Shown in pieces: positions 1 to 43,351 of a stretch of DNA of 43,351 nucleotides. The translations under genes and the position numbers were made by a program. Numbering within the stretch: position 1 is the first letter of the stretch; every line of letters starts with the position of its first letter. The notes beneath the pieces are model-generated. The model did no database searches. It saw only the letters and a program-made list of their open reading frames with translations, and had not been told where the DNA came from. Source of the DNA: Lentisphaeria bacterium (GTDB lineage: Bacteria; Verrucomicrobiota; Lentisphaeria; Victivallales; Victivallaceae); NCBI GenBank assembly GCA_017628235.1, contig JAGBZM010000022.1, positions 1-43,351 of the forward strand, written 5' to 3'.

Positions 1-46
1 ACAATTCTGACAATAAACTATCTTCCTTACCTTCCCTCAATCACCC

Positions 47-541
47 TTATTTGCCGCCGCAGTCACAGCCATTGTCACATTCATCCACCGAACGGACTGC
101 CACTCCGGCTTCATGCAAAAGCTTCATGGATACATCATCAATGGTATAGTGCTGATGGTAAACTACCTCCACGATTCCGGCATTGATGATCATTTTGGCA
201 CACAACAAACACGGACTGAATGTGGTATAAAGTGTCGCCCCTTTCAGCCGGATACCATTATATGCCGCCTGCACGATCGCATTTTCTTCAGCATGGCTGC
301 ACAGACACTGCCCCAAACCTTCGCCGCTTGGCACATCGGAATTACAGCGGGGACAACCGCCTTCGGAACAGTTTTTGATCCCGCGCGGAGTACCATTGTA
401 CCCGGTGGAAATTATCTGCCGGTCACGCACCACCACCGCCGCCACCTGACGGCGGCTGCAGTTGCTGCGGCTCGCCGCCACATGCGCAATGTCCATAAAA
501 TAACGGTCCCAGGACGGACGGACATGCTTCTCGTTTGACAT
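47..541 (-). CDS. dCMP deaminase family protein (ComEB-like)
   Basis: A 164-residue zinc-dependent deaminase of the cytidine/deoxycytidylate deaminase superfamily. It probably converts dCMP to dUMP, feeding thymidylate synthesis in the cytosol. The zinc site is visible: HAE at residues 83-85, where His83 is a ligand and Glu85 the proton shuttle, and PCLLC with Cys111 and Cys114. A cysteine-rich segment before the HAE motif (residues 58-81) is typical of dCMP deaminases that bind a second zinc. The N-terminal part (WDRYFMDIAHVAASRS) also fits this subfamily rather than tRNA or free cytidine deaminases. It is the last gene of a minus-strand run after aroE and the prepilin peptidase, 22 bases below the latter. 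No clear terminator is visible in the 46 bases left before the window edge. Family call is firm; the exact substrate is inferred. Confidence 0.9.
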   Translation of the reverse strand: MSNEKHVRPSWDRYFMDIAHVAASRSNCSRRQVAAVVVRDRQIISTGYNGTPRGIKNCSEGGCPRCNSDVPSGEGLGQCLCSHAEENAIVQAAYNGIRLKGATLYTTFSPCLLCAKMIINAGIVEVVYHQHYTIDDVSMKLLHEAGVAVRSVDECDNGCDCGGK

Positions 542-563
542 ACTCTTTTCCCTCCAAATTTTT

Positions 564-1442
564 TTACCAATATATCATCTTGAATACATCCAATATCTGC
601 CGGTCACAGAAAATCCATATCCACGCCCCCAGGGTGATAAACGGTACAAACGGCAGCGAAGCATCCATCCGCCGTTTCACCGCCAAACCCCAGAGCGAAC
701 CGGCAACCGAACCGGTCAGCAGCGCAAAAAATGCTCCGGGCAATCCCAGCAGCATCCCGCACAATGCAACAAACTTCACATCTCCGTACCCGATCACCTC
801 CCGGGAACAGAACAACCGGCAAACTTCAGCAAACACCGCCAGCAGCACCGCCGGGATCACCCCCGAAGCCAGTGTGTTGAGCAAAGAATACCAACCATTG
901 GCCGCCATTTGCGTTTCCGGAAAAAAACACGCGGCAATCAACGCAAAAAACATTCCGGAATATGTCAATTTGTCCGGCACCACCCGGAAACGGATGTCTG
1001 TCATAGCACAGGATATGCCGAAAAAAATCATCAGTATCCGCGCCGGGATCACCCCGGGCAGCTGTTCCGTCAATCCGGTTTTCACCACCACCATCGCCGT
1101 CAGCAAACCGCAGATCAGTTCCACCCAGAAATAACTCGATGAGTAAGGCGTACGGCAGGCCCGGCAACGCCCGCGCAGAACCAGATAACTCAATACCGGA
1201 ATATTGTCAAACCAGCGGATCGGATTACCGCAGACAGTACAATGACTGGAGGCTTTGGAGAGCGATTCGCCCCGGGGTATCCGCCAGATACAGACATTGA
1301 GAAAACTGCCGATACACGCTCCGAATGCAAATATCCAGAATATCACAAAAATCCACACCCCCGGATACCCCAATCCCCAAACCGTAAACCAATCTTTCGG
1401 TGAATCAAAATACCAACGGGAAATATCCCACCCGATCATCAT
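564..1442 (-). CDS. Prepilin peptidase (type IV leader peptidase, A24 family)
   Basis: A 292-residue inner-membrane aspartyl protease that cleaves the short leader of type IV prepilins and pseudopilins and usually N-methylates the new N-terminus. The N-terminal domain has the GSFLNVCIWRIPRGES motif (about residues 45-59) and two zinc-type cysteine pairs (Cys68/Cys71 and Cys93/Cys96), as in bifunctional PilD enzymes. The catalytic aspartates are Asp149 (in TDIR) and Asp221 (in GYGDVK), both in their usual membrane context. The C-terminus has the family's PF-x-PF-x-x-LGA element. The start overlaps the aroE stop by four bases (ATGA), so translation is probably coupled. Its likely substrates include the pseudopilins at 30395-32725, whose residue before the cleavage site is Ser, Asn or Thr instead of Gly. 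It could serve a type IV pilus, a type II secretion system or both. Confidence 0.92.
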   Translation of the reverse strand: MMIGWDISRWYFDSPKDWFTVWGLGYPGVWIFVIFWIFAFGACIGSFLNVCIWRIPRGESLSKASSHCTVCGNPIRWFDNIPVLSYLVLRGRCRACRTPYSSSYFWVELICGLLTAMVVVKTGLTEQLPGVIPARILMIFFGISCAMTDIRFRVVPDKLTYSGMFFALIAACFFPETQMAANGWYSLLNTLASGVIPAVLLAVFAEVCRLFCSREVIGYGDVKFVALCGMLLGLPGAFFALLTGSVAGSLWGLAVKRRMDASLPFVPFITLGAWIWIFCDRQILDVFKMIYW

Positions 1443-2281
1443 TCTGCTCCTTTTAATTCAAATCCACGCCGCATGGCAGCCAGATCCGGCTTGATACCGG
1501 TCCACAACTCGAAACTTTCCGCCCCCTGACGGATCAGCATCTCCATGCCGTTGGCCCAGTTGATATTATTTTCCGCCGCAATCTTCTGCAATGCTGTCGG
1601 ATGGTAAATGGTGTCAAATATTTTTACTTTCATCCCCGGATGGAAAAATCTTTCCGCCAGAGGCGACGGATCATCCGCTTTCAACCCGACGGATGTGGCC
1701 TGGATCAGATAATCCGCCGATTCCAGCAGACGTCTTACCTCTTTTTCATCATCCGGGACGGCACAACTGCCGGTAATTTCCGGATGGACCTTGCGGCACA
1801 AAGCAAACAACTCTTCAGCTCTGGCCGCTGTACGGTTGATAAAACTGATCTCTTCCACTCCGCAGCCGGCCAGATGCACCGCTGTGGCGCGAGCCGCCCC
1901 GCCTGCCCCGCAGAACAGGATCTTTTTCCCGGTCAACTCCTCCTGAAAACAATACTTCAATGCCTCTTCCAACCCGACTCCGTCGGTCGAATCCCCGATG
2001 ATCCGCCCTTCCGAAATGAGCAGAGTGTTGACGCTGCCGCAAACTCCGGCCCGCGAAGTCAATTCATCTGCCAGGGCCGCTGCCTGCAGCTTGTGCGGTA
2101 CAGTCAGATTGACTCCGGACAGATTTTTCCGGGCATATTCAAAGAAGTCAGCCAGCTCCTCCGGATGAACCAGACGCCGTCCATACGGGCGGCCCAAACC
2201 GGCAGCTTCAAATGCGGCATTCTGCATGCCGGGAGACCGGCTGTGTCCCACCGGATCGCCAATTACCAAATATTTTTCCAT
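1439..2281 (-). CDS. aroE: Shikimate dehydrogenase
   Basis: A 280-residue NADP-dependent enzyme reducing 3-dehydroshikimate to shikimate in the aromatic amino acid pathway. The shikimate-binding SxS near the N-terminus is seen in HSRSPGMQNAAFEAAGL, followed by the catalytic-lysine motif NLTVPHK (about residues 59-65) and DGVGLEEAL. The Rossmann fold shows as FCGAGGAARATAVHLAG, with a following NRT segment that normally contacts the NADP ribose phosphate. Length is normal for AroE. It is the first gene of a minus-strand run: its last four bases overlap the prepilin peptidase start. The 112-base gap upstream separates it from the divergent lipoprotein gene and should hold both promoters; I could not pick a convincing one. 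Shikimate versus quinate preference cannot be settled from sequence, but the single-domain form and motifs favour AroE. Confidence 0.93.
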   Translation of the reverse strand: MEKYLVIGDPVGHSRSPGMQNAAFEAAGLGRPYGRRLVHPEELADFFEYARKNLSGVNLTVPHKLQAAALADELTSRAGVCGSVNTLLISEGRIIGDSTDGVGLEEALKYCFQEELTGKKILFCGAGGAARATAVHLAGCGVEEISFINRTAARAEELFALCRKVHPEITGSCAVPDDEKEVRRLLESADYLIQATSVGLKADDPSPLAERFFHPGMKVKIFDTIYHPTALQKIAAENNINWANGMEMLIRQGAESFELWTGIKPDLAAMRRGFELKGAE

Positions 2282-2341
2282 TTTTTTATCACTTTGACTG
2301 GAAATTTTATGCTTTTGGGGTTAATATACATGAACATCAAA

Positions 2342-2357
2342 TGCTTCGCAAGAAGCA
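2342..2357 (+). promoter_or_regulatory. Hairpin with GNRA-type loop in the leader of the lipoprotein gene
   Basis: TGCTTC-GCAA-GAAGCA forms a perfect six-base-pair stem closed by a GCAA tetraloop, 36 bases before the lipoprotein start codon and upstream of its GGAGA ribosome-binding site. It is in the divergent aroE/lipoprotein intergenic region, so it may be a 5' leader structure. A chance inverted repeat is possible at this length. Confidence 0.3.
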
Positions 2358-2393
2358 AAGGGTATTTAATCACATTTTTTTGGAGATTTTTTA

Positions 2394-2969
2394 ATGAAAT
2401 CATTAAAACTGCGCTATCTGGCACTCTTGTCTTCTGCGGTCTTCCTGTGCGGCGGATGCGAAATTTTCCGGGAAGCTCTGGAAGAAAGTTACGCCTCCGA
2501 GGACCCGTCCAGCAACGAGTTTGAAACCCGTTTCAATATCGGCATTTTTGAAGTGGTCAAATATCCGCGCGCCACCATGCTGGAAAAGGAGATCAATATT
2601 GATAACAACAACACCGTCTGCATCAATACCAATGCCCTTTTCAGCAGCAAGCGCATACGTCAGGCCCGCGCCATTCCCCGCCCCGGCAATCCGGATGTTT
2701 ATGATCTGGAATTCCGCATCGACCGGATGGGCAAAACCCAGTGGATGATCCTCGCCGGAAACAACAAAAACCGGGAAGTGGTGATGATCGTCGATGACCG
2801 TTATGTCGGCTCATTCATCCCGGAAAATTATCAGGATGGCACCAAAGACTGGGTCCGAGTGCGGGCCGGAGTGGACAATTATACCGCCAGAGGCATTGTC
2901 AAATTTGCCAAGAAAAATTATGAATTCTACAATCCTGAAGCCAAAAACTGGTTTGAAAACCTTTTCTGA
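2394..2969 (+). CDS. Small lipoprotein of unknown function
   Basis: A 191-residue protein with a short basic start, a hydrophobic segment and a candidate lipobox ending at Cys22 (FLCGGC). The Cys at -3 is atypical, but the pattern fits a lipoprotein signal peptide. The mature part has no motif I recognise. It starts with an acidic stretch (EALEESYASEDPSSNEFETR) and then appears to be a mixed alpha/beta domain with NNNTVCINTNALFSSKRIRQ and several basic segments. A GGAGA ribosome-binding site at 2382-2386 sits seven bases before the ATG. The 3' end overlaps the probable start of ppk by tens of bases, so the two are likely co-transcribed and perhaps translationally coupled. A function linked to polyphosphate is not shown by the sequence. 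Confidence 0.75.
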   Translation: MKSLKLRYLALLSSAVFLCGGCEIFREALEESYASEDPSSNEFETRFNIGIFEVVKYPRATMLEKEINIDNNNTVCINTNALFSSKRIRQARAIPRPGNPDVYDLEFRIDRMGKTQWMILAGNNKNREVVMIVDDRYVGSFIPENYQDGTKDWVRVRAGVDNYTARGIVKFAKKNYEFYNPEAKNWFENLF

Positions 2970-5016
2970 TCCGGAATTTTTCATCAGCCGGGAACTCTCT
3001 TGGCTGGATTTCAACGACCGGGTACTGGATGAAGCGCGTTTTCCGGTGAATCCATTATTGGAAAGGTTGAAATTCATAGCGATATTCAGCAGTAATCTCG
3101 ATGAATTTTTCATGGTCAGAGTAGCCGGTCTGCGCCAATTGATCCATGCCCGGGTCAATGAGTGTGACCCGGCCGGCAATACTCCGGTCCAGCAGCTGCT
3201 GCATGCCCGGACAAAAATTTCTGCCATGCTCAAAAAACAGTATTCTCTGCTCGACAAATATATCATCCCGCAGTTGGCGGCCGCGGGAATATTCATCCGC
3301 CGTCTGCAGGAATTGACTCCGGATATGCAAGTGCAGATGAAAAGTTTTTTCAAGCGGAACATCATGCCCGCCCTCACCCCGCTGGCTGTCGATCCGTCCC
3401 ACCCCTTTCCGCTGCTCAATTCCGGAGCTGTGGAATTGGCGGTAAAACTTTATTTCCCGAAAAGCAGAAAATCCCTCACTGCTTTTGTGGAAGTCCCCGA
3501 ACTTTTCGACCGGTTCATCCGGCTGCCGGAAAATTCTGCGGAAGAAATATCATTCATCCTGCTGGAAGACCTCATCGCAGAAAATGCCGGAGAACTTTTC
3601 CCCGGCGGGGAGATCCGCGCCATGCAGATATTCCGGGTCACCAGAGACATGGACTACTCCATCGACGATGATGACAGTGAAGACCTGCTTCATGCCCTGC
3701 AGAACAAACTCCGGCAACGCCGTTCCCGCGCTCCGGTCAGACTGGAATTCTCCTCCGTCCGCAGCAATAAGGCACTGCAAAACTATCTGGCAGATTCTCT
3801 GGAACTCGAACCGGAATTCTGTTATCACCTGCCCGGACCGCTGCATCTGAAACAATATGCCGGACTGATAAATCAACTCGACCGGCCGGAACTTCTTGAA
3901 CCGGTCTGGCAACCGCAGATGCCGGAGGTTTTTTCCGGATATTCCACTGTCTTTGAAGCAATTTCCGCCAGAAAAAATATTCTGCTGACTCACCCGTATC
4001 AGAGTTTCGATCCGCTGGTAAGACTCCTGGAAGAAGCTGCCGGTGATCCGTCGGTCGTGGCCATCAAACAGACCCTCTACCGGGTCAGCGGCAATTCCCC
4101 CATTGTAAAAGCACTCCGGCGCGCCGCCGAAAACGGCAAACAGGTGACGGTCCTGGTGGAATTGAAAGCCCGTTTCGACGAAAGCAACAACATTGCATGG
4201 GCCGAATTACTCGATCTCTCCGGAGCCCATGTAGCTTACGGAATGCCGGGGTTGAAGGTGCATTGCAAAGCTCTGCTCATCGTCCGCCGGGAAAACGGCA
4301 TTCTCCGGAGCTATGTCCACTTCGGCACCGGTAATTACAATGACCGGACTGCAGAATTATACACCGACTTCAGTTTGTTGAGCTGCGATCCGGAGCTTAC
4401 CGCCGATGCCGCAGTGCTTTTCAATCTTCTCAGCGGCAGCACTGAACCTCCGGATAAATGGAGTGCCATTAGTTCCGCCCCATTTGATCTGCGCCGGAAA
4501 TTGACCGCATTGATCAGACGGGAAACCGCCCTGGGAACCAATGGACGGATCATCGCCAAAATGAACAGTCTGTCCGATCCGGAATTGATAACTCTCATCC
4601 ATCAAGCCGCTGCGGCCGGAGTGAAAATCGATCTGATCGTCCGGGGCATATGCTGCTGCCGGATACAGGGAAATGAGAAAAATCTCCGGATCATCAGTAT
4701 CATCGACCGTTTTCTGGAACACTCCCGGGTCTTTTACTTCGGCAATAACGGCAACGATGAATTGTACTGTTCCAGTGCCGACTGGATGCCGCGCAATCTC
4801 GATCGCCGGGTCGAATTGATGTTTCCGATTTACGACAGAGAAATAAAAAAGGAGATCATGACAATTCTGGACTTTCACCTGCATGACCGGGATAAACAGC
4901 GGAAACTGCTTGCTTCCGGATGTTATTCGCGTCCGGCAGGAAAGAATCCGCTGCAGACCAGAAGCCAATGGAAAATTTACGAATTTTTACAAAAAAACAG
5001 ACAAAAAACGGAATAA
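2920..5016 (+). CDS. ppk: Polyphosphate kinase 1
   Basis: About 698 residues from the ATG at 2920, close to the usual PPK1 length. It reversibly polymerises the ATP gamma-phosphate into polyphosphate. The N domain begins with FFISRELSWLDFNDRVL and contains SSNLDEFFMVRVAGL. Two phospholipase D-like catalytic halves follow. The autophosphorylated histidine lies in GLKVHCKALLIVRR (His448 from this start), with HFGTGNYNDRTAELYTD after it. The second conserved histidine is in FLEHSRVFYFG (His601), followed by SSADWMPRNLDRRVEL. The frame is open upstream to 2794, but that part lies inside the lipoprotein gene and resembles no PPK. Either ATG 2920 or TTG 2953 places the start just ahead of the conserved region, giving an overlap of 50 or 17 bases with the upstream gene. 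No strong Shine-Dalgarno decides between them. Confidence 0.93.
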   Translation: MNSTILKPKTGLKTFSDPEFFISRELSWLDFNDRVLDEARFPVNPLLERLKFIAIFSSNLDEFFMVRVAGLRQLIHARVNECDPAGNTPVQQLLHARTKISAMLKKQYSLLDKYIIPQLAAAGIFIRRLQELTPDMQVQMKSFFKRNIMPALTPLAVDPSHPFPLLNSGAVELAVKLYFPKSRKSLTAFVEVPELFDRFIRLPENSAEEISFILLEDLIAENAGELFPGGEIRAMQIFRVTRDMDYSIDDDDSEDLLHALQNKLRQRRSRAPVRLEFSSVRSNKALQNYLADSLELEPEFCYHLPGPLHLKQYAGLINQLDRPELLEPVWQPQMPEVFSGYSTVFEAISARKNILLTHPYQSFDPLVRLLEEAAGDPSVVAIKQTLYRVSGNSPIVKALRRAAENGKQVTVLVELKARFDESNNIAWAELLDLSGAHVAYGMPGLKVHCKALLIVRRENGILRSYVHFGTGNYNDRTAELYTDFSLLSCDPELTADAAVLFNLLSGSTEPPDKWSAISSAPFDLRRKLTALIRRETALGTNGRIIAKMNSLSDPELITLIHQAAAAGVKIDLIVRGICCCRIQGNEKNLRIISIIDRFLEHSRVFYFGNNGNDELYCSSADWMPRNLDRRVELMFPIYDREIKKEIMTILDFHLHDRDKQRKLLASGCYSRPAGKNPLQTRSQWKIYEFLQKNRQKTE

Positions 5017-5069
5017 GTTGCATTTTTTTATAAAATTGCACTTGAAATATCGGGGCCAATGGAGTATTG

Positions 5070-5075
5070 TATAAT
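5070..5075 (+). promoter_or_regulatory. Possible -10 element before the GntR-type regulator
   Basis: A perfect TATAAT lies 38 bases before the regulator's GTG start. The nearest -35-like hexamer, TTGAAA at 5042-5047, is 22 bases away, longer than the usual 16-18. The site is therefore only a candidate. The surrounding AT-rich dyad-like sequence could also be an autoregulatory operator. Confidence 0.3.
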
Positions 5076-5113
5076 ATGCCATACATATAAAGTTTATGTT
5101 TCAGGAGGGAATT

Positions 5114-5770
5114 GTGTCTTTAGAACCGATAAGCTGTTCCACTTTGGCCGATGGAGTGGAAAGCAGCATTTTAAGTTTTATCCGCCGCCGTACTTTGCAG
5201 CCGGGAGATTTGCTTCCCCGGGAAGAGGAGATCGCCGATGATTTGAATATCAGCCGGTTGAGTGTCCGCGAAGGGATCGGCCGCTTGAAAGCTCTCGGCC
5301 TGATCGAGCCGCGCAAACGCCGGGGAACCATTCTGCGGAAACCGGATCCGTTCCTGCCTTTCAGCAAAATCGCCCGAACCAATTTATTCACCCAGGAGGA
5401 CCGTCGGGATTTCAGGGAAATGCGGGTCGCGCTGGAGTTGGGGATGTGTGAATGGATTTTTTTCCGCAAGAAACCGGAAGACATCCGCAGACTGCGCAAA
5501 ATCGCGCTGGAAATCACTAATGTCTGGTCCGATGTGGAATTTCATACCCAGCTGATGAAAATGTCCGGCAATCACAGCGTGAATGAGTTCCGTGAGATCC
5601 TCGCGGAATTTTTCAAATTTCCGCCGAAAGAATGCGACCGGGAATTCTGGCAGAAGTCCAGCAAAGAACATTTGGAATTATGCGATATTCTGGAAAAAGG
5701 TACTGCAGCGGAGTTTTATGCGGCAATGCGTAAACACTTTCAGCCGTACTTCAATGATAACATTTCCTGA
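5114..5770 (+). CDS. FadR/GntR-family transcriptional regulator (FCD ligand domain)
   Basis: A 218-residue regulator. The N-terminal winged helix (about residues 10-75) has the GntR signature: ILSFIRRRTLQPGDLLPREEEIADDL, then NISRLSVREGIGRLKALGLIEPR. The C-terminal all-helical FCD domain carries EFHTQLMKMSGN, EHLEL and MRKHF, positions that commonly bind a metal or organic acid in this family. I chose GTG 5114 because a strong AGGAGGG at 5103-5109 sits four to five bases before it. The in-frame ATG at 5096 lies upstream of that site and would waste it. The regulator leads a plus-strand series with an HlyD-like protein, a large SSS symporter and an LctP-type permease. FCD regulators often control carboxylate or sugar-acid transport genes, so these neighbours are plausible targets. 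The ligand is not deducible. Confidence 0.88.
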   Translation: MSLEPISCSTLADGVESSILSFIRRRTLQPGDLLPREEEIADDLNISRLSVREGIGRLKALGLIEPRKRRGTILRKPDPFLPFSKIARTNLFTQEDRRDFREMRVALELGMCEWIFFRKKPEDIRRLRKIALEITNVWSDVEFHTQLMKMSGNHSVNEFREILAEFFKFPPKECDREFWQKSSKEHLELCDILEKGTAAEFYAAMRKHFQPYFNDNIS

Positions 5771-5822
5771 CCGGAGGAAATCAGAAAATATCGATCTGTT
5801 TATTTTGCGGTAAACTCATACG

Positions 5823-5849
5823 CCGGAGGCGTTGCATTCGCGCCTCCGG
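5823..5849. repeat. Perfect 9-bp inverted repeat (hairpin) after the regulator gene
   Basis: CCGGAGGCG at 5823-5831 and CGCCTCCGG at 5841-5849 are perfect inverted arms around a nine-base loop. No T-run follows on the plus strand, so it is not a classic intrinsic terminator. It may be a weak terminator or attenuator, an RNA-stabilising hairpin, or an operator between the regulator gene and the HlyD-like gene. Confidence 0.55.
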
Positions 5850-5893
5850 AAAGATCACCGTAAAGAATCAACCGGATGCAAAAGGGGGGATTG

Positions 5894-6877
5894 ATGAAAA
5901 AAGCAGTATCGGCAGTATTGCTGGTCGCGCTGATGACCGGACTCTGTTCCGGGGCCGAAGTGATCAGAGGCGTGGGCCGGATACGGGGACGCAGTGTATA
6001 TACGTTGAAAAACAAATATGCCGGCTTTGTCAGCAAAGTACATTTTTTCACCGGGAAACAGATCAAAAAAGGTGATGTCATTCTGGAATATGATGATTTG
6101 GAGATCCGCAGTAAAATCTGCAATCTGGAAAATGATATCGCTGAACAGCTCCAACTGGTGGAACTCAAACGGCTCAATCTGCAGCTGACCAGACTTGATC
6201 CGCTGCCCTCCCAATTCCGCAATCTGCAATGGAAAAAGTTGAGCGCACAGAAACGCTTGAACCGCTATACCGCCGAACTGGAAGCGTACAAAAAGCTCCA
6301 CGCCAGCAAAGCGGTCTCTGATCTGGCCCTGCAGGAAAAGCAGCAGCTTTTCACCGACTATCAGGCGGAAACCGCTTCCATCGATCAGGATATCAAAATC
6401 GTAAAACAGGGTCTGGCCGACCTCTATATCCATCAGGCCGAAAAAGAATTAGCTCAAGCTGAACTGCATTTGAACAACCTGCAGAAAGAACTTGCCCTGC
6501 TCAAAGAAGAGCTGACATATTATAAAATCGTTGCCCCGGTGGATGGCTACTGCGTTACTGAATCGGATACCGTCGGCAGTTATAATGCTGTCGGTACAGC
6601 AGCCGCGTATGTCCACAAAGACGATGTAAAGCACATTTATTCCTATTTCAAAGAAGAAGATATGCACCTTCTCCACGTCGGAATGGATTGCCGTTTCATC
6701 AGCAATCAGCACGGCCCGGAAAAAATATTTCCGGCCAGAATATTTGCCATCAAACGTTACCGCTACGAATATGGCGCGGGAGTCTATTTTGAAGTCCGGT
6801 TGAAGATTCTTCAGGAACCGGTATCCCTGCGGATCGACTCAAACGGAGTGGTGGAAGTGCCGCTTGAGCGTAAATAA
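5894..6877 (+). CDS. HlyD-like periplasmic adaptor (membrane fusion protein)
   Basis: A 327-residue exported protein with the architecture of RND/ABC adaptor subunits. It starts MKKAVSAVLLVALMTGLCSGAE, a clear signal peptide. A lipoyl/barrel-sandwich half follows (GFVSKVHFFTGKQIKKGDVILEYDD). Residues of about 75-210 form a long coiled-coil hairpin with many heptad Leu/Gln/Glu residues. The second lipoyl half is seen as KIVAPVDGYCVTESDTVGSYNAVG, then a beta-barrel region. I chose the ATG at 5894 because GGGGGG at 5884-5889 precedes it closely; the in-frame ATG at 5876 lies upstream of that site. Such adaptors normally sit beside an inner-membrane pump and an outer-membrane channel, but neither is adjacent here. 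The neighbours are a regulator and a symporter, so its partner is unknown. Confidence 0.82.
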   Translation: MKKAVSAVLLVALMTGLCSGAEVIRGVGRIRGRSVYTLKNKYAGFVSKVHFFTGKQIKKGDVILEYDDLEIRSKICNLENDIAEQLQLVELKRLNLQLTRLDPLPSQFRNLQWKKLSAQKRLNRYTAELEAYKKLHASKAVSDLALQEKQQLFTDYQAETASIDQDIKIVKQGLADLYIHQAEKELAQAELHLNNLQKELALLKEELTYYKIVAPVDGYCVTESDTVGSYNAVGTAAAYVHKDDVKHIYSYFKEEDMHLLHVGMDCRFISNQHGPEKIFPARIFAIKRYRYEYGAGVYFEVRLKILQEPVSLRIDSNGVVEVPLERK

Positions 6878-7038
6878 GTTTGCATCAAGAGGTAAAAATT
6901 TCAACAATACGCCAAAAATTCCGAAGGAGGTAAAAAACAAAATTCTGATTTCAGTTTCCCGGTTATGATTTAATGATTTTCTGCAAAGCAACTTTTTAAC
7001 AAAAAGCCGTTTCCATCCGGAACCGGCAGGGGGATTCC

Positions 7039-9384
7039 ATGAGTTTAATAGATTGGTTGATCGTATTGATCCCGGTAACACTGGTTTACGCAGTGGGATT
7101 ATATTCACGCCGGTATGTCCGCAGTGTGGCGGATTTCCTGTCTGCCGGCCGCGTTTGCGGACGGTATGTCATCAACGTTGGGGATGTTGCCAATGCCTTG
7201 AGTATCATCGGTATTGTGGCGACACTGGAAATGAATTACAAAATCGGCTTCGCCATGAATTTCTGGACGTACATGATGCTGCCGATGGGAATGTTCATGG
7301 GACTGGTCGGATACTGCAACTACCGCTTCCGGGAAACCAAAGCGATGAGTCTCGGTCAGTTTCTGGAAATGCGCTACAGCCGCAGTTTCCGTATTTTTGC
7401 CGCCGCACTGCGGTCACTGGCAGAAGTCATTGCCAACTCGATCATGCCGGCGATTGCGGCGCGTTTCTTTATTTTCTTTCTTGACCTGCCCCGTTATATA
7501 GATATTTTCGGGTTCAAAATATCCACATTCATGCTGATCATGGCGATCTGCCTTTTCGTAGCCATATCCATCATCTGCATGGGCGGAACATTGTCGCTTA
7601 TCATCACCGACAGTTTACAGGGAATGATCCTTTATCCGATCATGGCAATTTTTGTAGTATATGTTCTTTACAAATTCGACTATTCCAATGAGGTGATCCC
7701 GGTAATGCTGGACCGGGTTCCCAAAGAGAGCTTCCTCAACCCCTTTGACACTTCGGAATTGCGCGACTTCAACATGTTCAGTCTGCTGATCCTGCCGATC
7801 CTCAACAAAGTTCTCAACTACGCCAGCTGGCTCGGTGCCGGTTACTCCACTGCCGCCAAGACGTCTCACGAAGCAAAAATGGCCGGTCTGCTCGGCACCT
7901 GGCGCGGTCAGCTCAACGCCATGCTCTACATCATTTTTGCCATTATGCTCATCACCTTGCTCAATCACAAGGATTTTGCCCCCGAAGCACATGAAGTGCG
8001 TACCCATCTGGCGGAAAAAATCAATGAAGAACCGTTGCTTGAGCTTTCCGGGGAAATGAAAACCCGCCTTGATAATGTCGTGGCGCAACAGAAACCTATT
8101 CTCCACAATATCGGAGTGGATAAGCCGTTGAGTTCCAAAGAAAACCTCGATACAGAATTTCTTGCCCCCATCCATCAGGAACTGCTTAAAGGCGATGCCA
8201 CCACCGCCGGAATGGACACCATTGACCGCGAAGCAGTGGGCAATGCCAAATTTCAGCAGTACCGGACCTATTTCCATCAGTTGAAACTTGCTTCGGCCAT
8301 GCGGGAAATGCTGCCGGTAGGTTTGCTGGGACTCTTTTTCCTGATGATGGTCATGGCGATGATCTCCACCGATGATACGCGTATTTACAGTGCTTCACTG
8401 ACCATTACGCAGGATGTGATCATGCCGCTGTGCAAAAAACCGCTGACCACCAAACAGCATGTCATGCTGCTGCGTCTGACCTCCATCGGCGTAGGTCTGG
8501 TCTTCTTCTTTGTGTCGATTTACATGGCGCAATTGAATTACATCAACCTGTTTGTCACTGTTGTCACCTCCATGTGGGTCGGCGGCTGCGGACCTGTGAT
8601 GATCTTCGGATTGTACAGCCGGATCGGTACGACAGCGGCGGCCTGGGCCAGTCTGCTTTCCGGTATGTTTCTATCTTTCGGCACCATTGCCATCGATCGC
8701 TGCTGGGCCTCGCACATCTATCCTTTCCTGCAGCGGCACGACATGGTGGAATCAGTCGGCAACATTCTGGAGAAGATCTCCGCCCCGCTGCCTTACATCT
8801 CCTGGGAGATGAATCCGCTGCGCTGCCCGATCAACTCTTATGAATTCTACTTTTTCACACTGATATTCACATTGCTGACCTATGTCATCGTCTCTTATGC
8901 CACCTGCCGCACCCCATTCAATCTCGACCGGATGCTGCATCGCGGCAAATACAATCTGGACGGGGAGAAAAAAGAATTTGAAAAACTCACATTCAAAAAT
9001 GTCTTCCGGAAAATGCTGGGCATCACCCCGGAATACACCAAAGGCGACAAATTTATCGCATGGGCGTTTTTCATATTCACTTTCATTTACCAATTCCTGT
9101 TCTCGTTTCTGATCGTCCTGATCTGGAACCAGTTTGATCCCTGGCCGGAATCATGGTGGAGCACCTACTTTTTCATTGTGAAACTGGTTGTTCCCGGTAC
9201 GATCGCATTTATCACCACCTTCTGGTTCGGTTACGGCGGCATCAAAGATTTGATCGATCTTTTCAAGTCTCTGGAACGCCGGGTGATCAACCATCTGGAC
9301 AACGGTTCAGTTTCAGGCAGCATGTCACTGGCTGACAAAGCGCAGCTTGAAGCGGTCGAACAGCAGGCCGCCGACAAAAAATAA
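7039..9384 (+). CDS. Sodium:solute symporter family (SSS) protein, enlarged
   Basis: A 781-residue polytopic membrane protein. The N-terminal half follows the SSS (LeuT-fold) pattern: SVADFLSAGR at about 29-38, where the first broken helix begins, then DVANALSIIGIVATLEMNYKIGF, and the GGTLSLIITDSLQGMILYP segment (182-200) typical of the family. The later core helix FLMMVMAMISTDDTRIYSASLTITQDV holds the position of the conserved sodium-site serine/threonines. Two features are unusual. About 110 hydrophilic residues (roughly 310-420) are inserted in a loop before that helix. The protein also extends far beyond the common 500-550 residues, with extra membrane helices near the C-terminus. An AGGGGG ribosome-binding site precedes the ATG. 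The substrate is unknown; sugars, sugar acids or small carboxylates are typical for the family. Confidence 0.85.
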   Translation: MSLIDWLIVLIPVTLVYAVGLYSRRYVRSVADFLSAGRVCGRYVINVGDVANALSIIGIVATLEMNYKIGFAMNFWTYMMLPMGMFMGLVGYCNYRFRETKAMSLGQFLEMRYSRSFRIFAAALRSLAEVIANSIMPAIAARFFIFFLDLPRYIDIFGFKISTFMLIMAICLFVAISIICMGGTLSLIITDSLQGMILYPIMAIFVVYVLYKFDYSNEVIPVMLDRVPKESFLNPFDTSELRDFNMFSLLILPILNKVLNYASWLGAGYSTAAKTSHEAKMAGLLGTWRGQLNAMLYIIFAIMLITLLNHKDFAPEAHEVRTHLAEKINEEPLLELSGEMKTRLDNVVAQQKPILHNIGVDKPLSSKENLDTEFLAPIHQELLKGDATTAGMDTIDREAVGNAKFQQYRTYFHQLKLASAMREMLPVGLLGLFFLMMVMAMISTDDTRIYSASLTITQDVIMPLCKKPLTTKQHVMLLRLTSIGVGLVFFFVSIYMAQLNYINLFVTVVTSMWVGGCGPVMIFGLYSRIGTTAAAWASLLSGMFLSFGTIAIDRCWASHIYPFLQRHDMVESVGNILEKISAPLPYISWEMNPLRCPINSYEFYFFTLIFTLLTYVIVSYATCRTPFNLDRMLHRGKYNLDGEKKEFEKLTFKNVFRKMLGITPEYTKGDKFIAWAFFIFTFIYQFLFSFLIVLIWNQFDPWPESWWSTYFFIVKLVVPGTIAFITTFWFGYGGIKDLIDLFKSLERRVINHLDNGSVSGSMSLADKAQLEAVEQQAADKK

Positions 9385-9402
9385 CAGTCGGTCAATATTT
9401 CT

Positions 9403-9443
9403 GCCGCCGGATTCAAAAACAATTGGATTCCGGCGGCATTTTT
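9403..9443 (+). terminator. Intrinsic terminator after the SSS symporter gene
   Basis: GCCGCCGGA at 9403-9411 pairs perfectly with TCCGGCGGC at 9429-9437, followed by A and five T's (9439-9443). It ends the symporter transcript 19 bases after its stop codon. The -35 of the next promoter starts two bases beyond the T-run. Confidence 0.88.
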
Positions 9444-9444
9444 C

Positions 9445-9473
9445 TTGATTTTTTCCTGAATCACCGCTATATT
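9445..9473 (+). promoter_or_regulatory. Sigma70-type promoter for the LctP-family permease
   Basis: TTGATT at 9445-9450 and TATATT at 9468-9473 are separated by 17 bases. The expected start of transcription is near 9480, about 40 bases before the permease ATG. It directly abuts the upstream terminator, so the permease seems to be its own transcription unit. Confidence 0.65.
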
Positions 9474-9519
9474 ATGCAAAATGTTGTGCTTTTAAAAGAA
9501 TTATTATCAGTAATTGAAT

Positions 9520-11127
9520 ATGTTCGTTTTTTCTGCCCTCTTACCGATCATCGCGGCCTTGATTTTGATGTGCAGATTCAAAGTGTCTCCGGGCAAAGCC
9601 ATGCCGCTGGCATGGCTGCTGGCAGCGGTATTTGCCGTATTCATCTGGAAAATCAGTTGGCAAACTGCTCTGGCCGCTTCGATACAGGGGGTATTCAAAT
9701 CGCTGGATATCATACTTATTATTTTCGGGGCGGTTCTGCTGCTCAATGTTTTGCGTCACACCGGAGCGATGGAGAGCATCAACCGGACATTTTCCAATAT
9801 CAGCAGTGACCGCCGGGTCCAATTGATTGTGATCGCCTGGCTTTTCAGCGGCTTTATCGAGGGGGCATCCGGTTTCGGAGCAGCTCCGGCTCTGGCGGCT
9901 CCGCTGCTGGCCGGACTGGGCTTCCCGCCGTTGATTGCGGTGGCAACTTCCCTGATCTGCAACACGCTGCCGGTACCATTCGGTGCAGTGGGTATCCCGA
10001 CGGTGACTGCCACCGCGACTCTCGCCGGTCAATTGGAGCGAAGCGGAATCTCCACAGAAACTTTTGCCGGAGAAATGGTGGATAAATTTACCCTTATTTC
10101 CGGCGTTTCCGGTCTGTTTCTGCCATTGACGGCAATTGTTTTCATGATCGTGGCCGGCGGCGGACGGAGAAAGCTGCGCTCGATCGTTGAAATCATTCCT
10201 CTGGCCCTGATTTCAGCGGCAGCTTATATTATTCCCTGGCGGTTGACGGCACTCTATCTCGGTCCGGAACTGCCATCTATGACCGGGGCGGTCATCGGCT
10301 TGCCGCTGATCCTGCTTTTGATCCGGTTCAGGATATTCATTCCCCGGTATGTCTGGGATTTTCCCGGCAGCAAACCGGCCGATCCGCAACCGCCTGCTGC
10401 CGCCCAGCCCTCCGGCAAACCGGCATTTCAAGCCTGGCTGCCGTATCTGGCAATGGCCTTGAGCCTGTTTATTTTGAAGATGCCCGGCAGTGTTTTCAAA
10501 AATTTACCGGGCATAAAAATATCACTTCCGGAAATACTCAATGTTCCCGGCAGCGATGCTTCATGGAATATTCTGAATAATCCCGGTCTGATGCCGATAA
10601 CCATAATCGCCGTAATCAGCGCACTCTGTTGGCGCGTGCCGGTGCAGGAACAATTCACGATCCTCAGAAAAACGGTAAAACAGATCAGTTTGTCGGCCAT
10701 TGCCATTGCCGCCAGTGTAGCCGTAGTTCAACTGATGGTCTTTTCGGCAGACAATCCGGCCGGAATCCCCGGCATGTTGGATTGCATTGCCATTGCTGCC
10801 GCAAAATTTTTCGGCAGAGCGTATCTGGCCGGAGCACCATTCATCGGGATACTCGGAACATTTTTCACCGGTTCGTGTACTGTTTCCAATATCCTTTTTG
10901 CCCCGCTGCAATACAATACCGCCGATATGCTGGGATTATCAACGACTCTGGTCATCGCCCTGCAGAATATCGGCGGCGGTTTGGGCAGCATGATCCGGAT
11001 CAGCGGAGTTATCGCCGCATGTGCGACCGTCAATGCTTCCGGCAAAGAGGGTAAAATCATCCTGCTGAATACCATTCCGGCGATAATCATGGGCATCATC
11101 ACCGTGATATGTGCATTAGTCCTGTGA
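9520..11127 (+). CDS. lctP: L-lactate permease family transporter (LctP/LldP)
   Basis: About 535 residues with many transmembrane segments. The signature [20 protein letters not shown] region (around residue 110-130), with the following [17 protein letters not shown], is characteristic of the LctP family. These are proton- or sodium-coupled carriers of L-lactate, and in some members D-lactate or glycolate. The C-terminal part repeats similar glycine-rich membrane motifs ([24 protein letters not shown], then [10 protein letters not shown]), as in the family's duplicated architecture. I chose ATG 9520; a TTG two codons earlier is the alternative, and no strong Shine-Dalgarno is visible. It lies at the end of the regulator/adaptor/symporter series but has its own promoter. 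In a rhamnose-fermenting cell it could handle lactate or a related acid; that is inference. It converges with the sugar isomerase gene 28 bases beyond its stop. Confidence 0.9.
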
Positions 11128-11155
11128 ACCGGGACAGCGCATGACTGTTTTTTTA

Positions 11156-12025
11156 TTATCGACCGAAAATCTCAAAAAACTTATCGCAAACTTCCCTGAC
11201 GGCCGCATTGGCCATCACCAGACAAACTTCGCTCTGGATCACTTGCAGACGCGGAGCTTTTTCCAGTAATCCGGCAATATGGTTCCAATCGATATTGCCG
11301 CTGCCCAGATTGCGGTGCTGGTCATTTATTCCGTTATTGTCGTGTAAGTGACAGTTGACTACATGCGGCAGCATCTTTTCCAGAATGCGGTCATCCCATG
11401 CTGGCGTAACATCTCCCCATGCCTGAAAAGCATTGGATTCAGGATGGTTTCTGCCTTTATCCATCAAATTGGCATGACCGGCATCATAACAGAAACCGAG
11501 AGCATCGGTCGGAAAACATTTTTTGACCTCCAGCAGCCGTTCCGGGGTATTGGTCCGGTGCCAGATATTTTCGATACAGATCACGATCCCGAGTTCTTCG
11601 GCAAGCGGGAGCAACTCATCCAGCGATCTTTTGATAAAGTCCATCTGGGTATCGACAGAATATTCCGGATAGGCATTTTCATTGCCGGTATGAAATGCGA
11701 TGGTCTCAACTCCCATCGCGGCGACCATATAAAGCGTCAATTTGTGACGGGCGATCATCTCTCTCCGGGCTTCAGGAACGGGGCAGTTTATATCGACAAA
11801 TTTGCCGTACCCGGCATGAGCATCCATGAATTTCAGTCCTTCTGCCGCCATCTCCTCCTGAAGTTTGACGGCAAGCATCCGGTCTGGAAGCATCTTTTTC
11901 AGCAGAGAATCGGTCAATACCAGATTTTTTGCCCCGTTAACGGCAAATTCGTGCATCACATGCCGCCGGGTATTTTCATTGCTGTTACCAAATTCGTAAC
12001 CGAAAGAAACAGGAACCTTGCTCAT
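11156..12025 (-). CDS. Sugar phosphate isomerase/epimerase family (xylose isomerase-like TIM barrel)
   Basis: A 289-residue TIM-barrel protein. The metal-binding pattern of the D-tagatose 3-epimerase-like superfamily is visible along the strands: IVCIENIWHRTN (Glu), LGFCYDAGHANLM (Asp and His), VVNCHLHDNNGINDQH (His, Asp and His) and a final QSEV (Glu). GNIDWNHIAGLLE is also typical. Such enzymes isomerise or epimerise free or phosphorylated ketoses, or act on inositol and related compounds. It is the last gene of a minus-strand run with rhaA, folE and dtd, 22 bases after dtd. A role in sugar catabolism with rhaA is plausible but not shown. It meets the LctP-type gene tail to tail; only a weak four-base-pair hairpin before a T-run lies between them. 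Confidence 0.82.
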   Translation of the reverse strand: MSKVPVSFGYEFGNSNENTRRHVMHEFAVNGAKNLVLTDSLLKKMLPDRMLAVKLQEEMAAEGLKFMDAHAGYGKFVDINCPVPEARREMIARHKLTLYMVAAMGVETIAFHTGNENAYPEYSVDTQMDFIKRSLDELLPLAEELGIVICIENIWHRTNTPERLLEVKKCFPTDALGFCYDAGHANLMDKGRNHPESNAFQAWGDVTPAWDDRILEKMLPHVVNCHLHDNNGINDQHRNLGSGNIDWNHIAGLLEKAPRLQVIQSEVCLVMANAAVREVCDKFFEIFGR

Positions 12026-12047
12026 CTTTTCACCTTTTTACCTTTTT

Positions 12048-12515
12048 TCAAATCAAAGCGATCCGCCCGGAAGCATTACGGACAGCATCGAGCATGATCG
12101 TTACCGGCCCGTCATTGCAGAGCGAAACCTGCATATCTGCCCCGAATTTCCCACATGCCACCGGAACCGATCCGGCAGCAGCTGCTTTGAATTTTTCGTA
12201 AAGTTCATCCGCCAGCTCCGGCAGTGCCGCATTCCCGAAATAAGGCCGCCTGCCCTGAGTAGTATCGGCAAAAAGAGTAAATTGCGAAACGACAAGCATC
12301 TGACCGCCGATATCGATCAGTGAACGGTTCATCTTTCCGGCTTCATCTTCAAAAATACGCAACGTGGCACATCTCTCCGCCAGAAATGCGGCAATCTCTC
12401 CGTCATCTCCCGGAGCGACTCCCAGCAGCACCAGCAACCCCGCTCCGATCGAACCGGTCAATTCACCGTCGGCCACCACCGAAGCCTGCGAAACTCTCTG
12501 GATAAGAGCCCTCAT
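12048..12515 (-). CDS. dtd: D-aminoacyl-tRNA deacylase
   Basis: A 155-residue DTD-family enzyme that hydrolyses D-aminoacyl-tRNA (and Gly-tRNA-Ala) to keep D-amino acids out of proteins. It begins with the family's [13 protein letters not shown] and contains both active-site motifs: SQFTLFAD at 77-84 and NDGPVT at 134-139, where the conserved threonine is catalytic. GRRPYF between them is also typical. Length is near normal (about 145-150). Its start overlaps the folE stop by four bases, so the two are translationally coupled. Downstream is the TIM-barrel sugar isomerase. The combination of rhaA, folE and dtd in one run has no obvious metabolic logic and probably reflects a housekeeping operon. 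Confidence 0.95.
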
Positions 12516-13057
12516 CGTATCAACCGGGTAAATTCATTGCGGGTGGCAAGTTCACGCCGGAAACTGCCGAGCATGGAACTGGTGGTCATTACCGAATTCT
12601 GCTTCTCAACTCCGCGCATCTGCATACACAAATGCCGGGCATCCATGACCACTCCGACCCCCTCGGCTCCCAGAATATCCTGCAACGCATGAGCAATCTC
12701 TTTGGTCAGACGCTCCTGCACCTGCAATCTGCGGGCAAACATATCGACGATCCGGGCGATTTTACTGACTCCGATGATTTTGCCATCGGGGATATAACCG
12801 ACGTGACATTTTCCGAAAAATGGCAGCATATGATGTTCACACATGCTGAAAAATTCAATATCCCGCACGATGACCATATCATCAGATTCAGCCTCAAACA
12901 GCGCACCGTTGACCACTTCATCCAGATTCTGATGATAACCTCTGGTCAGGAAACGCAAACTGCGGTCGACCCGTTCCGGAGTTTTCAGCAAGCCTTCACG
13001 TTCCGGATCCTCGCCCAATTCGACGAGGATCTCCCGGATATTTTTCTGCATATCCAT
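12512..13057 (-). CDS. folE: GTP cyclohydrolase I
   Basis: A 181-residue enzyme making 7,8-dihydroneopterin triphosphate from GTP, the first step of tetrahydrofolate synthesis and, in many bacteria, of queuosine. The zinc site is intact: Cys73 and His76 in [15 protein letters not shown], and Cys144 in [34 protein letters not shown] is the conserved GTP/pterin region, and the C-terminal [13 protein letters not shown] is diagnostic of type IA. It lies 16 bases after rhaA and overlaps dtd by four bases. The folate enzyme FolK is encoded separately at 36025-36489. No riboswitch-like element was seen upstream because it sits inside a run of genes. Confidence 0.96.
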
Positions 13058-13073
13058 AAAGAACAGTTCCCAC

Positions 13074-14318
13074 TCAGCCGCGTTTGCTCAATACGGCATT
13101 TTCATATTTTTTGATCTGTTCCATAACCGCCATGCCGCAGGGAACGTTGTTACGGTCACAATACTCTTTCCAGATGGCTCCGAAGGGCATACTCTTGATC
13201 TCTTCAAGGAGCATCAACCGGGAAGCAAGATCACCGGAATTTTCCGCATCCGCCAGCAGTTTGGCCGGTTCAAGCAGAGCAAAGAGCAGAGCTTTGTACA
13301 TATTGCGCGCTCCGATGCTCCATGCCGCCAGACGGTTGATGGAAGCATCAAAGTAATCCAGACCGATGTGGACACGTTTTTCAAAATGGTGCCGGACGAT
13401 CTCAGAAGCGATAGCCTGCAATTCGCCATCCCAGCAAACCACATGGTCGCTGTCCCAGCGCACTCCGCGTGAAACATGCAGCAGAATATCATCCAGATAC
13501 AGCAGAGAACTGGAAATCTTATCCGAAATCACCTCCGTCGGATGGAAGTGACCGGCATCCAGACAGAGCAGTTTGCCCCGGCTGACCGCATATCCCATGT
13601 AAAATTCATGCGAACCGTAGGTGCAGCTCTCGGCACCGATACCGAAAAGTTTGCACTCCACCGCATCAAGGTTATATGCCGGATCGATCTTCTCGGCAAA
13701 AATGGCATCCAGAGAATCCATCAAACGCTGCCGGGGAGCCAGACGGTCAAACGGCGTATCTTTGGAACCGTCAGGAATCCAGATATTGGTCACACAGGTG
13801 TTATTCAATTCTTTACCGAAATCCGCCGCGATCTTGCGGCAGGCGATCGCATGCTCGATCCAGAATTTACGGACACCGGCATCAGCACTGGTCAAAGTAC
13901 CATTCACGGCCAGCGGGTGAGCAAAACAGGTGGGATTGAAGTCAAGACCGAGATTCTGCTCTTTGGCGAAATCCATCCAGTTGGCAAAATGGGCAGTGGT
14001 CAATTCATTGCGTTCCACCTTTTTGCCGTCAGTTTCGGCATAAATAGCGTGAAGATTGAGCCGTTTTTTACCGGGAATGAGTTTCAGCACTTCAGCGATA
14101 TCGGCACGCAGTTCCACCGCATTGCGCGCTCTGCCCGGATAATTACCGGTGACTGCCAGACCGCCATCCAGAGTTCCGGCATTTTCAAACCCGGCAACAT
14201 CATCACCCTGCCAGCAATGCAGACTCACCGGGATATCATCCAATCTGGCCATTGCGGCTTCCACATCGACTCCGATCGCAGCATAACGTTCTTTGGCAGC
14301 ATCAAAACATCCGGACAT
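13074..14318 (-). CDS. rhaA: L-rhamnose isomerase
   Basis: A 414-residue enzyme converting L-rhamnose to L-rhamnulose, close to the usual 419 residues. Family landmarks run along the barrel: [15 protein letters not shown] near the N-terminus, [22 protein letters not shown] in the middle, and the metal-binding stretch with [34 protein letters not shown] and RWDSDHVV. These carry the Glu, Asp and His ligands for two Mn2+/Co2+ ions. A strong AAGGAGGG stands seven bases before the ATG. It is the first gene of the rhaA-folE-dtd-isomerase run. No rhamnulokinase or rhamnulose-phosphate aldolase is adjacent, so the rest of the pathway is elsewhere. The GH106-like gene at 22712 could supply free rhamnose. 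Confidence 0.95.
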
Positions 14319-14414
14319 AAAACAACCCTCCTTGTACTATAAAAAACACGTTTGTATCTTTCTGTTTTCATCCACATCAGAGAATATAGCACCGCAAAAC
14401 AAATTTTGCACCTC

Positions 14415-14499
14415 ATTTTATCGTAAAATTATATTTTTTTTCAAAAAAAATCCATATTTTCCTCTTTCAAGATGACTGGAAACAGGATATATTATATCC
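14415..14499. promoter_or_regulatory. Cluster of three perfect dyads in the rhaA/hydF divergent region
   Basis: Three perfect inverted repeats lie within 85 bases: ATTTTA-TCG-TAAAAT (14415-14429), a 19-base palindrome of T8-C-A8 flanked by A and T (14433-14451), and GGATATA-T-TATATCC (14485-14499). The last one spans TATATT (14488-14493), a possible -10 for hydF without a good -35. They lie in the 208-base gap between divergent rhaA and hydF and could be operators for regulators of either gene. Being AT-rich, some may be chance. Confidence 0.4.
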
Positions 14500-14526
14500 G
14501 GAACATTTTTACTCGAAGGAAGTTTT

Positions 14527-15783
14527 ATGGAAAGCACACCGAAATCATTGCGGCTGCACCTGGCGGTCTGCGGCAGAATCAATGCCGGCAAGTCGACTCT
14601 TTTCAATCTGATCGCCGGTCAGGACAGTGCCATAACCTCTCCGGAACGGGGAACAACCACCGATGCGGTGGAAAAAGCTATGGAATTGCGGCCGCTCGGA
14701 GCAGTGCTGCTGCTGGATACCGCCGGGATCGATGATGATTCCGTCCTCGGTTCACAACGTATGGATAAGACGCGTTTGGCCATTGACCGGGCCGATGCCA
14801 TCCTGCTGGTCTCCGCCCCCGGAGTTTACGGGGAACCGGAAAAACTGATCGCCAGGATGGCCGGAGAACGGAAGATACCATTGATAAATGTTGTCAATAC
14901 CCCCTCTGGTTCTGCCGGTGAAAGCAGCTCTTGCGCAGCTGAAAACCGGGAAGATACTCCGGCCATCACCGTTTGTGCCGCTGACCGTTCCGCCCGGGAC
15001 CGCTTCCTGGATGCGCTGACCGGAGAACTGCTCAAGCTGCTGCCGGAATCCCGTCTCACTCCGCCCATGCTCAATGACCTTTTTCCGGAAAATTCTCTGG
15101 TCGTGCTGATGACCCCGGTCGATTCCCAGGCTCCGAAAGGACGGCTGATCCTGCCGGAAGTCATGGCGATCCGGGATATTCTGGACGGTCACAGTCAGGT
15201 AGTGGTCGCCAGAGAAGATGCCTTCCCGGAAATTTACCGCAAACTGGCAGTCACTCCGGCGTTGGCGGTCTGTGATTCGCAAGTGGTGGATAAGCTGATT
15301 GCCGCCACTCCGCCGGAAATACCGCAAACCACTTTTTCCATCCTGATGTCCAGACTCAAAGGCGATATCAATGAATTTGCTTCCGGCTGCGCCGCAATCG
15401 AAACCATCCGGGAAAATGATGAAATTCTCATCGCTGAGGGCTGTACCCACCATGCCGCCGATAACGATATCGGCAAAGTTCAGATCCCCCGGCTGCTGAA
15501 GAAAAAGTGCGGCGGCAAACTGCGCTTCACCTTTACCGCCGGGATGGATTATCCGGCTGACCTGGCCAAATACAAGCTTATCATCCACTGCGGAGCATGT
15601 ATGCTCAACCGCCGGACCATCCTCAACCGGCTGCAGCTCTCACGGCGCGCCGGTGTGCCGGTGTGCAATTACGGCATGTGCATCGCCGCCTGCCGGGGAG
15701 TTATCCGGCAAGTGCTTTCTCCGTTTCCGGATGCACTGAAAAAGTATGTTAACACGCTTGACAAACTATCGAACAGGATGTAA
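14527..15783 (+). CDS. hydF: [FeFe]-hydrogenase H-cluster maturation GTPase
   Basis: A 418-residue scaffold GTPase that carries the 2Fe precursor and loads it into HydA. The N-terminal Ras-like GTPase has the P-loop GRINAGKST at 16-24, a G2/G3 region with GTTTDAV and DTAGIDD, and a divergent NxxD-like segment. The middle dimerisation domain and the C-terminal cluster-binding domain follow. The C-terminal domain shows the HydF signature CxH at Cys306-His308 (EGCTHHAADND) and HCxxC at His354-Cys358 (HCGACMLNRR), the ligands of the [4Fe-4S] cluster. An AAGGAAG site lies just before the ATG. Its presence implies an [FeFe]-hydrogenase plus HydE and HydG elsewhere. The next three genes encode a flavin/Fe-S complex with no H-cluster subunit. 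Confidence 0.95.
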   Translation: MESTPKSLRLHLAVCGRINAGKSTLFNLIAGQDSAITSPERGTTTDAVEKAMELRPLGAVLLLDTAGIDDDSVLGSQRMDKTRLAIDRADAILLVSAPGVYGEPEKLIARMAGERKIPLINVVNTPSGSAGESSSCAAENREDTPAITVCAADRSARDRFLDALTGELLKLLPESRLTPPMLNDLFPENSLVVLMTPVDSQAPKGRLILPEVMAIRDILDGHSQVVVAREDAFPEIYRKLAVTPALAVCDSQVVDKLIAATPPEIPQTTFSILMSRLKGDINEFASGCAAIETIRENDEILIAEGCTHHAADNDIGKVQIPRLLKKKCGGKLRFTFTAGMDYPADLAKYKLIIHCGACMLNRRTILNRLQLSRRAGVPVCNYGMCIAACRGVIRQVLSPFPDALKKYVNTLDKLSNRM

Positions 15784-15786
15784 ATT
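15758..15786 (+). promoter_or_regulatory. Sigma70-type promoter overlapping the hydF stop
   Basis: A consensus TTGACA at 15758-15763 and TAAATT at 15781-15786 are exactly 17 bases apart. The first three bases of the -10 are the hydF stop codon. Predicted transcription starts near 15793, about 30 bases before the NuoE-like ATG. It would let the three-gene redox complex be expressed independently of hydF. Confidence 0.65.
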
Positions 15787-15823
15787 ATAGAGAGTACACA
15801 ACAAACATCAAAAGGTATATGAC

Positions 15824-16276
15824 ATGAAAAAAGAGTATGAATTTCTCCGGAGCATTCCCAATGATCCGGGCAATCTGATCAAGGGACTGCAGCTGCTGCA
15901 GTCTTCCTGCGGCTATATTTCAGTTGATGGTATCCGCGCAGCAGCAGAATATTTCGGCCGTCCGGAAGCAGATGTGGAAGGTGTGGTTTCGTTTTACGCC
16001 CAATTCAAACGGGTGAAACCCGGACGTTATCAGATATCAGTCTGCGACGGGACAGCCTGTCACCTCAAAGGTGCCCCGCTTATCCATGAATGGCTCCATC
16101 AGGAGTTGGGTCTCAAACCCGGCGAAACCGCTGAAGACGGAGTGTTTTCTCTGGAAACAGTTGCCTGTCTGGGCTGCTGCAGTCTGGCTCCGGTAATGAG
16201 TGTCAACGGCAAGGTTCATGGCAAGCTTGACCGCAAGACTATGATGAAAATTTTGAAGGAGTATGCCGCAAAATGA
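15824..16276 (+). CDS. NuoE/HydC-like [2Fe-2S] subunit of a flavin/Fe-S redox complex
   Basis: A 150-residue thioredoxin-like ferredoxin of the 24-kDa (NuoE) family. It has the N-terminal helical part (PGNLIKGLQLLQSSCGYIS) and a complete [2Fe-2S] site: Cys74 and Cys79 (VCDGTACHLKG), Cys115 and Cys119 (CLGCC). In HydABC-type and Stn-type complexes such a subunit passes electrons near the NuoF-like flavin subunit. It is the first of three tightly packed genes: its stop overlaps the next start by four bases (ATGA), and the third follows two bases later. It has a likely promoter at the end of hydF. The family assignment is firm; assignment to hydrogenase, transhydrogenase or dehydrogenase service depends on the partners. 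Confidence 0.9.
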   Translation: MKKEYEFLRSIPNDPGNLIKGLQLLQSSCGYISVDGIRAAAEYFGRPEADVEGVVSFYAQFKRVKPGRYQISVCDGTACHLKGAPLIHEWLHQELGLKPGETAEDGVFSLETVACLGCCSLAPVMSVNGKVHGKLDRKTMMKILKEYAAK

Positions 16277-17985
16277 GTGAGATCATCAAATTGAAAATCG
16301 GTCTGGCCAGCTGCGGTATCGCCGCCGGCGGCGAGGCAGTGTTTGAAGCATTGAAAAAGGCAACAGCTCTGCCGATAGATCAGGTCGGATGTATCGGACA
16401 CTGCTATGCCGAACCGCTGGTTGAAGCATGTCTGGCCGATGGTTCTTCAGTGATGTACAGCAATGTCAAGGCCGATGAAAAGAGTATTCAGGACATCCTC
16501 TCTCTGGGCGGAGAAAACCGGTTTGAAGTCCCCGCCGCCAGAAAAGCCAAAGAATTGCTCAAAGTTCTGGCTCTGGCCGGCAGGATCGTACCGACTGATC
16601 TGGCGGATTATACTGCCAACGGCGGTTATGAAGGATTGAAAAAAGCCCTCTCCCTCTCTCCGGAAGAGGTCATCAACGAGATAAAATTATCCGGCCTGCG
16701 CGGACGGGGCGGCGGCGGATTCCCCACCGGGATGAAGTGGAGTTTTCTGGCAGCCAAACCCGGTTTCGACAAAACGGTCATCTGCAATGCCGACGAAGGC
16801 GACCCCGGTGCATTCATGGACAGATCACTGATGGAGAGTGTTCCGCATCAGGTGCTGGAAGGGATGTTGATCGCAGCTTATGCCACCGGAGCGAGCCGGC
16901 TGGTGATCTATTGCCGCGCGGAATACCCGCTGGCGATCAAACATCTCAAAATCGCCATTGACCAGATATATGAAGCAAAACTCAACGTTTTCGGCAACCG
17001 CAGCATTGAAATTTCCATCAAAGAAGGTGCCGGAGCATTCGTCTGCGGTGAAGAAACTGCCCTGATCGCCTCTCTGGAAGGACAACGCGGCATGCCCCGC
17101 TTCCGTCCCCCGTTCCCGACTGACCGGGGATATCAGGACAAGCCGACGATGATCAACAATGTGGAAACATTCGGCAATATTCCGGTCATTCTCCGTGAAG
17201 GCGGCAATGCTTTTGCCTCCACCGGTTCTGAAGGCGGACGCGGCACCAAACTTTTCGCCCTGGCCGGAGATCTGCAGTATCCCGGACTGGTGGAAGTACC
17301 GATGGGAACGACTCTCAATGAGATCGTCTTTGAAATCGGCGGAGCTGACCGTTCCCATGTCAAAGCAGTACAGACCGGCGGTCCGTCCGGCGGCTGTATT
17401 CCGGTGGAATTATTCGATACTCCGGTGGATTATGATTCACTGCGTTCGCTGGGAGCGATCATGGGTTCCGGCGGTATGATCGTAATCGGCAAAGACCGCT
17501 GCATGGTGGAAACTGCCAGATATTTTCTTGACTTCACTCACCGGGAAAGCTGCGGTAAATGCACTTTCTGCCGGATCGGTACTACAAGAATGTTTGAAAT
17601 TCTCGAAAGGATCGTGGCCGGCAAGGGGTGTGAAGCCGATCTTGATCTGCTCGAAGATCTCGGCAAAAAAATCAAAGCCGGTTCTCTTTGCGGTCTGGGC
17701 CAGACTGCCCCCAACCCGGTGCTGGCCACTCTCCGTTTCTACCGTAATGAGTATCTTGAACATGTCAATGAACACAAATGCCGCGCCATGCAGTGCAACG
17801 CTCTGGTAGATGTCGTTCTGGACAAAAGTAAATGTGTTAAGTGCAAACTCTGCCTGAAAACCTGTCCGCTCAATGCCATCAGCAGTGATTTTGTCATCGA
17901 TCCGGCACTTTGCACCCGCTGCAACAGCTGTCTGGACAGCTGCCCCAAAAAAGCCATCATCCGCGCAGCCAAAGGAGATAAGTAA
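16273..17985 (+). CDS. NuoF/HydB-like FMN and Fe-S subunit
   Basis: A 570-residue NAD(H)-reacting flavoprotein. Domains in order: an N-terminal ferredoxin-like domain (about 1-85), the NuoF core with FMN/NADH motifs GRGGGGFPTGMKW (from 145), NADEGDPGAFMDR and GAGAFVCGEETALIASLEG (252-270), the SLBB-like region, the N3-type [4Fe-4S] site at Cys427, Cys430, Cys433 and Cys473, and a C-terminal double [4Fe-4S] ferredoxin (Cys521/524/527/531 and Cys547/550/553/557). This matches HydB of electron-bifurcating hydrogenases and the equivalent Stn subunit. Odd point: the N-terminal domain keeps Cys14, Cys40 and Cys44, but the first cysteine of the usual C-x4-C is Ile, an HndB-like pattern, so its cluster may be altered or absent. 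Overlaps the NuoE-like gene by four bases. Confidence 0.92.
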   Translation: MSEIIKLKIGLASCGIAAGGEAVFEALKKATALPIDQVGCIGHCYAEPLVEACLADGSSVMYSNVKADEKSIQDILSLGGENRFEVPAARKAKELLKVLALAGRIVPTDLADYTANGGYEGLKKALSLSPEEVINEIKLSGLRGRGGGGFPTGMKWSFLAAKPGFDKTVICNADEGDPGAFMDRSLMESVPHQVLEGMLIAAYATGASRLVIYCRAEYPLAIKHLKIAIDQIYEAKLNVFGNRSIEISIKEGAGAFVCGEETALIASLEGQRGMPRFRPPFPTDRGYQDKPTMINNVETFGNIPVILREGGNAFASTGSEGGRGTKLFALAGDLQYPGLVEVPMGTTLNEIVFEIGGADRSHVKAVQTGGPSGGCIPVELFDTPVDYDSLRSLGAIMGSGGMIVIGKDRCMVETARYFLDFTHRESCGKCTFCRIGTTRMFEILERIVAGKGCEADLDLLEDLGKKIKAGSLCGLGQTAPNPVLATLRFYRNEYLEHVNEHKCRAMQCNALVDVVLDKSKCVKCKLCLKTCPLNAISSDFVIDPALCTRCNSCLDSCPKKAIIRAAKGDK

Positions 17986-17987
17986 CC

Positions 17988-20015
17988 ATGAGCATAGAAT
18001 TTTTCCTTGACGGTAAAGCTGTAACCGCTGAAGCCGGACAGACTATTATGGATGTCGCCCGCGCCAACGGGATCAATATCCCCGGCCTCTGCGGCGATAA
18101 ACGTATCAGTAAAACCACCAGCTGTTTCGTCTGTGTGGTAAAAGATAAGAAGACCGGCAAATTTCTGCCCTCATGTTCTGCCATGCCCGCCAACGGTCAG
18201 GAAATCGAAGTGACCTCGGCAGAAGTTCTGGAAATGCGCCGGACCGCACTCAATCTGCTTTTAAGTGAACACAACGGCGATTGCGAAGCTCCATGCACCC
18301 TCGCCTGTCCGGCTCATGCGGCAGTGGAAGAGTATGTCCGTGCCGCCGCCAACGGCGACTTTGCCAAAGCCCTGCAGATCATCAAAGAACGTATCCCCAT
18401 GCCGATCACCGTTGGCCGGGTATGTCCCCGTTTCTGCGAAAAACAGTGCCGCCGCAACGTTGACGGCGAACCGGTGGCGATCAATGAATTCAAACGTCTT
18501 GCCGCTGACATGTGTTATGACTCATACATGGAAGATCTCCCGGTTCTCTCCGGCAAAAAAGCCGCCATTGTCGGCGGCGGTCCGGCCGGTCTGGCAGCAG
18601 CTTACTATCTGCGGCTCCGGGGAATTGCTCCGGTCATTTTTGAGCAGATGGATAAATCCGGCGGGATGACCCGTTACGGCATTCCGGAATACCGTCTTCC
18701 CAAAAATCTGCTGGACAAAGAGATCGCGCATTTTGAAAAAATGGGGGTGGAATTCGTTTACGGGAAAAAACTGGGCGGCAATCTCACTCTCTCTGAACTG
18801 GAACAGAATTTCGATGCCGTCATCATCGCCATCGGCTGCTGGCAGGCTTCCGGAATGCGCTGTGAAGGCGAAGAGCTGGCAACTCCCGGTATCAATTTCC
18901 TCCGTAATGTCATCGAAAACAACTGTTCGGCCCCCAATCCGGGCAAAGTACTGGTCGTCGGCGGCGGCAACACCGCAATGGACTGTCTGCGTACCAGTGT
19001 CCGCCTCGGTTCTCCGGAGGTAACTTGCATCTACCGCCGCAGCGAAGCGGAAATGCCGGCGGAGAAAATTGAAATCGCTGAAGCCAAAGAAGAAGGAGTG
19101 AACTTCCAATTTCTCACCGCACCGGTCAAATTGGAAAAACGCAACGGCAAACTGATCCTCACCTGCCAGAAAATGACTCTGGGCGAACCGGATGCTTCCG
19201 GCAGACGCAAACCGGTTCCGGAAGCCGGAAGTGATTTTGAGATCGAAGCTGATACCGTTATCGCCGCCATCGGACAGAAAACCTGCGCTCCGGCAGATAT
19301 CCCGGTCAACCGTTATGGTTGTGTTGAAGTCGGAAATGACGGTGTGACCGTACGCAGCGGCCTTTACAGTGCCGGAGATTGCGTTTCCGGTGCAGCAACC
19401 GTTGTTGAGGCTCTGGCTTCCGGCCGGCGTGCGGCAATGGCCGCCGCCAGAGATCTGCTGGGCATCCCGGTGGAAGAAGAAAATCCGATCAATGTCTCAC
19501 GGGGCAATTGGCAGGAGTTATCCGCCGATGAACTCGTTGTACTCCGGGATAACCTCTCCGCCGAACCGAGAGAAAAACTCTCATTTATACCGCTGACAGA
19601 ACGCAAAACCACCTTTAAGGAGGTTTGCGCCACCATGAGTGCAGCACAGTTGGCCAAAGAGGGCAAACGCTGTATTGAATGCAGCTGTTCGGACAAGGCC
19701 GATTGCAAACTCCGGGAATTTGCCGGACAATCCGGCTGCCGCACAGATGCCTATTCCGGTGTCCGGCAGGCCGCCAGTTACGATGTGCGCCATCCGGAAA
19801 TCATCCAGGATCGTGGCAAATGCATCAAATGCGGTATTTGTGTAAAAATCTGCAAAGAGGTGGTCAATAAATCACTGCTCTCTCTGCAAAAACGCGGCTT
19901 TGCCAGTTGTATCGGCACCGCCTTTGATCAGGGCTTCCCCGACAGTTGCCGGGAGTGCGGCGAATGTATCAATGCCTGTCCGACCGGAGCACTGGACTGG
20001 CGCAAAAAACGCTGA
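17988..20015 (+). CDS. GltD/NfnB-like FAD-NADP(H) oxidoreductase fused to N- and C-terminal Fe-S domains
   Basis: A 675-residue multidomain flavoprotein. In order: a NuoG-like [2Fe-2S] domain (Cys35, Cys46, Cys49, Cys63), a GltD-type double cluster domain (Cys99, Cys103, Cys107 and Cys146, Cys150, Cys154), the FAD fold (AAIVGGGPAGLAAAYYL from 193), the NADP(H) fold (VLVVGGGNTAMDCLRTS at about 322, then YRRSEAEMP, whose arginines suit NADPH), and the final FAD contact SAGDCVSGAATVVEA. A C-terminal region adds Cys562/565/567/573 and a double [4Fe-4S] ferredoxin (Cys612/615/618/622 and Cys654/657/660/664). This layout resembles the NfnB-like subunit of Sporomusa-type transhydrogenase (Stn). No H-cluster cysteine motif is present. 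It begins two bases after the NuoF-like stop. The proposed role is electron transfer among NADH, NADP(H) and ferredoxin. Confidence 0.88.
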   Translation: MSIEFFLDGKAVTAEAGQTIMDVARANGINIPGLCGDKRISKTTSCFVCVVKDKKTGKFLPSCSAMPANGQEIEVTSAEVLEMRRTALNLLLSEHNGDCEAPCTLACPAHAAVEEYVRAAANGDFAKALQIIKERIPMPITVGRVCPRFCEKQCRRNVDGEPVAINEFKRLAADMCYDSYMEDLPVLSGKKAAIVGGGPAGLAAAYYLRLRGIAPVIFEQMDKSGGMTRYGIPEYRLPKNLLDKEIAHFEKMGVEFVYGKKLGGNLTLSELEQNFDAVIIAIGCWQASGMRCEGEELATPGINFLRNVIENNCSAPNPGKVLVVGGGNTAMDCLRTSVRLGSPEVTCIYRRSEAEMPAEKIEIAEAKEEGVNFQFLTAPVKLEKRNGKLILTCQKMTLGEPDASGRRKPVPEAGSDFEIEADTVIAAIGQKTCAPADIPVNRYGCVEVGNDGVTVRSGLYSAGDCVSGAATVVEALASGRRAAMAAARDLLGIPVEEENPINVSRGNWQELSADELVVLRDNLSAEPREKLSFIPLTERKTTFKEVCATMSAAQLAKEGKRCIECSCSDKADCKLREFAGQSGCRTDAYSGVRQAASYDVRHPEIIQDRGKCIKCGICVKICKEVVNKSLLSLQKRGFASCIGTAFDQGFPDSCRECGECINACPTGALDWRKKR

Positions 20016-20023
20016 CACATCCC

Positions 20024-21307
20024 ATGCCGAAAACAGCGGTCATCATCACATTGGGATGCCGGCTCAACCACGCCGACACCGCACTGCTCTCTGCCCGGCT
20101 GCAAAATGCCGGGTATGAGCTGCGGGATGATTTCACCGTCGCACCGGATCTGATTTTGCTCAACAGCTGCGCCATCACCGCCGAAGCGGAACGCAAAAGC
20201 CGTCAGCAGATCCGCAAATTGCGGCGCAGCTATCCGGCGGCAATTATCGCTGTCGCCGGGTGTGCCGCTGAGCTTTCTCCGGAAAAATTCCGGGAATGCG
20301 GAGCCGATCAGATCCTGACCAATCCGGATAAAAAGCTCTTTCCGGATCAGCAGTTGTGCGGAAAAAAAAGCCGGGAAACCGGCAAGTGCAATTTTACGGA
20401 AAATGCCGTATCCTCTTTCCCTTTCCGCACCAGAGCTTTTATCAAAATTCAGGAGGGATGCGATAACTTCTGTTCATATTGCATCGTTCCTTATGTCCGG
20501 GGAGGATCACGTTCCCGCAAATTCACCGAGTGTCTTGCCGACTGCCGTCAGGCGATTGCCCGGGGATTCCCGGAGATCGTGCTTACCGGGGTGAATACCT
20601 GCAATTATTACGATGACGGCAAAAATCTGGCCGGTCTGATCCGGGAAATCGCCGCCATCCCCGGCGATTTCCGTATCCGGCTGAGTTCCACAGAACCGCA
20701 CCCGGATGATCTGCTGCTGGCCGAATTGATGAGCGATCCGGCCAACCGGCTGTGCCGTTTTCTGCATCTGTCCATGCAGCATGGCAGTGACCATATCCTC
20801 CGGCAGATGCGCCGCAACTATACTGCCGGAGAGTTTATCAATTTTGTCCAAAACATACGCAGGCTGATCCCGGATATCCATATCGGCACCGATTTCATCG
20901 TCGGTTTCCCCGGTGAAAGCGAAGATGACTTCGCCCGGCTGCTGGCCGTTGCCGGAGAAGTAAAATTTGCCAATATCCACGCCTTCGCCTACTCACCGCG
21001 CCCCGGAACCCCGGCAGCCTCCATGCCAGACCGGGTCTTACCGGAAACAGTGAAAGCCAGAATGAAACAATTAAGCATGGCAGCGGCGGATTCCGCCCGG
21101 GAATTTGCGGTCTCTCAACTCGGGAAAACTCTGCCGGTGATCTTTGAACAGAATTGCGGCGGATTCCAGCGCGGCTGGAGTGACAATTATCTGGCGGTAA
21201 CAGTTCCTGACGGTACTTTCCCATCCGGAAAGATCGTAAATATCACTGCCGATGAAAAAAATCTGGCAGAAAATTTGAAAAATGACCGTTCTGATATTAT
21301 TTTATAA
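20024..21307 (+). CDS. mtaB: MiaB-like radical SAM tRNA methylthiotransferase (MtaB type)
   Basis: A 427-residue enzyme, probably adding the methylthio group of ms2t6A at tRNA position 37. The UPF0004 N-terminal domain has its three cluster cysteines in LGCRLNHADT, LLNSCAITAEAERKSRQQI and VAGCAAE. The radical SAM motif CxxxCxxC is in KIQEGCDNFCSYCIVPYVRG. Later landmarks are EIVLTGVNTCNY, the SMQHGSDHILRQMRR segment and TDFIVGFPGESEDDF. The LGCR and INxC variants favour MtaB over MiaB or RimO. I chose the ATG at 20024 because the upstream in-frame extension lies inside the preceding gene and has no family similarity. The start is eight bases after the flavoprotein stop, so it is probably co-transcribed with the redox complex. 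A small C-terminal TRAM-like stretch seems short. Confidence 0.85.
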   Translation: MPKTAVIITLGCRLNHADTALLSARLQNAGYELRDDFTVAPDLILLNSCAITAEAERKSRQQIRKLRRSYPAAIIAVAGCAAELSPEKFRECGADQILTNPDKKLFPDQQLCGKKSRETGKCNFTENAVSSFPFRTRAFIKIQEGCDNFCSYCIVPYVRGGSRSRKFTECLADCRQAIARGFPEIVLTGVNTCNYYDDGKNLAGLIREIAAIPGDFRIRLSSTEPHPDDLLLAELMSDPANRLCRFLHLSMQHGSDHILRQMRRNYTAGEFINFVQNIRRLIPDIHIGTDFIVGFPGESEDDFARLLAVAGEVKFANIHAFAYSPRPGTPAASMPDRVLPETVKARMKQLSMAAADSAREFAVSQLGKTLPVIFEQNCGGFQRGWSDNYLAVTVPDGTFPSGKIVNITADEKNLAENLKNDRSDIIL

Positions 21308-21308
21308 T

Positions 21309-22043
21309 ATGGACAGAATTTTTACTCTTATCATCGTATCGGCTCTTTTGCTTGCAGCCGGTTGCAAACAGGAAAAGCACACTCCGCCGCCGGTGGAGAA
21401 AATTGCGCTGACCGTTCGCTTTTTTGAAAGCATGCAGAACGGTAATTCCGCCGCAGCCGTCCGGCAGGGAAAAAACATCTTCAATCTTGATCGTTCACAA
21501 AATCATGTCAGTACGCTCATCAGCATCCAGGAGAGCAATGAGACCATTGTTGCCGCCCAGAAACTGCTTAATTCAGGCAAGGTCATTCAAGCTCTGGCTC
21601 TGATCAATAATGCGCTGAAAAACTATCCGGAAAATAATGTTCTGCGCCGGTCAAAGATCAAACTTGAAGAACTGAAAAATGCCGGAAAATATCTGACCGC
21701 CATGACCAGAGCGCGTACAGCGGCTGCCATGAACAGTGCCAGAGAGACCGCTTCGATCGGTTTATCGGCCAACCGGACTGCCAAACTGCAGAAATTCTTT
21801 GATGATTACGAAGTTCTGGAACAAAAAATGGCAAAACTTGAGCAGCAGAAGACCCAGGATTCTCTGGAAGCAGCTTCGGCCGCTGCCGAAAAAGCCAAAG
21901 CCGAAGATGCCAGACGGGAGGCTGAAAACCTCCGCTTTATGCAAGAAATCGAAAAAATGTCCGGCGAAGGGGAAAAGATGCGCCAGAGTGCCGGCGACAT
22001 CCCATTTGAGCAGGAACAGGAAAGCATTCCCGGGGAACAATGA
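21309..22043 (+). CDS. Lipoprotein with coiled-coil region, unknown function
   Basis: A 244-residue exported lipoprotein. The start MDRIFTLIIVSALLLAAGC ends in a good lipobox with Cys19. The mature part begins with a proline-rich linker and then helical, TPR-like sequence (QKLLNSGKVIQALALINNALKNY). From about residue 170 onward it is a strongly charged coiled coil rich in Ala, Glu and Lys (AAAEKAKAEDARREAENL). I chose ATG 21309 because it gives a normal signal peptide and starts one base after the upstream stop. The alternative ATG at 21282 would overlap mtaB by 26 bases. No clear Shine-Dalgarno supports either. The 3' end overlaps the rsmG start by four bases. It could be a periplasmic scaffold; nothing identifies its role. 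Confidence 0.75.
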   Translation: MDRIFTLIIVSALLLAAGCKQEKHTPPPVEKIALTVRFFESMQNGNSAAAVRQGKNIFNLDRSQNHVSTLISIQESNETIVAAQKLLNSGKVIQALALINNALKNYPENNVLRRSKIKLEELKNAGKYLTAMTRARTAAAMNSARETASIGLSANRTAKLQKFFDDYEVLEQKMAKLEQQKTQDSLEAASAAAEKAKAEDARREAENLRFMQEIEKMSGEGEKMRQSAGDIPFEQEQESIPGEQ

Positions 22044-22699
22044 TCGCCAAACTTGAGCTTTATAACTTCATCCGGGAATGCGGGGTAAAAGATATTGACG
22101 CTTTTGCTTCCGGCTGTGAAATTCTGCGGGAGTTCCTGACGGAATACAATACTCATGTCAACCTTACCCGGCTGACCTCGGTGGAGGATTTTTACTTCAA
22201 ACACATCGCCGACTCCATCAGTATCGCCCGCTTTTTCCCGGAAATAAGCCGGGAGAAACTTAAAATCGCAGATATCGGCTGTGGTGCCGGATTCCCGAGT
22301 CTGGTTCTGGCTCTGGCGTTCCCGGCTCTGCAGATCCATGCGATCGATTCCATCGGTAAAAAGATCACCTTTGTGACCAAAGCGGCATCACTGCTGAATC
22401 TTACCAATCTCCATGCCGTCTGCGGACGGTCTGTCGAATTGAATTGCCGTCAGGAATTTCAGGGAAAATTCGATATCGTCACCGCCAGAGCCGTAGCTCC
22501 ATCGCCCAAAATTTTCAGGGAAGCCAGCCGTTTTACCGCCACCGGCGGACGGTTTATATTTTACAAAACCCCCCAGCAGGCCGCAGAAGAAAGTGCCGTT
22601 TTGGCTGAAAACCGGCAAATGCGCTGGAGTAATACTGCATGTTTCGATTTACCCGGTTCGGCCGGAGAGAGATTATTCACAGTCGGAGAAAAAATATAA
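22040..22699 (+). CDS. rsmG: 16S rRNA (guanine-527-N7)-methyltransferase
   Basis: A 219-residue SAM-dependent methyltransferase (GidB) modifying G527 of 16S rRNA. The family start region contains NTHVNLTRLTSVEDFYFKHIADS. The SAM motif I is ADIGCGAGFPSLVLALAFP, followed by HAIDSIGKKITFV. VTARAVAPSPKIF is the conserved later motif, where the family's RA-x-A arginine/alanine appears. Length is normal. It is coupled by a four-base overlap to the lipoprotein gene and ends 12 bases before the GH106-like gene, so the plus-strand run may continue into that gene. Confidence 0.94.
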   Translation: MIAKLELYNFIRECGVKDIDAFASGCEILREFLTEYNTHVNLTRLTSVEDFYFKHIADSISIARFFPEISREKLKIADIGCGAGFPSLVLALAFPALQIHAIDSIGKKITFVTKAASLLNLTNLHAVCGRSVELNCRQEFQGKFDIVTARAVAPSPKIFREASRFTATGGRFIFYKTPQQAAEESAVLAENRQMRWSNTACFDLPGSAGERLFTVGEKI

Positions 22700-22711
22700 A
22701 GGACTTTTATC

Positions 22712-25700
22712 ATGATAGAACAGTTGCCGGAACCATCCATGCACTTTCGTCCATCACCATTCTGGAGCTGGAATGCCGACCTTAAACCGGAAGAATTGCG
22801 CCGTCAGATCCGTTTGATGCATCAGGCCGGTCTGGGAGGATTTTTCATGCATGCCCGGGGCGGTCTGGAAACAGCGTACCTTTCCAAAGAGTGGATGGAT
22901 TGTGTGATCGCTTCGCTGGATGAAGCCGGAAAACTGGGCATGGATGCCTGGCTCTATGATGAAAACGGTTGGCCCAGCGGCTTTGCCGGAGGGTTGGTCA
23001 ATGCGTTGGGGGTGGATTATCAGGCGAAATATCTGCGTTCTGAGATAATCGACGCCGGAGAAGCTGCCGGCAAGGAAAACACCATTGCCTTTTATTCTGC
23101 TGACGGCAGCTGTTTATTGGGACGGTCACTTCCGGAAAAATGCGATGCCAAAGTCATGCGCTGTTATTATGAACTCAATCCGTACTATGTGGACAATCTG
23201 AATGCCGAAGTCGTAGCCGAATTTCTCCGGGTCACTCATCAGCATTACTATCAGAATCTTCCGCCGCAGCTGCTGAAACATCTGCGCGGAGTCTTTACTG
23301 ATGAACCGCAGTTGTCCCGGAACGGCGTGGTGTGGTCTTTTGTCCTGGAAGAGGAATACCGCAAAAAATATAACTGCGAACTCTTGGAATATCTGCCGGG
23401 ATTGCTGCATGAAACTGTCGATTGCAGCCAAACCCGGGTCCGTTTCTGGAAGTTGTGTTCGGAACTTTTCTCCCAGGCATTTATGAAACAGGTCAAATCA
23501 TGGTGCCAGGAGCATAATTGGGAATTGACCGGTCATCATGTGCTGGAGGAAGTTTTCAGCCATCAGATCAGTTCCAACGGTTCAGTTATGCCGCAATACC
23601 GTTATTATACCCTGCCCGGAGTCGATCATCTGGGCCGCACCGCACCTTCCGACCTGGCGGCAGTACAGTTGTGGTCGGTCGGGGAACAATACGGCATGAA
23701 GCAGCTGATGACTGAAAGTTTCGCCTGCAGCGGCTGGGCATGCAACTTTTCCGGCATGCGCTGGATCTATCAGCGTCAGTTGGCTCACGGAATAAATTAT
23801 CTCTGTCAGCATCTGCAAAGCTATTCTCTGCGCGGCGCACGCAAGCGTGATTATCCTTTGAGCAGCTTTTATCATCAGCCCTGGTGGGAAGATTACAAGA
23901 TCCTCAATGACTATTTCTCCCGGACAGGTATGCTGCTGGCCGAAGGTAAATGTCAGGTCTCCACTCTGGTGATCCATCCGATCTCATCTTTGTGGAAACT
24001 CTACACCGGAAATGATGCCCAATTACAGCATGGTCTGTTCCAGAAAACCGCCGACACCATCACATCCGAACTTGACCGGCACTTCATCCCGCATCACTAC
24101 GCCGATGAAATAATTGTCGATGAGTGCGGTTCTGTGGATAACGGCCGGTTCATCATCGGCAACTGCGCTTACGACCGGGTCATTATCCCGCAGATAACCA
24201 ATATTTCAGAAAAAATCCTGGACCTGCTCAAGCAGTTCCATCGCGCCGGCGGAACTGTCCTGCGGGTCAGAACTGCCGATATTTTACCGGAATTCACCGT
24301 CGACGGAGTTCCGGCTGATGCCGCAGATATGGAGTTCATCAACTCTCTGCCCGGCTTTGATTCTGAACGCGCTGCGGCGGAATATGTTGCCGGATGCACC
24401 GAAAAGAGTATTGCGGTCACGGAAAATGGAGTTCCGGTTTCCATGATTTGCGGTTCCTGGCGGGATATCGAATTATCCGGATGCCGGGGCAGATTTTACT
24501 ATCTGGTCAATACGTCGCAGAATGCCGGCTGCCAGGTTGAAATAAAATTGATGCACCCCGGGAAGGTGGTGATAATCGACCAGTATGATGGCAAATTCTA
24601 CCGGCCGGACAATATTTCGGTCAACGCCGGAGAAATTACTCTGCCCTACAGTTTTGCGGCGGCAGATGCCCTGATGCTCTTTGTTTCCGATGATCTGGAA
24701 CCGGAAAAACTGCCGGAATTCAAACGTTTTGCTCCGAACCGGACGGCGATCCGGCTGCTCCCGGAAACATCCTGGCAGATTTCACAGATAGAGGAAAATA
24801 TCCTCACCCTCGATTTCTGCCGTTTCCGGGTGGACAATGGTGACTGGCAATATGCCAACGCCATAGATGTCCAGAGCAGATTGCTGCAGATGGAAAAAGA
24901 TTGCGATCTGGAACTGGAATATGAGTTCACCATCGATGAAGATTTTGACTTCGATACCGGACTTTTCATGGTCATTGAATCTCCGGATAAATTTACTTTT
25001 GCCCTCAACGGCCGGGAGTTCACCACTGATAAATGCGGATACCTTTTTGACAAAGCCTTTGAAAGAATCCGGCTGCCGGAAAATCTGATCCCCGGCCGGA
25101 ATGTGATCAGTATGAAACTGCGTTTCTCCCAGACTCAGGAAACTTACGAAACTCTCCGCAAAGCCCGGGAGTTTGAATCGGAAAGAAACAAACTGACATT
25201 CCAGACGGAGATCGAAAGTATCTATCTTGCCGGAAATTTCTCGGTCAGACACAATGGTAAAAGCATCCTTCTGGAGCGTAATGCCATGCGGCTGCAGGGC
25301 AGTTTTTCTCTCGGTGCGCCACTGTACTGCGACCGGATAAACTGTCAGGATCTGCTCAATAACGGTATGCCGTTTTTCGCCGGGAAAATCACTTTGAAAA
25401 ATATGTTCACCCTGACTCCGGACGAGGTTGATAAAATCAACTTTTTCTCCTGCAAACTCCAAGGGGCAAATTCACTGAAACTCCGCCTGAACGGGCAGGA
25501 TTGCGGTGGAGCTTTCTGGGAACCGTTTGCCCTGAATGTCAGAGGGAAACTGCAGCCGGGAATCAATGTGATCGAAATGGAACTGACCTTTTCGCTGCGT
25601 AATATGCTCGGCCCACACCACCTGCTTGCCGGTGAACCACTCGGCGTAGGCCCGACCAGCTTTTTTCTGGAGCCGAATTGTCTGGGCGTACCGGGCTTGC

Positions 25701-25762
25701 CCTCCACCAAAGAATACTGCATGGTCGAATCCGGTGTCAGTGATATCAAATTCACCGTCTGA
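22712..25762 (+). CDS. GH106-like glycoside hydrolase (putative alpha-L-rhamnosidase)
   Basis: A 1016-residue protein resembling GH106 enzymes. The N-terminal TIM-barrel region starts with PFWSWNADLKPEELRRQIRLM, then HQAGLGGFFMHARGGLETAY, LYDENGWPSGFAGG and FTDEPQLSR, all typical of this group. GHHVLEEVF and MTESFACSGWACNFSGMRW lie further along the barrel. The C-terminal half is beta-rich and contains carbohydrate-binding, jelly-roll-like segments. There is no signal peptide, so it is probably cytoplasmic, acting on imported oligosaccharides, unless an unusual route exports it. RhaA in the same window supports rhamnose as the product, but homologous enzymes of uncertain specificity exist. 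It is followed by a weak hairpin at 25786-25802 and a strong shared terminator. Confidence 0.68.
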   Translation: MIEQLPEPSMHFRPSPFWSWNADLKPEELRRQIRLMHQAGLGGFFMHARGGLETAYLSKEWMDCVIASLDEAGKLGMDAWLYDENGWPSGFAGGLVNALGVDYQAKYLRSEIIDAGEAAGKENTIAFYSADGSCLLGRSLPEKCDAKVMRCYYELNPYYVDNLNAEVVAEFLRVTHQHYYQNLPPQLLKHLRGVFTDEPQLSRNGVVWSFVLEEEYRKKYNCELLEYLPGLLHETVDCSQTRVRFWKLCSELFSQAFMKQVKSWCQEHNWELTGHHVLEEVFSHQISSNGSVMPQYRYYTLPGVDHLGRTAPSDLAAVQLWSVGEQYGMKQLMTESFACSGWACNFSGMRWIYQRQLAHGINYLCQHLQSYSLRGARKRDYPLSSFYHQPWWEDYKILNDYFSRTGMLLAEGKCQVSTLVIHPISSLWKLYTGNDAQLQHGLFQKTADTITSELDRHFIPHHYADEIIVDECGSVDNGRFIIGNCAYDRVIIPQITNISEKILDLLKQFHRAGGTVLRVRTADILPEFTVDGVPADAADMEFINSLPGFDSERAAAEYVAGCTEKSIAVTENGVPVSMICGSWRDIELSGCRGRFYYLVNTSQNAGCQVEIKLMHPGKVVIIDQYDGKFYRPDNISVNAGEITLPYSFAAADALMLFVSDDLEPEKLPEFKRFAPNRTAIRLLPETSWQISQIEENILTLDFCRFRVDNGDWQYANAIDVQSRLLQMEKDCDLELEYEFTIDEDFDFDTGLFMVIESPDKFTFALNGREFTTDKCGYLFDKAFERIRLPENLIPGRNVISMKLRFSQTQETYETLRKAREFESERNKLTFQTEIESIYLAGNFSVRHNGKSILLERNAMRLQGSFSLGAPLYCDRINCQDLLNNGMPFFAGKITLKNMFTLTPDEVDKINFFSCKLQGANSLKLRLNGQDCGGAFWEPFALNVRGKLQPGINVIEMELTFSLRNMLGPHHLLAGEPLGVGPTSFFLEPNCLGVPGLPSTKEYCMVESGVSDIKFTV

Positions 25763-25833
25763 CAAGCTGCAGCTGCCGTTGCAGAACCGGCCCCGATCCG
25801 GTATTTTTCCATCGGAAAAGTCCCGTGAACAGA

Positions 25834-25870
25834 CAAAAAAAGAGACCCTGAAAAACGGGTCTCTTTTTTT
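25834..25870. terminator. Bidirectional intrinsic terminator between the GH106-like gene and rpsU
   Basis: AGAGACCC at 25841-25848 pairs with GGGTCTCT at 25857-25864 around an eight-base loop. A's flank the left side (25835-25840) and T's the right (25864-25870). The A-run becomes a T-run on the other strand, so the structure can stop both the plus-strand hydrolase transcript and the minus-strand rpsU transcript. Confidence 0.9.
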
Positions 25871-25880
25871 ACTTCTGCGA

Positions 25881-26048
25881 TCAGTGACGACGCTGTTTGG
25901 CTTCGCGGCGTTTGATTTCGCTCGGTTTTTCATAGTGCCGGCGGTTACGCAGTTCTTTGAGGGTTCCCTCCTTGTCAAGCTTCTTTTTCAGCCGACGCAG
26001 AGCGCGGTCGATGACCTCACCTTTTTTAACGCGGACTTCGGTATGCAT
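25881..26048 (-). CDS. rpsU: 30S ribosomal protein S21
   Basis: A 55-residue basic protein read directly from the minus strand: it begins [20 protein letters not shown] and ends [12 protein letters not shown]. The VRVKKGE start, the [14 protein letters not shown] segment and RRHYEKPSE are the conserved S21 pattern. Length is typical for the short form of bS21. S21 joins the 30S platform near the 3' end of 16S rRNA and helps mRNA binding. A strong AGGGGGTGA Shine-Dalgarno stands before the ATG. It is separated from thiamine pyrophosphokinase by 69 bases, and the bidirectional terminator follows the stop by about ten bases. It may be the end of the long pseudopilin-thiN transcript or have its own promoter. 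Confidence 0.95.
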
Positions 26049-26117
26049 AGGATTCACCCCCTTTCAAAATTTTTTACAGTTACACACAATATTTTTTAAT
26101 ATACAGCAGAAACGGCG

Positions 26118-26753
26118 TTAATTCAAGTCGGCATACTTAAAAAAGAGCAAAATAGGCGTATCCCGGTCACTTTGCAGAGTAAACGGCGAAACGGAAACCT
26201 CGTTGAGCGTACCGGAATACCACCAGGCAAGACGCAGATTTTTCAGCGGATACTTCAATCCGGTGGAACTCAAGGCCGCTCCGGGGTCAAACGAAAATAT
26301 TGACACCTGACTGCCCGGAGGTGCGGAAAAACTCCCCTGCCCGGAAAAGCTGCAGAAATATCCGGTTTCCGTATAAAGACGGCACTCCGGAAAAGCTGAA
26401 AAAAGTTCAGCGAATTGTCCGAGATTTCCCAGAAAGTGATCTTCCCGCGCTCCGGCTGCCCCGAGAATAGCGGAAACAGTAAAACCTTTTTCCCGGCAGA
26501 AACGGAAACTTTTGGCCAGATCGTTGGTCTCCTGCTCAAAAAATTTCACCGCCCGATCAGCAAAACGGCTGCGGGTTTCCGGCGAAACACTGTCCAGATC
26601 CCCAACTATCCAATCCGGTTCCCTACCGAAAGCCAGCAATTTATCTGCCGCACCGTCGCAGCAAACCACGCATTTGGCTTTTTCAAGCATTTCAAGCAAT
26701 TGCGGACGGCGGGGAAATTCGCCGTCCGCAAGGATGATGATTTCATCTGTCAT
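26118..26753 (-). CDS. thiN: Thiamine pyrophosphokinase
   Basis: A 211-residue enzyme transferring pyrophosphate from ATP to thiamine to make ThDP. The catalytic N-terminal domain has CDGAADKLLAFGREPDWIVGDLDS (split around residues 32-55), with DGAAD and GDLDS as metal/ATP motifs, then QETNDLAKSF (thiamine/ATP contact) and LGAAGAREDHFLGN. The C-terminal thiamine-binding beta-sandwich has a shorter but recognisable SIFSF region and STGLKYPL. It lies six bases after the giant cassette A protein on the same strand, so it is likely co-transcribed with the pseudopilin cassette. No TPP riboswitch is visible because there is no leader. Confidence 0.9.
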   Translation of the reverse strand: MTDEIIILADGEFPRRPQLLEMLEKAKCVVCCDGAADKLLAFGREPDWIVGDLDSVSPETRSRFADRAVKFFEQETNDLAKSFRFCREKGFTVSAILGAAGAREDHFLGNLGQFAELFSAFPECRLYTETGYFCSFSGQGSFSAPPGSQVSIFSFDPGAALSSTGLKYPLKNLRLAWWYSGTLNEVSVSPFTLQSDRDTPILLFFKYADLN

Positions 26754-26759
26754 GTTTTA

Positions 26760-29700
26760 TCAAAGATAGGTAATCCGGTTGATTACCATCCTCCCTTTAT
26801 CGTTGATATAAAGCCGGACAAACATTTTTACTTCTCCGGTGATCTCATCAAAGTAGATATTTTTACCCGGATCACTGTTATGTTCCAGATAATCGAATTT
26901 ACCGTACTTGCACTCCTTGGTGGCCACACCGTCATCATCGACAGTAATTCCGCTGCCGGCAGGGATCGTATAATCACCCTTATCATCCGGATCAAACAAC
27001 CGCACCTGCGTGCCTGCCACATCTTTGATACTCTGCGCTACGACCATCATATTGATGACCGAGGGGGTATTGGATGTGGCACAAATCAGATTGATCGTCT
27101 TGCCGATGATCTCCTCCTGGGCGGCATCAGTGGTTTGGGTATTTCCGATATCCGCATGGAAAGCATTTTCCAGAGAGTAAGTCGTGCCGTAATTCAGAAA
27201 ACCGAGTTTACCGCTATAGTTACTCTCTTTGGCACTGCCAGCAAAATTTGTTTTGATCGTTGTGATATGATCTGCATCTATCAAAGTCGAACCGGCGGTA
27301 TTTTCTGCGGGGAACTTACCATCACTCTGCCGGGTGGAATTGGCGATAAAAATTGCCGGATCTTCTCCGTAACGGATGTTGCGGAAAAGGGCAGCCAAAA
27401 TTTCCGGATCTCTTGCCGAATCATAATTCGGTGCCGCAGGACGGAGCAGATTGACATTTATTTTACCGTAAGTATGGATCTTCCCGGTCATTTTGATCTG
27501 TTCGAAAACAGCACCATCCCCCTGCAAATATGTACTTCCCTCTTTGTCCCAATTATCTTCATTGGAAGCAAAATCTTTATATCCGGCTGTTTTGATATTG
27601 ATGGTCTGCCACTTGACTCCGCGATGGATGAAACCGATCTCCCAGGGACTCATCATTGGCGCATTGCGGATGACGGCGGTGGAAATATGTTTGTCTTTGC
27701 CGCTGCCGGTATAGGCCGGTTCGGTGGCCAGCTCTTCATCGCAATCATTCCGCCCGGTATTTACACCAGCCGGATCAAACGGATTCTGCGAAGTGAAACT
27801 CATATTGCCGCTTTCTTTATTGACTTTGCCGGCTAGAGTTCCGGATTCATCAACCACATCCATCACCGCACCCCCCTTAACCTCCGTCGGATCAGCCGCA
27901 TTGACAACTGCGGCATACTTTGCATCAAACTCCCAATCGTCCGGATTAAGATTCTGCCGGGGGTCATAATTGCAGAAAGTTCCCAATGCGATCGCCATCG
28001 TCTTGTCTGTGCCGAATGTAAATGTTTGATCGACATTCCACTCCCGCGCAGCACTTCCGGCACCAGACAGTCTGACATAATCTATACCTATTCTGTCACC
28101 GGCAGCCGCACCGGACGGCAAATTCAATTTATTGGTCAATTTGGCACTCAGCACGGCTCTTTGCGGATTTGCCGAAACATGTGTTACCTTGATTTCATCA
28201 ACGATCACCGCTTCCACACCGGTGATCTTTTTGCTTCCCTCCTTGGCCGAAGCAAAATCAGTCGGCAAATTTCCGGAGTCAACTTTATCCAGAATATCAA
28301 CTCCTATTTTCAATTCAGCGATATCGGTATCTCCGGTAGAATTATATGTTTTCAGGGAAACTTTGCCGGACTCATTTTTCTGCCATTTATCTTTGGCAAA
28401 ACTGAATGGATAAGGCTTTGCGCCATCGGTATTTCCCAATTCATCACCGGGGAAGTCCACATACGCCTCACTTCCGGCAGTATGTGCCAACTCTCCATCA
28501 TTCAAAGATGCCGACAAAATTTGTCCTTTCAGAGCCGAAAGATCAGTCGCTCCGACAGTAGAAAAACTATTCAAAGTAATTTTCAATTCCCCGACAGTTC
28601 CCGTTTTCGTAACATCTTCCATCTCCGGATTGCCATCAGCATCGACAACTTTTTTTCCTGAGGCATCCGTTTTCTGTTCACTGACGTCATATTCAAATTT
28701 GATATTTTTCAATTTGATTACAGTAATTTCCATTCTGGCCGAAAGCGCACCGAAATCCACCATTGCCTGAACATCTGAATAGCCGCCATCACTTGCATCA
28801 AACGGATAGATGTTGGCCAATTTGACCATCGGTGCAATATTCAACAGAAAATTATTCCCATTGACCGGGGTGGTCAAAGTTCCATTCGCATCCGGGGAAA
28901 CGGTGTCATCCAACGTCAATTGCGCCTCTCCATCAGTTCCGGCCCCGGTGATTTTGAAAAGGGCACCGATTTCACAAAGATACGGTGTTTTTTCGTTGCC
29001 GGTAAAAGTCGGATGAGTGTAAGTCAATACCCCACCGGCATCAGCGACCGGAACATCAAGCCATTTTTTGGCCTCAACATCCGAAGTGGGTATGCCGTCG
29101 GCATCGCAGTAATCGTTGAAATTTGCCGCGATCTGTTTACGCAGAGTTCCCAAATCAGTGAATGTACCTTTATCATTTCCAATACGGCGCAGGACCGGCA
29201 AACCATTGGTATCGCCATCTTTTGCATATTCACCGTCATCGGTGATCCCGCCTTCATACAACAGACTGTCCTGAGTCAGCAGTTTGATGGATTCAAAACT
29301 GTTGACCTTACCGCTTTCGCCGGCGACAGTCGTATCGATCCCCAGCCGGGCGTACCATTGGTCGGCATTATTATCGACATCATACGCTTCGCGCCAACCA
29401 TTTTCTCCGGTATTGCCAGCATTCCAATCCGACGTGTTGTATTCACCCAATTCAGAAATATTGAACCGCAGCAGGGAATCCCCGCCGTCTGCATAGGTTT
29501 CCGCCGCGATCCGGGATGGATCAGCAACCGTTTTATTCTTTTCAAAATCCGGGATGAACCATTTTTCCACCCACCGCTGTGTTTCAGCGGTTCCGGGCGT
29601 TGAAGTCACATTATAGATATTCTGATAGTCCATCATCGTACTTGCGGTTGTCTGCAATTGAGTTGCAACATTGGTAAACAACACATGTGCCGGATTCCAG

Positions 29701-30398
29701 GCATCGGACACACCGGAAAAATCACCGAGAAAAACTTCATCGATCTCTCTGCCCCAACGGTTTTCTGACGGAACAAAAACATCACCGTCATTAGCAGCTT
29801 TATCCAGTGCCAGGTGTCCGCGCATAAAGACCGGAGCAAGCAGCTGCGCCGGAGAACCGATCACCTGCCACGCCGCCCGGCCGATCAGACGGCGGGAAGT
29901 TTCTCCCGAAGCCGGATCCTGTTTGCCATTGGTAAAGAAAACCCACCGCCCCGGCCAATCGTTGCAGAACTGCTGATTGAATCTCACCGCAGTACGGGCC
30001 GAAATCACCGAACTGTTTGCCGGAGCCTGGAGAACAGAATCTGCCCCTTTCAATGCATCATTATATTCGTTGGCCCCGCCGGCCGCAGCGTTACCGTCGT
30101 TGTCATAAGCCGCAAAACTGTAAATCCCGTCGAAGCTTTCCGGGAACTTTTTATTCGGATCACTTTTCGCATATTGATGAGCATAAATCATCAATGAACT
30201 TGCCGCCCGGCTCACCGCCGACAACGCAAACATCCGCGAACGCGAACGCGAACTGTTGTTTTCCGCGACCTGCCGGTAATTGACCGCATTGCCGACAAAT
30301 GCCATACCGATCATCAGCAGCAGTGCCAGCAAACCGATGGCAAAGACCAGAGCCATACCGCTTTCAGAATTTCTTTTTTGAGGAGTATATTTCATCAT
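26760..30398 (-). CDS. Verru_Chthon cassette A-like giant pseudopilin-associated protein
   Basis: A 1212-residue exported protein. The start MMKYTPQKRNSESGMALVFAIGLLALLLMIGMAF is a PilX/GspK-like N-terminus: a basic leader, a Gly-Met cleavage-like site at about 14-15, then a hydrophobic helix lacking the pilin Glu5. A helical N-region follows (RSRSRMFALSAVSRAASSLM). The remaining ~1100 residues are Asp/Asn/Gly/Thr-rich and look beta-structured and surface-like. It overlaps the stop of the cassette C gene by four bases and is preceded by B and D, the order reported for Verru_Chthon A-D cassettes in Verrucomicrobia. In GspK/PilX such proteins cap or prime the pilus tip. The size suggests an adhesive or secreted tip protein, which is inference. 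Confidence 0.75.
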   Translation of the reverse strand: MMKYTPQKRNSESGMALVFAIGLLALLLMIGMAFVGNAVNYRQVAENNSSRSRSRMFALSAVSRAASSLMIYAHQYAKSDPNKKFPESFDGIYSFAAYDNDGNAAAGGANEYNDALKGADSVLQAPANSSVISARTAVRFNQQFCNDWPGRWVFFTNGKQDPASGETSRRLIGRAAWQVIGSPAQLLAPVFMRGHLALDKAANDGDVFVPSENRWGREIDEVFLGDFSGVSDAWNPAHVLFTNVATQLQTTASTMMDYQNIYNVTSTPGTAETQRWVEKWFIPDFEKNKTVADPSRIAAETYADGGDSLLRFNISELGEYNTSDWNAGNTGENGWREAYDVDNNADQWYARLGIDTTVAGESGKVNSFESIKLLTQDSLLYEGGITDDGEYAKDGDTNGLPVLRRIGNDKGTFTDLGTLRKQIAANFNDYCDADGIPTSDVEAKKWLDVPVADAGGVLTYTHPTFTGNEKTPYLCEIGALFKITGAGTDGEAQLTLDDTVSPDANGTLTTPVNGNNFLLNIAPMVKLANIYPFDASDGGYSDVQAMVDFGALSARMEITVIKLKNIKFEYDVSEQKTDASGKKVVDADGNPEMEDVTKTGTVGELKITLNSFSTVGATDLSALKGQILSASLNDGELAHTAGSEAYVDFPGDELGNTDGAKPYPFSFAKDKWQKNESGKVSLKTYNSTGDTDIAELKIGVDILDKVDSGNLPTDFASAKEGSKKITGVEAVIVDEIKVTHVSANPQRAVLSAKLTNKLNLPSGAAAGDRIGIDYVRLSGAGSAAREWNVDQTFTFGTDKTMAIALGTFCNYDPRQNLNPDDWEFDAKYAAVVNAADPTEVKGGAVMDVVDESGTLAGKVNKESGNMSFTSQNPFDPAGVNTGRNDCDEELATEPAYTGSGKDKHISTAVIRNAPMMSPWEIGFIHRGVKWQTINIKTAGYKDFASNEDNWDKEGSTYLQGDGAVFEQIKMTGKIHTYGKINVNLLRPAAPNYDSARDPEILAALFRNIRYGEDPAIFIANSTRQSDGKFPAENTAGSTLIDADHITTIKTNFAGSAKESNYSGKLGFLNYGTTYSLENAFHADIGNTQTTDAAQEEIIGKTINLICATSNTPSVINMMVVAQSIKDVAGTQVRLFDPDDKGDYTIPAGSGITVDDDGVATKECKYGKFDYLEHNSDPGKNIYFDEITGEVKMFVRLYINDKGRMVINRITYL

Positions 30399-31261
30399 TC
30401 ACTTCCTTTCTTTCCCAGCAGTACTGCCCGGCGGAATGTATAACCATGTTCCAGAAAGATATCATTTTTTTTGCTTGAATCCGTTTCCTCTTTCCACTTC
30501 AGGAAGCTTTCCCGGCTGTCAAGCATTTTCAACTCGATCTCCACCAGATACGGTGCCGCATGAGCTGTACCGGTTTTCGGATCAGGATCCAAACGGTTTT
30601 TGCTGGCATCCCCCGGATCATCCGGATCTTCCAGAGCCACATAACGGGTGAACTTCAAATCGATCACATTTTCACAGATATCCACTGCCGCCGCCCGGGT
30701 TTTCGTGCCTTCGACCGTCGGATCATCCTTAAAATCAGCAGCATCAAACGCCTTGAACACCTCTTGCAAATGATCCACCGCCTGATCCACCGATTTTATC
30801 TTCCGGTTGCGCCGGGCAGTTTCATTGTAAGAGGGAAAAAGCTGACCGAAAAAGTTTTTGCTTTTCTCGTTCTGCCCGGTGTATTTTATCATCTGCAGAT
30901 TACCGGCATATTCCGATGACCCCTCCGGATCTACCAGCCGGAATTTGACAAAATGCCGATAGTGACCACCATCGCCCATTGCCACACTGCTGACAAACCA
31001 GATCGACTTTTCCGTGATTTCAAAAGGATACTGATTGGCATAGGAGCTGTCCTCAATATAGGTCAATGTCTGCATCCGGGAAGCCAGAAATTCCATCGCC
31101 GTCCGCGCGGAAGCAAAGGTATCGGTCTTCTGCTCACTGCGCAGCCACATCTGCTGCGCTCCGGAAAACAACCGCAGAGAGACCACCAGCAGTATACTGA
31201 ATACCGCCATCGCCGCCAGCAATTCAATCAGAGTGAATGTGTGTCTGCTGTATTTTTTCAC
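30395..31261 (-). CDS. Pseudopilin, PilW/GspJ-like (Verru_Chthon cassette C)
   Basis: A 288-residue type IV pilin-like protein. From the GTG at 31261 the leader reads MKKYSRHT, then FTLIELLAAMAVFSILLVVSLRLFSG, with Glu at the fifth position of the mature form. The residue before the cleavage site is Thr, not the usual Gly. The C-terminal domain begins FASARTAMEFLASRMQT, matching PilW/GspJ-like proteins. I chose GTG 31261 because an AGGGGGG run lies just before it and the leader has the normal short length; the frame is open to ATG 31279. The four-base overlap with the giant A gene and the nearby B gene show one operon. The partner proteins and a promoter at 32763-32791 support a pseudopilus-assembly role. 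Confidence 0.82.
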   Translation of the reverse strand: MKKYSRHTFTLIELLAAMAVFSILLVVSLRLFSGAQQMWLRSEQKTDTFASARTAMEFLASRMQTLTYIEDSSYANQYPFEITEKSIWFVSSVAMGDGGHYRHFVKFRLVDPEGSSEYAGNLQMIKYTGQNEKSKNFFGQLFPSYNETARRNRKIKSVDQAVDHLQEVFKAFDAADFKDDPTVEGTKTRAAAVDICENVIDLKFTRYVALEDPDDPGDASKNRLDPDPKTGTAHAAPYLVEIELKMLDSRESFLKWKEETDSSKKNDIFLEHGYTFRRAVLLGKKGSE

Positions 31262-31275
31262 GGTCGCCCCCCTCA

Positions 31276-31950
31276 TCATATTTTCAATTCAAAACGTTCA
31301 TTGTAGATCTCAAACCGGAAGTAGGATTTTTCCCGTTCCGCATACGGCAAATCGGCCGGATAACTTATTTCCATAACCAGCGGCAGAATAAAATTTTCAA
31401 ACTCCAATTTTCTCACATTCCCGGGATCGCTGCCGGAACTGCCCTTGTCTGAAAGCGAATTATAATTTTCTTCCTCTCCCCACCTGATCGGCACAAAGAG
31501 TTCTTTTCCGAAATCACTGCCATCCTCTTTGTACACCGCGACAACCGCAGAAAAGTCCACATAATGATTCCCTTTAGGCCCGGAAACCTGCCGGACCATA
31601 TAGAGCCCATTCGAATCTTTGTGCAATGTCCAGGGATCATCCCCATCCAAACCGTTATCCCAGCTGGTTGTCGGATCTTTGATCTCATTGCTTGTATTTT
31701 CCAGTTCTGAGCGCAACGGAAAACTTGCCAGCACATCGGACCGGAAACCATCGGTATAAACTGACAAGGCACTTTCAGCCCGGATCTTGGAAAAGACCAG
31801 TTCCGCCAGATCAGCGATGCTGTTTTCCGCCATCGCGCTGCGGTGATTGCTCAAACCCGCCGGAAAAAGCACAAAGACACTGGCCATGCCGACCGACAGA
31901 ATGACCACCGCCAGCATGATCTCAACCATATTGAAACGGAATTTTTTCAT
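31276..31950 (-). CDS. Pseudopilin, PilV/GspI-like (Verru_Chthon cassette B)
   Basis: A 224-residue pseudopilin. From ATG 31950 it reads MKKFRFN followed by MVEIMLAVVILSVGMASVFVLFPAGLSN, a PilV/GspI-like N-terminus with M at the first mature position and E at the third, or fifth if cleaved two residues earlier. The residue before the cleavage is Asn, again not Gly. HRSAMAENSIADLAELVFSKIRAES is the helical continuation common to this group. ATG 31950 is one base after the stop of cassette D, and the frame upstream is only the tail of D. Its end overlaps the longer reading of cassette C; with GTG 31261 the genes are 14 bases apart. It likely forms part of the tip complex with C, D and A. Confidence 0.8.
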   Translation of the reverse strand: MKKFRFNMVEIMLAVVILSVGMASVFVLFPAGLSNHRSAMAENSIADLAELVFSKIRAESALSVYTDGFRSDVLASFPLRSELENTSNEIKDPTTSWDNGLDGDDPWTLHKDSNGLYMVRQVSGPKGNHYVDFSAVVAVYKEDGSDFGKELFVPIRWGEEENYNSLSDKGSSGSDPGNVRKLEFENFILPLVMEISYPADLPYAEREKSYFRFEIYNERFELKI

Positions 31951-31951
31951 C

Positions 31952-32725
31952 TTATTCACCGCCGCTTCCTCCTGTATTATCCGCTTCGCCATCCTCCATC
32001 GGCAGATAAGAGACCTTGCCGGTAATGGGGTTGAGCTTCAGCACCACAAAGTTATCCTCATTGGCATATTCATACTGACCGTCATTTATTCTTGCTTCGG
32101 TAAAAAACAGCAGCATCGGCGTGTCGCTGTTGGAAAAACCGCCGAAAGGAGAAAAAATGATCCCCCGCCAGTTATCACACTCTCCTTCTGCATTTGCGGT
32201 TCCCAAAGCCTTAATGTCAGCATCTTTGGAGTCTTTGGCATAAATAACATCCAAACATTCGTAACCGGCAACGGCTTTGGTCGTGGCGGTTTCGATCCCG
32301 GCCTTTGAAAGCGGCATGAATTTTCCGGAAGTTTCATCCTGCCAGTTTTTATGTCTCGCACAAGCCGCCAGCATCGCACCATCCGGCATATTGCTCCACA
32401 CCGAACCGGGAACCCAACTGATAAATGTACCGTCTTTTTTGACATAAGCCAAACGGTAACCGCCATTAACAAAACTTTGCAGGTTGTCTGCCGTGATCTC
32501 ATCGTAATTCGTCGGCATGATCATCGCCACATATTTGCGCGAAGATATCGCTTTAGCCTGCGCCACCTCCATGCCGGTTTTGAAATTTGAAGCCATCTGA
32601 TCGACCTTGTTGCCGGACATCAAACGGCTGAATGCCGGAGCAAAAATACCGATCAAAAGAGCCGTAATACCGATCACAGCGAGCAATTCGATCAATGTAA
32701 AGGAGTTTTTCCTGTATTTTTTCAT
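31952..32725 (-). CDS. Pseudopilin, GspH/FimT-like (Verru_Chthon cassette D)
   Basis: A 257-residue pseudopilin. From ATG 32725 it begins MKKYRKNS then FTLIELLAVIGITALLIGIFAPAFSRLMSG, with Ser before the cleavage and Glu at mature position five. The next helix (MASNFKTGMEVAQAKAISSRKYVAMIM) is typical of GspH/FimT. ATG 32725 is preferred over the open frame to 32836 for three reasons: it has a GGGAGG site before it, it gives a normal leader, and the predicted promoter at 32763-32791 would put transcription start near 32756, downstream of the longer start. It is the first gene of the D-B-C-A-thiN series. The C-terminal domain is larger than usual for GspH and may carry a surface fold. Confidence 0.83.
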   Translation of the reverse strand: MKKYRKNSFTLIELLAVIGITALLIGIFAPAFSRLMSGNKVDQMASNFKTGMEVAQAKAISSRKYVAMIMPTNYDEITADNLQSFVNGGYRLAYVKKDGTFISWVPGSVWSNMPDGAMLAACARHKNWQDETSGKFMPLSKAGIETATTKAVAGYECLDVIYAKDSKDADIKALGTANAEGECDNWRGIIFSPFGGFSNSDTPMLLFFTEARINDGQYEYANEDNFVVLKLNPITGKVSYLPMEDGEADNTGGSGGE

Positions 32726-32762
32726 TGCACTGCCTCCCGTAATATTCCACACTGCCGGAGAT

Positions 32763-32791
32763 ACTATAGACTGCGTTTTCAGATTTTTCAA
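32763..32791 (-). promoter_or_regulatory. Sigma70-type promoter of the pseudopilin cassette
   Basis: On the minus strand TTGAAA (32791-32786) and TATAGT (32768-32763) are exactly 17 bases apart. Expected transcription begins near 32756, about 30 bases before the chosen start of cassette D. This also argues against the longer reading of that gene. Confidence 0.65.
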
Positions 32792-32983
32792 CAGGAAATC
32801 CCCCTGAATCCCCAAAAAAAAACAGATTTTTTTCATATTTCCTCCGATTCATTCCTGTTTCAAGCGGTAAACCCCGGAAAGAGTTTGACAATAAAATCAT
32901 GGCGGCAACTTGTAATTTGGCAAATTGCGGTGTAATTTATAGTTGACAGCATAAGTAATTAATATATTGGAGAAATTCTGACA

Positions 32984-33949
32984 ATGAAACGGGTTCTCGT
33001 CACCGGCGGCAGCGGCTTTCTCGGCAGTTGGCTGTGCGAAAAGATTCTGGAAAAAGGCTGCGAAGTCATCTGTGTGGATAATTTTTTCACCGGGGCAAAA
33101 CGCAACATCTATCACCTGCTGGACAATCCGAAATTTGAATTGATCCGGCACGATGTCACCTTTCCCCTCTACATCGAATGCGATGAGATCTATAACCTCG
33201 CCTGCCCCGCCAGCCCCATCCATTATCAGCACGACCCGGTGCAGACGGTGAAAACCTGTGTTCACGGCGCAATCAATATGCTGGGCCTGGCCAAAAGACT
33301 CAACGCCAAAATACTGCAGGCTTCGACCAGTGAAGTTTACGGTGATCCGGCGATCCACCCGCAGGTCGAAGAATATTGGGGCAATGTCAATCCCATCGGT
33401 ATACGTTCATGCTATGATGAGGGCAAACGCTGTGCGGAAACGCTTTTCAACTGTTACCGTATGCAAAATTCCCTGCGGACGAAAATCATCCGGATCTTCA
33501 ATACCTATGGACCGCGTATGCATCCCCATGACGGACGGGTAGTCAGCAATTTCATCCTGCAGGCCCTGCAGAATAAGGACATCACCATCTACGGTGACGG
33601 TTCGCAGACCCGCAGTTTCTGTTACCGGGATGACCTGATCGACGGCATGATCAAGTTGATGGCCACTCCGGATGAGGTGACCGGGCCGGTCAATGTCGGC
33701 AATCCGGGAGAATTCACCATTCTGCAGCTGGCGGAAAATGTGATCGACTTGACCGGTTCCAACTCCAAAATCATCCGGATGCCCCTGCCGGCCGATGATC
33801 CCAAACAGCGTAAACCGGATATTTCCAAAGCTCAAAAGCTGCTCAACTGGCAGCCGACGACCCCGTTGCGCGAAGGTTTGCTCAAAACGATCGCCTACTT
33901 TGATGAATTACTTAAAACTGAACCGGAATTCTGCCGGGGAGAGGAATAA
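32984..33949 (+). CDS. UDP-glucuronate decarboxylase (UDP-xylose synthase, UXS)
   Basis: A 321-residue extended SDR. The NAD motif is GGSGFLGSW at the N-terminus, followed by [31 protein letters not shown] is the hallmark of UXS/UDP-glucuronate decarboxylases. The catalytic Y-x3-K is in [13 protein letters not shown], and [21 protein letters not shown] is also conserved. It makes UDP-xylose from UDP-glucuronate in the cytosol. It opens a run with RfbB (five bases later) and a WbpP-like epimerase. Several weak promoter-like elements lie in the 258-base gap upstream, including TTGACA at 32943-32948 with a TATATT only 14 bases beyond; none is compelling. An ATTGGAGAAA site may be the ribosome-binding site. 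Confidence 0.88.
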
Positions 33950-33954
33950 TTGCC

Positions 33955-35016
33955 ATGAAACGGATCATCGTTACCGGCGGAGCCGGTTTTATCGGTTCAG
34001 CTCTGGTCAGATATATCATCGATCATACCGGCGATGAAGTGTGCGTCCTCGACAAACTCACCTACGCCGGTAATCCGGAAAATCTGGCGGCAGTATCCGC
34101 TTCCCCCCGATTCCGGTTTGAACAGGCAGATATTTGCAACGTTGAAGCGGTGAACCGGATCTTTTCCTCGTTCCGGCCGACTAATGTCATGCATCTTGCC
34201 GCCGAAAGCCATGTGGACCGTTCCATCGACGGCCCGCAGGAATTCATCATGACCAATGTGGTCGGCACCGGCATCATGCTGGAAAGTGCGCGCCGGTATT
34301 ATTCGTCCCTGACGGATGCGGAGAAACAGAATTTCCGTTTTCACCATATTTCCACTGATGAAGTTTACGGAGCATTAGGCAAAGAGGGACTTTTCCATGA
34401 AACCACACCCTATGATCCATCGTCCCCCTACTCTGCCAGCAAAGCTTCGGCAGATCATCTTGTGCGGGCGTGGGGCAGAACATTCAAGTTGCCGGTGCTG
34501 GTTACCAACTGTTCCAATAATTACGGCCCTTACCACTTCCCGGAAAAGCTGATCCCGCTGATGATCCTCCATGCCCTGTCCGGAATGGAATTGCCCATTT
34601 ACGGCAAAGGCGATCAAATCCGCGACTGGCTCTATGTGGATGATCACGCCCGCGCGCTCTATCTGGTTTCCGACCGGGGAAAACCGGGAGAAACTTACAA
34701 TATCGGCGGCAACAGTGAAAAGACCAATCTGGAAGTCGTCCATACGATCTGTTCGCTGCTTGACCGGTATTCGCCCCGGCCGGACGGCAAAAGTTACGCC
34801 TGCCAGATCGTCCATGTCACCGACCGCCCCGGACACGATGCGCGTTATGCCATCGATGCCTCGAAAATTGCCGGAGAATTGGGTTGGAAACCGCTGGAAT
34901 CTTTTGAAAGCGGCATAGAAAAAACTGTCAGATGGTATCTGGAAAACAAAGATTCATGGTGCGCCAGAGTGCTTAACGGTGAATACCGGATGGAACGTCT
35001 GGGCAGCGGAAAGTAA
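33955..35016 (+). CDS. rfbB: dTDP-glucose 4,6-dehydratase
   Basis: A 353-residue SDR making dTDP-4-keto-6-deoxyglucose, the first committed step toward dTDP-rhamnose and other deoxysugars. The NAD motif is [15 protein letters not shown], followed by [12 protein letters not shown]. The dehydratase triad region is [12 protein letters not shown] with the catalytic Asp-Glu pair and [15 protein letters not shown] (Y-x3-K). [20 protein letters not shown] and [18 protein letters not shown] are strongly diagnostic of RfbB. It follows the UXS gene by five bases and precedes the WbpP-like epimerase by 12. The partner enzymes RfbA, RfbC and RfbD are not in the window, so the final sugar is unknown. Confidence 0.94.
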
Positions 35017-35028
35017 CGGTTTTGAAAT

Positions 35029-36021
35029 ATGTTTGAATCTCTGAAAAACAGCCGGATCGTGATTACCGGCGGAGCCGGTTTCATCGGTTCCAATCTGACC
35101 GGAGCCCTGCTGGACCTCGGATGCGAAGTGGTGGTACTGGACAACTTTGCCACCGGCAAGCGGGAAAATCTGGAACCTTTTGCTTTGAAACGCAATTTCA
35201 CCCTGCTTGAGGGAGATATCCGTAATCAGGAGGATTGTCTGCGGGCAGTTGCCGGGGCAGACTTCGTTCTCCATGAAGCGGCTCTGGGCAGCGTACCGCG
35301 CTCGATCAAGGCCCCCGGCACCTCCGCAGATGTCAATATCGGCGGCTTTGTAAATATGCTGCATGCCGCAAGTAAAGCCGGAGTAAAACGTTTTGTGTAT
35401 GCATCAAGCAGTTCTGTTTACGGAGATTGCCAGGATTCCCCCAAAGTGGAAAGCCGTACCGGAACTCCATTGTCGCCTTACGCTTTAACCAAAAGTGTCA
35501 ATGAACAGTTTGCCGCCAATTTCCATGCGGTTTACGGGATCGACTGCATCGGTTTGCGCTACTTCAATGTCTTCGGCCGCCGTCAGGCCCCGGAGGGCGC
35601 ATATGCAGCGGTCATTCCCAAATTTTCGGCGGCATTGCTTGCTCACCATTCACCGGTCATCAACGGGGACGGCTCATTCAGCCGGGATTTCACCTTTGTC
35701 GATGATGTGGTACAAGCCAATATCCTTGCGCTGACCGCCGGAGAACCGGCCTGCAACACGGTTTTCAATATCGCTGGCGGGCAGGAAACAACTTTGAATG
35801 AATTATTCGCTTTTCTCCGGGAAGAACTCTCCGTCTTTGACGGGGAAATCAGCGGCATTTCCCCGGTCCATGCTCCGGAACGGGCCGGTGATATCCCGCA
35901 CAGTCTGGCTGATATCAGCAAGGCCCGCACTCTTCTGGGATATATTCCGCGCTTCAATGTCCGCAGCGGACTGAAACTGACCGCGCAGTGGTATTTTGAA
36001 CATCTTTCCGGCCGGAAGTGA
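35029..36021 (+). CDS. UDP-N-acetylglucosamine 4-epimerase-like SDR (WbpP/TviC type)
   Basis: A 330-residue extended SDR, close to WbpP (about 341). The NAD motif is [15 protein letters not shown], and VLDNFATGKRENL follows. HEAALGSVPRSIKAP, FVYASSSSVYGDCQDSPKVE and SPYALTKSVNEQFAANF (Tyr and Lys of the catalytic Y-x3-K) match WbpP/TviC-type C4 epimerases. GLRYFNVFGRRQAPEGAYAAVIPKF is also typical. It probably interconverts UDP-GlcNAc/GalNAc or their uronic acids. It closes the three-gene nucleotide-sugar run and meets folK tail to tail with a gap of only three bases, so no separate terminator lies between them. Confidence 0.83.
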   Translation: MFESLKNSRIVITGGAGFIGSNLTGALLDLGCEVVVLDNFATGKRENLEPFALKRNFTLLEGDIRNQEDCLRAVAGADFVLHEAALGSVPRSIKAPGTSADVNIGGFVNMLHAASKAGVKRFVYASSSSVYGDCQDSPKVESRTGTPLSPYALTKSVNEQFAANFHAVYGIDCIGLRYFNVFGRRQAPEGAYAAVIPKFSAALLAHHSPVINGDGSFSRDFTFVDDVVQANILALTAGEPACNTVFNIAGGQETTLNELFAFLREELSVFDGEISGISPVHAPERAGDIPHSLADISKARTLLGYIPRFNVRSGLKLTAQWYFEHLSGRK

Positions 36022-36024
36022 TTT

Positions 36025-36489
36025 TCACCTTTCGGCAATGGCGGCAAGTTTTCCGGAGGCACTCTCTCCGTCCGGGAAAAGAATATCCGGAGCGATTTCC
36101 ACCAGCGGCATCAACACAAATTTACGCAGATGCGCCCGGGGATGCGGAATAGTCAATTCCGGTGAATCCATCACCGTTTCTCCGAAAAGAATGATGTCGC
36201 AATCCAGAATCCGCGATTCCCGGCTGCTGTGGATAGCCGGGCGGCCGGCTTCACGTTCAATTTTCTGACAAAGTTCAAGCAGTTCCTGCGGCGAACCACC
36301 CCACCGGCCGACAAGTGCCATATCCAGAAAATCCGGAGTTCCGGGAATGCAATCTTCGGCAGCGGAACTCATCGCCCGGCTGCACCGGATATCCTGCACT
36401 CCGGCAACCCGGAACTTCTCCACTGCGGAAGTCATCGCTCCGGCTGAACCCGGCAGATTTCCTCCAAGCATCACAACTATTTGCTTCAT
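36025..36489 (-). CDS. folK: 2-amino-4-hydroxy-6-hydroxymethyldihydropteridine pyrophosphokinase
   Basis: About 154 residues, a normal length. It transfers pyrophosphate from ATP to hydroxymethyldihydropterin in folate synthesis. The N-terminus has a divergent MLGGNLPGS in place of the common LGSNLGD. The catalytic/ATP motif is REAGRPAIHSSRESRILDCDIILFG, with the conserved R-x-x-x-L-D-x-D-I pattern, and IPHPRAHLRKFVLMPLVEIAP is diagnostic. I chose ATG 36489 (MKQIVVML); in-frame ATGs at 36498 and 36519 are possible, and no Shine-Dalgarno decides. It is divergent from fmt and convergent with the nucleotide-sugar genes. FolE of the same pathway lies at 12512-13057. Confidence 0.87.
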   Translation of the reverse strand: MKQIVVMLGGNLPGSAGAMTSAVEKFRVAGVQDIRCSRAMSSAAEDCIPGTPDFLDMALVGRWGGSPQELLELCQKIEREAGRPAIHSSRESRILDCDIILFGETVMDSPELTIPHPRAHLRKFVLMPLVEIAPDILFPDGESASGKLAAIAER

Positions 36490-36510
36490 ATTTTTCATAA
36501 TTTCTGGAAT

Positions 36511-36538
36511 TTGCACCATTGATGTATTATATTATAAA
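36511..36538 (+). promoter_or_regulatory. Possible sigma70-type promoter for fmt
   Basis: TTGCAC at 36511-36516 and TATAAA at 36533-36538 are 16 bases apart. Transcription would begin near 36545, some 37 bases before the fmt GTG. The region is very AT-rich, so other -10 choices exist. Confidence 0.45.
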
Positions 36539-36581
36539 TGTGTATATTATTAAATATGGATGTATATAAGGTTTTTTTCAA

Positions 36582-37550
36582 GTGATCGAACCATTAAAAA
36601 TCGTTTTTCTCGGCTCCGGACCGATCGCCGTCCCGATTCTGCGGGTTCTGGCCCAATCTCCGGAAATAGATCTGCAGGCGGTAGTTTCCCAGCTTGACCG
36701 CCCGGCCGGACGTAAACGGATACTGACTCCCACACCGCTGGCAGCTGCCGCATTGGATATGGGATTGGAAGTACTCCGGGTGGCAGATGTCAACACGCCG
36801 GAATTCATCAGTTACCTGAGTGATATCGCTCCGGATCTGATCTGCGTGGTCTCATTCGGCCAGATACTGAAATCTCCGCTGCTGGCGGTTCCCCGGATCT
36901 GCTGTGTCAATGTCCACGCTTCTTTGCTGCCGCGTTACCGGGGAGCATCTCCGATCGTACAGGCGATCCTCAATGGCGACGGTGAAAGCGGAGTCTGTTT
37001 CATGCAGATGGAGCGCGGTCTGGATTCCGGACCGGTTTTCCGGGAATTGCGGCTGGAACTTGACCACACGGAATATGCGGACTCTCTGGAAAACGAGTTG
37101 GGCGAATTGGCGGCAGCACATGCAGTCCGTACTCTGCAGGATATTGCCGGGGGAAAACTTGCCGCCGCGATTCAGGACCCTGCTGCCGCGACAGTATGCC
37201 GCAAGATTGCCAAACGCGACGGTATGATCGACTGGCACTTTCCGGCAGAACGTATCGAAGCGATGACCCGGGCCTATTTTCCCTGGCCCGGAGCCGCAGC
37301 AAGTTTCCGGAATGCCGCCGGTAAAGAATCGGCACTCACGATTTGTGCGGCCCGCTGCCTCAGCGGATATGAATTGCCCGCCGGATGCTGTGCCGATCTG
37401 CCCGGACGGCTCGTCGTCGGCTGCGGCTGCGGTGAAGCTCTGGAAATCCTCGAATTGATTCCTTCCGGCGGCAAACGGATGAGTGCGGCTGCTTTCCGCA
37501 ATGGAATGCGCGGAGAATTGCCGGAATTTATTACAGAAGCGGAAATTTGA
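36582..37550 (+). CDS. fmt: Methionyl-tRNA formyltransferase
   Basis: A 322-residue enzyme formylating Met-tRNAfMet with 10-formyltetrahydrofolate. The N-terminus is KIVFLGSGPIAVPILRVL. The formyl-transfer site is NVHASLLPRYRGASPIVQAI, with the conserved Asn, His and SLLPRYRGA motif, followed by MERGLDSGPVF containing the conserved Asp. DWHFPAERIEAMTRAYFPWPGA is the linker to the C-terminal tRNA-binding domain. The start is GTG at 36582; an AAGG site lies upstream but is weakly spaced. It leads a plus-strand run with rng, uvrC and a deacetylase. No def gene, often paired with fmt, is adjacent. Confidence 0.94.
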   Translation: MIEPLKIVFLGSGPIAVPILRVLAQSPEIDLQAVVSQLDRPAGRKRILTPTPLAAAALDMGLEVLRVADVNTPEFISYLSDIAPDLICVVSFGQILKSPLLAVPRICCVNVHASLLPRYRGASPIVQAILNGDGESGVCFMQMERGLDSGPVFRELRLELDHTEYADSLENELGELAAAHAVRTLQDIAGGKLAAAIQDPAAATVCRKIAKRDGMIDWHFPAERIEAMTRAYFPWPGAAASFRNAAGKESALTICAARCLSGYELPAGCCADLPGRLVVGCGCGEALEILELIPSGGKRMSAAAFRNGMRGELPEFITEAEI

Positions 37551-37555
37551 CAATC

Positions 37556-39160
37556 ATGAGTAAAGAAATTATCCTCAACTGCGAAAAACTTGAACGCCGC
37601 TTCGCCCTGCTTAAAGACGGCAAGCTCGAAGAGTATAAACTTGAAAGAGATGATGATGTCCCCAAAGCCGGAGATATTTTCTTCGGCAGGATCATCAATC
37701 TGGATTGTTCTCTGCAGGCGGAGTTTGTCGATATCGGCGCAAAAAAGAATGCTTTTCTGCACTTCAAAGAGATGCTGCCGGGAAATTCAGAATTGGTCGA
37801 ACAGTACCGTTCCGATCTGGCTGACAAGGAAAGTGAGATCAATGCCAAACGGAGCAAACAGCGGCAGATGCCGGAAAATTCCACCCTCTCCGCCGAAGCA
37901 TCCAGACGGAAAAAGAAGATCAGCACCGAAGATATCCCCAATATTTTCAAACCCGGCATGGAAATCCTCGTGCAGGTAGTCAAAGCTCCGATCAGCACCA
38001 AAGGAGCCAGAGTAACCACCGATATTACCATCCCCGGCCGTTTTCTGGTATTGATGCCGTACAGTGAACATATCGGATTATCTTCCAGAATAGAGAGTTC
38101 CACCGAAAGGGAACGTTTGCGTAAAATTCTGGAACAACTCGAACTTCCCGAAGGCATGGGAATGATCTGCCGGACCAACGGCGAAGGGCGGAAAGCAGCT
38201 TTTTTCAAGCGGGATCTGGATCTGCTGCTGGATTACTGGAAAAAAATCGAAAACGGTATTGCCGGCGGGATCGCCCCCCGGCGGCTCTTTACCGAACCCA
38301 ATCTGATCGACCGTACCGTAAGAGACTTTATGACCGATGAAATCGACGGGATCGTGGTCGACGATCAGGAAGCATTCAAGCATATCAAAGATACGCTCAA
38401 ACGCATCGGCGGTATCCGGCTGGCCGGTAAAGTCAACCGCTTCAAGGGTTCCGCCCCGATATTTGATTACTACAAGATCGACGAACAAATCAGAAACGTC
38501 TTCCAGCGGGAAGTCAAACTGCCCGGCGGCGGAGCCATCGTCATCGATGAGACAGAAGCTCTGATCGCCATTGACGTCAATTCCGGTCACGGCAGAAAAC
38601 TTGCTGAACAACCTGAATTCATCCTGAAAACCAATCTGGAAGCCGCCGAAGAAATCGCCCGGCAGCTCCGACTCCGCGATGTCGGCGGTCTGGTGGTTCT
38701 GGACTTTATCGACATGCGTTCAGCATCCGATCGGGAGGAGCTTTACCGGTACATGAAAAAACTGGTCAAAGATGACCGGGCCAAAACCAAAGTCCTGCCG
38801 TTGAGCAAGCTCGGACTTATGGAAATGACCCGCCAGCGGGAACATGAGAGCATTCTCGATCAGGTCTATGACCCATGTCCATACTGTCACGGTTCCGGCC
38901 TGGTCAAATCCGCATTGACCATGAGTGCGGAGATCCAGCGTCAGCTTAGTGCCGTCATGCGGGACAAGAAGCACAAAAGTGTGGCGTTGCGGGTATTCAT
39001 GCACCCGGATGTGCTGGCCCGGCTGCGCGATGAAGATGCGGAATTGCTCAATGATCTGGAAAACAAATACAAGACCGAATTGAGCTTCCGGGCCGATCCG
39101 TCACTGCATTACGAAGAGTTTTTGCTGGTCGATGCGGAAACCGGAATGAAAATAGGTTGA
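37556..39160 (+). CDS. rng: Ribonuclease G/E family protein
   Basis: About 534 residues, close to RNase G and lacking the long RNase E C-terminal scaffold. It is an endonuclease for rRNA maturation and mRNA turnover. The S1 domain (about 35-130) carries a charged insertion with ADKESEINAKRSKQRQM. The catalytic region has metal-binding aspartates in IDETEALIAIDVNSGHG and VVLDFIDMRSASDREEL. The zinc-link motif is DPCPYCHGSGLVKS. I chose ATG 37556 because it follows the fmt stop by five bases; a TTG at 37547 is the alternative. It is followed by uvrC three bases later, so the run fmt-rng-uvrC is a tight operon. RNase G or E cannot be separated fully by sequence alone. Confidence 0.9.
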   Translation: MSKEIILNCEKLERRFALLKDGKLEEYKLERDDDVPKAGDIFFGRIINLDCSLQAEFVDIGAKKNAFLHFKEMLPGNSELVEQYRSDLADKESEINAKRSKQRQMPENSTLSAEASRRKKKISTEDIPNIFKPGMEILVQVVKAPISTKGARVTTDITIPGRFLVLMPYSEHIGLSSRIESSTERERLRKILEQLELPEGMGMICRTNGEGRKAAFFKRDLDLLLDYWKKIENGIAGGIAPRRLFTEPNLIDRTVRDFMTDEIDGIVVDDQEAFKHIKDTLKRIGGIRLAGKVNRFKGSAPIFDYYKIDEQIRNVFQREVKLPGGGAIVIDETEALIAIDVNSGHGRKLAEQPEFILKTNLEAAEEIARQLRLRDVGGLVVLDFIDMRSASDREELYRYMKKLVKDDRAKTKVLPLSKLGLMEMTRQREHESILDQVYDPCPYCHGSGLVKSALTMSAEIQRQLSAVMRDKKHKSVALRVFMHPDVLARLRDEDAELLNDLENKYKTELSFRADPSLHYEEFLLVDAETGMKIG

Positions 39161-39163
39161 ATT

Positions 39164-40654
39164 GTGAAGTTTGAAGAGTACCACCCATCAGAGATACCGG
39201 CCAAACCGGGCGTGTACATGTTCCGTGACCGTTTCGGCAAAGTCATCTACGTCGGTAAGGCCCGCGATCTGCGGCGGCGGTTGGGGAACTACTTTCAACC
39301 GTCACGCAGGCGCACCGGAGATGCCAAACTGCGTTCCCTGATAAATTCCATTTATGAGTGGTCCTACACCATAGTTCGCAATGAAAATGAAGCTCTGCTG
39401 CTGGAATCACAGCTGATCAAGACCTATGCGCCATATTACAATATCCTGATGCGCGATGACAAACGTTTTCTGCTGCTGAAGGTCGATTTGAGCGAGAAGT
39501 TCCCGACGTTGACCCTTGCCCGGCTGAAGAAACCGGATAATGCCCGCTACTTCGGCCCGTTCCCGCATGGTACTGCCTTGAAAATGACCAGGGAATTTCT
39601 GCTTGCCCACTTCGGCTTACGCGGCTGCAAAAGCAGTGAACCGGATCTGGAAACCCGCAAACACTGCCTGAAACGTCTGGTAAAAGATTGCTGCTCCCCC
39701 TGCACCGGCAAGGTCAGTGCAGAAGAATACCGCCGACGTCTGGATGCGGCACTGGCAGTTCTCGACGGAGATATTTCTCCGGTTCAGGAAGCGATCAAAA
39801 GCAAAATGAAACAGGCGGCAAGCGAGGGAAAATTTGAATTGGCCGCGCGTTACCGGGATGCCGCAAGCAATATCGATGCGGTTTTCGGACAGAAAAACCG
39901 GATATTCGCCAATCCGGTACTGCCGGATCTGCCGTTCCCGCCGGGGGAATTGGGAGTGCGTTCACTTGCCCAACGGCTGGGATTGCAGACTCTGCCGCGT
40001 AAAATCATCTGCTTTGATATATCCAATATTCTCGGAACACTTGCCGTAGCCAGCATGGTGACATTCACCGACGGCAAGCCTGACCGGCAGGCGTACAAGC
40101 GGTTCCGGATCAAAACCGTGATGCAAAGTGATGACTTTGCCATGATGCGCGAAGCGGTCTTCCGCCACTTTTCCCGGCTTCTATCTGAAAAACGGCCGCT
40201 GCCGGATCTGTTGATGGTCGATGGCGGCAAAGGACAGTTATCCAGTGCCGTTGAAGCTCTGCTTGCCGCCGGAACCCCGCCGCTGCCCATGCTGGCTCTG
40301 GCCGAAAAAAACGAAGAGATATTCATTCCCGGTCGGAGCGAACCGATCGTACTTGACCGGCACGACCATGCCCTGCGTCTGCTGCAATCAGTCCGGGATG
40401 AAGCTCACCGGTTCGCCATAACCTATCATCGCAACCTCCGGGAAAAACGTATCCAATTGTCGCTGCTGGATGATATCCCCGGTGTCGGGGAGATCCGCAA
40501 GCTCCAACTGCTCCGGGCCTTTGGTTCTCTGGCGGAAATATCCCGGGCCGATGCCGCCGAAATTGCCGCAAAAGTCCCCGGGACCGGACTGAAAACGGCT
40601 CAAAAAATTGTTGATCATCTTACTCAAAATCAAGGAAGGAGAAAAGAGATATGA
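39164..40654 (+). CDS. uvrC: UvrC-type excinuclease subunit, compact
   Basis: A 496-residue nucleotide-excision repair nuclease, about 110 shorter than E. coli UvrC. Present in order: the GIY-YIG domain (PGVYMF, then VIYVGKARDLRRRLGNYF), the Fe-S-type cysteines Cys155, Cys168, Cys176 and Cys180 with spacing like E. coli, the UVR motif at about 212-240, the RNase H-like nuclease with Asp285 (CFDISNILG), Asp353 (MVDGGKGQL) and His415 (RDEAHRFA), and a C-terminal double helix-hairpin-helix (DDIPGVGEIRKLQLL, and PGTGLKTAQKI). The missing length lies between the UVR motif and the RNase H strand. All catalytic residues remain, so it should incise on both sides unless that region is needed. The GTG start follows rng by three bases and the stop overlaps the deacetylase by four. 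Confidence 0.9.
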   Translation: MKFEEYHPSEIPAKPGVYMFRDRFGKVIYVGKARDLRRRLGNYFQPSRRRTGDAKLRSLINSIYEWSYTIVRNENEALLLESQLIKTYAPYYNILMRDDKRFLLLKVDLSEKFPTLTLARLKKPDNARYFGPFPHGTALKMTREFLLAHFGLRGCKSSEPDLETRKHCLKRLVKDCCSPCTGKVSAEEYRRRLDAALAVLDGDISPVQEAIKSKMKQAASEGKFELAARYRDAASNIDAVFGQKNRIFANPVLPDLPFPPGELGVRSLAQRLGLQTLPRKIICFDISNILGTLAVASMVTFTDGKPDRQAYKRFRIKTVMQSDDFAMMREAVFRHFSRLLSEKRPLPDLLMVDGGKGQLSSAVEALLAAGTPPLPMLALAEKNEEIFIPGRSEPIVLDRHDHALRLLQSVRDEAHRFAITYHRNLREKRIQLSLLDDIPGVGEIRKLQLLRAFGSLAEISRADAAEIAAKVPGTGLKTAQKIVDHLTQNQGRRKEI

Positions 40655-41319
40655 TAAAAGTCGCTCAATGCTGGGACGATGGCGTACTCAATGACATCAA
40701 ACTTACCGATTTGTGCCGCAAGTACAATGCCAAAGCCACATTTAATCTCAATCCGGCTCTGCACTCGGCCAAAAACCGCCGCACTACCGGCTGGACCTAC
40801 CGGGACAGCGGATATTGTCCGGGTAAACTGGCGTGGAACGAAATCAAAGATGTTTATGCCGGATTTGATGTTGCTTCACACACCATGTGTCACTGCAACG
40901 CCGGGGATGTTGATGATAAAGTCTTTCTGGCCGAAGCGGCCGATGCCAAAAAAATTCTGGAGGATATGTTCCAGAAAGAGTGTCCGGGATTTGCCTGGCC
41001 CTGCGGCAAATACACCCGGGAAACAGCTGATATGCTGCAGGAAGCCGGCTTCGCTTACGGCAGAACGGTGGAAAATACCGACCGGGTTTCCGGATTCACC
41101 CACCCGATGATCCTGCATTCAAGCTGTCACTTTCAGGATGAAAACTTCTGGCAGGCATTTGAAAGAGCCAAACAGACCGATGGCCTCTTTTACTTCTGGG
41201 GACACAGTTATGAAATGATGGACGACCGGAAGTTGTGGGATGATTTCGAGGATAAACTCCGCCGTCTGTCCGCTGATCCGGAAGTGCAGTGGATACCGAC
41301 AACAGATTTGGTCAAATAA
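40651..41319 (+). CDS. Polysaccharide deacetylase family protein (NodB homology)
   Basis: A 222-residue NodB-fold protein. The metal-site motif CWDDG (Asp9-Asp10) is near the N-terminus, and the zinc histidines are in ASHTMCHC (H-S/T-x-x-H). PGFAWPCGKYTRETADML corresponds to the later arginine/proline motif with a tyrosine where many enzymes have Arg. HSYEM may supply the last-motif histidine. No signal peptide is visible, unlike peptidoglycan or chitin deacetylases, so the substrate may be cytoplasmic. Its start overlaps uvrC by four bases, coupling it to a DNA-repair gene, an odd partnership. A strong terminator follows its stop by 15 bases. Confidence 0.82.
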   Translation: MIKVAQCWDDGVLNDIKLTDLCRKYNAKATFNLNPALHSAKNRRTTGWTYRDSGYCPGKLAWNEIKDVYAGFDVASHTMCHCNAGDVDDKVFLAEAADAKKILEDMFQKECPGFAWPCGKYTRETADMLQEAGFAYGRTVENTDRVSGFTHPMILHSSCHFQDENFWQAFERAKQTDGLFYFWGHSYEMMDDRKLWDDFEDKLRRLSADPEVQWIPTTDLVK

Positions 41320-41333
41320 GAGCGTTTATTCTC

Positions 41334-41375
41334 CCCTCTGCCGGAAAAACTGCATCCGGCAGAGGGTATTTTTTT
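41334..41375 (+). terminator. Intrinsic terminator after the fmt-rng-uvrC-deacetylase run
   Basis: CCCTCTGCCGG (41334-41344) pairs perfectly with CCGGCAGAGGG (41356-41366), an 11-base-pair stem with an 11-base loop, followed by TATTTTTTT. It stops the plus-strand run before the convergent membrane-protein gene. No T-run is available for the opposite strand. Confidence 0.92.
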
Positions 41376-41384
41376 ATTCAGCAG

Positions 41385-42863
41385 TCACTTATCCTGCGGC
41401 CGGTTAAATCCGTTTTTTGACCACTTTTCCAGCAGTTCAGCAGCAAATTGCCGCCCACCGAGACCGAATGCCAAAGCGGCAGCAACACACAATGCTCCCA
41501 AGAGCATGGCAAACGCCGTTTCCACGATATTCTGTCCGATATTCAGATTGCTCAAAGCCAGAGCGATGGTAAAAATCATCACCGCCGGCCGGATGAACCA
41601 GCAGTACACCGGATGATTTGACTTGCCGGAAATACCGCAGATAAAATCGGCCAGAACGATTCCGGTTACGATCACGATCGCACTTAAAATCAGATTGCCG
41701 CCGAATACCGCAAATCTGCGGATCAATTCAGCCAGACCGGTCAACTGCAATATCTCACATGCACCGATGACCACCAGCACCAGTACCGCCGCCATTGCCG
41801 TTTTTCCGGCGACGACCGGCAAATTCCACTTTTCCGCATAGTTTTTATCTCCGGAAATCCGGTTGAGGAACCGGTCGATACCGATAGCTGCAACCATTTT
41901 GCGAACCAGCGAATCCGCGATCCGGGCCAACACGGCTCCGGCAGCCAGAATAACCGCCGCACCGATAATATTGCCGGCGGCATACAGCAGCATATTCAGA
42001 AATCCGGTCACGGAATGGGACAATGCTTCGATATTCAACGCCGTCAAAGCTGCCGCCGTCACCGGGATAACAATCAATATCCACGCCACATTGCCCAGTA
42101 ATTTCGCCACCGTCTGATCTTCACCTTTATGCAGTCCGCACATTTCCCCCAATTTGTCCAGATGCATCATCGCCGCCGCACCGGATACTCCGCGCCGGAC
42201 GATCCCGGCGGCCCGGATACCGAGCCAGAGGATCAACATTGCCGCGATCAGCCGGGGCAAAAAGGTCATGATCACGGCAAACATCGCCTGCAAAGGTTCG
42301 GTGATCCCGTAAATATTCAACGCGGAAAGAACCGCCGGTAAAAAGAACAGCCAGATCAGAGCATACGCGATCCGGCCGCTGTATTCTGCTCTTTTTTCCG
42401 CATTGCCGTGAGCAAACCCGGCCAGATGATTCTGCATTTCCGGCCGCAGCAGCAGATGGCGGATCAGAGTACGGACTGTTCCGGCCACGATTCTGGCCAG
42501 CAACAGCAGCAGCAAAGCTCCGGCGATATTGGGCAGATATTCCGCCACCGCAGTAGTGAATTCACGCAGAGGTACTGCCGCATAATCCAGATGAAGCAGT
42601 GACATGCAGGCCAGAATTGCCAGGATCATCACACTCCAGAAAACAATTCTCCCGGCGATCATTCCGGCCCGAAGCGTATATTCCCGTCGGGTTTCATCAT
42701 CTTTGCGGTAAGTTTCCGCACATTTCCCGGCAAATGATGCGGCTTTACCGGACAGCCACGCAGCGATTATCCAGCCGATGATCAACACGATCACTGCTCC
42801 GATAACTCCCGGAAGATTGCTCTCGGCCATGCTCTTCCATACATTTTTAAAAAATTCCTGCAT
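41385..42863 (-). CDS. CmpX/MscS-type conserved TM-helix membrane protein
   Basis: About 492 residues, strongly hydrophobic, with repeated blocks like YLPNIAGALLLLLLARIVAGTVR, FLPRLIAAMLILWLGIRAAGIVRRG and AAGNIIGAAVILAAGAVLARIAD. They look like the repeated helix of the conserved TM-helix family that includes CmpX and lies at the edge of MscS channels. The last block, ALAFGLGGRQFAAELLEKW, resembles the pore-helix motif of MscS. The protein ends about 15 residues later, so the cytoplasmic MscS beta/cage domains are missing. I chose ATG 42863 (MQEFFKNVWKSM) because a GAGGAGA site precedes it and the promoter at 42935-42962 lies upstream. The longer reading to 42929 would begin at the predicted transcription start. 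Function, if a channel, is unproven. Confidence 0.78.
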   Translation of the reverse strand: MQEFFKNVWKSMAESNLPGVIGAVIVLIIGWIIAAWLSGKAASFAGKCAETYRKDDETRREYTLRAGMIAGRIVFWSVMILAILACMSLLHLDYAAVPLREFTTAVAEYLPNIAGALLLLLLARIVAGTVRTLIRHLLLRPEMQNHLAGFAHGNAEKRAEYSGRIAYALIWLFFLPAVLSALNIYGITEPLQAMFAVIMTFLPRLIAAMLILWLGIRAAGIVRRGVSGAAAMMHLDKLGEMCGLHKGEDQTVAKLLGNVAWILIVIPVTAAALTALNIEALSHSVTGFLNMLLYAAGNIIGAAVILAAGAVLARIADSLVRKMVAAIGIDRFLNRISGDKNYAEKWNLPVVAGKTAMAAVLVLVVIGACEILQLTGLAELIRRFAVFGGNLILSAIVIVTGIVLADFICGISGKSNHPVYCWFIRPAVMIFTIALALSNLNIGQNIVETAFAMLLGALCVAAALAFGLGGRQFAAELLEKWSKNGFNRPQDK

Positions 42864-42934
42864 CTTTTTTCTCCTCTGTCTATACTGTTTTTCAGAATCT
42901 TGTACCGTCTCCTCATCCCGGCACTTCAAAATAA

Positions 42935-42962
42935 ATTATAAATCAAAGTGAAAATTTTTCAA
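42935..42962 (-). promoter_or_regulatory. Sigma70-type promoter of the CmpX-like gene
   Basis: On the minus strand TTGAAA (42962-42957) and TATAAT (42940-42935) are 16 bases apart. Transcription is expected near 42928, giving a leader of about 65 bases. This supports the ATG at 42863 as the start. Confidence 0.65.
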
Positions 42963-43001
42963 GTTTTATCTGCAATATTGAAAAAATTTCAATTACGGAT
43001 A

Positions 43002-43030
43002 TTGAAAAATCCCGGCAAAGATGCTAAATT
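43002..43030 (+). promoter_or_regulatory. Sigma70-type promoter of the PilT-like gene
   Basis: TTGAAA at 43002-43007 and TAAATT at 43025-43030 are 17 bases apart, about 40 bases before the ATG at 43076. It is divergent from the CmpX-like promoter across the 212-base gap. Confidence 0.55.
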
Positions 43031-43075
43031 TCACATGTGTATATTGTTCTGTCAATTTTCTGAGAGGATTGCATC

Positions 43076-43351
43076 ATGAGTATCCGGAAATTTTTCGATG
43101 CGGCGGTAAAATTTCATGCCTCCGACCTTTTTATCAGCAGCGGCAAAGCTCCCGGTTTCCGGGTCAACGGTTCTATCTCACTGGCCGATAACATTCCGCC
43201 GGTAACGCCGGAAACGATCACCGAATTCCGCAAATCCTGCCTTTCCGCAAGTGCCGAAAATCAATATTCCGCTACCGGCGGAGCGGAGTGTTCTTTGTCC
43301 AATTCCGGCCACCGTGTCCGGCTCAACTTTTACGAATCTGGCAAGGGCCCG
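43076..43351 (+). CDS. PilT-like type IV pilus ATPase, N-terminal part (cut by window edge)
   Basis: The first 92 codons of a gene running off the end. The translation begins MSIRKFFDAAVKFHASDLFI, then SSGKAPGFRVNGSISLADN. This matches the N-terminal PAS-like domain of PilT/PilU retraction ATPases, whose usual form is ASDLHLSxGxPPxxRxxG. The Walker motifs lie beyond the window, so the ATPase call rests on this pattern alone. A GAGAGGA ribosome-binding site and a promoter-like pair precede the ATG. Together with the prepilin peptidase and the pseudopilin cassette it suggests a type IV pilus or related machine in this organism. A PilB- or GspE-like N-terminal domain is a less likely reading. 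Confidence 0.62.
   Translation, partial: MSIRKFFDAAVKFHASDLFISSGKAPGFRVNGSISLADNIPPVTPETITEFRKSCLSASAENQYSATGGAECSLSNSGHRVRLNFYESGKGP

Follow-up and report, generated by a model that had tools for sequence, protein, structure and literature searches.

The D-B-C-A cassette

The window is the whole stretch of DNA analysed here, 43,351 nucleotides from a Lentisphaeria bacterium (contig JAGBZM010000022.1 of assembly GCA_017628235.1, which is 1.46 Mb long and 54% complete). The source is a gut bacterium related to Victivallis, and its nearest named relatives are Lentisphaeria metagenome-assembled genomes, several of them from the ruminant gut. Reading of the open frames places four genes on the minus strand, from 32725 to 26760 in the order D-B-C-A, in one apparent transcription unit; ATGA overlaps join B to C and C to A, and D and B are separated by one base. 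The features concerned are as follows, with a slash at the predicted leader cleavage site.

31952..32725, minus strand: D, GspH/FimU-like minor pilin, 257 residues; leader KKYRKNS/FTLIELLAVIG; GGGAGG ribosome site upstream
31276..31950, minus strand: B, GspI/PilV-like minor pilin, 224 residues; leader MKKFR/FNMVEIMLAVV; lies between D and C in relatives
30395..31279, minus strand: C, GspJ/PilW-like minor pilin, 294 residues; leader VKKYSRHT/FTLIELLAAM
26760..30398, minus strand: A, enlarged GspK/PilX-like pilin, putatively of the tip, 1212 residues; leader RNSESG/MALVFAIG, no Glu5
26118..26753, minus strand: thiamine diphosphokinase gene, 6 bp past A; TIGR01378 at 123.8 bits, above cut-off
564..1442, minus strand: prepilin peptidase; PF01478 at 53.8 bits over 684-1034

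The leaders of B, C and D are of class III and carry Glu5 (FTLIELL or FNMVEIML), and that of A has glycine at position -1 and no Glu5 (ESG/MALVFAIG). The first-pass annotation had described four minus-strand genes with pilin leaders at 26760-32725, a description borne out by the frames, the leaders and their conservation; profile matches likewise agree with the GspH-, GspI/PilV-, PilW/GspJ- and GspK/PilX-like identities that it gave to D, B, C and A. A longer frame for D, starting at 32836, was rejected, its sole support being the open frame itself, whereas the start at 32725 has the ribosome site upstream.

The thiamine diphosphokinase gene keeps its place beside A in close relatives; it is probably co-transcribed with the cassette but lies outside the pilus proper. 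The prepilin peptidase at the other end of the window is the sole match of its kind in the (incomplete) source genome and would process the cassette proteins. It adjoins aroE, and in the same-genus genome G088 a similar pair comes after the PilB genes. Just upstream of the cassette, and divergent from it, lie three successive plus-strand genes for sugar-nucleotide dehydratases/epimerases (32984-36021), the first of which is also close to the cassette at one other locus (L032).

Conservation in the Victivallales

A profile search with A finds relatives in 59 of 61 high-quality Victivallales genomes. Across the phylum the profile matches in 147 of 289 genomes, outside the class mostly through the N-terminal part. 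The D-B-C-A order is kept in the genus and the family, and one other family has B-C-A with D downstream. With A so widespread and the same gene order in genus and family, chance or artefact is ruled out as the origin of the cassette. Genomes of the genus have one cassette each; in some other genera the number is two or more. Among named organisms, Victivallis vadensis DSM 14823 has a relative of A (L123) as well as D and C (L043).

The leader of A is constant, with Gly-1 and no Glu5 in all 60 A proteins that have a readable leader. Among the Glu5-bearing prepilins of Victivallales loci, 7 of 187 have Gly-1, the rest carrying mostly R, S, N, H or K at this position; at Verrucomicrobiae loci, all 21 Glu5-bearing prepilins have Gly or Ala there. 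The Victivallales prepilin peptidase may need Gly-1 only where Glu5 is absent.

Protein A is an enlarged GspK

The first-pass annotation considered A far larger than any normal GspK or PilX. It is indeed far above the 327 residues of Escherichia coli GspK, but its size is not anomalous, since the Verru_Chthon model TIGR02600 has 1296 positions (its aligned members measure 1209-1736 residues) and the Victivallales family of A ranges from 843 to 1246 residues, with a median of about 1060 (59 aligned sequences, the window protein included).

The N-terminal helix is common to all pilins, and was for this reason cut out before comparison with GspK. The remaining A profile scores 30.3 against GspK, where the best of 60 column shuffles reaches 19.4; for class-level relatives of A, also with the helix removed, the score is 46.9 against a shuffle best of 22.9. 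The matching blocks are collinear, with residues 173-196, 426-486 and 966-1018 of A corresponding to about 87-105, 134-180 and 199-231 of E. coli GspK. The Pfam T2SSK model matches above its curated cut-off, and at the corresponding position, in three class-level members of the A family (L260, L261 and L262); as PF03934 also matches unrelated HhH proteins, only matches within A-family frames were counted. The window's A protein itself has no T2SSK match, and the GspK model NF037980 matches it weakly, on the N-terminal helix. Together, the score above the shuffles, the collinear blocks and the T2SSK matches in relatives indicate that A is homologous to GspK and carries an insertion of about 480 residues between two of the shared blocks.

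An AlphaFold model of A (pLDDT 80.6, pTM 0.79) has a 64-residue N-terminal helix (residues 2-65) and, as expected of a pilin core, C-terminal strands. Between two of the GspK-matching blocks, the model predicts a further feature:

27921..29066, minus strand: inserted part of A, roughly mature residues 431-812; predicted to be rich in beta strands and Ig/FnIII-like

In the model the beta-rich region spans about residues 455-800. Its best structural matches among those listed are Ig-like domains of GH2 enzymes, at a weak Z of 5.5, which gives a hint of a beta-sandwich and no more. Structure searches with whole A and with its C-terminal 399 residues are dominated by the insertion, and neither GspK nor a type IV pilin is among the matches listed. 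Alpha-hemolysin and arrestin also came up as structural matches and were rejected as noise (query-normalised TM-score near 0.05). A sequence search of the PDB with the A profile returns noise only, the best match being USP15 at E 0.19.

Relation to type II secretion

The D-B-C-A cassette corresponds to the H-I-J-K part of the E. coli gspG-H-I-J-K genes, and the matches fit each position. The likeness takes in the gene order, the leaders, a K subunit without Glu5, the collinear GspK blocks and the T2SSK matches in relatives of A. Such a set could be a second, interchangeable complement of type II minor pseudopilins, with A selecting large substrates or presenting them. The type II operon is a near neighbour of the cassette in four genomes of the genus (G096, G104, G108 and G092; loci L139, L142, L185 and L103), and cassette and type II system occur together in 49 of the 61 high-quality genomes; A is absent from two genomes that have type II.

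Against this, the type II locus of the source genome stands apart (contigs C17 and C64), with GspD, GspE and GspF and with minor pseudopilins of its own: a GspH-like and a GspJ-like gene, a prepilin-like gene between them and a GspK-like protein of 332 residues. The same locus is present in the close relative G099, where GspG scores above cut-off. Moreover, all ten high-quality Victivallales genomes without a type II GspD (no such GspD at E 1e-30) have retained A. They include three of the same genus (G088, G117 and G118), and in G088 and G118 the PilB pair and two PilT-like ATPases are all that is left, with no further assembly ATPase. The cassette further differs from GspH-I-J-K in its 1212-residue A, with the large insertion, and in forming no operon with GspC-GspM genes. 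An ordinary type II set with a normal GspK, raised by the first-pass annotation as the alternative to its own proposal, is ruled out by the separate type II set of the same genome and by the persistence of the cassette where GspD is lacking, and the second, interchangeable set is unlikely on the same grounds.

Relation to the Verru_Chthon cassettes

The first-pass annotation had likened the four genes to the Verru_Chthon A-D cassette of Verrucomicrobia. When the defining models are run, all four proteins fall under the cut-offs. A scores 13.4 bits against TIGR02600 (cut-off 332.3), over the N-terminal 54 positions only. B scores 16.5 bits against TIGR02598 (cut-off 51.4) and 22.6 bits against the PilV model TIGR02523. 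For C and D the best NCBIfam matches are nonetheless Verru_Chthon models: 42.6 bits for C against TIGR02599 (cut-off 256.5), compared with 19.6 for GspJ, and 38.8 bits for D against TIGR02596 (cut-off 70), compared with 33.5 for ComGD and 22.7 for GspH. Nor does the gene order match as had been claimed. In authenticated Verrucomicrobiae cassettes, defined as those with B, C and D above the model cut-offs, the order is A-B-C-D (L211) or B-C-A-D (L209 and L210). By the defining models, the window set is not a Verru_Chthon cassette.

The two types nevertheless have much in common: four pseudopilin genes, a very large A without Glu5, and a B-C-A core order that the window shares with L209 and L210. 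This shared core and the best matches of C and D make the two cassette types cousins. The similarity of A to TIGR02600-type proteins is weak past the first ~70 residues, and best in the stretch after the helix. In four authenticated Verru_Chthon loci (L211, L213, L214 and L215) a gene for a protein of 2.4-2.9 thousand residues stands directly upstream of A, and a surface substrate of these cassettes is a possible role for it. The literature searched contained no paper that deals with Verru_Chthon cassettes or with the four cassette proteins described here.

The kinship of A, C and D with these proteins, the giant upstream genes and the apparently multi-copy state of Verrucomicrobiae cassettes (38 first-look candidates in genome G298, of which only two were scored) suggest another role, that of a dedicated short pseudopilus in the Verru_Chthon sense, which would borrow shared ATPases and export or anchor a specific surface protein; this is the least likely of the readings weighed here, since the window cassette is single-copy in its genus, has no giant partner gene upstream or alongside, differs in gene order and shows the degree of conservation that a core part of a pilus should have.

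The type IV pilus machine of the order

Components of a type IV pilus machine are present in the order. A PilB-like ATPase occurs in 61 of 61 high-quality Victivallales genomes; PilB being universal, its co-occurrence with A has no statistical weight. PilC is present in the source genome and PilT in G099. Secretins of the Amuc_1098 type are found in G099 and G088, and G099 also has Amuc_1099- and Amuc_1100-like partners. A PilQ of the Amuc_1098 type was localised to the outer membrane in Akkermansia, with conservation in L. araneosa also reported (PMC4960237). Tandem ATPase genes of the PilB/GspE type lie in the type IV pilus locus (G099 C27, G000 C59 and G088 C36), where they precede PilC in the source genome (G000) and in G099; such tandems occur in many genomes of the order.

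At the loci examined, the cassette forms no operon with core genes of the type IV pilus, although at class level one locus has PilC 1.3 kb from A, and at another the distance to an Amuc_1098-like fragment is 5.6 kb. The resemblance to the Akkermansia Amuc_1098-1100 pilus lies in the secretin and its partners, and the cassette is tied to that pilus by co-occurrence only. In the literature searched, no such cassette is connected with the Akkermansia cluster.

A stand-alone minor pilin operon whose machine is encoded elsewhere has a precedent in FimU-PilV-PilW-PilX (with PilY1) of type IVa pili, where PilX likewise lacks Glu5. PilX is a small protein with no GspK insertion (PMC7248040); A, by contrast, resembles GspK and is greatly enlarged. 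A second difference concerns PilY1 (PF05567): none is recognisable in the 68 Victivallales genomes searched, and the same search finds it in 2 of 289 genomes of the phylum.

A proposed priming and tip complex

In the preferred reading a type IV filament has D, B, C and A as its four minor pilins, and prepilin peptidase would cut their leaders. The structure of GspI-J-K and the Myxococcus priming complex serve as models for the mechanism (PMC7248040, PMC7541494). A staggered D-B-C-A complex would assemble in the inner membrane, prime the growth of the filament and then remain at its tip, with A as the capping subunit on top. PilX and GspK also lack Glu5 (PMC7541494), and because A lacks it, no further subunit could be added above A. 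The first-pass annotation, which suggested an appendage or pseudopilus bearing a giant protein at its tip, is in this respect judged right, the tip position of A being predicted.

Taken alone, the reading as a priming and tip complex of minor pilins is very probable. The machine would most probably be the type IV pilus of the order, comprising the PilB pair, PilC, PilT and the Amuc_1098/1099/1100-like proteins. The full reading, in which the cassette primes and tips this Amuc_1098-type pilus and A acts as an integral tip protein, seems the best account, if with distinctly less assurance than the tip complex alone.

At the top of such a filament, no part would be more exposed than the large insertion of A, and the tip function held elsewhere by PilY1 would fall to A in its enlarged form. 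More tentatively, the adhesin of the pilus tip may in Lentisphaeria be part of the capping pilin itself, with PilY1 replaced on the Amuc_1098-type pilus by a GspK-type subunit whose Ig-like insertion measures several hundred residues. In the literature searched, nothing of this kind is described.

Significance

Within the minor pilin operons, the cassette represents an uncharacterised Lentisphaeria branch whose GspK is enlarged. The GspH-I-J-K scheme, with A as the enlarged GspK, gives a named and testable role to a cassette found in nearly all genomes of the Victivallales, an order with members in animal guts and in the environment. Should the assignment to the machine hold, the cassette provides the tip so far missing from the Amuc_1098/1100-type pilus, a subject of host-interaction studies in Akkermansia.
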